Shown: piece by piece, positions 1-55,090 of the stretch
Numbering within the stretch: position 1 is the stretch's first letter
Layout: each line of letters starts with the position of its first letter
Source: Actinomycetota bacterium
Lineage (GTDB): Bacteria; Actinomycetota; CADDZG01; WHSQ01
Reading direction: 5' to 3'
Length of the DNA stretch: 55,090 bases
Assembly (NCBI GenBank): GCA_030446465.1
Contig: JAUJNI010000002.1
Location: 982,467 to 1,037,556 of the forward strand
Notes under the pieces: generated by a model
Seen by the model: the letters and a program-made list of their open reading frames with translations, nothing else
The model's database searches: none
What the model was told of the DNA's origin: nothing
Translations under genes and position numbers: made by a program

Positions 1-1172
1 CCATGTCCGCACTCGTGTTCAAGACGATCACCGACCCCTATGTCGGACGAGTCAGTTACTTCCGCGTCTACAGCGGCATCCTCAAGGGAGAAGGATCGCT
101 GCACAACGCCACTCGACGCACCGACGAGCGGGTTGGGCACGTTTTTACGATGAGGGGCAAGAACCAAGAGCAGCTGCCGGAGGTCGTCGCGGGCGACATC
201 GGCGCGGTAGGGAAGCTTGCCCACACCGTCACCGGCGACACCATTGCGGACAAGTCGGCGCCCGTTGTTCTTCCGAGCATCGAACCGCCGGAGCCTCTCT
301 TGCCGAAGGCAATCGCTCCGCAAACGAAAGGCGACGAAGACAAGCTGATGATCGGCCTTCAACGCTTGATTGAAGAGGATCCGTCTCTACGCCTCGAGCG
401 CAACGACGAGACCCGCCAGACCATCCTGTGGGGCATGGGCGACGCTCACCTCGACGTCGTGATGCAGCGACTCAAGAACAAGTTCTCGGTCCAGGTCACC
501 GAGGTGCCCTTCAAGGTCCCCTACCGCACCTCGGTCCGGGGCAAGGCCGAGGGGCTCGGCCGCCACGTCAAGCAGTCGGGGGGTCACGGGCAATACGGCA
601 TCTGCAACATCCGCATGGAACCGCTGCCGCGCGGCGAGGGCTTCGTCTTCGAAGACAAGATCTTCGGTGGCTCGATCCCAAACCAGTTCATCCCCTCGGT
701 AGAAAAGGGCGTGAGGGCCGCCATGGCTCAAGGAGTGGGGACCGGCTTTCCGGTGATCGACATCAAGGTCGAGCTCTACGACGGCAAGTACCACACCGTC
801 GACTCGAACGACTTCGCGTTCCAGATGGCGGGATCCCATGCGGTGAAGGACGCGGCCGAGAAGGCAGGGATCTCGGTGCTGGAGCCGATCTGGTCCCTCG
901 AGGTGCTGGTGCCGGAGGAGTTCACCGGCGACATCATGGGCGATCTTCAAAAGAGAAGAGGGATCCCAGAAGGGATCGAGCCGGCCGGTGGAGGCCGTCA
1001 GATCGTCAGGGCGAAGGTCCCCTTTGCGGAGGTTACCCACTACGCGACCGACCTGCGCTCACTCACCGGGGGCAAGGGCACGTTCTCGTGGAGCTTCAGC
1101 CACTACCAGGAGGTCCCGCACGACCTCGCAAACAAGATCATTGAGGCGGCCAAGCAGGAGGCCCACACCTAG
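1..1172 (+). CDS. Elongation factor G-like protein (EF-G2 type), 5' end outside window
   Basis: Partial gene: the frame is open from the left edge and the visible 389 residues begin inside domain II (LVFKTITDPYVGRVSYFRVY), so the GTPase domain with its P-loop lies upstream. Domain III follows (GMGDAHLDVVMQRLKNKF, about residues 141-158), then domain IV (GGHGQYGICNIRMEPLPRGE) and the C-terminal domain V (VLVPEEFTGDIMGDLQKRRG). The family translocates tRNA-mRNA on the ribosome. This divergent sequence resembles the second, EF-G2-like paralogue common in Actinomycetota rather than the fusA gene of the str operon, and no rpsG or tuf is nearby. The precise role of EF-G2 paralogues is uncertain. 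The ATG at position 3 is an internal methionine, not the start. The gene converges on the HIT gene with a 42-base gap. Confidence 0.9.
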   Translation, partial: MSALVFKTITDPYVGRVSYFRVYSGILKGEGSLHNATRRTDERVGHVFTMRGKNQEQLPEVVAGDIGAVGKLAHTVTGDTIADKSAPVVLPSIEPPEPLLPKAIAPQTKGDEDKLMIGLQRLIEEDPSLRLERNDETRQTILWGMGDAHLDVVMQRLKNKFSVQVTEVPFKVPYRTSVRGKAEGLGRHVKQSGGHGQYGICNIRMEPLPRGEGFVFEDKIFGGSIPNQFIPSVEKGVRAAMAQGVGTGFPVIDIKVELYDGKYHTVDSNDFAFQMAGSHAVKDAAEKAGISVLEPIWSLEVLVPEEFTGDIMGDLQKRRGIPEGIEPAGGGRQIVRAKVPFAEVTHYATDLRSLTGGKGTFSWSFSHYQEVPHDLANKIIEAAKQEAHT

Positions 1173-1214
1173 CCACACCCGTTCTTTTGCCCGGCGAGTA
1201 CCTCCTGACCGTGC

Positions 1215-1700
1215 TCACGGGCGAAGGAAAGAATTGAAGAGGGGGCGGAGCTTCGCGTCGGTGTCGGCGATCATCTCGGGCAGCACCTTGGTCTCGCCGA
1301 CCACCGGCATGAAGTTGGTGTCCCCGCCCCAGCGAGGAACCACGTGGACGTGGACGTGCCCCGGGATGCCGGCCCCCGCAACCTCTCCCAGGTTGATCCC
1401 GACGTTGAAGCCGTGAGGCTTCATTGCAGTGCGAACCACCTCGATCGAGCGCGACGTCATGTCCATCAGCTCGGACCGCTCATCGTGGTCGAGGTCCACG
1501 ATGTCGCCGACGTGCCTCAGCGGGGCGATCATGAGGTGACCCGTGTTGTAGGGGAACGCGTTCAGGATCACGAAGGTCTTCTGACCTCGATAGAGAATGC
1601 GTGCTGCCTCGTCGTCGCCCTCTGCGAGGTGGTTGCAGAAGACGCATCCTTGCTCGCTCCCGGTAGCGGTCACGTAGGCACTGCGCCAGGGACTCCACAA
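1215..1700 (-). CDS. HIT family nucleotide hydrolase/phosphorylase
   Basis: 161 residues, a full-length histidine-triad protein. The catalytic triad HVHVHVV lies at about residues 115-121, preceded by the usual NAFPYNTGHLMIAP strand-helix region; two cysteines (CVFC, 19-22) near the N-terminus could bind zinc. HIT proteins attack the alpha phosphate of nucleotide conjugates such as diadenosine polyphosphates. The gene lies 17 bases downstream of thrS on the same strand, an arrangement conserved in Actinomycetota (the mycobacterial Ap4A phosphorylase sits beside thrS). Ap4A is a side product of aminoacyl-tRNA synthetases, so a clearing role is plausible, but this link is inference. ATG start. 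Confidence 0.88.
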   Translation of the reverse strand: MWSPWRSAYVTATGSEQGCVFCNHLAEGDDEAARILYRGQKTFVILNAFPYNTGHLMIAPLRHVGDIVDLDHDERSELMDMTSRSIEVVRTAMKPHGFNVGINLGEVAGAGIPGHVHVHVVPRWGGDTNFMPVVGETKVLPEMIADTDAKLRPLFNSFLRP

Positions 1701-1717
1701 CCTCTCGATGGCGTGAC

Positions 1718-3663
1718 CTACAGAGACAGCTCGAGGCGTCGCTCGGCCACCTCTTCGGCGAGTCCATTCACGAAATCGTCGAGAGGGGTCCCATGCGACG
1801 CTTCACCGGAACGGCGACGGATGGAGACGGTCTTGGACTCGACCTCGGTGTCCCCCACCACCACCATGTAAGGGACCTTCTGCAACTGCTGGTGACGGAT
1901 CTTGGCCCCCATGGTGTTGTCGGAGCGATCGACCTCGACCCGCAAGGACCGCGCCGCCGACGCCGCTGCTACCTCGTCGGCGTACTCGAGATGGCGGTCG
2001 GCGATCGGTATGACCACAGCCTGCACCGGCGACAGCCAGGTCGGAAAGGCGCCCGCGAAGTGCTCCACCAGCACGCCCATGAAGCGCTCGATTGCCCCGT
2101 AGAGCGCGCGATGGATCATCACCGGACGCATGCGTTCGCCCCTCGCGTCGACGTACTCGAGCCCGAAGCGCTCGGGGAGCTGAAAGTCGACCTGAATGGT
2201 GCAGAGTTGCCAGTAACGTCCGATCGCATCGCGCACATCGATGTCGATCTTGGGGCCGTAGAAGGCGCCGTCGCCTGCCTCCACCACGTAGTCGATGCCG
2301 GCGTTCGAGTGCCTCAGGAATCGCCGCCTCGGCAAGCCCCCACAGATCATGTGAGCCGATCGCGTCGTCGGGCTTGGTCGAGAACCTCACCTTGTCGGGC
2401 CCCAGTCCCACGGTGCCGTAGAGCGACCTCAGGAAGTCGATGACGCCGATCATCTCGTCGACCACCTGGTCGGGACGGCAGAAGATGTGCGAGTCATCCT
2501 GGGTGAAGCCCCGCACCCTCAACAGGCCATGAACCACTCCCGAGCGCTCGTAGCGGTAAACCGTCCCGAGCTCTGACAGCCGTATCGGCAGCTCTTTGTA
2601 GGAGCGGGTCTTCGACTTGTACACGAGCACGTGAAAGGGGCAGTTCATCGGCTTGACGAAGTACTCGGCTTCCTCGAGTTGCATCGCCGGATACATGCTG
2701 TCGCGGTAGTACCCGAGATGGCCCGACGTCTCCCACAACGCAGCCTTTCCGATGTGGGGGCTGAACACGGGCTGGTAGCCGCGCTCGAGGTGCATCGAGC
2801 GCGCAAGGTCCTCCAACACGGCGCGCACGGTCGCACCCTTCGGATGCCATACCGTGAGACCCGGGCCCCACCTCGTCGGGCCATGAGTAGAGCTCCAGCT
2901 CTCGGCCCAGCTTGCGGTGGTCGCGCTTGGCCGCCTCCTCGAGCCGGCGCAGGTAGTCGGCAAGTGCGTCCCTGGACTCCCACGCAGTCCCGTAGATGCG
3001 CTGCAGCATCGGGCGCTTCTCGTCACCGCGCCAGTAGGCCCCCGCACTCCGAAGCAGCTTGAACGCCTTGATCCTGCCGGTGCCGGGAACGTGGGGGCCG
3101 CGGCAGAGATCGACGAAGGCGGGCTCCTCTTCGCCGGCCGCCCGGTTCGAGTAGATGGACAGGACCTCCCCCTCGGCCCCCTGCTGCTCGAGCGCCTCGG
3201 CCCCCGCTGCGACGCCTTCGATGATCTCGATCTTGTAGGGCTGGTCGGCAAAGAGATCGACCGCCTCCTCCCGCTCGACCTCACGTCGCTCGAACCGCTG
3301 GTTTGCCTTGACGATCCTGCGCATCTCCGCCTCGATGCGCTCGAGGTCCTCCGGCGTGAACGGATGCTCGACGTCGAAGTCGTAATAGAAGCCGTCCTCG
3401 ATGGGCGGGCCAATCGCAAACTTGGCCCCGGGATAGAGATTGAGAACCGCCTGTGCCAGGACGTGCGCGGTCGAGTGCCTAAGGATGGTCCTGCCCCGGT
3501 CCTCGGTCATGGTGAAGACCTGTACATCCGCGCCCGATCCGGGGACGAATGCAAGGTCTCGTTCTCTGCCGTCGACCAGCAGGGCGACTGGAGAGCTCAC
3601 GGAAGCGGCCCGAGCGAGCTGGAATCCGTCGCTTACGCCATCAGCTCTTACAGAAGCGGTCAT
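1718..3663 (-). CDS. thrS: Threonyl-tRNA synthetase, broken by two frameshifts
   Basis: Charges tRNA-Thr with threonine. Three frames must be joined. The first (from 3663) carries a short TGS-like N-terminus, the editing domain (HSTAHVLAQAVLNLYPGAKF, and later CRGPHVPGTGRIKAFKL) and runs to ELYSWPDEVGPG. The second carries LTVWHPKGATVRAVLEDL, motif 2 (TVYRYERSGVVHGLLRVRGF) and IGSHDLWGLAEAAIPEAL. The third resumes at NAGIDYVVEAGDGAFYGPKI and ends with the anticodon-binding domain. The first break is at a C run (2866-2869, one base too many); the second is near 2295-2305. Conservation continues across both, and thrS is essential, so I read these as sequence errors. The start ATG overlaps the stop of the upstream peptidase gene (ATGA, 3660-3663), implying translational coupling. 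No T-box leader is visible. Confidence 0.9.
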
Positions 3664-4902
3664 CCTTCGAGACTATCTGCCCATCTCTTCTCGAATTCCC
3701 CGTACCCGATCCCAATGGTCTTCTTCAGCACCGCATCGACGTGATAGCCCGACGTGCCTGGGGCAACGTCTATCGCGCCCAACCGGTTATAGAAGCGCAC
3801 GAACTTCCTCATCCCCCAGGTCTCGATGAAGAACTGGATTGCAGAGTGAGACTCTTGATAGGTGAGGAAGATGTCTGTTGCGGTGCCGGTGCTGAAATCG
3901 GAGTCCTGAGGGATGACTCCGTCGAACTCCCCGTTAACGATCGCCGATTGCAGCAGATCGAGCGCATCTGGGTCGTCGGCGCGGCCCGCATAGTCGGCGA
4001 ACCCCTCCTCCACGAACAAAGGGTGAACCGCCCCGGCGCGGGCCGAGTTGCGACGTGAAGCAGCTCGTGCGTCAAGACGGACAGCACCGACTCGTCGGAT
4101 CGTCCCTCCAGCGACGGCGGGTTGACCACGATCCTCGGGCTCGAGCTTCCGAAAGCGAACGCAACGAAGCTCGAGACATCGAAGGTGACGCCCAGCATCC
4201 GCTGCAGCTCCTCCTCGGAGGAGGGAACCAGCACCACGACGTGCTTGGACCACGGTGACTTCCAGTAAGGCCTGACGCGACGCAGGGCTGCCTCGGCCTG
4301 CGACAGGAGGTTGTCGGGGATCGACACGCATCCGACCTTCGCTGCGCAGGTGTGCTGAAGGAGCAGGAAGTGGCGACTGCGCGTCGCTACCAGCGGCCCC
4401 CGTCCCACAGGTGACGAACCGATTGGAAACCAAAACGTTCGAGATCGGTGTCCTCCGCAATACTCCACTCGCCGTCTCGTTTGACGAACGTATAGAAGAG
4501 CTCCTCAGACTGAGGTTTCTCGTCGAAACCCTGGATTCGCAGGCTCTCATCTGTGACGGGCAGCGCAATCGCCTCGGCATCGCGGTAGTCGCCGACCTCG
4601 AAGCCTCCGGCCAGGTCACCGTAGCGCTCCCAAACCGCCTCGAGGCGATAAGAAGCAAAGTCGAGTTGCTCCATGGATCGAAAGAGGCTTCTCTGGCGGG
4701 CGACGAAGGCCGGTGAGTCACGGCTGATCGTGCTCATGAACGCCGCCTCATCCCCGGCCACCACCGCCTGCGCTCGTTCCTGTAGGAGCCGCTCGATGCC
4801 CTTGCGGGCCGACTCGGATGACGACGGGCCAGACCGTGCGGCGTCACCGACGGGCGGGGTCAGGGCCACGCATGCAAGCAAGGCCGCCAGAGCGCGCTTC
4901 AT
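3660..4902 (-). CDS. Exported gluzincin-type zinc metallopeptidase, two frameshifts
   Basis: Three frames join into about 413 residues. The N-terminus has a signal peptide (MKRALAALLACVALTPPVGDA). The middle frame holds the zinc motif HELLH within VLSVLTHELLHVATR, and the last frame holds the downstream glutamate motif FVEEGFADYAG, the HExxH...ExxA/D pattern of the peptidase MA-like (gluzincin) group. Breaks fall at a G run of the coding strand (plus-strand C4397-4401, one base missing) and at C4031-4034 (one base missing); adding one base at each restores a continuous reading frame. The stop overlaps the thrS start. Substrate unknown. Export and pairing with thrS suggest only genomic linkage, not shared function. 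Confidence 0.72.
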
Positions 4903-4929
4903 GCCGTAGAAGCTAAGGCCCAGATGCTA

Positions 4930-5958
4930 TTAAGCGGCGGGAGCTTGCTGCTCCATCTCCTCCGAGTACTCGCCGTACCTGGCGGCGCCGTTGCAGCGCG
5001 CCCGATGGGCAAGGGCCTGCTGACCCGCTTCGATATTGCTCCGATCGCCCTTCCACGCTTTTAGGGCCGGCGCCTGCAGCGCTCGCCCGTACGAGAAGCT
5101 CAGCTCCCACGGGTTGCCCCCGAGCCGGTTCATCGCACTGAGGTGGGCGGTCGCCTGCTCGTCCGTCTGCCCTCCCGACAGGAACACCACGCCGGGCACC
5201 GCCGCTGGAACGGTACTCCGCAAGCACCGAACGGTCACAGACGCGACTTCTTCGACGCCGGCACGCTGGGCCGCCTCTGTTCCCGACAACACCATGTTGG
5301 TTTTGAGCAAGAGGCCTTCCAGGAGAACCCGGTGCTCGAGCAACTGAGAGAAGAGGCGGCTCAAGGTGCGGGCCGTAACCTCGTAGCACCGATCGATCGA
5401 GTGGGTTCCATCCATGAGCACCTCAGGCTCGACGATCGGGACCAAGCCGGCCTCTGCAGAAAGGGCTGCATAACGTGCGAGAGCGTGCGCATTGGCGTCG
5501 ATGCAATAGTCGGTCGGCAACGCCTCATCGATCTCGATCACCGCGCGCCACTTGGTGAAGCGCGCCCCCAGCTCACGGTAGGACTCGAGACGAGCGCGCA
5601 ACCCGTCGAGTCCCTCCGTCACCTTCTCGCCGGGAAAACCCGCCAGTGCCTTGGCCCCCTTGTCGACCTTGATCCCAGGAATGATGCCCTTGGAGGCCAA
5701 TAGCTCGGGGAAAGGAGCCCCCTCATCGGTGCTCTGGCGCATCGTCTCGTCGAAGAGGATGACCCCGCTGATGAACTCCTCGAGGCCTGGGGTCGTGAAG
5801 AGCATCTGCCGGTAAGAGCGGCGGTTCTCCTCGGTGGACTCGATGTCGATGCTCTTGAAACGCTTCTCGATAGTGGGGTCGCTCTCGTCCGCGGCGAGGA
5901 TGCCCTTTCCCTCGGCGACCAGCGCTTTCGCGGTTGCTTCTAGTTCTTGCGCAGACAT
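4930..5958 (-). CDS. Class I fructose-bisphosphate aldolase
   Basis: 342 residues, normal for class I aldolase, which splits fructose 1,6-bisphosphate into dihydroxyacetone phosphate and glyceraldehyde 3-phosphate through a Schiff base. The lysine is in EGLLLKTNMVLSG (about residue 219); other conserved blocks are GKGILAADES near the N-terminus, KWRAVI and IVEPEVLMDG. I chose the ATG at 5956-5958 rather than the in-frame ATG five codons upstream because GGAGAGGGG lies four bases before it. The gene reads toward the metallopeptidase with a 27-base gap, so one transcript for fba, peptidase, thrS and HIT is possible. Class I enzymes in bacteria are less common than the zinc class II enzymes. Confidence 0.93.
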   Translation of the reverse strand: MSAQELEATAKALVAEGKGILAADESDPTIEKRFKSIDIESTEENRRSYRQMLFTTPGLEEFISGVILFDETMRQSTDEGAPFPELLASKGIIPGIKVDKGAKALAGFPGEKVTEGLDGLRARLESYRELGARFTKWRAVIEIDEALPTDYCIDANAHALARYAALSAEAGLVPIVEPEVLMDGTHSIDRCYEVTARTLSRLFSQLLEHRVLLEGLLLKTNMVLSGTEAAQRAGVEEVASVTVRCLRSTVPAAVPGVVFLSGGQTDEQATAHLSAMNRLGGNPWELSFSYGRALQAPALKAWKGDRSNIEAGQQALAHRARCNGAARYGEYSEEMEQQAPAA

Positions 5959-6055
5959 GGTTCCCCTCTCCATCCAACGTGGCTGTCCGAGGCCAATCGT
6001 AATCGGTCACCCTTAGCGGGTGTGAGGCAGGGACGGCCTGTGATTCGATACCGGC

Positions 6056-6373
6056 ATGACCGCCCCCAACGTCGACCTCGTGAGGCAGTTCCTGAAGGGC
6101 CAGAACCTCGAGCAGGTCGGAAAGGTGGACGAGGCCGTGGAGCTCTACGAGCTTGCCCTCGCCAGCGACTTCGACTCGTCAGGCCCCTACGACCGTCTCA
6201 TCGTGATCTATTCGAATCAAACGCGGCACAAAGACGTCATCAGGGTCGCGGAAGCCGCCCTCACGCACGTTCATACCTACGAAGACAAGAAGGCGTGGTA
6301 CGAGCGCATGCGCGGCGAGGCGCAGCGGGCGCAAGACAAGCTCCCACGGGCGGTCCCCAAGAGAACCCGGTGA
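6056..6373 (+). CDS. Small helical TPR-like protein
   Basis: 105 residues, mostly alpha-helical. The segment LEQVGKVDEAVELYELALAS resembles a single tetratricopeptide helix pair and a second pair (YDRLIVIYSNQTRHKDVIRV) follows, so a short TPR fold for protein binding is likely. The basic C-terminus (RAVPKRTR) runs into the next gene: its TGA overlaps the GTG start of the methyltransferase (6370-6373). It is divergent from fba, with about 97 bases between the starts. No signal peptide or membrane segment. Function unknown; coupling suggests it works with the methyltransferase or its target. Confidence 0.72.
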   Translation: MTAPNVDLVRQFLKGQNLEQVGKVDEAVELYELALASDFDSSGPYDRLIVIYSNQTRHKDVIRVAEAALTHVHTYEDKKAWYERMRGEAQRAQDKLPRAVPKRTR

Positions 6374-7485
6374 GCGAGCTTGCCGCCCTGCTGCGCGAGC
6401 GCATCGGCGCAACCGGGCCGATAACCTTTGCGGAGTTTCAGAACCTCGCGCTCTACCACGCCCAGTTCGGCTACTACTCGGCAGGCCTGCAGCGAACCGG
6501 CTGGCGCGGGCATTTCGTTACGTCCGCCGAGATCGCGCCGGTGTTCGGCCGGCTGTGGGCACGCGCCTTCGAGTCGATGTGGACCGATCTCGGCAGGCCT
6601 GCTCAGTTCGACCTCGTCGAGGTGGGGCCGGGCGAAGGGGGGTTTGTCGAAGCGGTGCTGGGAGCCTGCGCGGGGCGGTTCGCCGACGCGCTCTCGTACC
6701 GGCTGGTCGAGCGCAGCCCCCCGCTGGTCGAGCGCCAGATGGAGCGCCTCAGCAGCTTCGACAACGTGAGCTGGGTTGCCTCGCTCGAGGAGGTCGGCAG
6801 CGCCACCGGGTGCCTGTTCGCAAACGAGGTGCTTGACAACCTCGCGGTTCACGTGGTGGAGCGAACAGGCGCCGGGTGGGTCGAGCTGCTCGTGGGCCTG
6901 CGGGGAGACCGGCTGGCTCTTGAAGCCGGCCCACTTTCTGACCCGGCGCTGGAGCGCTACCTCGAGGACACCGGGCTGCAGCCGCCCAAGGGGCATCGCG
7001 TCGAGGTGGGTCTCGAGGCGGTAGAGCTCGCTCGGCAGTGCGCCAGGACGGTGACCAGAGGCGCGGTCGTGTTCGTGGACTACGCCATCGACGCCTCCTC
7101 CATCACGAAGCGACCGGCCGGAACGCTGCTCGCCTACTCGGCCACGGGGGCCGACGAGGATCTCCTCGACCGCCCCGGACACAAGGACCTCACCTCGCAC
7201 GTGAACTGGACGGCGGTCGCGACGGCGCTGGTCGACTCGGGGATGACGGTGTCGGGGCCGCGCTCCCAAAGAGACGTCCTCGCGGCGCTCGGGGCCGCCG
7301 AGATGGACGAATTCTTGAAGGAGGCGCATCGAGCGGCCCTCGCAGGGGGCCGGGGGGTGGACGCACTTCGAGCCTTGTCCCAAAGGCAGGCCCTGGGGGT
7401 GTTGCGTGACCCCTCGGGCCTCGGTGGACTGCAAGTGCTCGCGGGCCTGAGGGGAGTCGCTGCGCCGTGGGAGCTCGCTACATAA
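6370..7485 (+). CDS. SAM-dependent methyltransferase, MidA/NDUFAF7 family
   Basis: 371 residues from a GTG start that overlaps the previous stop. Near the N-terminus ITFAEFQNLALYHAQFGYYS is the family signature. The SAM-binding loop is FDLVEVGPGEGGFVEAVL, followed by CLFANEVLDNLAVHVV (usually ANE..DALPV) and VVFVDYAID. Eukaryotic NDUFAF7 methylates an arginine of complex I subunit NDUFS2; bacterial members are widespread but their substrates are mostly unproved. A strong stem-loop follows directly after the stop. The family assignment is secure, the substrate unknown. Confidence 0.85.
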   Translation: MSELAALLRERIGATGPITFAEFQNLALYHAQFGYYSAGLQRTGWRGHFVTSAEIAPVFGRLWARAFESMWTDLGRPAQFDLVEVGPGEGGFVEAVLGACAGRFADALSYRLVERSPPLVERQMERLSSFDNVSWVASLEEVGSATGCLFANEVLDNLAVHVVERTGAGWVELLVGLRGDRLALEAGPLSDPALERYLEDTGLQPPKGHRVEVGLEAVELARQCARTVTRGAVVFVDYAIDASSITKRPAGTLLAYSATGADEDLLDRPGHKDLTSHVNWTAVATALVDSGMTVSGPRSQRDVLAALGAAEMDEFLKEAHRAALAGGRGVDALRALSQRQALGVLRDPSGLGGLQVLAGLRGVAAPWELAT

Positions 7486-7487
7486 GA

Positions 7488-7515
7488 AGAAGCCGGCCCA
7501 GAGGGGCCGGCTTCT
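7488..7515. terminator. Bidirectional stem-loop terminator
   Basis: Perfect 12-base stem (AGAAGCCGGCCC paired with GGGCCGGCTTCT) around a four-base loop AGAG. It starts two bases after the methyltransferase stop and ends 20 bases before the hsp20 stop, between converging genes, so it can end transcription from both sides. Confidence 0.85.
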
Positions 7516-7534
7516 GGTGACACGGGAGTGTCGA

Positions 7535-7978
7535 TTAGCTCGACAGAGCGTTCTTGTCTCCTACCTCGATGGAGATCTTCTTGGGCTGCACCTCTTCCGC
7601 GTAGGCAACCCGCAGCTCCAGCACGCCGTTCTCGTAGCGGGCGCTGATCTGCTCGGTGTTGAGACCCTTACCGAGGCTCACCCGCTGCGTGAACTCGCCG
7701 TAGAAGGATCCCCGGCGCACGAAGCGGACCTTGTCGGCCTCGTAGGGGAACCTGCGCTTGCCGTTGATCAACAGGACGTTCTCCTGCACGGTCACCTCGA
7801 CGTCCTCCGAGTTGACGCCGGGAAGATCCATGCGGATGACCAGGGCCTCATCGGTGTGGAACACGTCGGTGGGAACCTCGTAGCCACCGGCCGGCCACGT
7901 CGGGGTCCTGAGGTCGAAGAAGCGGTTGAAGAGCTCGTCCATGTCGTTGGTCCGGGTAACGAGATTTCCGGAACGCAT
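7535..7978 (-). CDS. Small heat shock protein, Hsp20/alpha-crystallin family
   Basis: 147 residues. ATP-independent holdase chaperone that binds unfolding proteins during heat stress. The alpha-crystallin domain runs from about residue 38 (EVPTDVFHTDEALVIRMDLP) through the conserved YGEFTQRVSLGKGL and GVLELRVAYAEE. The ATG at 7976-7978 is preferred over a GTG three codons upstream because AGGAGG sits eight bases before it. It has its own promoter and a HAIR-like operator that resembles one in front of clpB, so the two genes probably belong to one heat-shock regulon. Confidence 0.92.
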   Translation of the reverse strand: MRSGNLVTRTNDMDELFNRFFDLRTPTWPAGGYEVPTDVFHTDEALVIRMDLPGVNSEDVEVTVQENVLLINGKRRFPYEADKVRFVRRGSFYGEFTQRVSLGKGLNTEQISARYENGVLELRVAYAEEVQPKKISIEVGDKNALSS

Positions 7979-8018
7979 CTGCAGCACCTCCTCTTTCAGT
8001 TCCCTATACCTATGTGTC

Positions 8019-8048
8019 TTTATAGCAGGTACCTACTGGACTTGTCAA
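8019..8048 (-). promoter_or_regulatory. Sigma-70-type promoter of hsp20
   Basis: Read on the minus strand: -35 TTGACA (8043-8048), an 18-base spacer, and -10 TATAAA (8019-8024), about 40 bases upstream of the hsp20 ATG. The -35 lies in a 12-mer GTTGACAAGTCC (8038-8049) that recurs exactly at the clpB promoter. Confidence 0.82.
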
Positions 8049-8055
8049 CACCTAA

Positions 8056-8076
8056 TCTAAGTGTTTATCACTCAAG
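8056..8076 (-). promoter_or_regulatory. HAIR-like operator upstream of hsp20
   Basis: Minus strand reads CTTGAGT-N7-ACTTAGA, immediately upstream of the -35 element. The known HspR-binding HAIR element is CTTGAGT-N7-ACTCAAG: the left half is identical and the right half is degenerate. The clpB leader carries CTTGACA-N7-ACTTAGA with the same spacing. No hspR gene lies in the window, so the regulator is inferred. The site also abuts the stop codon of the dehydrogenase gene. Confidence 0.6.
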
Positions 8077-8078
8077 TC

Positions 8079-9005
8079 CTAGTACCCGAGGGATGGGTCG
8101 ACCAGGCCCTCCAGAGGCTGGCCCGCGCCGAACCTGGCAACGTTGCGCTCCACCATGGCCCGCAGGGAAGGGAGGGCCATATCCCAGGTGTTGGCGACGT
8201 GGGGCGTGATGATGACGTTGTCCAGATCCCACAGCGGATGGCCCTCAGGCAGTGGCTCGGGGTCGGTGACGTCGAGGGCCGCCCCTCCGATCGATCCCTC
8301 AGTGAGGGCGTTCACGAGGGCGTCGGTGTCGACCAGGCCCCCGCGCGCCACATTGACCAGCCACGCGTCCGCTTTCATCCTGGCGAGCAGCTCGGAATCG
8401 AAGAGACCTCTGGTCTGCTCGGTGAGCGCGGCGGCAACGACGATGAAGTCTGCCTCGGGAACCATCTCGGGCAGCCGGTCGGTCGTCCCCGTCCGCTCGG
8501 CCCCCTCGAGCGGCGCCCCCGATCGGTTCACCCCCGCGACCCGCGCTCCCAACAGGCGCAGGAGGCGGGCGAGCGCCTTCCCGATCCCTCCCGTGCCGAC
8601 GATCAGCACGACTGCTCCCTCGAGCGTCCGTTCGGGAGCTCCCAAACCGTCGCGCTTCCAGGCGCGGGCGCGAGCATGGACGTGGATCCGGCGGGCGGCG
8701 GCCAGCATCAGCGCCAAGGCATGCTCGGCGGTCGATGGACCGTAGGCGCCCTTGGTGCAGGTCCAGGTGAGGTCCGGATCGATGACCCCCGCGGCGAAGA
8801 AAGACTCGATGCCCGCGAACGGGAGCTGGACCCATCGAGCCGGCGACTGAGCGAGTGCCTCCTTGAGCCCTTCCGGATCCCGCGGCTTGGTCCAGATGAG
8901 CCCGTCTGCCTCCGAGGGATCCGACACCGCTCCCCCGCCTGCTTCGACGGCTTCCCGCAAGCCCTGCTCGACCGACGGCAGTATGGCGATCCGAGGGGCG
9001 CTCAC
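8079..9005 (-). CDS. D-isomer-specific 2-hydroxyacid dehydrogenase family protein
   Basis: 308 residues. NAD(P)-dependent oxidoreductase acting on 2-hydroxy or 2-oxo acids. The nucleotide-binding loop is VVLIVGTGGIGKALARLL; catalytic arginine in NVARGGLVDTDAL, glutamate in DVTDPEPLPEGH, and histidine in VIITPHVANTWD, all present. The start is GTG, overlapping the TGA of the small zinc-ribbon gene (9002-9005). Substrate cannot be told from sequence; the short N-terminal part resembles the glyoxylate/hydroxypyruvate reductase-like branch. Its stop lies two bases from the hsp20 operator. Confidence 0.88.
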   Translation of the reverse strand: MSAPRIAILPSVEQGLREAVEAGGGAVSDPSEADGLIWTKPRDPEGLKEALAQSPARWVQLPFAGIESFFAAGVIDPDLTWTCTKGAYGPSTAEHALALMLAAARRIHVHARARAWKRDGLGAPERTLEGAVVLIVGTGGIGKALARLLRLLGARVAGVNRSGAPLEGAERTGTTDRLPEMVPEADFIVVAAALTEQTRGLFDSELLARMKADAWLVNVARGGLVDTDALVNALTEGSIGGAALDVTDPEPLPEGHPLWDLDNVIITPHVANTWDMALPSLRAMVERNVARFGAGQPLEGLVDPSLGY

Positions 9006-9139
9006 AGCAAAGGCTCGGTGGCGTCGACGAGCTGGTCGCTGGCACAGCTAGGGCAGAGCCGCCGGTCCTCTGCGTGCAGCGGAAAGGTGTCGCCGCACAC
9101 CGTGCAGCGCATCACCACAAGCTCGACCATGGACATCAT
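9002..9139 (-). CDS. Very small zinc-ribbon protein
   Basis: 45 codons at most. Two cysteine pairs (RCTVCGDTF and RRLCPSCASDQ) make a compact C-x2-C...C-x2-C zinc ribbon; there is little else. Three in-frame ATGs are possible (9139, 9136, 9130); I take the first because GGGAG lies nine bases before it. The TGA overlaps the GTG of the dehydrogenase gene, so translation is probably coupled. Similar mini-ribbons are often seen beside enzymes or nucleic-acid proteins; no function can be assigned. Confidence 0.6.
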   Translation of the reverse strand: MMSMVELVVMRCTVCGDTFPLHAEDRRLCPSCASDQLVDATEPLL

Positions 9140-9190
9140 CGTAGCCAGCTCCCAACTGCACTCGCTGGATGTGTGGTCGACAAATCCTTG

Positions 9191-10373
9191 TTAAGCGTCA
9201 TGGTCATCAACTAACCGATAGTGAGGCGCCACCTCGGCGTCGAGGAACCTGGCGATGCCCACTACTTGTTTCTCGACTTCCTCCCGTTGCCCTGGCGTCA
9301 GGCGGACGAACGGGACTACCTGCACCACAACCCGCTCAGCATCCCCGTCGGCGCTCGGTCCCATATTCCGGCGACGAAGCCGTCGATTAGCAGCCACGAA
9401 ACCGCGGCAGGGCCCTCGATCCGTTTTCGGATCGCGCCCCTTGGAGTGGTCCAGCAATGCGGCGACGCGGCTTCGGGCAAAAGGTGATCACGCTCTCTGA
9501 AGCCCATGATGTAGCAGTCGTACTGAGGCAGCAGCCGCACCGACCCTTGCCCGTCGGGCGACCTCGGAGTCGGTACGTAGGAGCCAGGCGCGGCTTGGCC
9601 CTCGACGTCGACCTCCACCAGCTCGTCGTCCGCCCATGCTCTCGAACACCCGGCGACGAGCGTCCGCCGGCCTGAAATGGCGGGAGGTGAACCACTGGGT
9701 GAACTCCCGATGCTTCGTGGTCGCCGGCCCGTAGGCGCCGAGATAACGCCGGGCCACCTCCTCAAGCGCTTCCTGAGGGTCGACCTCGTCCGCCACCCGC
9801 CGATCCACTGATCGGCCCTCACGAAGGTGACCTTGGTGCCCCGAGGGGGGGCCGTGGCACAACTTTCCGGTGAACGTCGCGGGCTCCAAAGAGAGACCCC
9901 CAGCCCGACATCATCCCCTCTCGCGCCGAAGGGCCGACTCGACGGACCACCTCGTCGGCGAGCTCTTCCCTGAGAAGGCAGCGGCCGTCGAGGGCGTCCG
10001 CGATCGCCGCCAGCACCGCCTCGCCCTGCGACGGCTCCAAGTGACCCTCGTACCACTGCTCCCTGGGGCCGACGACCGCACGCCTCGCCGCCATCCACAG
10101 GGCAAGCTCATTGGCCGGATGGAGATGGAGCGTCCCCCGAAGGCTCCAGACCTTCACGAGGCTCCGGCGCTCCCACAGCTCTGCCCGAACCTCCTGCTGC
10201 GTGACGCCGGTGACCCTTGCAGCGATGGACAGCTCGGCGGCCGACATCACCTGGGCGTGGATCCCGCCGACCCCGCTCACCACGTCGACGATCCGGCCGG
10301 GCGCCGCAGGCCCGACCAGGAAGCTCTTGGCCACACGTCGCGCCCGGACCTGATCCCAGGACGCCGACCTCAT
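9191..10373 (-). pseudogene. Winged-helix DNA-binding domain protein (HTH_42 type), multiply frameshifted
   Basis: No single frame spans the gene. Joining pieces from at least three frames gives a typical 390-residue member of the winged-helix family PF06224: RSASWDQVRARRVAKSFLVG at the start, VWSLRGTLHLHPANELALWM, then VTFVRADQWIGGW, EALEEVARRYLGAYGPAT, VRLLPQYDCYIMGFRERDHL, LLIDGFVAGIWDR, and RLTPGQREEVEKQVVGIARF at the end. Breaks lie near 9885, 9845, 9795, 9655 and 9365; the 9845 break is beside a run of seven G. Five breaks could mean true decay, but the residues between them show no loss of conserved positions, so errors in poor-quality sequence are at least as likely. Some relatives unhook DNA crosslinks; most are uncharacterised. 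Confidence 0.68.
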
Positions 10374-10401
10374 CGGGCCGGGAGCACCTCCTTAAGCGAT
10401 G

Positions 10402-12999
<2,598 letters not shown>

Positions 13000-13031
13000 C
13001 GGTTCACTCCTGCTGTTGTATCGTTAGCTTA

Positions 13032-13052
13032 TCTAAGTCTCCTATTGTCAAG
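13032..13052 (-). promoter_or_regulatory. HAIR-like operator in the clpB leader
   Basis: Minus strand reads CTTGACA-N7-ACTTAGA. The right half and the seven-base spacing are identical to the element in front of hsp20, and the left half shares CTTGA. It overlaps the predicted -10 of the clpB promoter, a position where a repressor would block initiation. Assignment to HspR is by family knowledge (clpB and hsp genes are HspR targets in Actinomycetota). Confidence 0.6.
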
Positions 13053-13072
13053 TCTATTCCCGGACTTGTCAA
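13044..13072 (-). promoter_or_regulatory. Probable clpB promoter
   Basis: Minus strand: -35 TTGACA (13067-13072), 17-base spacer, -10 GACAAT (13044-13049, four of six consensus bases). The -35 sits in GTTGACAAGTCC, the same 12-mer as at hsp20. A second TTGACA lies 21 bases downstream and might serve an alternative start. Confidence 0.65.
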
Positions 13073-13153
13073 CGGCGAGGGCAGAAACCGCTCCAGTTTT
13101 CAGAGCGACCGTCTCCATCTAGCCTGGGTCGCCGAACGAGGCGCAGGCGTCGG

Positions 13154-15154
13154 CTAGGTGCGGAGCTGCTGCATGTCGGGGTGGAGCAGCTCGTCGGTCT
13201 TGGACGGGCCCTCGTCCGCGGCGGCGTCTGGCTCCCCGAAGTAGCCGTCCAGCTCTTTCTTTCCGATGCTTTCCTTGTCGAGCAGCAGCACCGCAAGATT
13301 GTCCAGGTCGGCGCGGTGGCCCCGCAGCACGGCCCTCGCCTTGTCCCGTCCCTCTAGCAGGATGGCCTTCACCTCTCGATCGATGGCGACCTCGGTCTCG
13401 TCCGAGACGTCGTCTCCCCTCCTGAAGGCGGGGGAGAGGAAGCGGCCCCCCTGATCGGCGATGTTGATGGGCCCTACCTTTTCCGACATGCCGAACTCCA
13501 TCACCATGCGCCTGGCGATCTCCGTAGCCCTCCTGAGATCGTCCTGGGCCCCCGTAGTGGCGTAGCCGAAGACGAGCTCCTCTGCCGAGCGCCCCCCGAG
13601 AAGGACCGCGATCATGTCCCGCAGCTCGGGCTCCGACATCAGGTAGCGCTCTTCTTCCGGAAGCTGCTGGGTGTAGCCGAGAGCCCCTATGCCGCGCGGA
13701 ATGATCGACACGCGATGCACCGGGTCGGCGTGCTCGACGAAGCGGGCAACCAGCGCGTGCCCGAGCTCGTGGTAGGCCACCAGCCTCCGCTCCTTGTCGC
13801 TAAGCACCTGCGACCTGCGCTCGAGGCCGGCAAACACCCGATCGATCGCCTCCTCGAGGTCCTGCATCCCGACCTGCTCGCGCCCTTTGCGCGCCGCCAG
13901 CAGGGCGCCCTCGTTGATGACGTTGGCCAGCTGCGCGCCGGAGAAGCCAGGCGTTCGTCGGGCCAGGACCTTGAGGTCGGCGTCCGGACCAAGCTTCACG
14001 CTGCGGGCGTGAATGAGAAGGATCTCCTCGCGGCCCTTGATGTCGGGGAGGTTCACCTGGATCTGCCGATCGAAGCGCCCAGGACGCAGCAGCGCGGCGT
14101 CGAGCACCTCGGGGCGGGTCGACGCCGCGACGATGATGACTCCGCTGTTCGGCTCGAAGCCGTCCATCTCCGTCAGGAGCTGCTGGAGGGTCTGCTCCTG
14201 CTCCGAGTGGGAGCCCATCTGGTAACCACCGGCGCTCGAGCGAGCCTGACCGATGGAGTCGATCTCATCGATGAACACGATCGCCGGAGCGCGCTCACGA
14301 GCCTGCTGAAAGAGATCCCTCACTCGGGCGGCCCCCAGGCCCACGAAGAGCTCGACGAACTCGGACGCCGAGATGTAGAAGAAGGGTACCTCGGCCTCGC
14401 CGGCGACCGCCCGCGCCAGCAGCGTCTTTCCGGTGCCGGGGGGGCCTACCAGCAACACTCCCTTGGGGATGCGGGCACCGACCTTGGCGAACTTCTCGGG
14501 CCGCTTCAGGTATTCGACCAGCTCGGTGAGCTCTGCCTCGACCTCGTCGACGCCGGCGACGTCCTGAAAGGTCGTCTTCATGTCCGTCCGGTCGTACAGC
14601 TTGGCCTTGTTCTTGCCGAGCGACAGGGGCCCTCCCGTCCCTCCCAGCGAGTTACGCATCCTGCGCATGAACAAGAAGTAGAGGCCGGCAATCAACAGGA
14701 ACGGGAAGAAGAAGCTGAGCAGCCCCAGCCACGGGCTCGGTTGAGAAGCCGACACTTCGACGTCATTGGCGCGCAGTGTGCGGACCAGCTCGTTGGTCTC
14801 GTAATTGACCGGGATGGTGGTCGTGAACGCCTGCTCGCCCTCGCCATCCTCGGCCGAGAAGACGCCGGTGACCGAGGTCTCGGTGATGTTTGCCTCGGTG
14901 ACCCGTCCCTCCTCCACGAGGTCGAGGAAGGGGGAGAACTCGAGCTCCTCTTGGTCGGGGCCCGCGAACATCTGCACGACCGCAACCAGCACGATCGCCG
15001 CGATGAACCAACCGATCGTGACGTTTCTTTGCCGCTTGGGATCGGGTGCACCCGGCGGTGCCCCGCGGCCCGCAGGACCCGCGTTCCGTCCGGGCCCCCG
15101 CGCGGCTGCATCCCCGCGAGGCTTCAAGGGATTCCTTGGGAAACGGCTGCTCAT
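13154..15154 (-). CDS. ftsH: ATP-dependent zinc metalloprotease FtsH
   Basis: 666 residues from the ATG at 15152-15154 (a GTG three codons upstream is possible; GGTGAG precedes the ATG). Membrane-anchored AAA+ protease that degrades misassembled membrane proteins and regulators. A Pro/Gly-rich cytoplasmic start leads to TM1 (about 47-65), an extracytoplasmic stretch, TM2 (about 145-163), then Walker A GPPGTGKT (near 240), pore motif FVGLGA, and RPGRFDRQI of the second homology region. The zinc site is [10 protein letters not shown] with the third ligand probably in [16 protein letters not shown] instead of the common HEAGH is a mild variant. It is read in the same direction as clpB, with about 150 bases between containing the clpB promoter. 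Confidence 0.96.
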
Positions 15155-15224
15155 TCGACTCACCCTACCCAGAAAGAGGGCTTACCTCGGAGTGGTTGAC
15201 CGCCGCATAGCGGACAATCTCTGC

Positions 15225-15584
15225 ATGGACGAGAGGCGCACGGTTCTGCTGGTTGGGGGTGACCTGATGGCCCGAGCGCGCCTCGAGGCCGCCGCCCGCG
15301 AGGCGGGGGCCGAGCTGGTTATAGCCTCCCGCGAGACGTTGGAGGCGGAGCTGGTGGAAAACCGCCCGGCCATGGTCGTACTCGACCTCGACGCCGGCGG
15401 CGACCGCTTGCTGGCTGCGCTCGGGAGGGCGCGGGCACGCGGCCTCGTACCGGAGCGAGTGGTCGGTTACTTCTCGCACGTCGACGCCGCACTGGGTCAG
15501 GCGGCGGGTGCGGCAGGGTGCGAGGCGATGCCCCGAGGCAGGTTCTGGAGAAGCCTTGCAGAGCTCCTTCGGGGCGCCGGCTAG
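15225..15584 (+). CDS. Degenerate receiver-like protein
   Basis: 119 residues with the alternating strand-helix pattern of a response-regulator receiver: RTVLLVGGDLMARARLEAAA, then AMVVLDLDAGGDRLLAALGR, RVVGYFSHVD and a final helix. The usual acidic pair after strand 1 is reduced to one Asp, and the strand-3 aspartate position is LDLD. Phosphorylation is therefore doubtful; it may be a pseudo-receiver. It is divergent from ftsH with about 70 bases between starts. The TAG stop overlaps the stop of the zinc-ribbon gene on the other strand in the palindrome CTAG (15581-15584). Function unknown. Confidence 0.7.
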   Translation: MDERRTVLLVGGDLMARARLEAAAREAGAELVIASRETLEAELVENRPAMVVLDLDAGGDRLLAALGRARARGLVPERVVGYFSHVDAALGQAAGAAGCEAMPRGRFWRSLAELLRGAG

Positions 15585-15958
15585 GTCGCCGGCAGCGCGT
15601 CGTCCAACTTGCTCAGCTCTTCCTCGATGAAATGAGCCAGCGAGCGGGCCTCCGTCTCGGGGATGGACAACACGCACTGGGCCTGCTCGCCGTTCCAGAT
15701 GCTGAAGCGCACGTGGTGGCCGGGGATAACGACCGATCCCTCCGGCGTCGAGAAGGTCTGCTCCTTGAGGTAGCAGGACACGCGCAGGAACGCGTTGGCT
15801 GAGTCACGGTCGCTCACCTTGACCCCAGCAAAGAAGCGAGCTCGCTTGACGGGCGCTTGCTCGAGGAGGTGAGTCGGAAGGCCGTGCCCGCACCGGACGC
15901 AATAGGCATGGTCGATGGGCTGCTGAAGCCTGCAAGAGGGACAGAAGATCCGTTCCAT
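15581..15958 (-). CDS. Zinc-ribbon protein of unknown function
   Basis: 125 residues. An N-terminal zinc ribbon (FCPSCRLQQPIDHAYCVRCG, residues 5-24) is followed by a beta-rich domain of about 90 residues ending in a helix (TEARSLAHFIEEELSKLDDA). GGGGAGG lies about five bases before the ATG. It is 55 bases downstream of ggt on the same strand and may share its transcript. I do not recognise the C-terminal domain. Confidence 0.7.
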   Translation of the reverse strand: MERIFCPSCRLQQPIDHAYCVRCGHGLPTHLLEQAPVKRARFFAGVKVSDRDSANAFLRVSCYLKEQTFSTPEGSVVIPGHHVRFSIWNGEQAQCVLSIPETEARSLAHFIEEELSKLDDALPAT

Positions 15959-16013
15959 GGCACCTCCCCTGATGCGACCCGTGTCGCTTCACCCTACCGC
16001 CCTGGATCGCAGC

Positions 16014-17789
16014 TCAACGCCCGGCCGCGTAGCCCTGCATCCCTCTCGGGTTGGCGGCGGCCTTGAGGAAGCCGGTCGCATGATCGACGCCCGCGGCGCT
16101 GACACGGCCGAGAGACCAGTCGTCCTCGACCGCGAGCCGGTGCCCGCGCCGCCTCAGCTCGTCGAGAGCTCGATCGCCGACGCGTGGCTCGATGACGAGC
16201 TCCCCAGGAGTGGCGGCGCGTGGATAAAAAGAGCTCGGGAAGTGGGTCGTGTGCCAGGTCGGTTGGTCGATGGCCTCCTGGAGGTTCATCCCAAAGTGGA
16301 CGTGGGCCAAGAAGAAGTTGAGCGTCCATTGATCCTGGGAGTCGCCTCCTGGGGTGCCAAAGGCGAGGTAGGGCCTGCCATTCCTGAAGGCCAGCGAAGG
16401 GGACAAGGTCGTGCGCGGGCGCTTGCCGGGGGCCAGGCTGTTGGGCAGGCCCTCCTGGAGCCAGAACATCTGGGCACGCGTGCCCAGGGGAAAGCCGAGG
16501 CCCGGCACGACCGGAGAGCTCTGGAGCCAGGCCCCGCTCGGTGTCGCGGCGACCATGTTCCCGTGACGATCCACGACGTCGACGTGGCAGGTGTCTCTCG
16601 ACGGCTCCCGCAGCGAGGCGAAGGTGGGCTCTCCCGAACCGGCCGAGATGGTATCCACGGAGGGAATCTCCGGGAGCACGGGCGTCCTGCCTCCGGGCGA
16701 ACCGGGACGGAGATCGAGCCCTGCCTCATTGCCGATCAAGCCCCGTCGCTCGTCGGCGTAGCCGCGAGAGAGCAGGCCCTCCAGCGGGACCTCGGCGAAG
16801 CGCGGGTCCCCGTAATGCGCCTCCCGGTCGGCAAACGCGAGCTTGGCGCACTCGACGATCGTGTGGATGTAGTCGCCGCTGTTATGTCCCATGGCAGGCA
16901 GATCGAAGCCTTCGAGAAGCTTGAGCTGCTGCAGAAACACGGGGCCCTGGCCCCACGCACCCGTCTTGAACACCCGGTAGCCGTGATAGTCGGTGGCAAC
17001 CGGCGCCTCAACCCCGGCCGACCAGCCCGCCAAGTCGTTGCCGGTCAGCAGCCCTTTGTGCCGGGTGCCCGTCGAGTCCATGACCTCGGCCGCCCCAACG
17101 AACCTGTCGATCGCGTCGGCCACGAAGCCCTCGTAGAAGGCTTTCCTGGCGGCGTCGATCTGGCGATCCCTGCCGGCCCCGGCGGCCTCTGCCTCGGCAA
17201 GGATGCGCGCGTAGGTATCGGCCACAACCGTGTTCTTGAAGCGGGACCCCGGTCTCGGGGGCCCGTCTCCGGTGAGGTAGACCGAAGCCGAGGACGTCCA
17301 CTCGTTGCGAAACAGCTGCTCCACGCCGCGGATCGCATCGCTTATCCGAGACAGCACCGGGTAGCCCTTGTCCGCCAATTCGATTGCAGGCGACATGACG
17401 TCACGGAGCGGCAGGCTTCCGAACTCCTGCAGCAACCTCATCCATCCACCGAAAGCGGATGGGACGCATGCGGGAAGAAGACCCGTGCCCGGGATGAGCC
17501 CTAGGCCCAAGCCCTCGAAGTGCTCGATCGTGGCGGTTGCCGGGGCCGGCCCCTGGCCGTCGATCACGAGCACCTGGTCCCGCGCCGCGCTGTAGAGGAT
17601 GATCGGCGCCTCTCCCCCGGGGCCGTTCAGGTGAGGCTCGACCACCTGGAGCACAAGACCAGCGCCGACCGCTGCATCGAAGGCGTTGCCGCCTTTCTCT
17701 AGTATCGCCATCCCTGTTGCCGACGCTAGCCAGTGGGTTGAAGCAACCATCCCAAAGTCCCCGAGCAGCTCCGGGCGCGTAGTGAACAT
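16014..17789 (-). CDS. ggt: Gamma-glutamyltransferase family hydrolase
   Basis: 591 residues from the ATG at 17787-17789, preceded by AAGGAGAG; longer in-frame extension upstream lacks family similarity and overlaps the YihY gene. An N-terminal nucleophile hydrolase that self-cleaves and transfers or hydrolyses gamma-glutamyl groups such as that of glutathione. The start of the mature small subunit should be the Thr in SRDTCHVDVVDRHGNMVAAT; most homologues have Thr-Thr-His there, here Thr-Cys-His. Other family blocks: LEKGGNAFDAAVGAGLVL, HLNGPGGEAPIILY, AFADREAHYGDPRF, RTTLSPSLAF and GTPGGDSQDQ. I see no clear signal peptide, so it may be cytoplasmic, as in many divergent GGT-like proteins. 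Confidence 0.9.
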   Translation of the reverse strand: MFTTRPELLGDFGMVASTHWLASATGMAILEKGGNAFDAAVGAGLVLQVVEPHLNGPGGEAPIILYSAARDQVLVIDGQGPAPATATIEHFEGLGLGLIPGTGLLPACVPSAFGGWMRLLQEFGSLPLRDVMSPAIELADKGYPVLSRISDAIRGVEQLFRNEWTSSASVYLTGDGPPRPGSRFKNTVVADTYARILAEAEAAGAGRDRQIDAARKAFYEGFVADAIDRFVGAAEVMDSTGTRHKGLLTGNDLAGWSAGVEAPVATDYHGYRVFKTGAWGQGPVFLQQLKLLEGFDLPAMGHNSGDYIHTIVECAKLAFADREAHYGDPRFAEVPLEGLLSRGYADERRGLIGNEAGLDLRPGSPGGRTPVLPEIPSVDTISAGSGEPTFASLREPSRDTCHVDVVDRHGNMVAATPSGAWLQSSPVVPGLGFPLGTRAQMFWLQEGLPNSLAPGKRPRTTLSPSLAFRNGRPYLAFGTPGGDSQDQWTLNFFLAHVHFGMNLQEAIDQPTWHTTHFPSSFYPRAATPGELVIEPRVGDRALDELRRRGHRLAVEDDWSLGRVSAAGVDHATGFLKAAANPRGMQGYAAGR

Positions 17790-17802
17790 GGCTCTCCTTC
17801 GC

Positions 17803-18606
17803 TCAGTCCTGTGAGTCCACTGCGACTTTGAAACCGATGAGAACCAAGAGGTTTGACGTGAAGAGCCACAGCGCCAGCAGCACAATGCCCGCCAATCCGC
17901 TGGTCGCATAGTGCTCTTTGAAATTGGCGCCAACGTTCAGGTAGATGGTGAAGCCGAGAGACAGCAGCGACATTCCGGTAGCCGCGACCAAGGTGCCTCG
18001 TAGCATCGAGCGCCACGGGAGCCGTTCTCGAGGAAAGATGCGATAGATCAACATGACGCCGATGGAGGCACCTGCGAAACCAGCCAAGAGACCGAGGACC
18101 CATCCGATAACCAGGCCGATTCCCTCCTCCCCCAGAACGGCGGTGCCCGCGTAGGAGCTCACCAAGCCCCCGATGACCAGAGTGGGGAACAGCACGAACA
18201 CTGCGAGAGCCCTGCCCTTCAGACCCTTGAGCTTCCGGTCCGGGTGGGTGGACAACCTGTCGAACGCCCTCACCAGCCCCGCGCCGTAGGAGCTGGCGGG
18301 CCAGATCGCTGCGACGATGGATACGAAACCGATGTGGGAGCCGAGCTTGGCTACCTCCGTGAGGGCCCGATCGGCTCCGATGCTTGGGGGGGCCACTCTC
18401 TCGAGGGCCTGTGCGAAGTGCTGAATGCGTTCGTCTCCCAAGATCGCGCTCGTAATCCACATGACCACGATCACAACCGGGGCTATCGACACCAGGGCGT
18501 AGAAGGCGAGCCCTGCGGCGAACAAGGGGAGATCCTCGTCGCCGTCCCTGCCGAGCAGGCGCCGCAGATCAGGAAGGTGGATCTTGGTCCTCGTTGCGGT
18601 CACCAT
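17803..18606 (-). CDS. YihY/BrkB family membrane protein
   Basis: 267 residues, six predicted membrane helices. The first follows the family pattern DLPLFAAGLAFYALVSIAPV; later SIVAAIWPASSYGAGLVRAF and the IYRIFPRERLPWRSMLRGTL loop are characteristic. Once called ribonuclease BN, the family is now regarded as integral membrane proteins of unproved function. The stop is 13 bases before the ggt start, so the two are probably cotranscribed. ATG start. Confidence 0.87.
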   Translation of the reverse strand: MVTATRTKIHLPDLRRLLGRDGDEDLPLFAAGLAFYALVSIAPVVIVVMWITSAILGDERIQHFAQALERVAPPSIGADRALTEVAKLGSHIGFVSIVAAIWPASSYGAGLVRAFDRLSTHPDRKLKGLKGRALAVFVLFPTLVIGGLVSSYAGTAVLGEEGIGLVIGWVLGLLAGFAGASIGVMLIYRIFPRERLPWRSMLRGTLVAATGMSLLSLGFTIYLNVGANFKEHYATSGLAGIVLLALWLFTSNLLVLIGFKVAVDSQD

Positions 18607-18767
18607 GAGGGAGCACTATCGCGCCGTCACCGCCGGCGCGTTGCCGCATGTGCCCATGTCAATCTAGGGAGATGCCCGTCGCGAAACCCACGTCCGGGAG
18701 CCTGCCCTTCTAGCTTCGAGGACTCCAGGCTTAGAGGAAGCTTCTTTACCTCTAGCAAGGAGAACAG

Positions 18768-20225
18768 ATGAGCTCACTTGGCGAGCTGGTGGAACAGACG
18801 CCCCAAACCAGAGACCGCTACGTTGATTTCTTGAGAGCCTTCAGCATCACGGTGGTCGTGCTGGGACACTGGTTGCTTGCCGTAGTGGTGTGGGAGCCGG
18901 GCCACATCTCGGGAGACAGCGCGCTCGACCTGATCCCCCCCACGCGAGCCTTGACGTGGATCTTGCAAGTAATGCCGCTGTTCTTCTTCGTCGGGGGCTT
19001 TGCCAACTACAAGACCGCGCAAGCGATAGCCCGGCGCGGTGGCAACTACACAGAGTTCCTTCACGGCCGCGTGACCCGGTTGATGCGCCCCACCGCCGCA
19101 TTCGTAGCAGTGTGGATCGTCCTTGCGCCGCTACTCGACCGCTTCTTCCATGTCCCGGCCGATGTGCTGACTCCGGCGACGCAGCTGGTCGGCGTGCCAC
19201 TGTGGTTCCTGGTCGTCTATCTCGCCGTCATCGCAGCCACCCCCGCGATGCTCGAGCTTCACCGCCGCTACCGAGGGCTCGTCCCGGTGAGCATGGTCGC
19301 CGGGGTGGCCCTGATCGACCTCGCTCGGCTGACCCTCGACGTTCCTTACATCGGGCTGCTGAACTTCGCGCTGGTGTGGCTCTTCGGGCACCAGCTGGGC
19401 TTCTTCTACGCCGACGGGACCTTCGAGCGTCTCGGTAGAGGCTTCTTTGCAACCATGGCGGCAACCGGCCTCGTGGCAGTGGCGGTCCTGACCTTGGCCG
19501 GTCCCTATTCGCCGAGCATGGTCGGGGTGTCCGACGGCAAGGTCTCGAACAACTCCCCGCCGAGCATCTGTCTCATTGCCCTGACGGCATGGCTGGTGGC
19601 ATTGGCCATGCTGCTGCGCCCCTACGTCTCCAGGTGGCTTCAACGACGAAGGCCGTGGAGCGCAGTGATCGGCCTCAACTCGGTGATCATGACTGCGTTC
19701 CTGTGGCACTTCACTGCCTTGCTGCTCGTCGTTGTGATCGTGTACCCGATGGGGTGGCCGCAGCCGGACGCAGGAAGTGCGCTGTGGTGGGCGCTCAGGC
19801 CGGCATGGATCGCGCTGCTCGTTGCCTTCCTGGTCCCCCTAGTCGCCTTGTTCGGACGCTACGAACGTCCCGACCTCGGCCCCCAGAAGCAGCCCCCGCC
19901 TGCACGCCTGGCCTGGCGCGGGCTTGCTCTCCGAATAGGAGCGATGCCGGCCTCGGCAGCCACGGCCCTGGCTCTGGGGGGCGTCTTCCTTCTGGTAATC
20001 GGCATGCATGGGTTCGCGGTGGCCGGCTTTTCTGGGGTTCCTTCTCCAGGGACCGACACTGCAGTGGTCCGGGGAGTCGAGCCGTGGCAGAACGCGCTTC
20101 TTCTCTTTATCGGCTGGGGGTTGATAACGGGGGCCGCACGCCATCGGGCCACGGCTCCGAACCGGGTCACCGCAGCCGAGTCGGCCCTCCAACGTCCACT
20201 GGACGTCTACCCACCGTTCCCGTAG
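18768..20225 (+). CDS. Acyltransferase family 3 (OafA/YrhL-like) membrane protein
   Basis: 485 residues with about ten membrane helices. The start RDRYVDFLRAFSITVVVLGH carries the conserved Asp and His of acyltransferase-3 proteins, and FFFVGGFANYKT and GRVTRLMRP match the next blocks. These enzymes O-acylate sugars, peptidoglycan or lipids at the membrane. AAGGAG lies five bases before the ATG, and a small inverted repeat (TAGAGG/CCTCTA, 18732-18754) precedes it. The substrate cannot be read from sequence. Confidence 0.88.
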   Translation: MSSLGELVEQTPQTRDRYVDFLRAFSITVVVLGHWLLAVVVWEPGHISGDSALDLIPPTRALTWILQVMPLFFFVGGFANYKTAQAIARRGGNYTEFLHGRVTRLMRPTAAFVAVWIVLAPLLDRFFHVPADVLTPATQLVGVPLWFLVVYLAVIAATPAMLELHRRYRGLVPVSMVAGVALIDLARLTLDVPYIGLLNFALVWLFGHQLGFFYADGTFERLGRGFFATMAATGLVAVAVLTLAGPYSPSMVGVSDGKVSNNSPPSICLIALTAWLVALAMLLRPYVSRWLQRRRPWSAVIGLNSVIMTAFLWHFTALLLVVVIVYPMGWPQPDAGSALWWALRPAWIALLVAFLVPLVALFGRYERPDLGPQKQPPPARLAWRGLALRIGAMPASAATALALGGVFLLVIGMHGFAVAGFSGVPSPGTDTAVVRGVEPWQNALLLFIGWGLITGAARHRATAPNRVTAAESALQRPLDVYPPFP

Positions 20226-20299
20226 GTCAACGTCCTTTGGACAAGAAACTGTCGGTGCTCGAAGCTGCTCTCGAGGGCTAGGCCCTTATTCCAGCAGAG

Positions 20300-20653
20300 T
20301 CACATGCTGAGTAGCCGCCCAAGAGCCAGCCTCCTTTCTGAGCGGGCGAGTAGGAGTGCTGAGCGCGCAACCTGCTCAGTTACTCCCTCAAAGAAGTCCA
20401 ATCCGAAGCCATTGAGCGAGACCACCTCCGCCGCCCTGTTGTCTACTCGAATATGAACGCCATCAAGCGACGCTTGGACCTGTTCGTTCCTTAACTCTGT
20501 CGAGCCATCTTCATGGCAGACGATGTCGAGGCGTGTAGGGATTCCGCCCGATGGTGATTGAACAGCTCGAGAGACCGTCGCCTCGGGACTCCCGCATGAA
20601 CCGAGCACGGCCGGCCAGATCATCAGGGCAACCCACATTCGTCTCACCGACAT
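20300..20653 (-). CDS. Putative small lipoprotein
   Basis: 117 residues from the ATG at 20651-20653; the open frame extends upstream but without coding character. A positively charged start, hydrophobic segment and lipobox (WVALMIWPAVLGSCGS, Cys about residue 20) predict a lipoprotein. The mature part contains short hydrophilic strands (LDIVCHEDGSTELR, VHIRVDNRAAEVVSLNGFG) that resemble a small beta domain. I see no strong ribosome-binding site. It lies between the acyltransferase and the divergent sigma-like gene. Not recognised. Confidence 0.5.
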   Translation of the reverse strand: MSVRRMWVALMIWPAVLGSCGSPEATVSRAVQSPSGGIPTRLDIVCHEDGSTELRNEQVQASLDGVHIRVDNRAAEVVSLNGFGLDFFEGVTEQVARSALLLARSERRLALGRLLSM

Positions 20654-20819
20654 TTTTCGACTGATACAGGCCCACTCGCTGTTCCCTCCCGCTCTCTTAG
20701 GTGGACACAGTTGCATACTTGACGCCAGTCGAGTGTGCGTCTCCTGTCTCCCGGTCCAGAGGCTCCGGCGCCGGGGTTCGGGGGCCACGCAACACTGGTA
20801 AACGCCTTCGAGGCGGGGG

Positions 20820-21926
20820 ATGGATATGGGCGTCGACACAACCTCAGCAGTGCACGCGACCTTCGATCGGCTCGTCTCCCGAGCGGCTCGCATCGCCTAT
20901 CTGCTGACCGGCGACCGCGGGCTTGCAGAGCGACTGGCGGTCAAGAGCTTCGTGCGCGCCCTCGGGACCTGGCAGCACCTACGCGGCGGCGATGCGCTCG
21001 AGGTGAGCGTTCTCAAGGGCGTGATCAACGGCGCACGCCGTCGCTGGATGCTTCCTCGTCGGCCGGGCGACGGCTCTGTGGACGACCTGCGGCTTCGCTT
21101 TATCGGCCTTCGACCACGTCAGAAGATCGCTCTGGTTTTGAAGCTGTACGAGTCCATGGAGGACCACACCGCCGCGGACCTCCTGCAGTGCTCGACCAGG
21201 ACCCTGGATTCCCTCTTGACCTCGGCCCTCGGGCGACTGGCGGCCGGAACGAAGACGTCGGAACCCGAGCGGATGGTGGGGCTCGCTCTCGACCGCTGGG
21301 CGCAAGAACCCACTCTGCGACCGGTGTTGACGGCACGAACGAGAAGGAGCGTCTGGATTCGACGGTTGGCGGCCTCTCTCGGCGTCCTTGTTTTGTTGCC
21401 TCTGGCCGGGGTCGGGATATACGCCGGGGCCAAGAGCCTTGTCGCCGTATCCAAAGCGGACGACCTCGCCGGCGACGACCCTCCCGGATTGGCATCGTTG
21501 CCGACAGAAGATGGGAGCAGCGCAGGGACGAACCGGGAGGCCAAGTTCTTGGCTGCCTGCCCCCTGCGTCGTGTAGCACTGCCGATCAACGACACAGCCA
21601 ATGAGGAGGCTGCAAGCGTCGCTCTTGCCTTCAACGATGCGCTCGTGGCACGAGATCTGGGACGAGCAGGTCAACTGGCGGCTCCGGGCAGCATCCACGG
21701 ATGGGGCCACACCGACGACTCGAAGAAGGTCGGGGTGATCGCGAGCACCCCTGGGATCTCCGACGAACGTGTCATCGAGATTTGCGGCCGCGCCGTCGCC
21801 GAGCGCTCTTGGAAAGTCGTCCTCCATGACTCCAACGCCACAGGGACGAGCTTTGCGACCTTCTATCTCGCACGCTTGAAAGACGAAGGGTGGAAGGTGT
21901 GGGGCTCCTACACACCTCCTGGCTAA
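20820..21926 (+). CDS. ECF sigma factor-like protein fused to a membrane anchor and external domain
   Basis: 368 residues in three parts. Residues 15-60 resemble ECF sigma region 2 (ARIAYLLTGDRGLAERLAVK then SFVRAL), but the usual acidic/glutamine core (LVQEAF) is changed to LAVKSF. Residues 95-142 resemble region 4 (LRPRQKIALVLKLYESMEDH, then an HTH at TAADLLQCSTRTLDSLLTSA). A single membrane helix follows (about 182-203, LAASLGVLVLLPLAGVGIYA) and about 160 extracytoplasmic residues with two cysteines, ending in a SnoaL/NTF2-like pattern (FATFYLARLKDEGWKVWGSY). No separate anti-sigma gene lies nearby. It could be a membrane-tethered regulator or a DNA-binding protein that lost sigma activity. 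A GTG/ATG choice is not an issue; ATGs at 20820 and 20826 are both possible. Confidence 0.68.
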   Translation: MDMGVDTTSAVHATFDRLVSRAARIAYLLTGDRGLAERLAVKSFVRALGTWQHLRGGDALEVSVLKGVINGARRRWMLPRRPGDGSVDDLRLRFIGLRPRQKIALVLKLYESMEDHTAADLLQCSTRTLDSLLTSALGRLAAGTKTSEPERMVGLALDRWAQEPTLRPVLTARTRRSVWIRRLAASLGVLVLLPLAGVGIYAGAKSLVAVSKADDLAGDDPPGLASLPTEDGSSAGTNREAKFLAACPLRRVALPINDTANEEAASVALAFNDALVARDLGRAGQLAAPGSIHGWGHTDDSKKVGVIASTPGISDERVIEICGRAVAERSWKVVLHDSNATGTSFATFYLARLKDEGWKVWGSYTPPG

Positions 21927-21968
21927 TCGTTTAGGAGCTTACCGAAAGCGAGACCTTAGCCGCGGTTC

Positions 21969-22583
21969 TCACTTCCACCTCCACGACCGCAGGATTTCCT
22001 CGAAAGCGTCCGCCTCTGCCCTGTAGACGTGTGGCGTGGCCGCGAACGTGATGAGGTGGAGCTGATTGTTCCTGAGGACGGCCACCTGTCGCTCGACCAA
22101 GGGTTCTGCCCTTCGCTGAAGTCTGATGGTGAAGCTGATGGCTCTGTGGCCGTCCACCCTCATCAGCTTGGGCTTCCCGACCGGAACGGGGTTCTCGTTG
22201 CGGACGACCAACTGCTGCAGGGTCACGTCGGGCAACCGTTCGAGCGGCACTCCCACGAGCGGGCCCGACTCGATGGTTACAACGGCAGTAAGGACATCCC
22301 TTTTTGCCTTGGTGAGGATGAGCCCGTCTTCCGTACCGTTGCCTGAGCGACTCCGGTGCCATCCTTGTGGAACCCCAACGCGGTAGCTGCGTGCCTCCGG
22401 CTGGTTGGCTTCGGCCTGTGGCGTGGTGCGCGACTGCTGCGGAGAGGGATCGGGCGTCGGCTCCGTGTGCCCGGACGGCTCCTGCCTCCCCTCCGCGCCG
22501 GTCGTCTCAGCAACGTCTCGCTGGAGAGCGGACCACACGACTCCTGCCACCAGCACAATGAAGACCGCGGCGGCAAGAGCCAC
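21969..22583 (-). CDS. Membrane-anchored protein with Pro-rich linker
   Basis: 204 residues from a GTG start; there is no other standard start before the in-frame stop upstream. An N-terminal membrane helix (ALAAAVFIVLVAGVVWSALQ) leads into a Pro/Glu/Ser/Gln-rich linker (about 25-65) and an external domain starting at YRVGVPQGWHRSRSG, with VTLQQLVVRNENPVPVG and the ending FEEILRSWRWK. This layout resembles PsbP/DUF1795-like surface domains (the final aromatic W-R-W and VPxGW opening), but the match is weak. It follows a small membrane protein by 19 bases, in one direction with the Flp-like gene. Confidence 0.62.
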   Translation of the reverse strand: MALAAAVFIVLVAGVVWSALQRDVAETTGAEGRQEPSGHTEPTPDPSPQQSRTTPQAEANQPEARSYRVGVPQGWHRSRSGNGTEDGLILTKAKRDVLTAVVTIESGPLVGVPLERLPDVTLQQLVVRNENPVPVGKPKLMRVDGHRAISFTIRLQRRAEPLVERQVAVLRNNQLHLITFAATPHVYRAEADAFEEILRSWRWK

Positions 22584-22602
22584 GAGCAGAGGCTCTCTGC
22601 GC

Positions 22603-22971
22603 CTATTGGAGATAGCCCTGTCCGATCACGAGAAGAAGGACGCACAACGCTACGACTCCTACGACCAGAATCATTCCGAACGCCCCCTGGCTGAGGCGTC
22701 CGGTCCTTACCATCTTCCGGTCGAGCATGAACAGCATTCCAACGAAGCCAAGGCCTATGGCGGCGGCCACGAGCAAGACTCCCCACTTGACTCCACCGGG
22801 TGCGCCGAACAACGCGGTGATGCCGGCGATGCCGCTGCCGATGCCTGCGATGGCCAACCACTTGTCCGTCGAACCGTCCCTCGCCACGCGGCCATCTCCA
22901 TTCCTCGAGTCAAACGAGCCGGTCGGCCGGTCTCGATGCCGTGACCAAGGGCTCGCAGCCGGGCTCGTCAT
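22603..22971 (-). CDS. Small membrane protein, three helices
   Basis: 122 residues. A hydrophilic start of about 35 residues is followed by helices at WLAIAGIGSGIAGITALFG, WGVLLVAAAIGLGFVGMLFM and GMILVVGVVALCVLLLVIGQ. A GTG inside (start of VARDGSTDKW) would give a 94-residue form with the same helices. It is six bases downstream of the Flp-like gene and so probably translated from the same message. No family recognised. Confidence 0.6.
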   Translation of the reverse strand: MTSPAASPWSRHRDRPTGSFDSRNGDGRVARDGSTDKWLAIAGIGSGIAGITALFGAPGGVKWGVLLVAAAIGLGFVGMLFMLDRKMVRTGRLSQGAFGMILVVGVVALCVLLLVIGQGYLQ

Positions 22972-22977
22972 CCTGCT

Positions 22978-24021
22978 CTAGTCCCAGAAGCTAACGGCGT
23001 CCGCCACGTCCCCGGCGACGTCTCCGGCTGCGTCGACTGCATCTCCGGCTGCGTCGGCCACGTCCCCGGCGACATCTCCAGCCGCCTCGGCGGCATCCCC
23101 GGCGAAGTCGGCTGCTGCGTTGGCCGCGTCTCCGACCATATTGGCAGCGTCGCTCGCCCGGTCCGCTACCCATCCACCGGCGGCCTCCGCAGCTCCACTA
23201 ATGCTGTCCCAGTTATCCACGATGAGGTTCCCAAGACCCCACGCCGCCGCGCCGATACCGGCGATGGCCGCCGGGATGGCGATGACAGGAGCCGCCACCG
23301 CCCCGACCCCGAGAAGAGCCAGGGTCCCCACCACGCCGGCGCCGACTCCGGCCACGGCCGCCACGCGGTCGCCCACACCGCGCCAGCCATCGTGCGGAGT
23401 GGGTTGGGTGAAGCTGTAGAGACTGCCGGCCAAACCGATGGGGGCGAGAACCTTGCCGACGACTCCGAGCACACGGCCGGCGGTGCTTGTCGGGGGGACT
23501 TTGACGCCGACCGACTTGAGAGATGGTGCGATGGGCGCACTCTGCGACGTCAACTGCTGCCATCGCATGTAGGTGCGCAATGTGATCGGCTCGTCCGGGC
23601 CGTACTTGGCTGCGATCGGTGCGACGATCCGGTTGTAGAGCCGCCAGGCGGGGATCGCTCCGATGCTGTCACGAAGGTTGCGAGGGCCGGTGGCGAGGCC
23701 AAAGAGCGAGGTCCCGAGCTTCCACCACGGGTTCCCCAGCACGTCGCCCGGCAGATTCGACGGGTCGAAGCCGCCTGGGCCTGGGACTCCGGCTGGGCCT
23801 GGGACTCCGCCGCCGGGATTACCGCCGCTGCCTGGAGCTGCCGACGTTCCTCCGGTGCCGCTTATCAGTGAACCGATCTTGTCTGCGATGGCCCCGCCGA
23901 TGCCAGGAGCGGCAAGCACCAGAAACACCACAACTGCTGCAACCAGGGCAATCATGCCGACGTATTCGGCGGAGGTCTGGCCTCGCTGGCTCTGGGTGGC
24001 CCGGTGGAAGCGAATCAACAT
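22978..24021 (-). CDS. Flp-pilin-like exported protein with Ala/Asp repeat tail
   Basis: 347 residues. The start is a class III (prepilin) signal: basic residues, then G14 followed by QTSAEYVGMIALVAAVVVFL, with Glu and Tyr at +5 and +6 after the predicted cut, as in Flp/TadE pilins. A Gly/Pro-rich linker (about 55-90) follows, then a region with PLVxN-like helices (NPWWKLGTSLFGLATGPRNL), a strongly hydrophobic Ala/Gly/Val part (about 225-270) and a C-terminal Ala/Asp/Gly repeat ending SFWD. Normal Flp pilins have 50-80 residues, so this is an outsized relative. No tad ATPase or prepilin peptidase gene is in the window. ATG start. Confidence 0.62.
   Translation of the reverse strand: MLIRFHRATQSQRGQTSAEYVGMIALVAAVVVFLVLAAPGIGGAIADKIGSLISGTGGTSAAPGSGGNPGGGVPGPAGVPGPGGFDPSNLPGDVLGNPWWKLGTSLFGLATGPRNLRDSIGAIPAWRLYNRIVAPIAAKYGPDEPITLRTYMRWQQLTSQSAPIAPSLKSVGVKVPPTSTAGRVLGVVGKVLAPIGLAGSLYSFTQPTPHDGWRGVGDRVAAVAGVGAGVVGTLALLGVGAVAAPVIAIPAAIAGIGAAAWGLGNLIVDNWDSISGAAEAAGGWVADRASDAANMVGDAANAAADFAGDAAEAAGDVAGDVADAAGDAVDAAGDVAGDVADAVSFWD
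22997..23088 (-). repeat. Imperfect 38-base direct repeat coding AGDVAGDVADA units
   Basis: Two copies (22997-23034 and 23051-23088) differ at only a few positions, within a longer run of GCC/GAC/GTC codons. They encode the repeated peptide AAGDVAGDVADA, part of the amphipathic tail of the Flp-like protein. Confidence 0.7.
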
Positions 24022-24329
24022 GGACCTACGCTCGCATGGGCCTCAGTGCGTGGGAAGGGTCCGAAGGCCCAAACAACCCCCGCCCAAAGGGCCCAAATCA
24101 CCGTGGGCCGGCCCATGTCTCCGTGGGCCCCCCTTGGAGGGAGCGGGCCCCAGGGATAGGCGCCGCAGAACCGGGGCTCCGTTTGCCCCGGCTTCCGTCG
24201 CCCACCGCGGCCCACCTCTCGAACCGTCGCGGCGAGCTACTCTTGGGATGGATGCGAGGCCGAGCCTCGCACCACTAAGGGTCACAAGGCCCGCGGAGCC
24301 CCCTCTACAGAAGGTCGCGAGGAGGAAAC
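24022..24329. other. Intergenic region with repeated GGGCC boxes
   Basis: 308 bases between the divergent Flp-like gene and the stress-protein gene. Between 24065 and 24155 there are five GGCCC/GGGCC-type boxes, two of them in the repeat CCGTGGGCC (starting 24101 and 24122). I found no open frame with a ribosome site and no good -35/-10 pair. GGAGG at 24319-24325 is the ribosome site of the next gene. Confidence 0.45.
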
Positions 24330-24931
24330 ATGCCCGACCGCGTTCCGGTAGCTCACCACAACGTGGTTGCTGCCTTCCCCGAGCCTCGAGGGGCCGAGGC
24401 CGCAGTGGAGCAACTTCTGGCCGACGGCGTTCCTCGCGCGGCAATCTCGACCAATACGAAAGCCGACGCCGCCATCATCGCGGACGCCGAAATGCGTTCC
24501 GAAGCCGAGTCTTTTGTGGGGGCCCCGGCTTGGTAGCCACCAAGAGCCAGAGCAAGGGAAGCCTCTTGGGCGTGGCCGCCGGTGCTGTGCTCGGCGGGTT
24601 GATCGGGCTCGGAATCGGTGCGCTCCTCTTTGGAACGTTGGGGATGATTCTCACGGCGGCGATCGGCCTTACAGGTGGTGCCACCGTGGGAGGCACGGTA
24701 GGTGGGTTTCTCAGGCCTCGCAGGAAAGAAGGTCCCAGGCGTTCGCTCGAGGGCTATCAGGCAACGGTAGGGGTCCACGGCGACGCGGATCAGGTGGCAA
24801 AGGCCGAGTCGATTCTCAAAAAGGCCAACCCGATACAGATTCAGACTTTCGGGCCCGACGACGAGCCGTTCCAGGTCCCCCTGACGCCCCCGGAGCCGTC
24901 GGGCAATCGGACCGACCAAGCCACGGAGTAA
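24330..24931 (+). CDS. General stress protein 17M-like protein with glycine zipper, one frameshift
   Basis: Two frames join into about 200 residues. The first has the start VVAAFPEPRGAEAAVEQLLA typical of the GSP17M/YflT-like stress domain, which runs up to SEAESFVG. The second holds a long Gly/Ala/Leu zipper membrane region (LLGVAAGAVLGGLIGLGIGA) and a second ferredoxin-like segment (YQATVGVHGDADQVAKAESI). The break is in a G run at 24519-24523; one added G gives a continuous FVGGPGLVATKS. The ribosome site GGAGG is five to six bases before the ATG. Role in stress is by family name only. Confidence 0.7.
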
Positions 24932-24971
24932 CGGCCGAGCCGAACTCGATGCTCCGGGCCCCTGCCGCTGG

Positions 24972-25259
24972 TCAGTGTGCCAGCGGCCCTCGGTGGAACA
25001 GCTTGTCCCAACCGTCGTGGGCCACTCCCCCAAGGCCCGAAATGGCCAACTTTCTTATGAGAACGATTACGGCCGCGACCGCAATGGCTTGCCACGAACC
25101 CCGGCTCGCCGAAAGACGAAGGAGGCTTGCCCCGAGCCACAGCTCCAGTCCGCACGCCAGCGCTACCACAACCGGGATGCGCCTGAGGAGTGCCCCAACG
25201 CTTACCAGGATGCCCGCCGCGACGAGGAAGTTGCCCGCTGCCTCGAGAACCGTGCTCAA
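24972..25259 (-). CDS. Small membrane protein, probable DUF1622-like paralogue
   Basis: 95 residues with three hydrophobic segments. The part LACGLELWLGASLLRLSAS, followed by AIAVAAVIVLIRKLAISGL, lines up with the core of the neighbouring DUF1622 protein (LALGLEFQLAPDIL, then IAAIRTLLNYFL). The ATG overlaps the TGA of that gene (25256-25259), so they are translationally coupled and probably arose by duplication. Function unknown. Confidence 0.65.
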   Translation of the reverse strand: MSTVLEAAGNFLVAAGILVSVGALLRRIPVVVALACGLELWLGASLLRLSASRGSWQAIAVAAVIVLIRKLAISGLGGVAHDGWDKLFHRGPLAH

Positions 25260-25618
25260 GATGACTGAGCCTTACGTCTTTCGCCTTCTTGACGCTCCTC
25301 GCCCTTCATCTCCTGACTCAGGAAGTAATTGAGCAAGGTCCTGATCGCAGCGATTGCCGCTAGCTTGCCGATCTCCTCGAACGACGGGGCCACGGCTGTG
25401 CTGAGGATGTCCGGCGCGAGCTGGAACTCGAGACCGAGCGCCAGGAACCGGGCCACCAGCAGACGCGTCGAGGTGAACTCTGCGATCTGTCGCCGGTAGA
25501 GATTGCGCAGAAACATGGCGAAGCCGACGATGGCGCCGACAAAGATCACTATGGCGCCCGCGATCTCGACGATGCTTATCAGCACAGAAACGGCGGAGCG
25601 AAGGGTCTCTTCGTTCAT
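25256..25618 (-). CDS. DUF1622 family membrane protein
   Basis: 120 residues. Two membrane helices (SVLISIVEIAGAIVIFVGAI, then the LARFLALGLEFQLAPDIL region) and the family signature VAPSFEEIGKLAAIAAIRTL, ending in a charged cytoplasmic tail (MKGEERQEGERRKAQSS). DUF1622 proteins are widespread in bacteria, often beside other stress or envelope genes; their role is unknown. First gene of a two-gene unit; ATG start. Confidence 0.82.
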   Translation of the reverse strand: MNEETLRSAVSVLISIVEIAGAIVIFVGAIVGFAMFLRNLYRRQIAEFTSTRLLVARFLALGLEFQLAPDILSTAVAPSFEEIGKLAAIAAIRTLLNYFLSQEMKGEERQEGERRKAQSS

Positions 25619-25737
25619 CGGCCGGTCACTCTACTAACCGCTTCGAGGCTCGGTCCCTCGTTTCCTCGAACGCATATCTCCAACCCCTTAAAGTATGGTC
25701 GCCTCAGCATCAGCAATAGCGGAGGAGGATCACACCA

Positions 25738-25991
25738 ATGATCGGTTTCATCATTGCCGGACTCATAATCGGCGCGCTCGCTCGAATGCTGTTGCCCGGC
25801 CGCCAGAACATCGGCCTCATTTGGACGCTTCTTCTAGGTGTCCTTGGCTCGATCGTCGGGGGCTGATCGCGAATGCCCTTGGAACAGGAGGCCTCTTCGA
25901 ACTCAACGTCCTGGGCTTCATCGTCGCTGTGGTGGCGTCCATCGTCCTACTGCTGATTGCCGACCGCACCGGGATCTTCGCAAGGAGGTAG
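25738..25991 (+). CDS. GlsB/YeaQ/YmgE family membrane protein, one frameshift
   Basis: About 84 residues in two frames. The first reads [20 protein letters not shown] then [20 protein letters not shown], the hallmark of this small stress-associated family (once called transglycosylase-associated). The second supplies the last helix ([20 protein letters not shown]). A TGA interrupts at 25863; inserting one G in the G run 25858-25862 restores the frame. GGAGGAGG lies about ten bases before the ATG. Its function is unproved. Confidence 0.78.
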
Positions 25992-26082
25992 GCGGCCACA
26001 AGCCCCACATTGTTAAGAGAAGGGGCGGAAGCAACCGATTGCTGGTCACCGTCAAGCCACCAGCTTTCTAAACTCAACCCGC

Positions 26083-27045
26083 ATGACCGTACTGGCTTGG
26101 CTGCTCGATTCGGACCCCGCCATCCGCTGGCAGGTGTTGCGCGATCTGGTCCATGGACCGGCTGAGGACGTCGCGGCGGAACGTGCACGGGTCGCCACCG
26201 AAGGCTGGGGTGCCGGACTGCTGGCGTTGCAGGGCGAAGACGGCCAGTGGGCGGGAGGTGCGTGCTTCACCCGCGCCCAGCTTCAACGACTCCGGCGAGA
26301 ATCACGGCCAGCCCTGGGTCTCCACGCTACCAACGCTGCAGCTGCTGCACGATTTCGGGGTCGACCCGGGCTCTGACCGCGTGCGCAGGGCCGTGGCGCT
26401 GGTCAGAGACCACTGCCGTTGGGGGCATGCCGGGCAGCCGTTCTTCAGCGGAGAGGTCGAGCCGTGCATCAACGGCAGGACCGTCACCTTGGGGGCACCT
26501 ACTTTGATCAAGATGTGGATGACGTGGTCGCCCGACTACTTGGCGAGCAGCTCGAGGAAGGCGGATGGAACTGCGAGGTGAAGAACGGTTCCGTCCGCTC
26601 CTCGTTCGCCACCACGATCAACATCCTGGAAGGACTGTTGGCGCACGAGCGCACAACCGGTGGCTCTGCGGAATCCATCGTCGCTCGGCGCCGGGGTGAG
26701 GAGTACCTCCTCGAACGAAAGCTGTTCCGACGTAAGAGCACCGGCGAAGTCGTCAACCCAGCCTGGCTGCAATTCTCGTTTCCGATCCGCTGGCACTACG
26801 ACGTCCTGCGTGCCTTGGAATACTTCCGCTCGGTCGGGGATGTGCCCGATTCGCGGATGGACGAAGCGATCGATTTGCTCCGATCAAAGCAGCAGACCGA
26901 TGGCACCTGGCTGCTGGAGAACACGCATCCCGGCAAGGTCCACTTTGCGCTCGAGGATGGCGACGGTCGGCCCAGCCGGTGGAACACGCTGCGGGCGCTG
27001 CGTGTCCTCAGCTGGTGCGAGCACTCCGCTGCCCTGCACTTATAG
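26083..27045 (+). CDS. Squalene-cyclase-like alpha/alpha-toroid protein, two frameshifts
   Basis: Three frames join into about 320 residues. Start: VLAWLLDSDPAIRWQVLRDL; then LLALQGEDGQWAGGA, STLPTLQLLHDFGVDPGSDR, HAGQPFFSGEVEPCINGRTV, EEGGWNCEVKNGSVRSSF and LLRSKQQTDGTWLLENTHPG near the end. The repeated Q..DG.W pattern is that of terpenoid-cyclase-like alpha barrels. Breaks: between about 26260 and 26275, and at the G run 26491-26495 (one G missing). The catalytic DXDD motif of true squalene-hopene cyclases is not evident, so enzyme activity is open. The stop lies three bases before the 3' end of tRNA-Val on the other strand. Confidence 0.65.
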
Positions 27046-27048
27046 AGG

Positions 27049-27120
27049 TGGGCGGTACTGGGATCGAACCAGTGACCTCTTCGGTGTGAACGAAGCGCTC
27101 TCCCGCTGAGCTAACCGCCC
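27049..27120 (-). tRNA. tRNA-Val (anticodon CAC)
   Basis: 72 bases on the minus strand fold into a full cloverleaf: acceptor GGGCGGT paired with ACCGCCC, D arm GCTC-AGCGGGA-GAGC, anticodon stem CTTCG/CGAAG around loop TTCACAC (anticodon CAC, reads GUG), T arm ACTGG/CCAGT around TTCGATC. Discriminator base A; CCA is not encoded. Confidence 0.96.
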
Positions 27121-27238
27121 GAGCACTCCATGATAGCGGGGCTCTGCGCCTGGCCCCCCCGATGGTTCTTATCCCCTACCCCTATGACGGCGACTATCGC
27201 CGGCCACCGGGGAAAGAACGGGGATAGGGTCTTCGTTC

Positions 27239-28504
27239 GTGGGCTCGGTAATCCATCTCTCGAGCGACAACAGGCGCAAGCGTCGCAGGCCCCCCGCCGG
27301 TTCTCGGGGCGGCATTGGGATCGCCCTGGTCCTTGGCGGCGGCGGCATCACGGGTGCCGCCTATCACCTCGGAGTTCTTAACGCCCTCGATGGGCTAAGT
27401 GAAGAAACCTCGGTCAATGACTTCGACCTCTACGTCGGCACCTCCGCGGGCGCGGTGATCGGGGCGGCGCTGGCCAACGGCATCACGCCCGAGGACCTGA
27501 CCCGGGCCAACCTAGGCCACGAAACACCGGCCCCCAAGAGAATCGGAGCAGACGAGATCTTGCGTGTCGACCGCAGAGGGATCATGCGCTCGATCGTGCG
27601 CTGGCCCCTGAGCCTGCTCGGGGCGCTGCGGAACTACGCGGGGCACCCTTTCACCACGCGCCTTATCGACACGTTCGGCGCCCTGGCCGAGGGCCTTCCA
27701 CGCGCCTTTTACACCACCGACGGGACCGAGCGCTACCTGCGTGAGCTGTTGGAGGCCCCGGGCCGCTCGAACCGCTTCGACGGCACTCGCCGCAGACTAC
27801 TGATCACGGCTACGGACATCGACACCACAGAAAGAGTGGTCTTCGGCGAGACGGAAACGAGCGATGTGGACATCTCCGAGGCCGCGGCGGCCTCCACTGC
27901 CATCCCGCTGCTCTACGCCCCCCGGCAGATCGGGGGCCGGCAGTATCTAGACGGGGGCCTCAGCTCGATCACCAATATCGAAGTTGCGATCGCTCACGGC
28001 GCGAAGCTCATCATCTGCGTCAACCCACTCGTGCCTTACGTGCACCAAGCCGGCGAGCTCCTGCCGACCGCGACGGGGCTCCCCGCCCGCCACCTTGCTC
28101 AAAAGGGCTTCGCTCACATCGCGGCTCAGACCTTCAGGATCATGGTGCAGGCTCAGCTCGAGAAGGAGCTGGAGGTCATCGGCCATGCCCATCCCGATGT
28201 CGACATCATCCTGATCGAGCCGCGCCGGGACGACGAGCATCTCTTCGTCTTCAACCTCATGGACTACGGCTCTCGGGAGCGCGTCGCGCGCCATGCGTTC
28301 GAATCCGTCGCGATCGATCTGGTTACGCGCCTGTCGGATTACCGCAAGGTCCTCGGACGCCACGACATCACCCTCAGCAAGACTCGGCTGACCGAGCAGC
28401 TTCAGAGCATCCTGGAGGGCAGCGAGCCCCGTTTTCTAGAGAGAACCGAGGCAGCCGGAGCGACCGCACGACTAAGAGCCAAAGGAACTGCTACCTCGAC
28501 CTGA
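27239..28504 (+). CDS. Patatin-like phospholipase
   Basis: 421 residues from a GTG start. Lipid acyl hydrolase with a Ser-Asp dyad: the oxyanion loop is ALVLGGGGITGAAYHLGVL, the nucleophile elbow YVGTSAGAVIG (GTSAG), and the aspartate in QYLDGGLSSITN. The N-terminal 25 residues are basic and probably disordered. Bacterial patatins cleave membrane phospholipids; cellular role here is unknown. It is 118 bases from the tRNA gene and converges with a small acidic-protein gene with eight bases between. Confidence 0.92.
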   Translation: MGSVIHLSSDNRRKRRRPPAGSRGGIGIALVLGGGGITGAAYHLGVLNALDGLSEETSVNDFDLYVGTSAGAVIGAALANGITPEDLTRANLGHETPAPKRIGADEILRVDRRGIMRSIVRWPLSLLGALRNYAGHPFTTRLIDTFGALAEGLPRAFYTTDGTERYLRELLEAPGRSNRFDGTRRRLLITATDIDTTERVVFGETETSDVDISEAAAASTAIPLLYAPRQIGGRQYLDGGLSSITNIEVAIAHGAKLIICVNPLVPYVHQAGELLPTATGLPARHLAQKGFAHIAAQTFRIMVQAQLEKELEVIGHAHPDVDIILIEPRRDDEHLFVFNLMDYGSRERVARHAFESVAIDLVTRLSDYRKVLGRHDITLSKTRLTEQLQSILEGSEPRFLERTEAAGATARLRAKGTATST

Positions 28505-28512
28505 TCGACGAG

Positions 28513-28671
28513 CTACTCAGCTCGCGGCGCTTCCTCTCCCGAGGGCTGCTCGATGCGCACGCGGTCGTCGGCCCGCTCGTTGCTGTCGTAGCCGGGTTCT
28601 GGGTCTGCCCCCGTATGGGTGAGGGGATTCTGTAAGCCGTCGTCGGTGCGCTCTTTCTTGTCCTCGGACAT
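28513..28671 (-). CDS. Small acidic hydrophilic protein
   Basis: 52 residues from the ATG at 28669-28671, which has AGGAGG six bases upstream; an earlier in-frame start lacks a ribosome site. Rich in Asp, Glu, Arg and Asn (SEDKKERTDDGLQNP, RVRIEQPSGEEAPRAE), with no hydrophobic core, so probably disordered. No family recognised. Confidence 0.45.
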   Translation of the reverse strand: MSEDKKERTDDGLQNPLTHTGADPEPGYDSNERADDRVRIEQPSGEEAPRAE

Positions 28672-28721
28672 GAGCCGCCTCCTCTTCTCGGACGCCAAGA
28701 CCATAACGACACTCGCGTACT

Positions 28722-29852
28722 TCAGGAAGCCGCAGGAATGACCATTGTGAAGGTCGAGCCGCGCTCGGGGGCGGTATCGACCTCGAGTGCCCCTCCCGAA
28801 GCCTCGAGGACCTGACGCGCCATGTACAGCGAGAGGCCGAGTCCTTCAGCACGGCGAGTAGTGGACGAGTCTGCTTGAACGAACGGCTCATCCAGCAACC
28901 GCTTCAGGATCGCCTCGTCGATGCCGGGGCCCTCGTCGGTGACGCTGAGACAAGCGCGCGCCTTGGTGGCAGTCACCGTCACGGCCACCGATCCCGAGGT
29001 GAACATGAGCGCGTTCTCGATCAAGGCAACCGCGACTTGCTTGATGAGATGACGGTCGCCGCGAGCGCGCACCTCGTCTGCCTGCAGAAGCATGTCGCGC
29101 CCTTCAGATCTGGTGCTCACCCCGGCGAGCGCTTCCCTGGCCACGTCGTCGAGCGCGAACACGCTCGCGTCGAGCGCGAGGCCCCCCCGGATGCCGGCGA
29201 CCGTCACGATCTGAGTTGCCATGCGCTCGAGCCGGTTACATTGCCTCGCCATCGAGCTGAGCAACCGGAGCTTCAGGTCCTCGTCGAGATCATGCCAGCG
29301 GTCGCGCATGAGCTCGACCCCCCCACTGATGGTCGTGAGCGGCGTCCTGATCTCATGCGAGACGATCGATATGAACTCGCTCTTCATTCGGTCGAGTTCC
29401 GCCAGCGCGGCCGCGTGATCCTTTTCCTTCTTGTACAGCTCCGCCATGTTCTCCATGACGCCGTGTGCAACTTCGTTGGCGATCGCTCCCTGGCCCCCCA
29501 CCACCGAGCGAAGGGACTCGATCAGTTCCTTGGAAGGCGCGCCCTTGAGCAGGTAGCCGTCCGCGCCCGCCTTGACCATGCCCGAGACATGCGACATCTC
29601 GGCATAGGCGGTGAGGGCCAGGACCCTCACGTCCGGATGGCTCTCCTTGATCCTTTGCGTGGCTTCGACGCCGTTCATCACGGGCATGTTCATGTCCATG
29701 ATCACGATGTCGGGCCGGTGCCGTTCCACGCCGCTGATCGCTTCGACGCCGTTCGAGCCCTCGCCGACTACCTCTATGTCCCTCTGAATCTCAAGCAACT
29801 GGCGCAGGCCCGACCGGACCGGATCATTGTCGTCCACCAAGAGAACCCTCAT
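28722..29852 (-). CDS. Receiver-histidine kinase hybrid (REC-HisKA-HATPase)
   Basis: 376 residues from the ATG at 29850-29852; the longer open frame upstream has no domain similarity. The order is reversed from common hybrids: an N-terminal receiver (MRVLLVDDNDPVRSGL, phospho-Asp in IVIMDMNMPVMNG, Lys in GYLLKGAPSKEL), then HisKA with ISIVSHEIRTPLTTI, and HATPase with N box VALIENALMF, G1 DEGPGID and G2 GLGLSL. No membrane segment or PAS/GAF sensor. A soluble kinase whose activity is probably set by phosphorylation of its own receiver. It follows the MFS gene by 52 bases on the same strand. Confidence 0.9.
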   Translation of the reverse strand: MRVLLVDDNDPVRSGLRQLLEIQRDIEVVGEGSNGVEAISGVERHRPDIVIMDMNMPVMNGVEATQRIKESHPDVRVLALTAYAEMSHVSGMVKAGADGYLLKGAPSKELIESLRSVVGGQGAIANEVAHGVMENMAELYKKEKDHAAALAELDRMKSEFISIVSHEIRTPLTTISGGVELMRDRWHDLDEDLKLRLLSSMARQCNRLERMATQIVTVAGIRGGLALDASVFALDDVAREALAGVSTRSEGRDMLLQADEVRARGDRHLIKQVAVALIENALMFTSGSVAVTVTATKARACLSVTDEGPGIDEAILKRLLDEPFVQADSSTTRRAEGLGLSLYMARQVLEASGGALEVDTAPERGSTFTMVIPAAS

Positions 29853-29904
29853 CAGGTTTACATCGGCCCGCGCGAGGGGCGAGTTAACCAAAAAAGAAGT
29901 GCAG

Positions 29905-31260
29905 CTAGACGGCGCCGTCCCCCGTCGCATGCAGCCGTGGGTCTCCTTCGGCCTCCCTGACCCCAGGCACCAGCAAGAACACGAGGATGAGGATCGCGCC
30001 GAGGAAACCGGCACCAATGAGTGTCATGTCGGCCCCGACGACCTCGGCTAGGGGGCCGGCGAGCCCTAGAGAGACGGGAAGGAGGCTCATCGACACGGCG
30101 AAGTCGAGGGCCGAGACGCGGCCGAGGAGCCCCGCCGGCACCAACTTGTGCATGAGGGTCGCCCACACGATTATTCCGATCGAGAAGAGGCCCAGCATGA
30201 AGAAAGAGGTCAGCATCAGCTGCCACGTCTCCTCAGCGACGGCAAAGCCCAGCAGAAGGAAGGTGCCGATCGACCAACAGAGATACATGACCAAGATGGG
30301 TCGCTTCGGCACTCCCCTCTGGCCCATAAGGATCGCCCCTGCAACAGCACCCACGCCGCCCGCGCCCATGACGAGACCGAATGCGCCGGCCCCTGCTCGC
30401 AAGTCATGCTCTATGACGTACGGCAGCAAGACTTCGAACGGCCCCCAAAACGCAAGGAGGCCGAACGCAGCCGCAACGATCGACGCCCACAACCACGCCT
30501 CCGACTTCACGAAGGCGAAGCCCTCCTTGATCTCACGGGTCGCAGAGAATGACTGCTCCCCAACCGGGCGACGCTCGGGGCGCTTCTTGATCAAGGCGAC
30601 CGCGACCGCAGAGATCCCGAAGGTCGCAGCGTCGAGAAGGAACCCTGTACCGGGACCGAAGGCGGCGACGATCACGCCCCCGAGCGCGGGACCGGCGAGC
30701 CGAAAGGCAAATGGCTTGGCGAACTGATTCAACGAGTTTGCTTCCACCAGCAGGTCCTGCGGAACCAGATCCGGGATGATTGCTTGGAACGTCGGTACGA
30801 AGAACGCTTCCCCGATCCCGTAGATGACTCCGAGCCCAATGAGGTGCCACAGCTCGAGCGCGCCCGTCACCGACAGCGCGCCCATGACGCCAATCGAGAT
30901 GAGCCGTATGAGATCGGCCGCGATCAACACCCGGCGGCGGTCGAGCCGGTCGCTGACGACTCCGGCGGCAAGAGAGAAGAGTGTCTGCGGCAAGGCAACC
31001 GTGAAGACGACGGCCGAGAGGGCAATCGGCCCGTTCGTTATGGCAAACACCTGGAACGCGATAGCGACCAGGAAGATGCCATCCCCGAGCAGGGACACCG
31101 TCACCCCGATCCACAGGAATGCGAAGTCTCTGTTGCGCAGGGGTCTGAGGATGCCGATGCGTCCGCGCGACGGCGTTTCCTCGACAGAGACGGCAGGGGC
31201 TGCAGTGTCGGGGCCCGCGGAAGTGATCACGACCGGTTCTGGCGCTTCCTGCGCCTCCAC
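29905..31260 (-). CDS. MFS transporter, drug/siderophore exporter type
   Basis: 451 residues with twelve predicted membrane helices after a 38-residue hydrophilic start. The first helix FAFLWIGVTVSLLGDGIFLV and the loop GVVSDRLDRRRVLIAADLIR are typical of the DHA3 (enterobactin/macrolide exporter) group, which is proton-driven. GTG start with GGAGGGG about six bases upstream. Substrate unknown. The receiver-kinase gene downstream might be cotranscribed with it. Confidence 0.9.
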   Translation of the reverse strand: MEAQEAPEPVVITSAGPDTAAPAVSVEETPSRGRIGILRPLRNRDFAFLWIGVTVSLLGDGIFLVAIAFQVFAITNGPIALSAVVFTVALPQTLFSLAAGVVSDRLDRRRVLIAADLIRLISIGVMGALSVTGALELWHLIGLGVIYGIGEAFFVPTFQAIIPDLVPQDLLVEANSLNQFAKPFAFRLAGPALGGVIVAAFGPGTGFLLDAATFGISAVAVALIKKRPERRPVGEQSFSATREIKEGFAFVKSEAWLWASIVAAAFGLLAFWGPFEVLLPYVIEHDLRAGAGAFGLVMGAGGVGAVAGAILMGQRGVPKRPILVMYLCWSIGTFLLLGFAVAEETWQLMLTSFFMLGLFSIGIIVWATLMHKLVPAGLLGRVSALDFAVSMSLLPVSLGLAGPLAEVVGADMTLIGAGFLGAILILVFLLVPGVREAEGDPRLHATGDGAV

Positions 31261-31354
31261 TTAAGGCCCCTCCCCCGTGACGAGCTACGTATTTCGTAGA
31301 GACAGGAAATCTAGTCGGGGTTCGGGCTTGGGGCAATAGCCGTAAGCCAGATCC

Positions 31355-31621
31355 CTAGATTCGGTCGCTGCGCTCCTCGGGATCCTTGGGCTTCGGATGG
31401 CTGGATCCGCCTTCTTCCCCGCGGTCCGTGTAGCTATAGGAGTCGGCGGAGCTTCCCGTCCCTGCTACGCGGTGGCCCGATCCCCCGGGCTCGTCTTCCG
31501 TCGCGCCTTCCTGCTCCCTGAACTCCTCGACGTGGCCCTCCTTGAGCGAGCGTATGAGGGGCTCTTCTTCCTTTTTCAACTGGTCATCGATCTTGGGGCT
31601 CTTGTCGCCGCCTCTTTCCAT
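31355..31621 (-). CDS. Small acidic hydrophilic protein
   Basis: 88 residues from the ATG at 31619-31621, with GGGAGG about seven bases upstream. Composition is Glu/Asp/Lys/Ser-rich (KIDDQLKKEEEPLIRSLKEG, ending HPKPKDPEERSDRI), with one short amphipathic helix near the start; otherwise probably disordered. It lies 83 bases downstream of uvrA on the same strand. Not recognised. Confidence 0.48.
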   Translation of the reverse strand: MERGGDKSPKIDDQLKKEEEPLIRSLKEGHVEEFREQEGATEDEPGGSGHRVAGTGSSADSYSYTDRGEEGGSSHPKPKDPEERSDRI

Positions 31622-31704
31622 CCATGTCCTCCCGTATCGCTCGCGTTCCGGCCAAAGGCTACGGCAGCAGAGGAACTTGGTGCGCAGATGCGCAACCGAG
31701 CTCC

Positions 31705-34635
<2,931 letters not shown>

Positions 34636-34685
34636 CGGGAGCCATGCTAAACGACGCGCATGTAACTAACTTGTCCGATCAAGCA

Positions 34686-34715
34686 AGAAGGGCCCGTCTC
34701 TCAGCGAGCCCTTCT
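34686..34715 (-). terminator. Probable rho-independent terminator
   Basis: Eight-base stem AGAAGGGC/GCCCTTCT around a 14-base loop, 17 bases beyond the stop of the small coiled-coil gene and upstream of uvrA. The T-tract is weak (TTGCTT). Confidence 0.55.
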
Positions 34716-34731
34716 CAGCTCATTGCGACTG

Positions 34732-34926
34732 CTAGCTCTTGGCGATCGCCATCCCAAGGAAGAGGCCGACGACCAGGCCCGCGAATCCCGCCGCCATCGT
34801 GGCCCACGTACCCGCTTGCATGGCGGCCTGAGTCGTTTGAGCGCCTGCGAGAGCCGCCGCCTGTGTCGCCTGCGCGGTCTTTAGATCTTCTACTTCCTGC
34901 TTCAGGTCTTCGGGACTCGCCCCCAT
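34732..34926 (-). CDS. Small coiled-coil membrane protein
   Basis: 64 residues. A predicted coiled coil (PEDLKQEVEDLKTAQATQAA) is followed by a Gln/Thr/Ala segment and one C-terminal membrane helix (AAGFAGLVVGLFLGMAIAKS). AGGAG lies five bases before the ATG. Its layout resembles tail-anchored small proteins. Function unknown; it has its own terminator before uvrA. Confidence 0.6.
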   Translation of the reverse strand: MGASPEDLKQEVEDLKTAQATQAAALAGAQTTQAAMQAGTWATMAAGFAGLVVGLFLGMAIAKS

Positions 34927-35060
34927 CTCGTCTCCTATCCTCGGCGTCGTGTCGGGGTGTTATCCCCGCCGCCCGGCAGAGCAAACGTCTCCGTTAGCAT
35001 CGACTGGCGAGAAGCCAGCGCCTCTGCCACGTGCTCGACGCCAGCGGTTAGGTTGTGGCT

Positions 35061-36209
35061 ATGAGCGACCTTTCCGCTTATCGAAACGAGTTCCCCGTGC
35101 TGAACCAGCGCACTTATCTCATTTCGGCGTCGCTCGGCCCCCTCTCGGTGCGCAGCAGAAGGCTCGCCGAGGAGCACCTCGATCTGTGGCAGCGCCTCGG
35201 TCCCGAGGAGCTATGGGGCGAGCATGGACTGCCGCGACTCGAGCGCTGCCGCCGGCAGTTTGCAGAGCTCATCGGAGCCGACCCGAGCGAGATAGCGATC
35301 GTGCCGTCGGTGTCCTCGGGGCTTTCTTCCCTCGCCACCTGCCTCGACTTCGAGAAGCGGCCCAAGGTCGTGCTGACCGACATGGACTTCCCGACCAACC
35401 ACTACGTGTGGCGGGCTCACGAAAGACGGGGGGCCAAGCTCGACGTCGTGCCGTCGCCCGATCGCATCCGGGTCGAGGCAGGCGACGTGGTCGATCGCAT
35501 CGACGACCAGACCCCCATCGTCAACGTCAATCGAGTCCTATTCGAGTCGTCGTGGATCATGGACCTGCCGCCGATCATCGAGGCCGCGCACGACAACGGT
35601 GCATACGTCGTCGTGGACGACTTCCACGGCGCGGGGGTCGTGCCGATCGATGTGCACGAGCTCGGCATCGACTTCTTGCTCGCAGGAGTGCTCAAGTGGC
35701 TGTGCGGGGGCCAGGGCCTCGCCTTCCTCTACTGCCGCAGCGACCTCATAGAGAAGCTCGACCCACTGGTCGTCGGTTGGTTCGGAACGATGGAGCCCTT
35801 TAACTTCGACCGCTCGGGCCTTCGGCTGCGCGGCGACGCGGGACGCTTCGAAACGGGGACCTATGCGCTTCCCCAGGCCTGGACCGCCTCCGGAGGACTC
35901 GAGATCATCCTGGAGGTCGGTGTCGAGGCGATCAGGAAGCGCAGTCAGGAGCTCACCTCCTACGTCGTCGACAAGGCGCAGGAGGCGGGCCTGGAGCTTC
36001 TGTCACCCGGCCACGCCGAACGGCGCGGGGGCCTGGTCAGGATGCGCGTTCCTGGGGGCATGGAAGGCGCCAAGCGAATCCTGCGCCAGCTCTTCGACCG
36101 CGATGTGGTCCTTGATCAACGTGGCGATGCCCTTCGCATCTCGCCCCACTTCTTCAACACCGAGGACGAGATCGACCGTTGCTTCGAGGAGCTGGTGAAG
36201 CTCGTCTAG
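35061..36209 (+). CDS. Class V aminotransferase/kynureninase-like PLP enzyme
   Basis: 382 residues from the ATG at 35061 (a GTG two codons upstream is also possible). PLP-dependent fold type I. The N-terminal YLISASLGPLSVRSR is the substrate-loop region; VVVDDFHGAGVVPIDVHELG holds the cofactor Asp and His; the Schiff-base lysine is in LLAGVLKWLCGGQGLAFLY. The closest pattern is kynureninase/SufS-like proteins, but without the kynurenine operon around it, so the substrate is uncertain. The next gene follows by 46 bases on the same strand. Confidence 0.85.
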   Translation: MSDLSAYRNEFPVLNQRTYLISASLGPLSVRSRRLAEEHLDLWQRLGPEELWGEHGLPRLERCRRQFAELIGADPSEIAIVPSVSSGLSSLATCLDFEKRPKVVLTDMDFPTNHYVWRAHERRGAKLDVVPSPDRIRVEAGDVVDRIDDQTPIVNVNRVLFESSWIMDLPPIIEAAHDNGAYVVVDDFHGAGVVPIDVHELGIDFLLAGVLKWLCGGQGLAFLYCRSDLIEKLDPLVVGWFGTMEPFNFDRSGLRLRGDAGRFETGTYALPQAWTASGGLEIILEVGVEAIRKRSQELTSYVVDKAQEAGLELLSPGHAERRGGLVRMRVPGGMEGAKRILRQLFDRDVVLDQRGDALRISPHFFNTEDEIDRCFEELVKLV

Positions 36210-36255
36210 GCCCTCCGGCGAAGCGGCCCACGCCGGTCACGGCTCGCCCGATCCG

Positions 36256-37263
36256 ATGGTCCAGAACGCAGGCGACTGGCCGGCCCCGGTCCTGCCCCTC
36301 TTCGAGCAGGCGCTGGTGTGCGAGTACGCGTCCGTGACCGGCGGTGGGATGCCCGTGACCTGGCCGGTCACCCCCTACCTCGCCGAGGACCGCAAGAGCA
36401 TCGGGGTCGCTACGGGGCTCGCCTGGCCGGCGAAGGCGGAGAGGGCACGCCGCAACCCCAAGGTGGCCCTGCTGTTCGTCGACCACGTCGGAGTGGAGCT
36501 CGCGACTCCTCCGGTCGTGCTGGTGCGGGGCATTGCGACGGTCAAAGACGCCGATCTGCAGGCCAACACCGACCGCTACGTCAAGGAGTCGTTCGCAAAG
36601 CTGGGAGGCAGCTATCCACAGCTCCCGTGGGGCGTCGTGAGCCGCATGAGCTGGTACTGGGCGAGGATCTGGATCGACATAACCCCCGTGGAGATCACCT
36701 GGTGGCCCCGTGGCGGTCTCGACGACCAACCTCGGCGATGGGCCGCTGCCGACCCCGAGGTGGCTCCGTCCGATCCTGCGCAGGAGGGCACTCCACCCGG
36801 TCCCTGGCAGGACAAGCCGCAGACGTGGAGGGAGCAGGCGGTCCACTGCATCTCGAACCTGGGCAAGCCCGACCTGACCGTCATGGATAACGGATGGCCG
36901 TTGCCGCTGCCGATGAGACGAGCGAAGGCAGCTCCCGACGGCTTCTTGTTGACGCCGTTCGACGGCCTTCCTTCCTTACGGGAGGGTCCCGCCTGTCTCA
37001 CCTTTCATGGTCACGACCAGACGCTCGCCGGGCACGAGAGCCACGTCTTCATCGGTCGCGCTGCGCACACCGACAAGGGCGTTCGTTTCCACGTCGAGCG
37101 ACGGCTCGGCGACTTCTCCGTGCCCAGCTCACCGTGGCAGCGCAGGCGTCGATTCCGCGCTTACGGACGGCGGCTCCGGCCTCGACTCGACCATGAGCTG
37201 GCGCGCCGGGACCTCCCCATGCCGGAGTTGCCCAAGCCCACCCGACCACCGGTTGGTAACTAG
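36256..37263 (+). CDS. Pyridoxamine 5'-phosphate oxidase-like (PNPOx) family protein
   Basis: 335 residues. The first about 165 form a PNPOx-like split barrel: ALVCEYASVTGGGMPVTWPV, GVATGLAWPAKAERARRNPK and VALLFVDHVG, the flavin/F420-binding region, ending IWIDITPVEITWW. The rest (from about 170) has a linker and a second domain (GWPLPLPMRRAKAAPDGFLL), possibly a second split barrel. Members bind FMN, F420 or heme; the cofactor is not decided here. Downstream of the PLP enzyme, which may indicate a shared transcript. It converges on the MATE gene. Confidence 0.78.
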   Translation: MVQNAGDWPAPVLPLFEQALVCEYASVTGGGMPVTWPVTPYLAEDRKSIGVATGLAWPAKAERARRNPKVALLFVDHVGVELATPPVVLVRGIATVKDADLQANTDRYVKESFAKLGGSYPQLPWGVVSRMSWYWARIWIDITPVEITWWPRGGLDDQPRRWAAADPEVAPSDPAQEGTPPGPWQDKPQTWREQAVHCISNLGKPDLTVMDNGWPLPLPMRRAKAAPDGFLLTPFDGLPSLREGPACLTFHGHDQTLAGHESHVFIGRAAHTDKGVRFHVERRLGDFSVPSSPWQRRRRFRAYGRRLRPRLDHELARRDLPMPELPKPTRPPVGN

Positions 37264-37266
37264 CGC

Positions 37267-38601
37267 TTACCTCTGCAGGGCCCAACGGCCCCCGCGCCAG
37301 CGTCGCGGTGGTCGCGGTTCTGAGCAGCAGCCACAGGGTTGCTCCCGCCGCAAGTCCCGCCGTGCCCCATGACAGCTTCAACGAGGCAACCGCCACGGCT
37401 GCATAGACGAGCGAGGACACGACCATCGCGCCGGCGAGGAAGCGAGTGTCGGAGGCTCCGATCAGGATCCCATCGAAAGTGAAGGCAAGCGATGAGAGCG
37501 GCTGCACCAGCGCGACCCACCCCAGCAACGATGCCGACGCGGCGATCACCTCGGGATCGTCGCTGAAGATACGGGCGATCGGGCCCCGCAGCAGGAACAG
37601 CAGTACGGCCAGCACAACGCCGAGGCCGAGGCCCCACTCCAGAAGCCTGCGTCCGACCGCCCGCGCCTGGTGCGGCGATGTCGCGCCGAGGTGGCGGGCG
37701 ACCAGCGCCTGTCCCGCTATGGCGACCGAATCGAGCGTCAGGGCAAGCAACAGGAAGACCTGCTGGGCGATCTGCCACGAGTCCAAGGCGACGAGGCCCA
37801 TGCGGGCGGACACCGATGTGGCGAGTGTCATCGCCCCGAGCAGAGCCCCGGTGCGAACGACCAGCTCCCCACCAATGCTCAGAAGAGAGCGCGCGACCGC
37901 GCGATTGAAGCGCAGCGCGGCCGCCCTCAGGCGCGGACGCAACACCGCTAGGAACGCGATGGCGGCAGCGGTCTGTGCAATGAGGGTCGCCCACGCCGCC
38001 CCTTGAAGCCCATGCCGAGGGGATAGATGAAGACGTAGTCGAGCGCCACGTTGGCCGCCGCTCCGGCAGTGGCTATGTACATAGGGGTCCTGGCGTCGTG
38101 CGCGCCCCGGAGCCACCCATGACCGACGTTTGCTATCAGCACGGCCGGCGCGGAGAGCACCCGGATCCGCAGATAGGACTCCGCCAGTCCGCTACTTGGG
38201 AGTCTGCCCCAGCGCCCGCACCACAGGTCCGGCCACCAGCAACCCCAGCAACGTGACCACAAGGCCGATGCCCGCTGCCATCCCGAGAGCGTGGACGCCG
38301 ATGCCGGCGGCCGACTCGCGATCGCCTGCGCCGAGGGCCCGAGCCACCCTCGCAGTCACCCCGTAGATGAGGAAGGAGAACAGCCAGAACGAGGCGGTAA
38401 AGGCGGCGCTGCCGATGGCGACCGCCCCCAATTCCGGCGGGCCGAGGTTGCCGACCAGGGCCGTATCCACTAAGGAATAAAGGGGATCGGCCGCCAGCGC
38501 CGCCAGCGCCGGGATGGCAAGCGAAAGATCGCCCGGTCGTCGGGATGACGTCCGGGTCCATAGAAGCGAGCTCCTCGCGTCGTCGTCGACATCGAGGTCA
38601 T
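37267..38601 (-). CDS. MATE family efflux transporter (DinF-like), frameshifted
   Basis: Frames joined give about 440 residues, normal for MATE exporters. Start DDRAIFRL, then AIPALAALAADPLYSLVDTA, LVGNLGPPELGAVAIG, ESYLRIRVLSAPAVLIANVG, RTPMYIATAGAAANVALDYV, and SARMGLVALDSWQIAQQVFL. Breaks lie near 38525 and 38198, at the C run 37999-38002 (one base missing) and at about 37281-37283 (one extra base). With the last corrected, the frame ends at TAA 37267-37269, just short of the PNPOx stop. Uncorrected, it reads on into that gene. Two possible ATG starts, 38601 and 38592. Sodium- or proton-driven export of small cations. Confidence 0.75.
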
Positions 38602-38671
38602 TGTGTCCGAGGCAGGAGGTCCGTCGCTCATAGAATCTGACGCAACGGTGACGGAGGGGGCGGACGCAAGC

Positions 38672-39598
38672 ATGGGTGCTAAGCGCAGGGTGGCGTTAGG
38701 GGTGGCGGTCATCGCCCTTGTTGGGTCTGGCTGCGCCAAGGACGACACCTCGTCCGCCCCCAAACCCAGTGCGAGTGAAACACCGGCCAGTCAGGCGCTG
38801 TCCGAAGAGGAATATCTCCAGCGGGTTGACGTGCTGTGCGGCAAGCAAGGCTACGTCGTGGAGGACATCAACAGCTCCGACACCCCTGCCGAGTTCGTCA
38901 AGAACCTCGAGTCACACTTCGACGAAACGGTGACCTTCATCGAGGCTCTCGACGAGATCGACCCCCCAACCGCTTTCAAGAAGGACCACCAGGCCTTCGT
39001 CACGCACGAGGAGGAGATCCAGGAGGTCGACGAGCTCCTCAACCAGCTGCCCCGGTCGGATCTAGGGTCGGTCCTCGCCGCGCACGCGCGCAGAGCGGAG
39101 CTCGTGCAAGAGCTCCACTATGTCGTTGAGTTCTCCGAGCTCCCTGAAAGCTGCCGGTTCGAAAGCGAGGCCCTCGTACTCACCATTGGCTTCTTCACCA
39201 AGGCCAACCTGAGCTGCTTTGAGTTCGCCAACGACCTCGTCACGCTCTTTCAGCAAGAGGCAGCGGCCGGCCCGGAAGATCGCTTCGGGGCGGAGTTCAT
39301 CGGCGTGGTCAAGGAGCGAGCAGAACAGCTCATCACCGATCTCGATACCGCGGTCCCAGACATCGGGGGCTTCAAGAAGATCTTCAACATGATCACGCTG
39401 TACGCCGAGGCGGTTGAAGCCCTCGACGAGGTCGAAAAGGCCCTTGCTCGGGGCGATGTCCCGCTCGGAACCGCAGCGATGAAGGACTACGACCGGGCGA
39501 CCCTCGAAGGAGACCGCCTAGCGCACGACCTCGAGATAACTTGTGAGGGCGCCATGCACATTGACTGGAGGCCGGTGAACGAAGAGCGCGTCAACTAA
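38672..39598 (+). CDS. Putative lipoprotein of unknown function
   Basis: 308 residues from the ATG at 38672, chosen because it begins the signal [20 protein letters not shown] with Cys next (lipobox GSGC). A Ser/Pro-rich linker and a helix-rich mature part follow. Two Cys-containing segments repeat a pattern: [46 protein letters not shown] and ITCEGAMHI. Two similar helical halves are possible. The last eight bases overlap the end of uvrB on the other strand. No family recognised. Confidence 0.65.
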
Positions 39599-41585
39599 CG
39601 TCGCGCAGCTCCCGTTTCAGATCCCGGACCTCGTCGCGGATCCGCGCCGCGTACTCGAATCGAAGATCCTCGGCCGCTTGATGCATCTCCTCCTCGAGCT
39701 GCATGACGAGACGCTTGAGCTCGTCCGGGCTGCCCCCGAACGGCTCGCTCCTACGGCTTTTGGACTTGGTGGGCACGGTCTCCTTGCGGGGGCGCCCGAA
39801 CAGCAAGATGTCCGACACCGCCTTGCGGATGCTCTGCGGATCGATACCGTGGGCGGTGTTGTAGTCGAGCTGGATCTGGCGGCGTCGCTGGGTCTCCGAG
39901 ATCGCCCTGCGCATTGAGTCGGTGAGCTCGTCGGCGTACATGATGACCTGGCCGTCGACGTTTCGAGCCGCGCGCCCGATCGTCTGGATGAGAGAGGTCT
40001 GAGAGCGCAGGTAGCCCTCTTTGTCTGCATCGAGGATCGCGACGAGCGAGACCTCCGGCAGGTCGAGGCCCTCTCTCAAGAGGTTGATGCCGACTAGAAC
40101 GTCGAACTCGCCGGTGCGGAGGTCGCGCAGTATCTCGATGCGCTCGACCGTGTCTATGTCGGAATGCAGGTAACGGACCCTGATGCCGGACTCGAGCAGG
40201 TAGTCGGTGAGGTCCTCTGCCATCTTCTTGGTGAGCGTGGTGACCAGCACGCGCGCGCCGGCTTCCGTTCGCCCGCGTATCTCCTCCATGAGGTCGTCGA
40301 TCTGCCCTTTGGTGGGGCGCACCATGACTTCGGGATCGATCAGACCTGTGGGCCGAACGATCTGCTCGACGGGGGGGCCGGACATCCGAAGCTCGAAAGG
40401 ACCAGGCGTGGCGCTCATCATTACGATCTGGTTGACGGAATCGAGGAACTCGTCGAAGCGGAGTGGGCGGTTATCGAGCGCGCTGGGGAGCCTGAAGCCA
40501 TGCTCGACGAGCGTGCGCTTGCGGCTGAGGTCTCCCTCGTACATGCCGTTGAGCTGCGGAACGCCGACGTGTGACTCGTCGATAACTACAAGGAAGTCCT
40601 TCGGAAAGTAATCGATCAGCGTGTTCGGCTTGGAGCCTGGGGGCCGGCCCTCGATGTGACGCGCGTAGTTCTCGATGCCGTTGCAGAAGCCGACCTCACG
40701 AAGCATCTCGAGGTCGTATTCGGTGCGCATCCGCAGTCGTTGCGCCTCGAGCAGCTTGTTCTGACCGGTTAGCTCCCGGAGGCGCTCGCCGAGCTCGATC
40801 TCGATCGCGGTGATGGCGCGCTGGAGACGTTCTTTGGACGCGACGTAGTGCGACGCCGGGTAGACCGTGACGTGATCGAGCTCTCCCGTGATCTCGCCGG
40901 TCAACGGGTCGAGCATGATGATCCGGTCGACCTCGTCGCCGAAGAGCTCGATGCGCACGGCCTTCTCCTCGTAGGCCGGAAAGATCTCGATCGTGTCGCC
41001 GCGCACCCTGAACTTGCCGCGGACGAAATTGACGTCGTTGCGCTCGTACTGGATGTCCACGAGCCTGTCCACGATGAAGTCGCGGTCGGCCGTGCCGCCT
41101 CTTGCGACATCGACTACCTGATTGAGGTACTCCTCTGGGGAACCGAGGCCGAAGATGCAGGAGACACTCGCGACGATGAGGACGTCCTCTCGTTGCAGCA
41201 GGGCGCTGGTCGCCGCGTGCCTCAGGCGTTCGATCTCGTCGTTGACCGAGGAGTCCTTCTCGATGTAGGTGTCGGACGAGGGGACGTAGGCCTCGGGCTG
41301 GTAGTAGTCGTAGTAAGAGACGAAGTACTCGACCGCGTTGTTGGGAAAGAACTGCTTGAACTCATTGCAAAGCTGAGCCGCGAGGGACTTGTTCGGCGCG
41401 ATCACCAGCGTCGGCTTCTGGATTTGCTCGAGGGCCCAGGCAACCGTCGCCGTCTTTCCCGTACCGGTCGCTCCGAGAAGCGTGGAGAAGTGCTCGCCCC
41501 CGAGAACGCGCTCCGCCAGGCCCCTTATGGCGTTGGGCTGATCTCCTGCCGGAGCAAAATCGGCTTCGACCTTGAACGGGGGCAT
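39591..41585 (-). CDS. uvrB: UvrABC excinuclease subunit B
   Basis: 664 residues, intact. Helicase-like subunit that verifies damage and recruits UvrC. Walker [18 protein letters not shown]; beta-hairpin [20 protein letters not shown] that inserts between strands; [20 protein letters not shown]; motif VI region [20 protein letters not shown]-terminal UVR domain ([20 protein letters not shown]) that binds UvrC. ATG start without a strong ribosome site. It lies 68 bases from the amidase stop upstream. Confidence 0.98.
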
Positions 41586-41653
41586 AGGCCCAGTTTAGTG
41601 ACCCCTAGTGACGTTCTTTCGCCGATGAGCGGGGTCGGAGGGGGGTCGTAGGG

Positions 41654-43060
41654 CTAAAGAACGCTGGGCGGGTGCCGGTGGGCCCAGGGACGGGCCTCTT
41701 CGACCTGGGCCGAGACGCGGAGCAACGTCGCCTCGCCGGCCGGTCCCCCGATGAGCTGAGTACCGATCGGCAGACCGTCCGAGCTCCACTGAAGAGGGAG
41801 CGAAACCGCGGGCTGGCCCGAAGCGTTCGCCGGCGCGGTGAAGGCGACGATGGTCGACGCTCGAGCCAGCTGGGCCCACGGGTCCGCCTCCTCGAACATC
41901 CACCCGACCGGCCGGGGAGTCACGGGCATGGTCGGAGTGAGCAGCAGCTCGTAGCGGTCCCACAGCGACATGATCCTTCGGACCGCGCCCGACAGGGCTG
42001 TTCCGGCCCTCAGGTAGTCGATCATCGAAGTCGACCTCGCGGACTCGGTAAGCATGCGGTTGAGCGGCTCGGTCTGCGCCACGTCGAGATCGAGAAAGTC
42101 GGCGGCAAGGCCCTGAAAGATCGTGATGAAAGAGGCGGACAGCGTGGGATCGAACCAGCCGGGGTCCGCCTCCTCGACGGTGTGGCCGAGTGACTCCAGC
42201 AGCTCGGCGCTTTCGGTCGCCGCTTGCGCGACCTCGGGCTCCACCTCGGCCTCGATGGCGGGCTGGAGCGTGAAGGCGATCCTGAGGGGGCCCGGGTCTG
42301 CGCCGACCTCCTCGATGAAGGGACGCTGGGGCGGGGGGGCCCAGTGCGGGTCGCCGATTTCATAGCCTGACATGACGTCGAGGACCGCTGCGGCGTCCGC
42401 CACGGTTCTGGCTATGGGGCCGTCCGTTGCAAAGCCGAACAACGAGTCTCCCGCCGGCGCATGGGAGATGCGACCCCTCGCCGGCTTGATCCCGAACAGA
42501 CCGCAGCAGGAGGCCGGTATGCGAATCGAGCCGCCGCCGTCGCTGCCTTGGGCCACGGGACAAAGACCCGCAGCAAGCGCAGCGGCCGCTCCCCCGCTAG
42601 AGCCGCCCGGGGTGCGATCCAGGCTCCACGGATTGCGGCAGACACCGTTCAGCTCCGACTCGGTCTGAGGGACCGTCCCGAACTCGGGGGTGTTGGTCTT
42701 GCCGATCAGGATGAAACCGGCGTCTTTGAGGCGTTTGACCATAGCGGTGTCCTGGGCCGGCACGTAGTTTGCGTACTGCTTGCAAGAGAAGGTGGTGCGT
42801 ATGCCGGCCGTCTCGTTGAGGTCCTTTATCGCGATAGGCACCCCGTGGAAGGGAGGAAGCTCCTCCGTGGTCCCGATGCGCTGCTCCGCCTCTCGGGCCG
42901 CGGCAACCGCCGAATCGACGACGGTGACGTAAGAGTTGAGCGCGGGATCGAGCCTGTCGATGCGCTCCAAGTACAGCTCCATTAGCTCGACCGGCGAGAC
43001 CTCTTGCTTGCGAACGAGATCGGCCTGCTCGGTGGCCGGCATGAAAGCGATATCGGACAT
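41654..43060 (-). CDS. Amidase signature family hydrolase
   Basis: 468 residues. Hydrolyses amide bonds through a Ser-cisSer-Lys triad: Lys in GVPIAIKDLNETAG, cis-Ser and flanking glycines in TPGGSSGGAAAALAAG, and the nucleophile Ser in SDGGGSIRIPASCCG. Similar in length to GatA but not beside gatB or gatC, and more like catabolic amidases or 6-aminohexanoate-cyclic-dimer hydrolases. A promoter with an overlapping palindrome lies about 140 bases upstream. Confidence 0.9.
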   Translation of the reverse strand: MSDIAFMPATEQADLVRKQEVSPVELMELYLERIDRLDPALNSYVTVVDSAVAAAREAEQRIGTTEELPPFHGVPIAIKDLNETAGIRTTFSCKQYANYVPAQDTAMVKRLKDAGFILIGKTNTPEFGTVPQTESELNGVCRNPWSLDRTPGGSSGGAAAALAAGLCPVAQGSDGGGSIRIPASCCGLFGIKPARGRISHAPAGDSLFGFATDGPIARTVADAAAVLDVMSGYEIGDPHWAPPPQRPFIEEVGADPGPLRIAFTLQPAIEAEVEPEVAQAATESAELLESLGHTVEEADPGWFDPTLSASFITIFQGLAADFLDLDVAQTEPLNRMLTESARSTSMIDYLRAGTALSGAVRRIMSLWDRYELLLTPTMPVTPRPVGWMFEEADPWAQLARASTIVAFTAPANASGQPAVSLPLQWSSDGLPIGTQLIGGPAGEATLLRVSAQVEEARPWAHRHPPSVL

Positions 43061-43142
43061 CGGCGGAGTGTATCCCCGAGCCTTTCCCCTTTGTTCCTAC
43101 ACGTTCCTCGCATAGCAAGGCTCCCGTAGGAAAGAAAGACGA

Positions 43143-43166
43143 ACGGCGACCCTGAAGGATCGCCGT
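43143..43166. other. Hairpin in the amidase leader region
   Basis: Seven-base perfect inverted repeat ACGGCGA/TCGCCGT with a ten-base loop that can add a CC/GG pair around TGAA. It lies in the divergent region between amidase and methyltransferase, where a terminator is not expected, so an mRNA leader structure or regulator site is possible. Confidence 0.45.
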
Positions 43167-43199
43167 CCCATCCGACATCTTCCTCTCGGTCACGCCGCA

Positions 43200-43228
43200 G
43201 ACCGATAGACGCATCGGTCACTTGTCAA
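43200..43228 (-). promoter_or_regulatory. -35 element with adjacent operator-like palindrome
   Basis: The minus strand has TTGACA (43223-43228) within ACTTGACAAGT, followed closely by the perfect inverted repeat GACCGAT-N6-ATCGGTC (43200-43219), where a -10 would fall. The layout is that of a repressor site in a promoter driving the amidase, 140 bases downstream. No convincing -10 match is seen. Confidence 0.42.
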
Positions 43229-43268
43229 GTTGCGTCCGGCCGCGCCGGATATCAAGGTGGTTGCAGCC

Positions 43269-43886
43269 ATGGAGGAGCGACTGAAGTCGGCCGCGGCGCA
43301 GGCAATCGGGTTCATGCCAGAGCACGAGGGGCTCGCGCTCTATCGCGCCGGAGTGCAGGCTGCCCCCAACGGCCCGCTGCTCGAGATCGGCAGCTACTGT
43401 GGCAAGTCGGCCGTCTATCTTGGCGCCGCGGCGAAGGAGCACGGAAGCGTGCTCTTCTCAATCGACCACCACAGGGGCTCCGAGGAGCAGCAACCGGGCC
43501 ACGACTACTTCGACCCGCGTCTGGTCGACGAAGACAGACGCGTGGACACGCTGCCCGCGTTTCGTGCCACCGTGGAACAGGCAGGCCTGCAAGACACGGT
43601 TATCGGAATCGTCGGCTCGTCGGGGGTTGTCGCATCACAGTGGGCAACGCCGCTCGCCCTTGTCTTCATCGACGGCGGCCACAGCGAGCGGGCGGCGCAG
43701 GCCGACTACGACAGTTGGGCCCCCCAGGTAATGCCCCAAGGGCTGCTCGTCATCCACGACGTCTTCGAAGACCCGGCGGCGGGTGGCCGCGCGCCGTGGA
43801 ACGTCTATCGCCGAGCGCTCGACTCCAGACGGTTCGTGGAGGTCGCCGTCGAAGACACTCTGCGCGTCCTGCAGCGGGTCGAGTAG
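43269..43886 (+). CDS. Class I SAM-dependent methyltransferase (Methyltransf_24-like)
   Basis: 205 residues from the ATG at 43269, with AAGGTGG about nine bases before; a TTG at 43230 would add 13 residues. The SAM loop is GPLLEIGSYCGKSAVYLGAA, the acidic strand-2 end LFSIDHHRGSEEQQ, and ALVFIDGGHSERAAQADYDS the next motif. The family methylates sugars or small molecules, with predicted metal ligands in IDGGH and VIHDVF. Its end overlaps that of the toroid gene on the other strand by 82 bases, a long overlap that may reflect a frame error in the toroid gene. Confidence 0.8.
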   Translation: MEERLKSAAAQAIGFMPEHEGLALYRAGVQAAPNGPLLEIGSYCGKSAVYLGAAAKEHGSVLFSIDHHRGSEEQQPGHDYFDPRLVDEDRRVDTLPAFRATVEQAGLQDTVIGIVGSSGVVASQWATPLALVFIDGGHSERAAQADYDSWAPQVMPQGLLVIHDVFEDPAAGGRAPWNVYRRALDSRRFVEVAVEDTLRVLQRVE

Positions 43887-44932
43887 CGGAGCGACGGCAG
43901 CTCGAGGGTTCGGCCGAGAGACGTCCCGGCCCCGGCGGCGGGGCCCGCATCACCGAAGAAGGCAGAGGTGGGGCCGGAGCCTTGCAGCACGTCGGCCGCG
44001 AGAACCACAGCCGCCGCGCTCCAGGTCGTTCGTTCCACAGGCCAGCGCGTGCCGTCCGGGAAGGTGGCGCCCGTCCAATAGGCGCCGTCCTCGCCGCGCA
44101 GGTGCTGTACCCATCTCAACAGCAGAGTCGCATCCTCGTACCGGCCCACTGCCGCAAGCGCGATGGCAAGCTCACAGGTCTCCGCCGTCGTTACCCACGG
44201 CCGATCGGACACGCATCTGGCCCCCAGCCCCGGCACCACGAAGGTGTCCCATCGTTCGTCGAGTCGCCGGACGGCGGCCTCTCCCCGAACCCCTCCCCCT
44301 AGGACCGGGTAGTACCAGTCCATCGCAAACCGTTTCTTGGGCTCAAACGATGGAGGCGTCCGAGTGAGGGCGTCCGACAACGCGCCGAGGGCGAGCTCCC
44401 ACTCCGGTTGCGACTTTCCGACCAGCTCGGCCAGCGCCAGCGCGCAGCGAAGGCTCAAGTGGATGCAGGAGCATGAGGTCACCAGGGCGCGGGGCCAGGC
44501 GCGCAGCTTGGAGTCCCGGGCCCAGTAGATCCCGCCGTCGGCGCTCTGCAGCTCGAGGACGAACCCCATTGCCTGCTCGATCATCGGCCACATCTGCGCC
44601 ACGAAGGCCTCGTCCTGGGTGGCGAGGAAGTGGTGCCACACCCCCGCGGCGCAGTAGGCCACGAAGTTGGCGTCGAGGGTCGGATCGAGGACCCGGCCCT
44701 CCTGCAACGAGGCGGGCCACGCTCCGTCGCCTCTCTGGGTGCGCGCCAACCATTCGTAGGCCCGTCGCGCCTCGGCGTGAAGGCCCCCGACGTCCAGCGC
44801 CATGGCGGCCTCGACGTGGTCCCACGGATCGACGTGGCGGCCCTCGCTCCACGGGATCGATCCGTCCGGTTGCTGCTGCTCGCCGATCCACTGGACGGTG
44901 CGAGCGACGTCGCGTGCCGATAAAGAGCTCAC
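43805..44932 (-). CDS. Alpha/alpha-toroid protein, prenyltransferase/terpenoid-cyclase-like
   Basis: 375 residues from a GTG that overlaps the stop of the upstream methyltransferase (GTGA). Repeated Q..DG.xxW elements, WIGEQQQPDGSIPWSEG, LARTQRGDGAWPASLQEG, LELQSADGGIYWARDSK and VQHLRGEDGAYWTGATF, mark a six-hairpin toroid as in terpenoid cyclases or glycan lyases/hydrolases. Conserved aromatic and acidic residues (DPTLDANFVAYCA, WYYPVLGGG, RPWVTTAETCE) suggest a catalytic cavity. The last about 45 residues are low-complexity Arg/Ser/Thr and may come from reading past a missed stop. Last gene of the GT operon. Enzyme activity unknown. Confidence 0.72.
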   Translation of the reverse strand: MSSLSARDVARTVQWIGEQQQPDGSIPWSEGRHVDPWDHVEAAMALDVGGLHAEARRAYEWLARTQRGDGAWPASLQEGRVLDPTLDANFVAYCAAGVWHHFLATQDEAFVAQMWPMIEQAMGFVLELQSADGGIYWARDSKLRAWPRALVTSCSCIHLSLRCALALAELVGKSQPEWELALGALSDALTRTPPSFEPKKRFAMDWYYPVLGGGVRGEAAVRRLDERWDTFVVPGLGARCVSDRPWVTTAETCELAIALAAVGRYEDATLLLRWVQHLRGEDGAYWTGATFPDGTRWPVERTTWSAAAVVLAADVLQGSGPTSAFFGDAGPAAGAGTSLGRTLELPSLRYSTRCRTRRVSSTATSTNRLESSARR

Positions 44933-45663
44933 GCGGCAACCTTGGAGGTGCTGGGTGCGGCGACCTTTGAGGCATAGAGGACGAGGCTCTTTCCGAGAAT
45001 CGGGTTCAGGATCCGCTCGAGCGCTCGTACGGCCCGCGGCTTGTTCATGAGGTCCCACACGAGAAAGCGGTGATAGAGGGCCGGCACCCTGGCGGTGTCG
45101 TTGTCGATCCCGAAGAGGCACTTGAGCCACCAGTAAGGCGAATGGAGGGCGTGGGAGAAGTGCGTGTCGACGACCTCGAAACCAGCCTCCCGCAGCTTAG
45201 AGATCAGCTCGGGGGCACGGTAGATGCGCACGTGGCCGCCGGGAACCGAGTGATACCGGCGCGACAAGGCCCAGCACACTCGCTCCGGCCACCAGCGAGG
45301 AACGGTTACGGCGAGACTGCCGCCAGGCTTGAGCACGCGGCCTATCTCGGCCAGCGCGTCGCGGTCGGCGACAACGTGCTCGAGCACCTCGGAGGCGATC
45401 ACTAGGTCGAAGGCGCCGTCGGTGAAGGGAAGCGCGCAAGCGTCTGCCTGGGTGAAGAGCGAGTGGGGAGCCGGCCGGCGGCCGGCAGTGAGGAGCGAGA
45501 CAGTGTCCGCGGCCTCCTTCAACGGCGCGAGGTTCACATCGGCGGAGACCACCTTTAGGCCCCGCAGCAGCGCCTCGAAGGTGTGGCGGCCTGCGCCGCA
45601 GCCAAGGTCCAGGACCAGCTCTCCGGGCCGGCCCCCCCAGCGGTCGAAGTCGAGGGTCAGCAC
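44929..45663 (-). CDS. Class I SAM-dependent methyltransferase
   Basis: 244 residues from the GTG at 45661-45663, which overlaps the glycosyltransferase stop by seven bases; the longer open frame upstream is a shadow of that gene. SAM loop LVLDLGCGAGRHTFEALLRG, then VVSADVNLAPLKEA, FDLVIASEVLEHV and RVLKPGGSLAVTVPRWWPER: a Methyltransf_11-type fold. The C-terminal part has aromatic patches (HSPYWWLKCLFG, YHRFLVWDLM) that could touch a membrane lipid. Middle gene of the three-gene operon, so a glycolipid or cell-wall glycan intermediate is a plausible substrate. Confidence 0.88.
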   Translation of the reverse strand: MLTLDFDRWGGRPGELVLDLGCGAGRHTFEALLRGLKVVSADVNLAPLKEAADTVSLLTAGRRPAPHSLFTQADACALPFTDGAFDLVIASEVLEHVVADRDALAEIGRVLKPGGSLAVTVPRWWPERVCWALSRRYHSVPGGHVRIYRAPELISKLREAGFEVVDTHFSHALHSPYWWLKCLFGIDNDTARVPALYHRFLVWDLMNKPRAVRALERILNPILGKSLVLYASKVAAPSTSKVAA

Positions 45664-46925
45664 CGCTCCAACACCTTCCTGTACTCCTCCACCGTCGCCC
45701 GGGCTGTCTCCCTCCACGTGAAGTGACGAACCCGCGCACGGGTGCGGGCTGCGGCCCCCATGCGCTCGCGCGCGGACCGGTCCTCGAGCAAGCGTCCCAG
45801 CCCGCCCGCAAGGGCTCCGGCGTCGCCCGGAGGGACCAATAGGGCCGTGTCGCCGTTGGTCCCCGCGATCTCCGGTAGAGCACCGACGTTGGTGGCGACC
45901 AAAGGGAGACCACATGCCATCGCCTCTATGGCCGGGAGTGAGAAACCCTCGTACAGCGAGGGCACCAGAGCGACCTCCGCCTCGGCAAAGAGCTCCACCA
46001 ACCGCAGAGAGTCGACCCGCCCCTCGAAGCGAACCGCCCCTTCGAGACCGAAGCGACGAACCGCGTCGCGCGCTGCAGGACCGTTGCCCCCTTTCCCCAC
46101 CACAACGAGCTCCGCATCAATTTCTGTGCGGAGCTTGGCCAGCGCCTCGATTCCGACCACGAGCCCCTTCATCGGCGCGTCGGAGCTTGCGAGGGTGATC
46201 ACGCAACCTGGTCGGCGCGCAACCCCCGACAACGGGCGGAAGAGGTCGGTGTCGACGCCGTTGTGCACGAGCGCAACACGATCGGGCACGACGGCGAGCT
46301 CCCTAATGACATCGTCACGGGCGGACTCGGAAACGGTGAGGAGCCGGGGCAGCGCCCGGGCCACGCGCCCCTGCATACGCGTGAAGCCGTACCACCGCCG
46401 CAGCGCCAGCCTCTTCTTCCGGTTCGGCGCCAGCGCCAGCTCCAGGCGCCGGTCGATGGAGATGGGATGATGCACGGTGGCGACGACGGGCAGGCCGGCG
46501 CGGCTTAACCGGAACAGCCCGTAACCGAGGCACTGGTTGTCGTGCACCAGGTCGAACTCGTCCGCTCGGTCGGCCAGCAGGCGCGCGACCCGAAGGCTGA
46601 AGGTCAGCGGCTCGGGAAAGCTCGCCGCGCACATCGCTGCGTACTCGAGCAGGTCGGTGGGGCCTCGGAGCTCCCCTCGGGAGGGCCTCCTAAAGGGATC
46701 CTCCGGCCGATAGAGGTCGAGGCTCGGCACCTTGGTAAAGGACACCGCGGAGTCGAGCTCTGGATACGGCTGCCCCGAGAAGACCTCGACGTCGTGCCCC
46801 AACTCGACCAAGGCCCGGCTGAGGTAATGGACGTAGACGCCCTGGCCTCCGACGTGAGGATGCCCCCGATAGGTCAACAGCGCTATTCGAAGAGGTCTCT
46901 TGGAGTCGGTCACCGGCGCACGCAC
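45657..46925 (-). CDS. Glycosyltransferase family 4 protein
   Basis: 422 residues, GT-B fold, retaining. N-terminal domain RIALLTYRGHPHVGGQGVYV and the loop FDLVHDNQCLGYGL; C-terminal nucleotide-sugar domain with VALVHNGVDTDLFRPL, VALVPSLYEGFSLPAIEAMA (the E-x7-E motif) and GLPLVATNVGALPEI. The GTG start at 46925 or a GTG four codons on; no clear ribosome site. It transfers a sugar from a nucleotide-sugar donor at the cytoplasmic membrane. First gene of the operon with the methyltransferase and toroid protein. Confidence 0.92.
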   Translation of the reverse strand: MRAPVTDSKRPLRIALLTYRGHPHVGGQGVYVHYLSRALVELGHDVEVFSGQPYPELDSAVSFTKVPSLDLYRPEDPFRRPSRGELRGPTDLLEYAAMCAASFPEPLTFSLRVARLLADRADEFDLVHDNQCLGYGLFRLSRAGLPVVATVHHPISIDRRLELALAPNRKKRLALRRWYGFTRMQGRVARALPRLLTVSESARDDVIRELAVVPDRVALVHNGVDTDLFRPLSGVARRPGCVITLASSDAPMKGLVVGIEALAKLRTEIDAELVVVGKGGNGPAARDAVRRFGLEGAVRFEGRVDSLRLVELFAEAEVALVPSLYEGFSLPAIEAMACGLPLVATNVGALPEIAGTNGDTALLVPPGDAGALAGGLGRLLEDRSARERMGAAARTRARVRHFTWRETARATVEEYRKVLERC

Positions 46926-47035
46926 ACAAGCAGTGAACGAGAGACGAAGTGTGCGCCTTGCCCTTCTCCGAAGCGGTTCAATCGCGAGGCTGCAGCAATG
47001 CTAGGCCGTCGGCCGATTACAGGGGTAAGAGAGCC

Positions 47036-47446
47036 TCATCGCTCTTGGCGAAGGCGCTGTGCCGTCTTCAGCGCCGCAAGCGCGAGCCAGGATCCCACGA
47101 GCGCGTACAGCCCGGGGTTACCGGTACCCCGCAAAAGGATGAGCCCGAGTTCCGGATCCAGGAAAGGGGGGGGTCGGCCGCCCACTACGATGCCTACTAT
47201 CAATACGAAGCTAGCGGCGAATAACGATGCCCCTGACCAGTACAGAAGGGCGGTAGTCAAGAAGCCGATGAAGAGGGTCATCAGCATTGGTGCCGTCGCA
47301 GGGCGAAGATCGTTCGACAAGTCTACTGCTTCAACCTGAACCGGATCCAGTATCCCCCAAGTTAAGACAGCCACTCCGGTACCCAACAGAATGTTGGTGA
47401 CGACCCGCAGCTTCTTTTCGGTCCCCCCACGACGAGCTTGACTCAT
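47036..47446 (-). CDS. Small membrane protein, four helices
   Basis: 136 residues. Charged start (RRGGTEKK) and four hydrophobic segments: VVTNILLGTGVAVLTWGILD, TLFIGFLTTALLYWSG, LFAASFVLIVGIVVGG and LYALVGSWLALAALKTAQRL. It is 30 bases downstream of the secreted protein gene on the same strand and may be the last gene of that islet operon. No family recognised. ATG start. Confidence 0.65.
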   Translation of the reverse strand: MSQARRGGTEKKLRVVTNILLGTGVAVLTWGILDPVQVEAVDLSNDLRPATAPMLMTLFIGFLTTALLYWSGASLFAASFVLIVGIVVGGRPPPFLDPELGLILLRGTGNPGLYALVGSWLALAALKTAQRLRQER

Positions 47447-47476
47447 AAATCACCCGCGTACTGAGTTCGACTCGCT

Positions 47477-47956
47477 TTATGGATAGTAATAGTCGTGAAT
47501 GTGCGTGTAGAGACCGTTTTGGCTGCATGGAGGGTACGCAGTGCTGTAGGATCCCTCACCCGACTGTCCTTTGAACTTATGTACGTAGCCAGCGGGCGTC
47601 CTGTCATAGCCACAGTGAAAATGCTGGATCCAGCGGGTGCGCCTTCCCCAGTACACTGACGGAGTACGCCGATATCCGCAGCCCTCGGAGGCCGGTCCAC
47701 AGTACACCGTTTCGTCACGGATCGAATCGCTATGATCGCCGCTTGGGGACACCCTAAATCTGACGTGGATGTAATCTACTCTTTCGTCGGCGTCAAGCCA
47801 TGCATATGCCCCATATCTGTCGTTAGAAGCGTTCCAAATCCTCCTATAGTGGCTCCAACTGTGCGCAGCGGCCGGGGGAGCGAATCCGACAAAAAGCCCC
47901 GTAAGAAAGAACCCAATGGTGAGGGCCCCCACGCAGAGACGCCAACTCTTGATCAA
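47477..47956 (-). CDS. Secreted Cys/His-rich protein, copy A
   Basis: 159 residues from a TTG start with a G-rich ribosome site about eight bases upstream. Signal peptide (ALTIGFFLTGLFVGFAPPAA) with cleavage after AAA. The mature part begins HSWSHYRRIWNASNDRYG and contains WLDADERVDYIHVRFRV, YCGPASEGCGYRRT, RRTRWIQHFHCGYDRTPAGY and the end HIHDYYYP. Four cysteines could form two disulfides; nine histidines suggest metal binding. It aligns nearly end to end with copy B at 48703-49185. Base composition is lower in GC than the neighbours. Not recognised as a known family. Confidence 0.7.
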   Translation of the reverse strand: MIKSWRLCVGALTIGFFLTGLFVGFAPPAAAHSWSHYRRIWNASNDRYGAYAWLDADERVDYIHVRFRVSPSGDHSDSIRDETVYCGPASEGCGYRRTPSVYWGRRTRWIQHFHCGYDRTPAGYVHKFKGQSGEGSYSTAYPPCSQNGLYTHIHDYYYP

Positions 47957-48021
47957 GGTCTCGACCCCCCTGCTTCGTTCCCACCTAAAATGATCCCGTG
48001 AGACAACGTACTCCCGCCCCT

Positions 48022-48651
48022 CTACTGCAGTCGGTAGGGTTCAGTAGCTTTCAACAGCTCAGGCCACAGAAGTAAGGTAGAAACCTCACCACTATCAGAC
48101 CCCGCGACAATATCGGTCACTCGATTCGCGGCAACGCCTTGAACGACCCCCACGACGGCGTGTGGGGAGTCGATGTAGCTGAGAACTATCCCTTGACTCT
48201 CGTACGTCGATGAAAGATATCCATGCCACTCTTGGTAATCGGGCGCAATATCGGCGCGGGGCAACAGCAGCCACACGGCCACGAGATTCCCACCTTCGTC
48301 GGTGAACTCTAGGAATGCGCCATCAACCACGTTAGCAACGTTGTCTTCTAGGCATGTCCAATTACCTATGTTGAATCGCTTGCCCACAAGAGGACCCGGG
48401 ATAGTGATCTGTTTTCCCAAACCCGACGCTGCGAAGCCATCGTCAGAGAGACCTAAAGCCAGCCCGTTCACTATGGGCGCGCAGGGTGCATCACTCGGGA
48501 CGGTAATGGCTAAGGGGCTTGCCGGAGCTGGTTCGACATCTTCCGCGACATAGGGATCTTCCGTGTTGCCAAGGACGGACGATGAAGAGAAGCCTATCAA
48601 AAGCAGCGCCGCGACGAAGAAGCAGGACGTTGCCACACGTAGAGGTTGCAC
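48022..48651 (-). CDS. Secreted protein of unknown function
   Basis: 209 residues from a GTG with AAGGAG about ten bases upstream. Signal peptide RVATSCFFVAALLLIGFSSS. The mature part is beta-rich and hydrophilic, with two cysteines (SDAPCAPIVNGLALGLSDDG and NIGNWTCLEDN) and a C-terminal WPELLKATEPYRLQ. It sits between the two paralogous secreted genes, 51 and 65 bases from them, all in one direction. No similarity to the paralogues is seen. Low GC like its neighbours. Confidence 0.62.
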   Translation of the reverse strand: MQPLRVATSCFFVAALLLIGFSSSSVLGNTEDPYVAEDVEPAPASPLAITVPSDAPCAPIVNGLALGLSDDGFAASGLGKQITIPGPLVGKRFNIGNWTCLEDNVANVVDGAFLEFTDEGGNLVAVWLLLPRADIAPDYQEWHGYLSSTYESQGIVLSYIDSPHAVVGVVQGVAANRVTDIVAGSDSGEVSTLLLWPELLKATEPYRLQ

Positions 48652-48702
48652 TTCTAGTTATCTCCTTCTGTTCCGGCGGTTCTAAGCATGACGAGGAACT
48701 CC

Positions 48703-49185
48703 CTATGGGTAATAGTAGTCATGAAGGTGACCGTAGAGACTGTTCGAGTTGCATGGGCCGTAAAGCGCACGAGGTGTCGTGTCGTTAGCCCTTCCGAGGA
48801 ACTTGTGCACGTAACCAGCAGGGGTCCTGTCGTAGCCACAGTGCACGTGCTCTATCCAGCGCGTTCGTCTTTGCCAGTACGTTGACGTAGTTCTCCGGTA
48901 TCCGCAGCTTTCACTCGCCGGACCACAATAGAGCCCTTCTTGCCGAATAGGATCGTCCGAGATGCTGCTCTTGACCCTAAAACTGACATGCATGAAATCA
49001 ACCCGCTCGTCGGCATCAAGCCATGCGTATCCGCCGTATCTGTCGTTGGAAGTGCTCCAAATCTTCCGATAATGGCTCCAACTGTGGGCAGCAGCCGGTA
49101 AAGCGACTCCTACAGAGAAAACCGAGATGAAGGTCGCAACGATGACCGGCCGCACGGCAAAACGACAATCGAGCCGCGTACTCAA
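48703..49185 (-). CDS. Secreted Cys/His-rich protein, copy B
   Basis: 160 residues from the TTG at 49183-49185, chosen because AGGAG lies about seven bases upstream and because it gives the same pre-mature length as copy A; an earlier TTG at 49224 lacks a site. Signal peptide VIVATFISVFSVGVALPAAA. Mature start HSWSHYRKIWSTSNDRYG, then WLDADERVDFMHVSFRV, YCGPASESCGYRRTTS, RRTRWIEHVHCGYDRTPAGY and end HLHDYYYP. All four cysteines and most histidines match copy A, while the loops diverge. First gene of the islet. Function unknown. Confidence 0.7.
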   Translation of the reverse strand: MSTRLDCRFAVRPVIVATFISVFSVGVALPAAAHSWSHYRKIWSTSNDRYGGYAWLDADERVDFMHVSFRVKSSISDDPIRQEGLYCGPASESCGYRRTTSTYWQRRTRWIEHVHCGYDRTPAGYVHKFLGRANDTTPRALYGPCNSNSLYGHLHDYYYP

Positions 49186-49337
49186 GCTTAGACTCCTACT
49201 GGGTCGCCTTATTGGTTCAGCCAAATCGGCTTCGGACGCTTAAGGACGAACGCGTCACGATCGCCGAATGGTATGATCCACACCTCCTTTTATCACGCTC
49301 CCCCGTCGATTACAAGCCTTCGTCAACGTACCTCGAG

Positions 49338-51092
49338 CTACAGGGAAGCTTCGTCCTGGGCGACCGGCAGAGTGAAGTAAAAGGTCGAACCCTCGCCGAC
49401 CGTCGACTCGAGCCACATGCTGCCGCCGTGCCCTTCGACGATTCCCTTGGTGATGTAGAGCCCCAGCCCGGTCCCCTTGGGGATCCAGGCGGGCTTCGGA
49501 AGGCTCACGAACTTAGAGAACAGTCGCTTTTGGTCCTCGGCCGAGATGCCGATGCCTTCGTCTCTCACCGCCACCTGCAAATTCTCCTGGTCGTCCAACA
49601 CTCTGGCCTCGACCGTCACAGACGTCCCCTCGGGCGAGTATCGGGTCGCGTTCGTCAGGAGGTTGAGCAACACCTGGCGGATCCGGTCCGCATCTCCTTG
49701 AACCTTGGGCAGGGTCATGGGCAGGTCCAGCCTGACCTCGTGTTGGGCCGACAGAGAGCTGTGCACCGAGACGATGCTCTCCACCAGCTCGGGCAGCGAC
49801 ACCGGCCCAAAGTCGTAGCGGAGCGTTCCCGACTCCATGCGCGACAGGTCCAGCAGATCGTTCACCAGCCGGGCAAGCCGCCCGACTTCCTTGGTGACGA
49901 TCCCAAGGATCCTGTCGCGTTTGGGATCCTCGAGGTCGGGCCACTGCCTCTGGAGGATCTCCCCGAAGCCAGAAATGGTGGTGATCGGACCCTTGAGCTC
50001 GTGGGCCAGCATCGACACGAACTCTGACTTCGTCTGGTCGGCCTCCCGCAGGCGCTGGACCAGCGCGTGCTCCCGCTCACGGGCATAGCTGGACTCGATG
50101 ATCCCGCTGAGACGGCTGGCGAGAATGGATGAGAATCGAAGGTCACCCTCGTCGAAGAAGCCCTTTCTGACATTGATCAGCTTGAGCACTCCAATCGGTC
50201 GGCCCCCCGTTGCGAGGGGGACGACCAACAGCGACTCGATGCCAAGGAGCTCGCGAAGTCTCTTGCTGACCCACGCGTCGTTGGCCGCATCGTTGGTAAT
50301 GAGCGGCGCCCTCGTCCTGAAGACACTTCCCGACAAAGATGGCTCGGACAGTGGAAGGCGAACCTCGGCGGCGTCGCGCTCGCTTATTCCGACGACCTGT
50401 GGAAGCGCCCGCAGCTCACCCGTGTCGTTGTCGTGCAGCAGGATCGCGACCTTCTCGCACTCGACCAGATCGGCCACTATGCGGACGGACTCGCCTATCA
50501 GCTCGTCGGCGCCGGAAGACGAGGTCAGCAATTGCGAGAGACGATGCAGCCCCTCTATCTCCTGACCCTGGCGTTTCAGGGTAAGTCGCAGGCGGGCGTT
50601 CTCGAGTGCGACCGCAGCCTGATGGCCCAGCATGCCCATCACCGTCAGGTCGTCCTCGCAGAAAGCTCCTCGAAGGGAGTCGGCCGCGCCGAGCACTCCC
50701 ACACATTCGTCCCCGAGGCACACCGGCGTGGCCACCACTTGCTTCGCCCTAATGTCGTCGGCAAGCAGCGAGCTGAGGTCTGGGTCGGACACCACGGCAT
50801 TGATGACCTCACCTCTGCCGCTCGCATAGATCCGCCTGATGATGCTGCGCTCTGCCATTGGCATCCGCTTGGGATCCTGGTCCCGCATGAACAGGGTGAA
50901 CTGCTGGCTGTCGGGCTCGGCCAGAAACAGCAAGGGCTGCCTGCAGGGGACCAGCTCCCACACGACCTGCAGGATCTCCTCGATGACTCGGTCCTCGTCC
51001 GCCTGGACCGCGCCGACGGAGGCGAGGCGCGACAGCGCGTTCAACTCGGCGAATCGCCGATCGACGCCCTGCGCTGGCTGCTCCACAGTCAC
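49338..51092 (-). CDS. Sensor histidine kinase with two GAF domains
   Basis: 584 residues from a GTG (a second GTG two codons on has GAGGT before it). No membrane segment: soluble. Two GAF domains (about 25-170, with VVATPVCLGDECVGVLGAAD; and about 190-340, with LLVVPLATGGRPIGVLKLIN), then HisKA (SMLAHELKGPITTISGFG, phospho-His) and HATPase (LLNLLTNATRYSPEG, RDEGIGISAEDQ, GTGLGLYI). The ligand of the GAF domains is unknown. No response regulator is adjacent, so it is an orphan kinase. It is followed downstream by the low-GC islet. Confidence 0.92.
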   Translation of the reverse strand: MTVEQPAQGVDRRFAELNALSRLASVGAVQADEDRVIEEILQVVWELVPCRQPLLFLAEPDSQQFTLFMRDQDPKRMPMAERSIIRRIYASGRGEVINAVVSDPDLSSLLADDIRAKQVVATPVCLGDECVGVLGAADSLRGAFCEDDLTVMGMLGHQAAVALENARLRLTLKRQGQEIEGLHRLSQLLTSSSGADELIGESVRIVADLVECEKVAILLHDNDTGELRALPQVVGISERDAAEVRLPLSEPSLSGSVFRTRAPLITNDAANDAWVSKRLRELLGIESLLVVPLATGGRPIGVLKLINVRKGFFDEGDLRFSSILASRLSGIIESSYAREREHALVQRLREADQTKSEFVSMLAHELKGPITTISGFGEILQRQWPDLEDPKRDRILGIVTKEVGRLARLVNDLLDLSRMESGTLRYDFGPVSLPELVESIVSVHSSLSAQHEVRLDLPMTLPKVQGDADRIRQVLLNLLTNATRYSPEGTSVTVEARVLDDQENLQVAVRDEGIGISAEDQKRLFSKFVSLPKPAWIPKGTGLGLYITKGIVEGHGGSMWLESTVGEGSTFYFTLPVAQDEASL

Positions 51093-51117
51093 ACCTCGTC
51101 TCTAGAAGCCCGACGAT

Positions 51118-51819
51118 TTAGAGCTTCGAGACTAGAGGGGGCAATTCCTCCATGGACTTGATGGTGGCTGTGTCTAAGTCGGGATAGCGGCTCACCCGAT
51201 CGATGAGGACCGTGTGCATCCCGACCGACCTCGCCGGGGCCACATCGAGCCGGGGAGAGTCCCCTACATGAACGGCACGCTCCGGCTCCACCCCGGCCCG
51301 CTCTAAGGCGAGCTCGTAGATCCTCGGGTCCGGCTTCTCGATCTGCACGAATCCGGATATCACCGACGTGTCGAACAGGGGGCCGACCTCGAGCTCGACG
51401 AGCCGTTCCTCGAGCCAGCCCTCGAAATTGCTGATCAGGCCGAGCCGGTAGCCGTCCTCTTGCAGTCGTTGCAGGACGGGAAGCACGTCGTCGAACAGCA
51501 TGTAAGAGGACCTGTCGGAGAACTTGGTCCTGAGCGCTTCGGCGAGGACATCGTCCTCGATCCCCCACTCTTTGAGAAAGCGCCGGTACAAGAAGCCCCA
51601 GAAGATCCTGGAGTCCTCATCCGAGAAGGAGGGGTTCTTCACTCCCGTGTCCTCCGCCAGGTCGATCAGGTGGGGGGCGAGCCTGTCTTGGACCTCCTGC
51701 ACCTGCTCCGGAGCGATGCTGACTCCGCTCTCGGCGCACACCTGTGAGAAAAGGCCGGCAAAAGAGGGATGGGGATGTAAAAGCGTGTCGCCTGCGTCGA
51801 AAAAGACAATCTCGATCAA
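51118..51819 (-). CDS. HAD family hydrolase
   Basis: 233 residues from a TTG that overlaps the coaE stop (TTGA). HAD motif I FFDAGDTLLHPHP, motif II LGLISNFEGW, motif III QIEKPDPRIYELAL, motif IV VHVGDSPRLDVAPARSVGM; the helical cap lies between motifs I and II. This is the REG-2/HDHD3-like branch of phosphatases. Substrate unknown. It is the gene after coaE, and a shared transcript with rpsA and coaE is likely. Confidence 0.88.
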   Translation of the reverse strand: MIEIVFFDAGDTLLHPHPSFAGLFSQVCAESGVSIAPEQVQEVQDRLAPHLIDLAEDTGVKNPSFSDEDSRIFWGFLYRRFLKEWGIEDDVLAEALRTKFSDRSSYMLFDDVLPVLQRLQEDGYRLGLISNFEGWLEERLVELEVGPLFDTSVISGFVQIEKPDPRIYELALERAGVEPERAVHVGDSPRLDVAPARSVGMHTVLIDRVSRYPDLDTATIKSMEELPPLVSKL

Positions 51820-52427
51820 GGCTTGGCTTCCCTCCTGCGAACCAGCTCTGGCCAGATCCGGTCCGCCGCCTCTGCCAGGTCCTCGAGGGAGCGGTCGTTT
51901 CTAACCACAAGGTCCGCCCTAGAGATGAGCTCCTCGGTGCTGATTTGGGAAGCCATTCGGGCCCGGATGTCGCTGATCGTCATGCCTCTGTCCCGGGCGA
52001 GCCGCTGCCTGCGCAGCTCGTCATCGGCTACCACCGCAACCACAACGTCGACGCTCTCCTGGAGCCCGACCTCGAGGATCAGCGCGGCGTCCAGAACCAC
52101 AATGGCATCGCTCTCAGCCAACCTCTCGAGTGAGTCTGCGATCCCCTTGAAGATCACCGGGTGGACGATGGCATTGAGGGCCGCCAGCTTGCGGGCATCA
52201 CCGAACACGATGCCGGCCAGTCGCTTCCTGTCGATCTCCATGGAGCCTGCGGAGAGGACCTCGTCCCCGAACTGGCCCACAACCGAGTGCCATGCGGGCT
52301 GGTCGGGCCTCAGTGCATCGCGACCCAATGAGTCGGCGTCGATCACCTGAGCGCCCCGCTCGGCGAGCAGCGCCGCTACGGTCGACTTTCCGGATCCGAT
52401 GCCGCCGGTGAGCCCGACTACCAGCAT
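51816..52427 (-). CDS. coaE: Dephospho-CoA kinase
   Basis: 203 residues. Last step of coenzyme A synthesis: phosphorylates the 3' hydroxyl of dephospho-CoA. P-loop VVGLTGGIGSGKSTVAALLA, QVIDADSLGRDAL, LNAIVHPVIFKGI and VVLDAALILEVGL are all family blocks; the RQRLARDRGMTISDIRARMA lid is present. ATG start, 22 bases downstream of rpsA, an arrangement common in Actinomycetota. Confidence 0.95.
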   Translation of the reverse strand: MLVVGLTGGIGSGKSTVAALLAERGAQVIDADSLGRDALRPDQPAWHSVVGQFGDEVLSAGSMEIDRKRLAGIVFGDARKLAALNAIVHPVIFKGIADSLERLAESDAIVVLDAALILEVGLQESVDVVVAVVADDELRRQRLARDRGMTISDIRARMASQISTEELISRADLVVRNDRSLEDLAEAADRIWPELVRRREAKP

Positions 52428-52449
52428 GCGATCGAGCAGGGACCGGCGC

Positions 52450-54213
52450 CTAAGACTGGCCCCGTTCCCGCTTCAGGTCCTGGACTATGGATTCGATCGA
52501 TTCGTCTGCGAGCCCTTCGGTCGGGTCCTGTGGTTCGGCGGACTCCGCAAGAGGGCCGCGACCTTCGCTTGCAGCGATCTCCTCGACCGCCTCTCCGGGG
52601 GCCGGACCGTCCTCGACCTGCTCTTGGGCGAGGCGCGCGTCGAGATCGGTGCCGTCACGTTCCGCGGCGGTTACGCCCTCCTGGTCGTGAAGAGGAGCAT
52701 CGGGCGACGTAAAGGCGGTCATCTCGGCCTGTTCGTGCTCTTCGCCCGGCGCCGCATCCGCCGCGGCCTGGGTGTCGTCGGTCGCTTCTGGAACGACCGG
52801 CTCCGCGACGAGCTCGGTCATCTGCTCGGCAGCCGAGGCGATCTCCCGGGCGCTCTCGGGCCGCTGACTCGAGTCCTCTGGAGCTACTCCCGCCGCCTCA
52901 GAGGACGCGCGCGCCTCCACTTCCATCTCGGCGTCTTGCGGCTCGAGCTCCATCTCGGGAGAGGGGGCCTCGGTGGGGATGTCTGGGGCGTCGGGGGCCG
53001 CGGTGTCCTGGTGGAGCGCTTGCTTGCGAGAGAGGCTGATGCGGCGACGGTCGAGATCGACGTCGATGATCTTGACCGAAATCGGATCGTGCACCCGGAC
53101 CTCGTCCTCGGGCTTCTCGACGTGGTGATTCGCCAGCTCCGAGATATGGACGAGGCCCTCGATGGCGTCGTCCAGCTCGACGAAAGCACCGAACGGCACC
53201 AGCTTGGTGACCCTGCCCTGGATGACGTCGCCGACCTCGTGGCTGCGGGCGAACTGCCGCCACGGATCCTCTTGGGTCGCCTTCAGCGACAGCGATACGC
53301 GCTCACGCTCGAGGTTCACGTCGAGGATCTCGATGTTGACCTCTTGGCCGACCTCGACGACCTCACTCGGGTGATCGACGTGCTTCCAGCTCAGCTCGGA
53401 CACGTGCACGAGCCCGTCGACTCCGCCGAGGTCAACGAACGCGCCGAAGTTGACGATCGAAGAGACCACTCCGGTCCTGACCTCGCCCTTCTTCAGTGAG
53501 GTCAGGAACTCCTGGCGCTGCTCTGCCTGCGACTCTTCGAGGAACTTGCGGCGGGACAGCACCACGTTATTGCGGTTTCTGTCGAGCTCGATGATCCGGC
53601 ACTCGAGCTCCTTGCCGACGTAGGGCTGAAGGTCTCTGACCCTCCTCATCTCGACCAACGAGGCGGGAAGGAAGCCGCGCAGGCCGATGTCCACGATGAG
53701 CCCGCCCTTGACCACCTCGATCACCGGGCCGCTGACGGTCCCGTCGCGGCCCTTGATCTCCTCGATCCGCCCCCACGCGCGCTCGTACTGAGCCCGCTTC
53801 TTGGACAGGATCAGGCGGCCGTCGGCGTCCTCCTTCTGAAGAACGAGGGCCTCGATCTGCTCCCCTATGTCGACCACCTGCGAAGGGTCGACATCGTTTC
53901 TGATGGAGAGCTCGCGCCCAGGGATCACGCCTTCCGACTTGTAGCCGATGTCGAGGAGGGTCTCGTCCTTGTCGATCTTCACGACGGTGCCGGTGACGAT
54001 GTCCCCCTCGTCGAACGGCTTGATGGTCTCGTCGATCGCCCGCATGAGCTCCTCTTGGGAGTCTCCGACGTCGTTCTCGACGATCGTCCCGCCGGCATAG
54101 GCCGCGCCCGAGGTGGAGGGGGCCGTGCGCGTTATGACACCGCCGCTGCCGTCGGGAATGGTCTCTTCGCCGGCAGCTCTGGGCGGCGCCTGAACATCTT
54201 CTTCTTGCATCAT
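52450..54213 (-). CDS. rpsA: 30S ribosomal protein S1
   Basis: 587 residues. Four S1 RNA-binding domains: about 67-140 (FDEGDIVTGTVVKIDKDETL), 153-225, 240-313 (GEVRTGVVSSIVNFGAFVDL) and 325-400 (GDVIQGRVTKLVPFGAFVEL). Domains 3 and 4 carry the FGAFVxL hallmark. A 65-residue Gly/Thr-rich N-terminal extension and a long acidic, Ala/Glu-rich C-terminal tail (about 185 residues) frame them; actinobacterial S1 commonly has such a tail. Docks mRNA on the 30S subunit. GAGGTGAG lies about 9-12 bases before the double ATG. A hairpin occupies the leader. Confidence 0.95.
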   Translation of the reverse strand: MMQEEDVQAPPRAAGEETIPDGSGGVITRTAPSTSGAAYAGGTIVENDVGDSQEELMRAIDETIKPFDEGDIVTGTVVKIDKDETLLDIGYKSEGVIPGRELSIRNDVDPSQVVDIGEQIEALVLQKEDADGRLILSKKRAQYERAWGRIEEIKGRDGTVSGPVIEVVKGGLIVDIGLRGFLPASLVEMRRVRDLQPYVGKELECRIIELDRNRNNVVLSRRKFLEESQAEQRQEFLTSLKKGEVRTGVVSSIVNFGAFVDLGGVDGLVHVSELSWKHVDHPSEVVEVGQEVNIEILDVNLERERVSLSLKATQEDPWRQFARSHEVGDVIQGRVTKLVPFGAFVELDDAIEGLVHISELANHHVEKPEDEVRVHDPISVKIIDVDLDRRRISLSRKQALHQDTAAPDAPDIPTEAPSPEMELEPQDAEMEVEARASSEAAGVAPEDSSQRPESAREIASAAEQMTELVAEPVVPEATDDTQAAADAAPGEEHEQAEMTAFTSPDAPLHDQEGVTAAERDGTDLDARLAQEQVEDGPAPGEAVEEIAASEGRGPLAESAEPQDPTEGLADESIESIVQDLKRERGQS

Positions 54214-54243
54214 CTAGTGGGGCTCACCTCGCAGCAGAAAATA

Positions 54244-54262
54244 GGCCCCCGAACCGAGGGCC
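54244..54262 (-). promoter_or_regulatory. GC-rich hairpin in the rpsA leader, near a -10-like TATACT
   Basis: On the minus strand GGCCCTCG-GTT-CGGGGGCC makes an eight-pair stem (one G-T) followed by TATTTT, 30 bases before the rpsA start. TATACT (54268-54273) lies just upstream, with a weak TTGAGC 19 bases further. If that is the promoter, the hairpin is at the very 5' end of the mRNA and might protect it; if transcription starts further up, it looks like an attenuator. Confidence 0.5.
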
Positions 54263-54353
54263 GAAGAAGTATACGGGGTGGCCCTGCTAGCTGCTCAAAC
54301 GAGCCAGGCCCGCCGGAACCGCCCCTACAGTCTGTGCCCTTACGCTGGTCGGC

Positions 54354-55090
54354 GTGGGGCGGTCGAAGGGGAGGGGGCTGAAGAGAGACCTACTGATTGT
54401 GCTCGGGCTCTGCCTTGCAATCGGCGCAGGGATATATGGAGTCTCACATGTGGTGTCGCCCGAGTTGCAGGCGCGCTACGGGGACCCCGAGGCGTTCGCC
54501 TTTCTCAATACCGACCCGCTAACGGACGAACCGGTTCGCTACAACCCGTGCGAGGCACTCCATTACGTCGTCAACCTGAAGCACGCGCCGCCGGGCGAGC
54601 TAGAGGACGTCCAGCGCGCCATGGAGATGACGAGTGAGGCGTCGGGCATCGAGTTCCTCTACGAGGGGGAGACGTCCGAGTCCCCGACCGCCCGGCGCCC
54701 CCTCTATCAACCGAGGCGCCACGGCCGTAGGTGGGCGCCGATCTTGATCGGATGGCTTCCCCAACGGGAGCTCGGGCGCACGATCTCGTTCGAGCACCCC
54801 GCAGGGCGCGGGGGCAGCGGCTATGCCCGCAATGAGGACGGCGAGCTGGTCTACGTCAGCGGCCAGGTCGTCCTCAATGCCGACGTCGATCTGGACGCAG
54901 GCTTCGGGCCCGGCAACAACTGGGGGGACGTGCTCCTTCACGAGGTCGGCCACCTCATGGGACTCGCCCATGTCGACGACCGATTTCAGATCATGTACCG
55001 CTACATTCAGGACGACTCGACCGAGTGGGGGCCAGGAGACAGAAACGGCCTTCGCCGATTAGGACGAGAAGCGGGCTGCTTGACCCCGCC
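54354..55090 (+). CDS. Matrixin-like zinc metalloprotease, 3' end outside window
   Basis: Open from GTG at 54354 to the window edge with no stop (245 residues seen). A basic start and hydrophobic segment (DLLIVLGLCLAIGAGIYGVS) form a signal or anchor. The zinc site is the metzincin motif HEVGHLMGLAH (bases 54939-54971), and the Met-turn follows at FQIMYRYI. The middle part, NPCEALHYVVNLKHAPPGEL and EDVQRAMEMTSEASGIEFLY, matches the start of the M10 matrixin fold (predicted strand and helix). Secreted or surface protease of unknown target. Divergent from rpsA, 140 bases apart. Confidence 0.82.
   Translation, partial: MGRSKGRGLKRDLLIVLGLCLAIGAGIYGVSHVVSPELQARYGDPEAFAFLNTDPLTDEPVRYNPCEALHYVVNLKHAPPGELEDVQRAMEMTSEASGIEFLYEGETSESPTARRPLYQPRRHGRRWAPILIGWLPQRELGRTISFEHPAGRGGSGYARNEDGELVYVSGQVVLNADVDLDAGFGPGNNWGDVLLHEVGHLMGLAHVDDRFQIMYRYIQDDSTEWGPGDRNGLRRLGREAGCLTP

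Follow-up and report, generated by a model that had tools for sequence, protein, structure and literature searches.

Two small ORFs on the minus strand of the 55,090-nucleotide stretch analyzed here (the window), paralogue A (47477-47956; 159 aa) and paralogue B (48703-49185; 160 aa), are real, related genes, and they almost certainly form an orphan pair, predicted to be exported, on an accessory islet. This islet (47036-49337) consists of four co-directional orphan ORFs downstream of a histidine kinase gene and is absent from relatives. The original prediction placed two paralogous ORFs at these positions, and both are present there; the duplication that it proposed is borne out by an alignment running from end to end, with 63% identity over the full length and one codon-sized gap, located in the mature part. 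B carries a predicted Sec signal peptide followed by a mature chain, HSWSH...HDYYYP, with 4 Cys and 8 His, and A shows the same architecture with 4 Cys and 9 His. The signal peptides ascribed to each copy, as to the ORF between them, were judged by eye and are signal peptide-like in sequence. The motifs said to be shared, HSWSHYR.IW, WLDADERVD, CGPASE.CGYRRT, and RRTRWI.H.HCGYDRTPAGY, were each found in the sequences, and the four cysteines and the HDYYYP end are fixed in A and B. Identity reaches 69% over the 127 columns of the mature part, against 11 identical columns out of 33 in the signal peptide, and at the DNA level the repeat shared by the two genes is 75% identical (195 + 157 nt). Differences in the mature part are distributed over the three codon positions as 35/22/58, with dN of ~0.23, dS of 1.35-1.8, and dN/dS of ~0.13-0.17; together, the codon-position pattern and the dN/dS ratio indicate that the annotated frame is the coding frame of both ORFs. 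The same ratio places A and B under purifying selection, which argues that they are real genes and that their similarity is not due to chance, and the high dS points to an old duplication. The duplication may have taken place inside the present lineage, a possibility raised by the fact that A and B (69% identity) have diverged no more than the kinases of neighboring genera (60%). A purine-rich, RBS-like stretch lies a few bases 5' of the start of B (AGGAG), of A (AGGGGGG), and of the ORF between them (AAGGAG).

The islet is the lowest-GC stretch of the window, with a GC content of 0.54-0.59 compared with 0.61-0.69 in its neighbors and a GC3 of 0.57-0.65 compared with 0.80-0.87 elsewhere (other genes checked by hand), and this base composition suggests that it was likely gained by horizontal transfer. 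In relatives, the gene order is rpsA-coaE-HAD-histidine kinase-(amidase)-uvrB. Kinase and amidase are separated by 6.3 kb here, as against 237 bp (genome G002) and 38 bp (G009). In three others (G001, G005, and G013) the amidase is absent at the locus and the kinase lies 30-217 bp from uvrB. The 6.3-kb interval is made up of the islet and a four-gene glycan cassette (43230-46925) encoding a methyltransferase, a cyclase-like protein, a second methyltransferase, and a GT4 glycosyltransferase, the last being the one gene checked against Pfam. This cassette is kept as a block in five other genomes of the family (L023-L027; in L026 the contig ends ahead of the fourth gene), and in three of them, those in which the kinase could be located too, the two are on separate contigs. 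Because the junction is closed in G002 and G009 and the cassette lies on another contig than the kinase in three other family genomes, the islet is best read as an accessory insertion; alternatively, it may have been lost from all relatives instead of being acquired horizontally. No Rfam match was found over 40000-55090. A single promoter-like match was obtained, no better than chance, and the strand of the genes has none.

The third ORF of the islet lies between the two copies (48022-48651, minus strand, 209 aa) and, in keeping with the original prediction of an unrelated secreted protein at this place, it is unrelated to A and B and has a signal-like hydrophobic N terminus, so that it is probably exported as well. 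The fourth (47036-47446, minus strand, 136 aa) encodes a small membrane protein with a weak match to DUF441 (24.2 bits, below the cutoff of 26.5) and has no relative among 60 related genomes. B, the middle ORF, A, and the membrane ORF follow one another in the same orientation, separated by 51, 65, and 30 bp, which makes it plausible that the four genes share a single transcript. Such an arrangement of small, Cys-rich, apparently exported proteins with an adjoining membrane ORF, on a low-GC accessory islet, would be compatible with secreted toxin or bacteriocin-like proteins having the middle ORF or the membrane ORF as immunity partner, a role that had been left open in the original prediction. 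We consider this very improbable: no match to toxin, bacteriocin, or defense models was obtained, no immunity partner is evident, the middle ORF itself looks exported, and both copies are under purifying selection rather than showing the rapid divergence that an arms race would predict. The toxin/immunity role thus finds no support.

Within the collections searched, A, B, and the middle ORF are taxonomically restricted (ORFans). None of the three matched Pfam, NCBIfam, PHROGs, or PADLOC, or gave a significant match to PDB sequences, and for A and B no Pfam family was returned at E <= 5. Searches of 60 related genomes and of 396 genomes sampled across the phylum recovered only the two copies themselves, and no relative was found in 395 genomes of another class or in 44 genomes of two further classes; these sets overlap in part and include all sampled sister genera. 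Plasmids and phages contained no relative by tblastn, nor did viral contigs and genome contigs by peptide patterns, which detect close relatives only; other phyla were covered by these patterns and by the tblastn searches of plasmids and phages. The source itself is probably actinobacterial, since the closest PDB entry to its ClpB is 6dju, the mycobacterial enzyme. Three borderline matches were set aside, as each is short and looks non-coding: the one in G059 (E 0.007) contains a stop and is overlapped on the opposite strand by a long 4-alpha-glucanotransferase-like gene, that in G637 (E 0.002) coincides with no ORF resembling a relative, and that in G733 (E 0.006) lies opposite an AAA-ATPase-like frame. 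The earlier statement that A and B belong to no known family is therefore upheld by all libraries and collections examined, and judging from their sequences the two represent a protein family not yet described. The lack of any homologue and the location in the lowest-GC stretch of the window would also fit recently arisen (de novo) orphan genes with little function that are merely tolerated, but a dN/dS far below 1 combined with a high dS speaks for long-standing selection at the protein level, and a signal peptide together with four fixed cysteines is likewise at odds with this origin, to which we give little credence.

As to function, the best lead is the signal junction, AAA|HSWSH, cleavage of which would expose an invariant N-terminal histidine. 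In both copies, AAA|HSW is the sole candidate site that conforms to the AxA rule, and it is at PAAAHSWSHYR that conservation begins, the remainder of the signal peptide having diverged between A and B. Once signal cleavage has freed a histidine as residue 1, its amino group and side chain can together chelate a transition metal in any fold, a principle through which four metalloprotein families of bacteria were identified (PMC12537917), and the same chelation underlies the copper histidine brace (PMC10952591). On this basis, A and B would be lineage-restricted small exported proteins (~127 mature residues) that stem from an old duplication and are kept by purifying selection; once exported by Sec, the precursor would be cleaved by signal peptidase at AAA|HSW so that histidine 1 becomes the N terminus, the mature chain would fold into a beta-rich domain with two disulfides, and an extracellular transition metal would be bound by histidine 1 together with at least one of the seven other invariant histidines. 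Taken as a whole, from export and cleavage point to disulfides and metal, this mechanism is tentative and, in our estimation, rather doubtful. The histidine, cysteine, tryptophan, and tyrosine columns of mature B are all kept in A (30/30, against 69% overall; hypergeometric 2.5e-6), a result that is suggestive only, because such residues are slow to change in most proteins, and with only two sequences the conservation of any single residue has little weight. AlphaFold models are poor for both B, with A as the alignment (mean pLDDT 49.6), and the middle ORF (pLDDT 43.5); the B model suggests six strands, consistent with a mostly beta domain in A and B, but it is too poor to position the seven histidines or to make a metal site visible. 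With this model as query, Foldseek retrieved 0 PDB matches at E <= 0.001, with a TM of ~0.2, and the result is unusable. No copper- or metal-handling gene occurs within the islet.

The same features can be read without a metal. A and B could be exported binding proteins of an adhesin-like, carbohydrate-binding, or enzyme-inhibitor type, in which the aromatic residues form the binding face and the cysteines serve stability only, and we place this not far below an even chance. The mature proteins are rich in aromatic residues (13-15 Tyr and 5 Trp), the poor model suggests six strands, the glycan cassette adjoins the islet, and the only PDB sequence match is to a chain named endoglucanase; this match, however, is at chance level (E 0.82), and no Pfam inhibitor or carbohydrate-binding family was matched. 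Our best guess is that A and B each consist of a ligand-binding domain that is exported, held by disulfides, and possibly able to bind metal.

Three known systems come closest to the pair. With the histidine-brace copper proteins (LPMOs such as AA10, CopC, and YcnI) and with the N-terminal-histidine families found by signal-strapping (DUF4198, DUF6702, and Ang-1/2), A and B have in common predicted export and a predicted cleavage just before an invariant histidine, and likewise further invariant histidines and a probably beta-rich fold. They differ in having four cysteines in ~127 residues and in showing no detectable sequence relationship to these families, neither LPMO, CopC, nor YcnI giving a profile or sequence match to A and B (Pfam at E <= 5; PDB sequences) and no histidine-brace family or solved structure being matched in sequence; metal binding is, moreover, only predicted here. 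The more specific reading, an undescribed family of exported N-terminal-histidine metalloproteins (copper or nickel) from an actinobacterial-type lineage, duplicated around an unrelated exported partner, is improbable. Metallopeptidase inhibitor I36 and other actinobacterial disulfide-bonded exoproteins are small, exported, and beta-rich, with paired cysteines. A and B are alike in size, predicted export, paired cysteines, and probable beta-richness, but they have no Pfam match to I36 at E <= 5 and space their cysteines as C-x6-C. The islet resembles ORFan gene islets in its lack of homologues, atypical GC content, and insertion between core genes, and is unlike them in that it contains two copies of old origin that purifying selection has clearly maintained. 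As a kind, pairs of exported orphan genes in islets of low GC are common, whereas the A/B family itself is undescribed, and should the N-terminal histidine of the mature proteins bind metal, the small set of N-terminal-histidine metalloproteins known so far would gain a disulfide-bonded family. Elsewhere in the window, the threonyl-tRNA synthetase gene (1718-3663, minus strand) is split over three frames (ORFs 2494-3663, 1803-3419, and 1718-2350), and these frameshifts are probably assembly indels.
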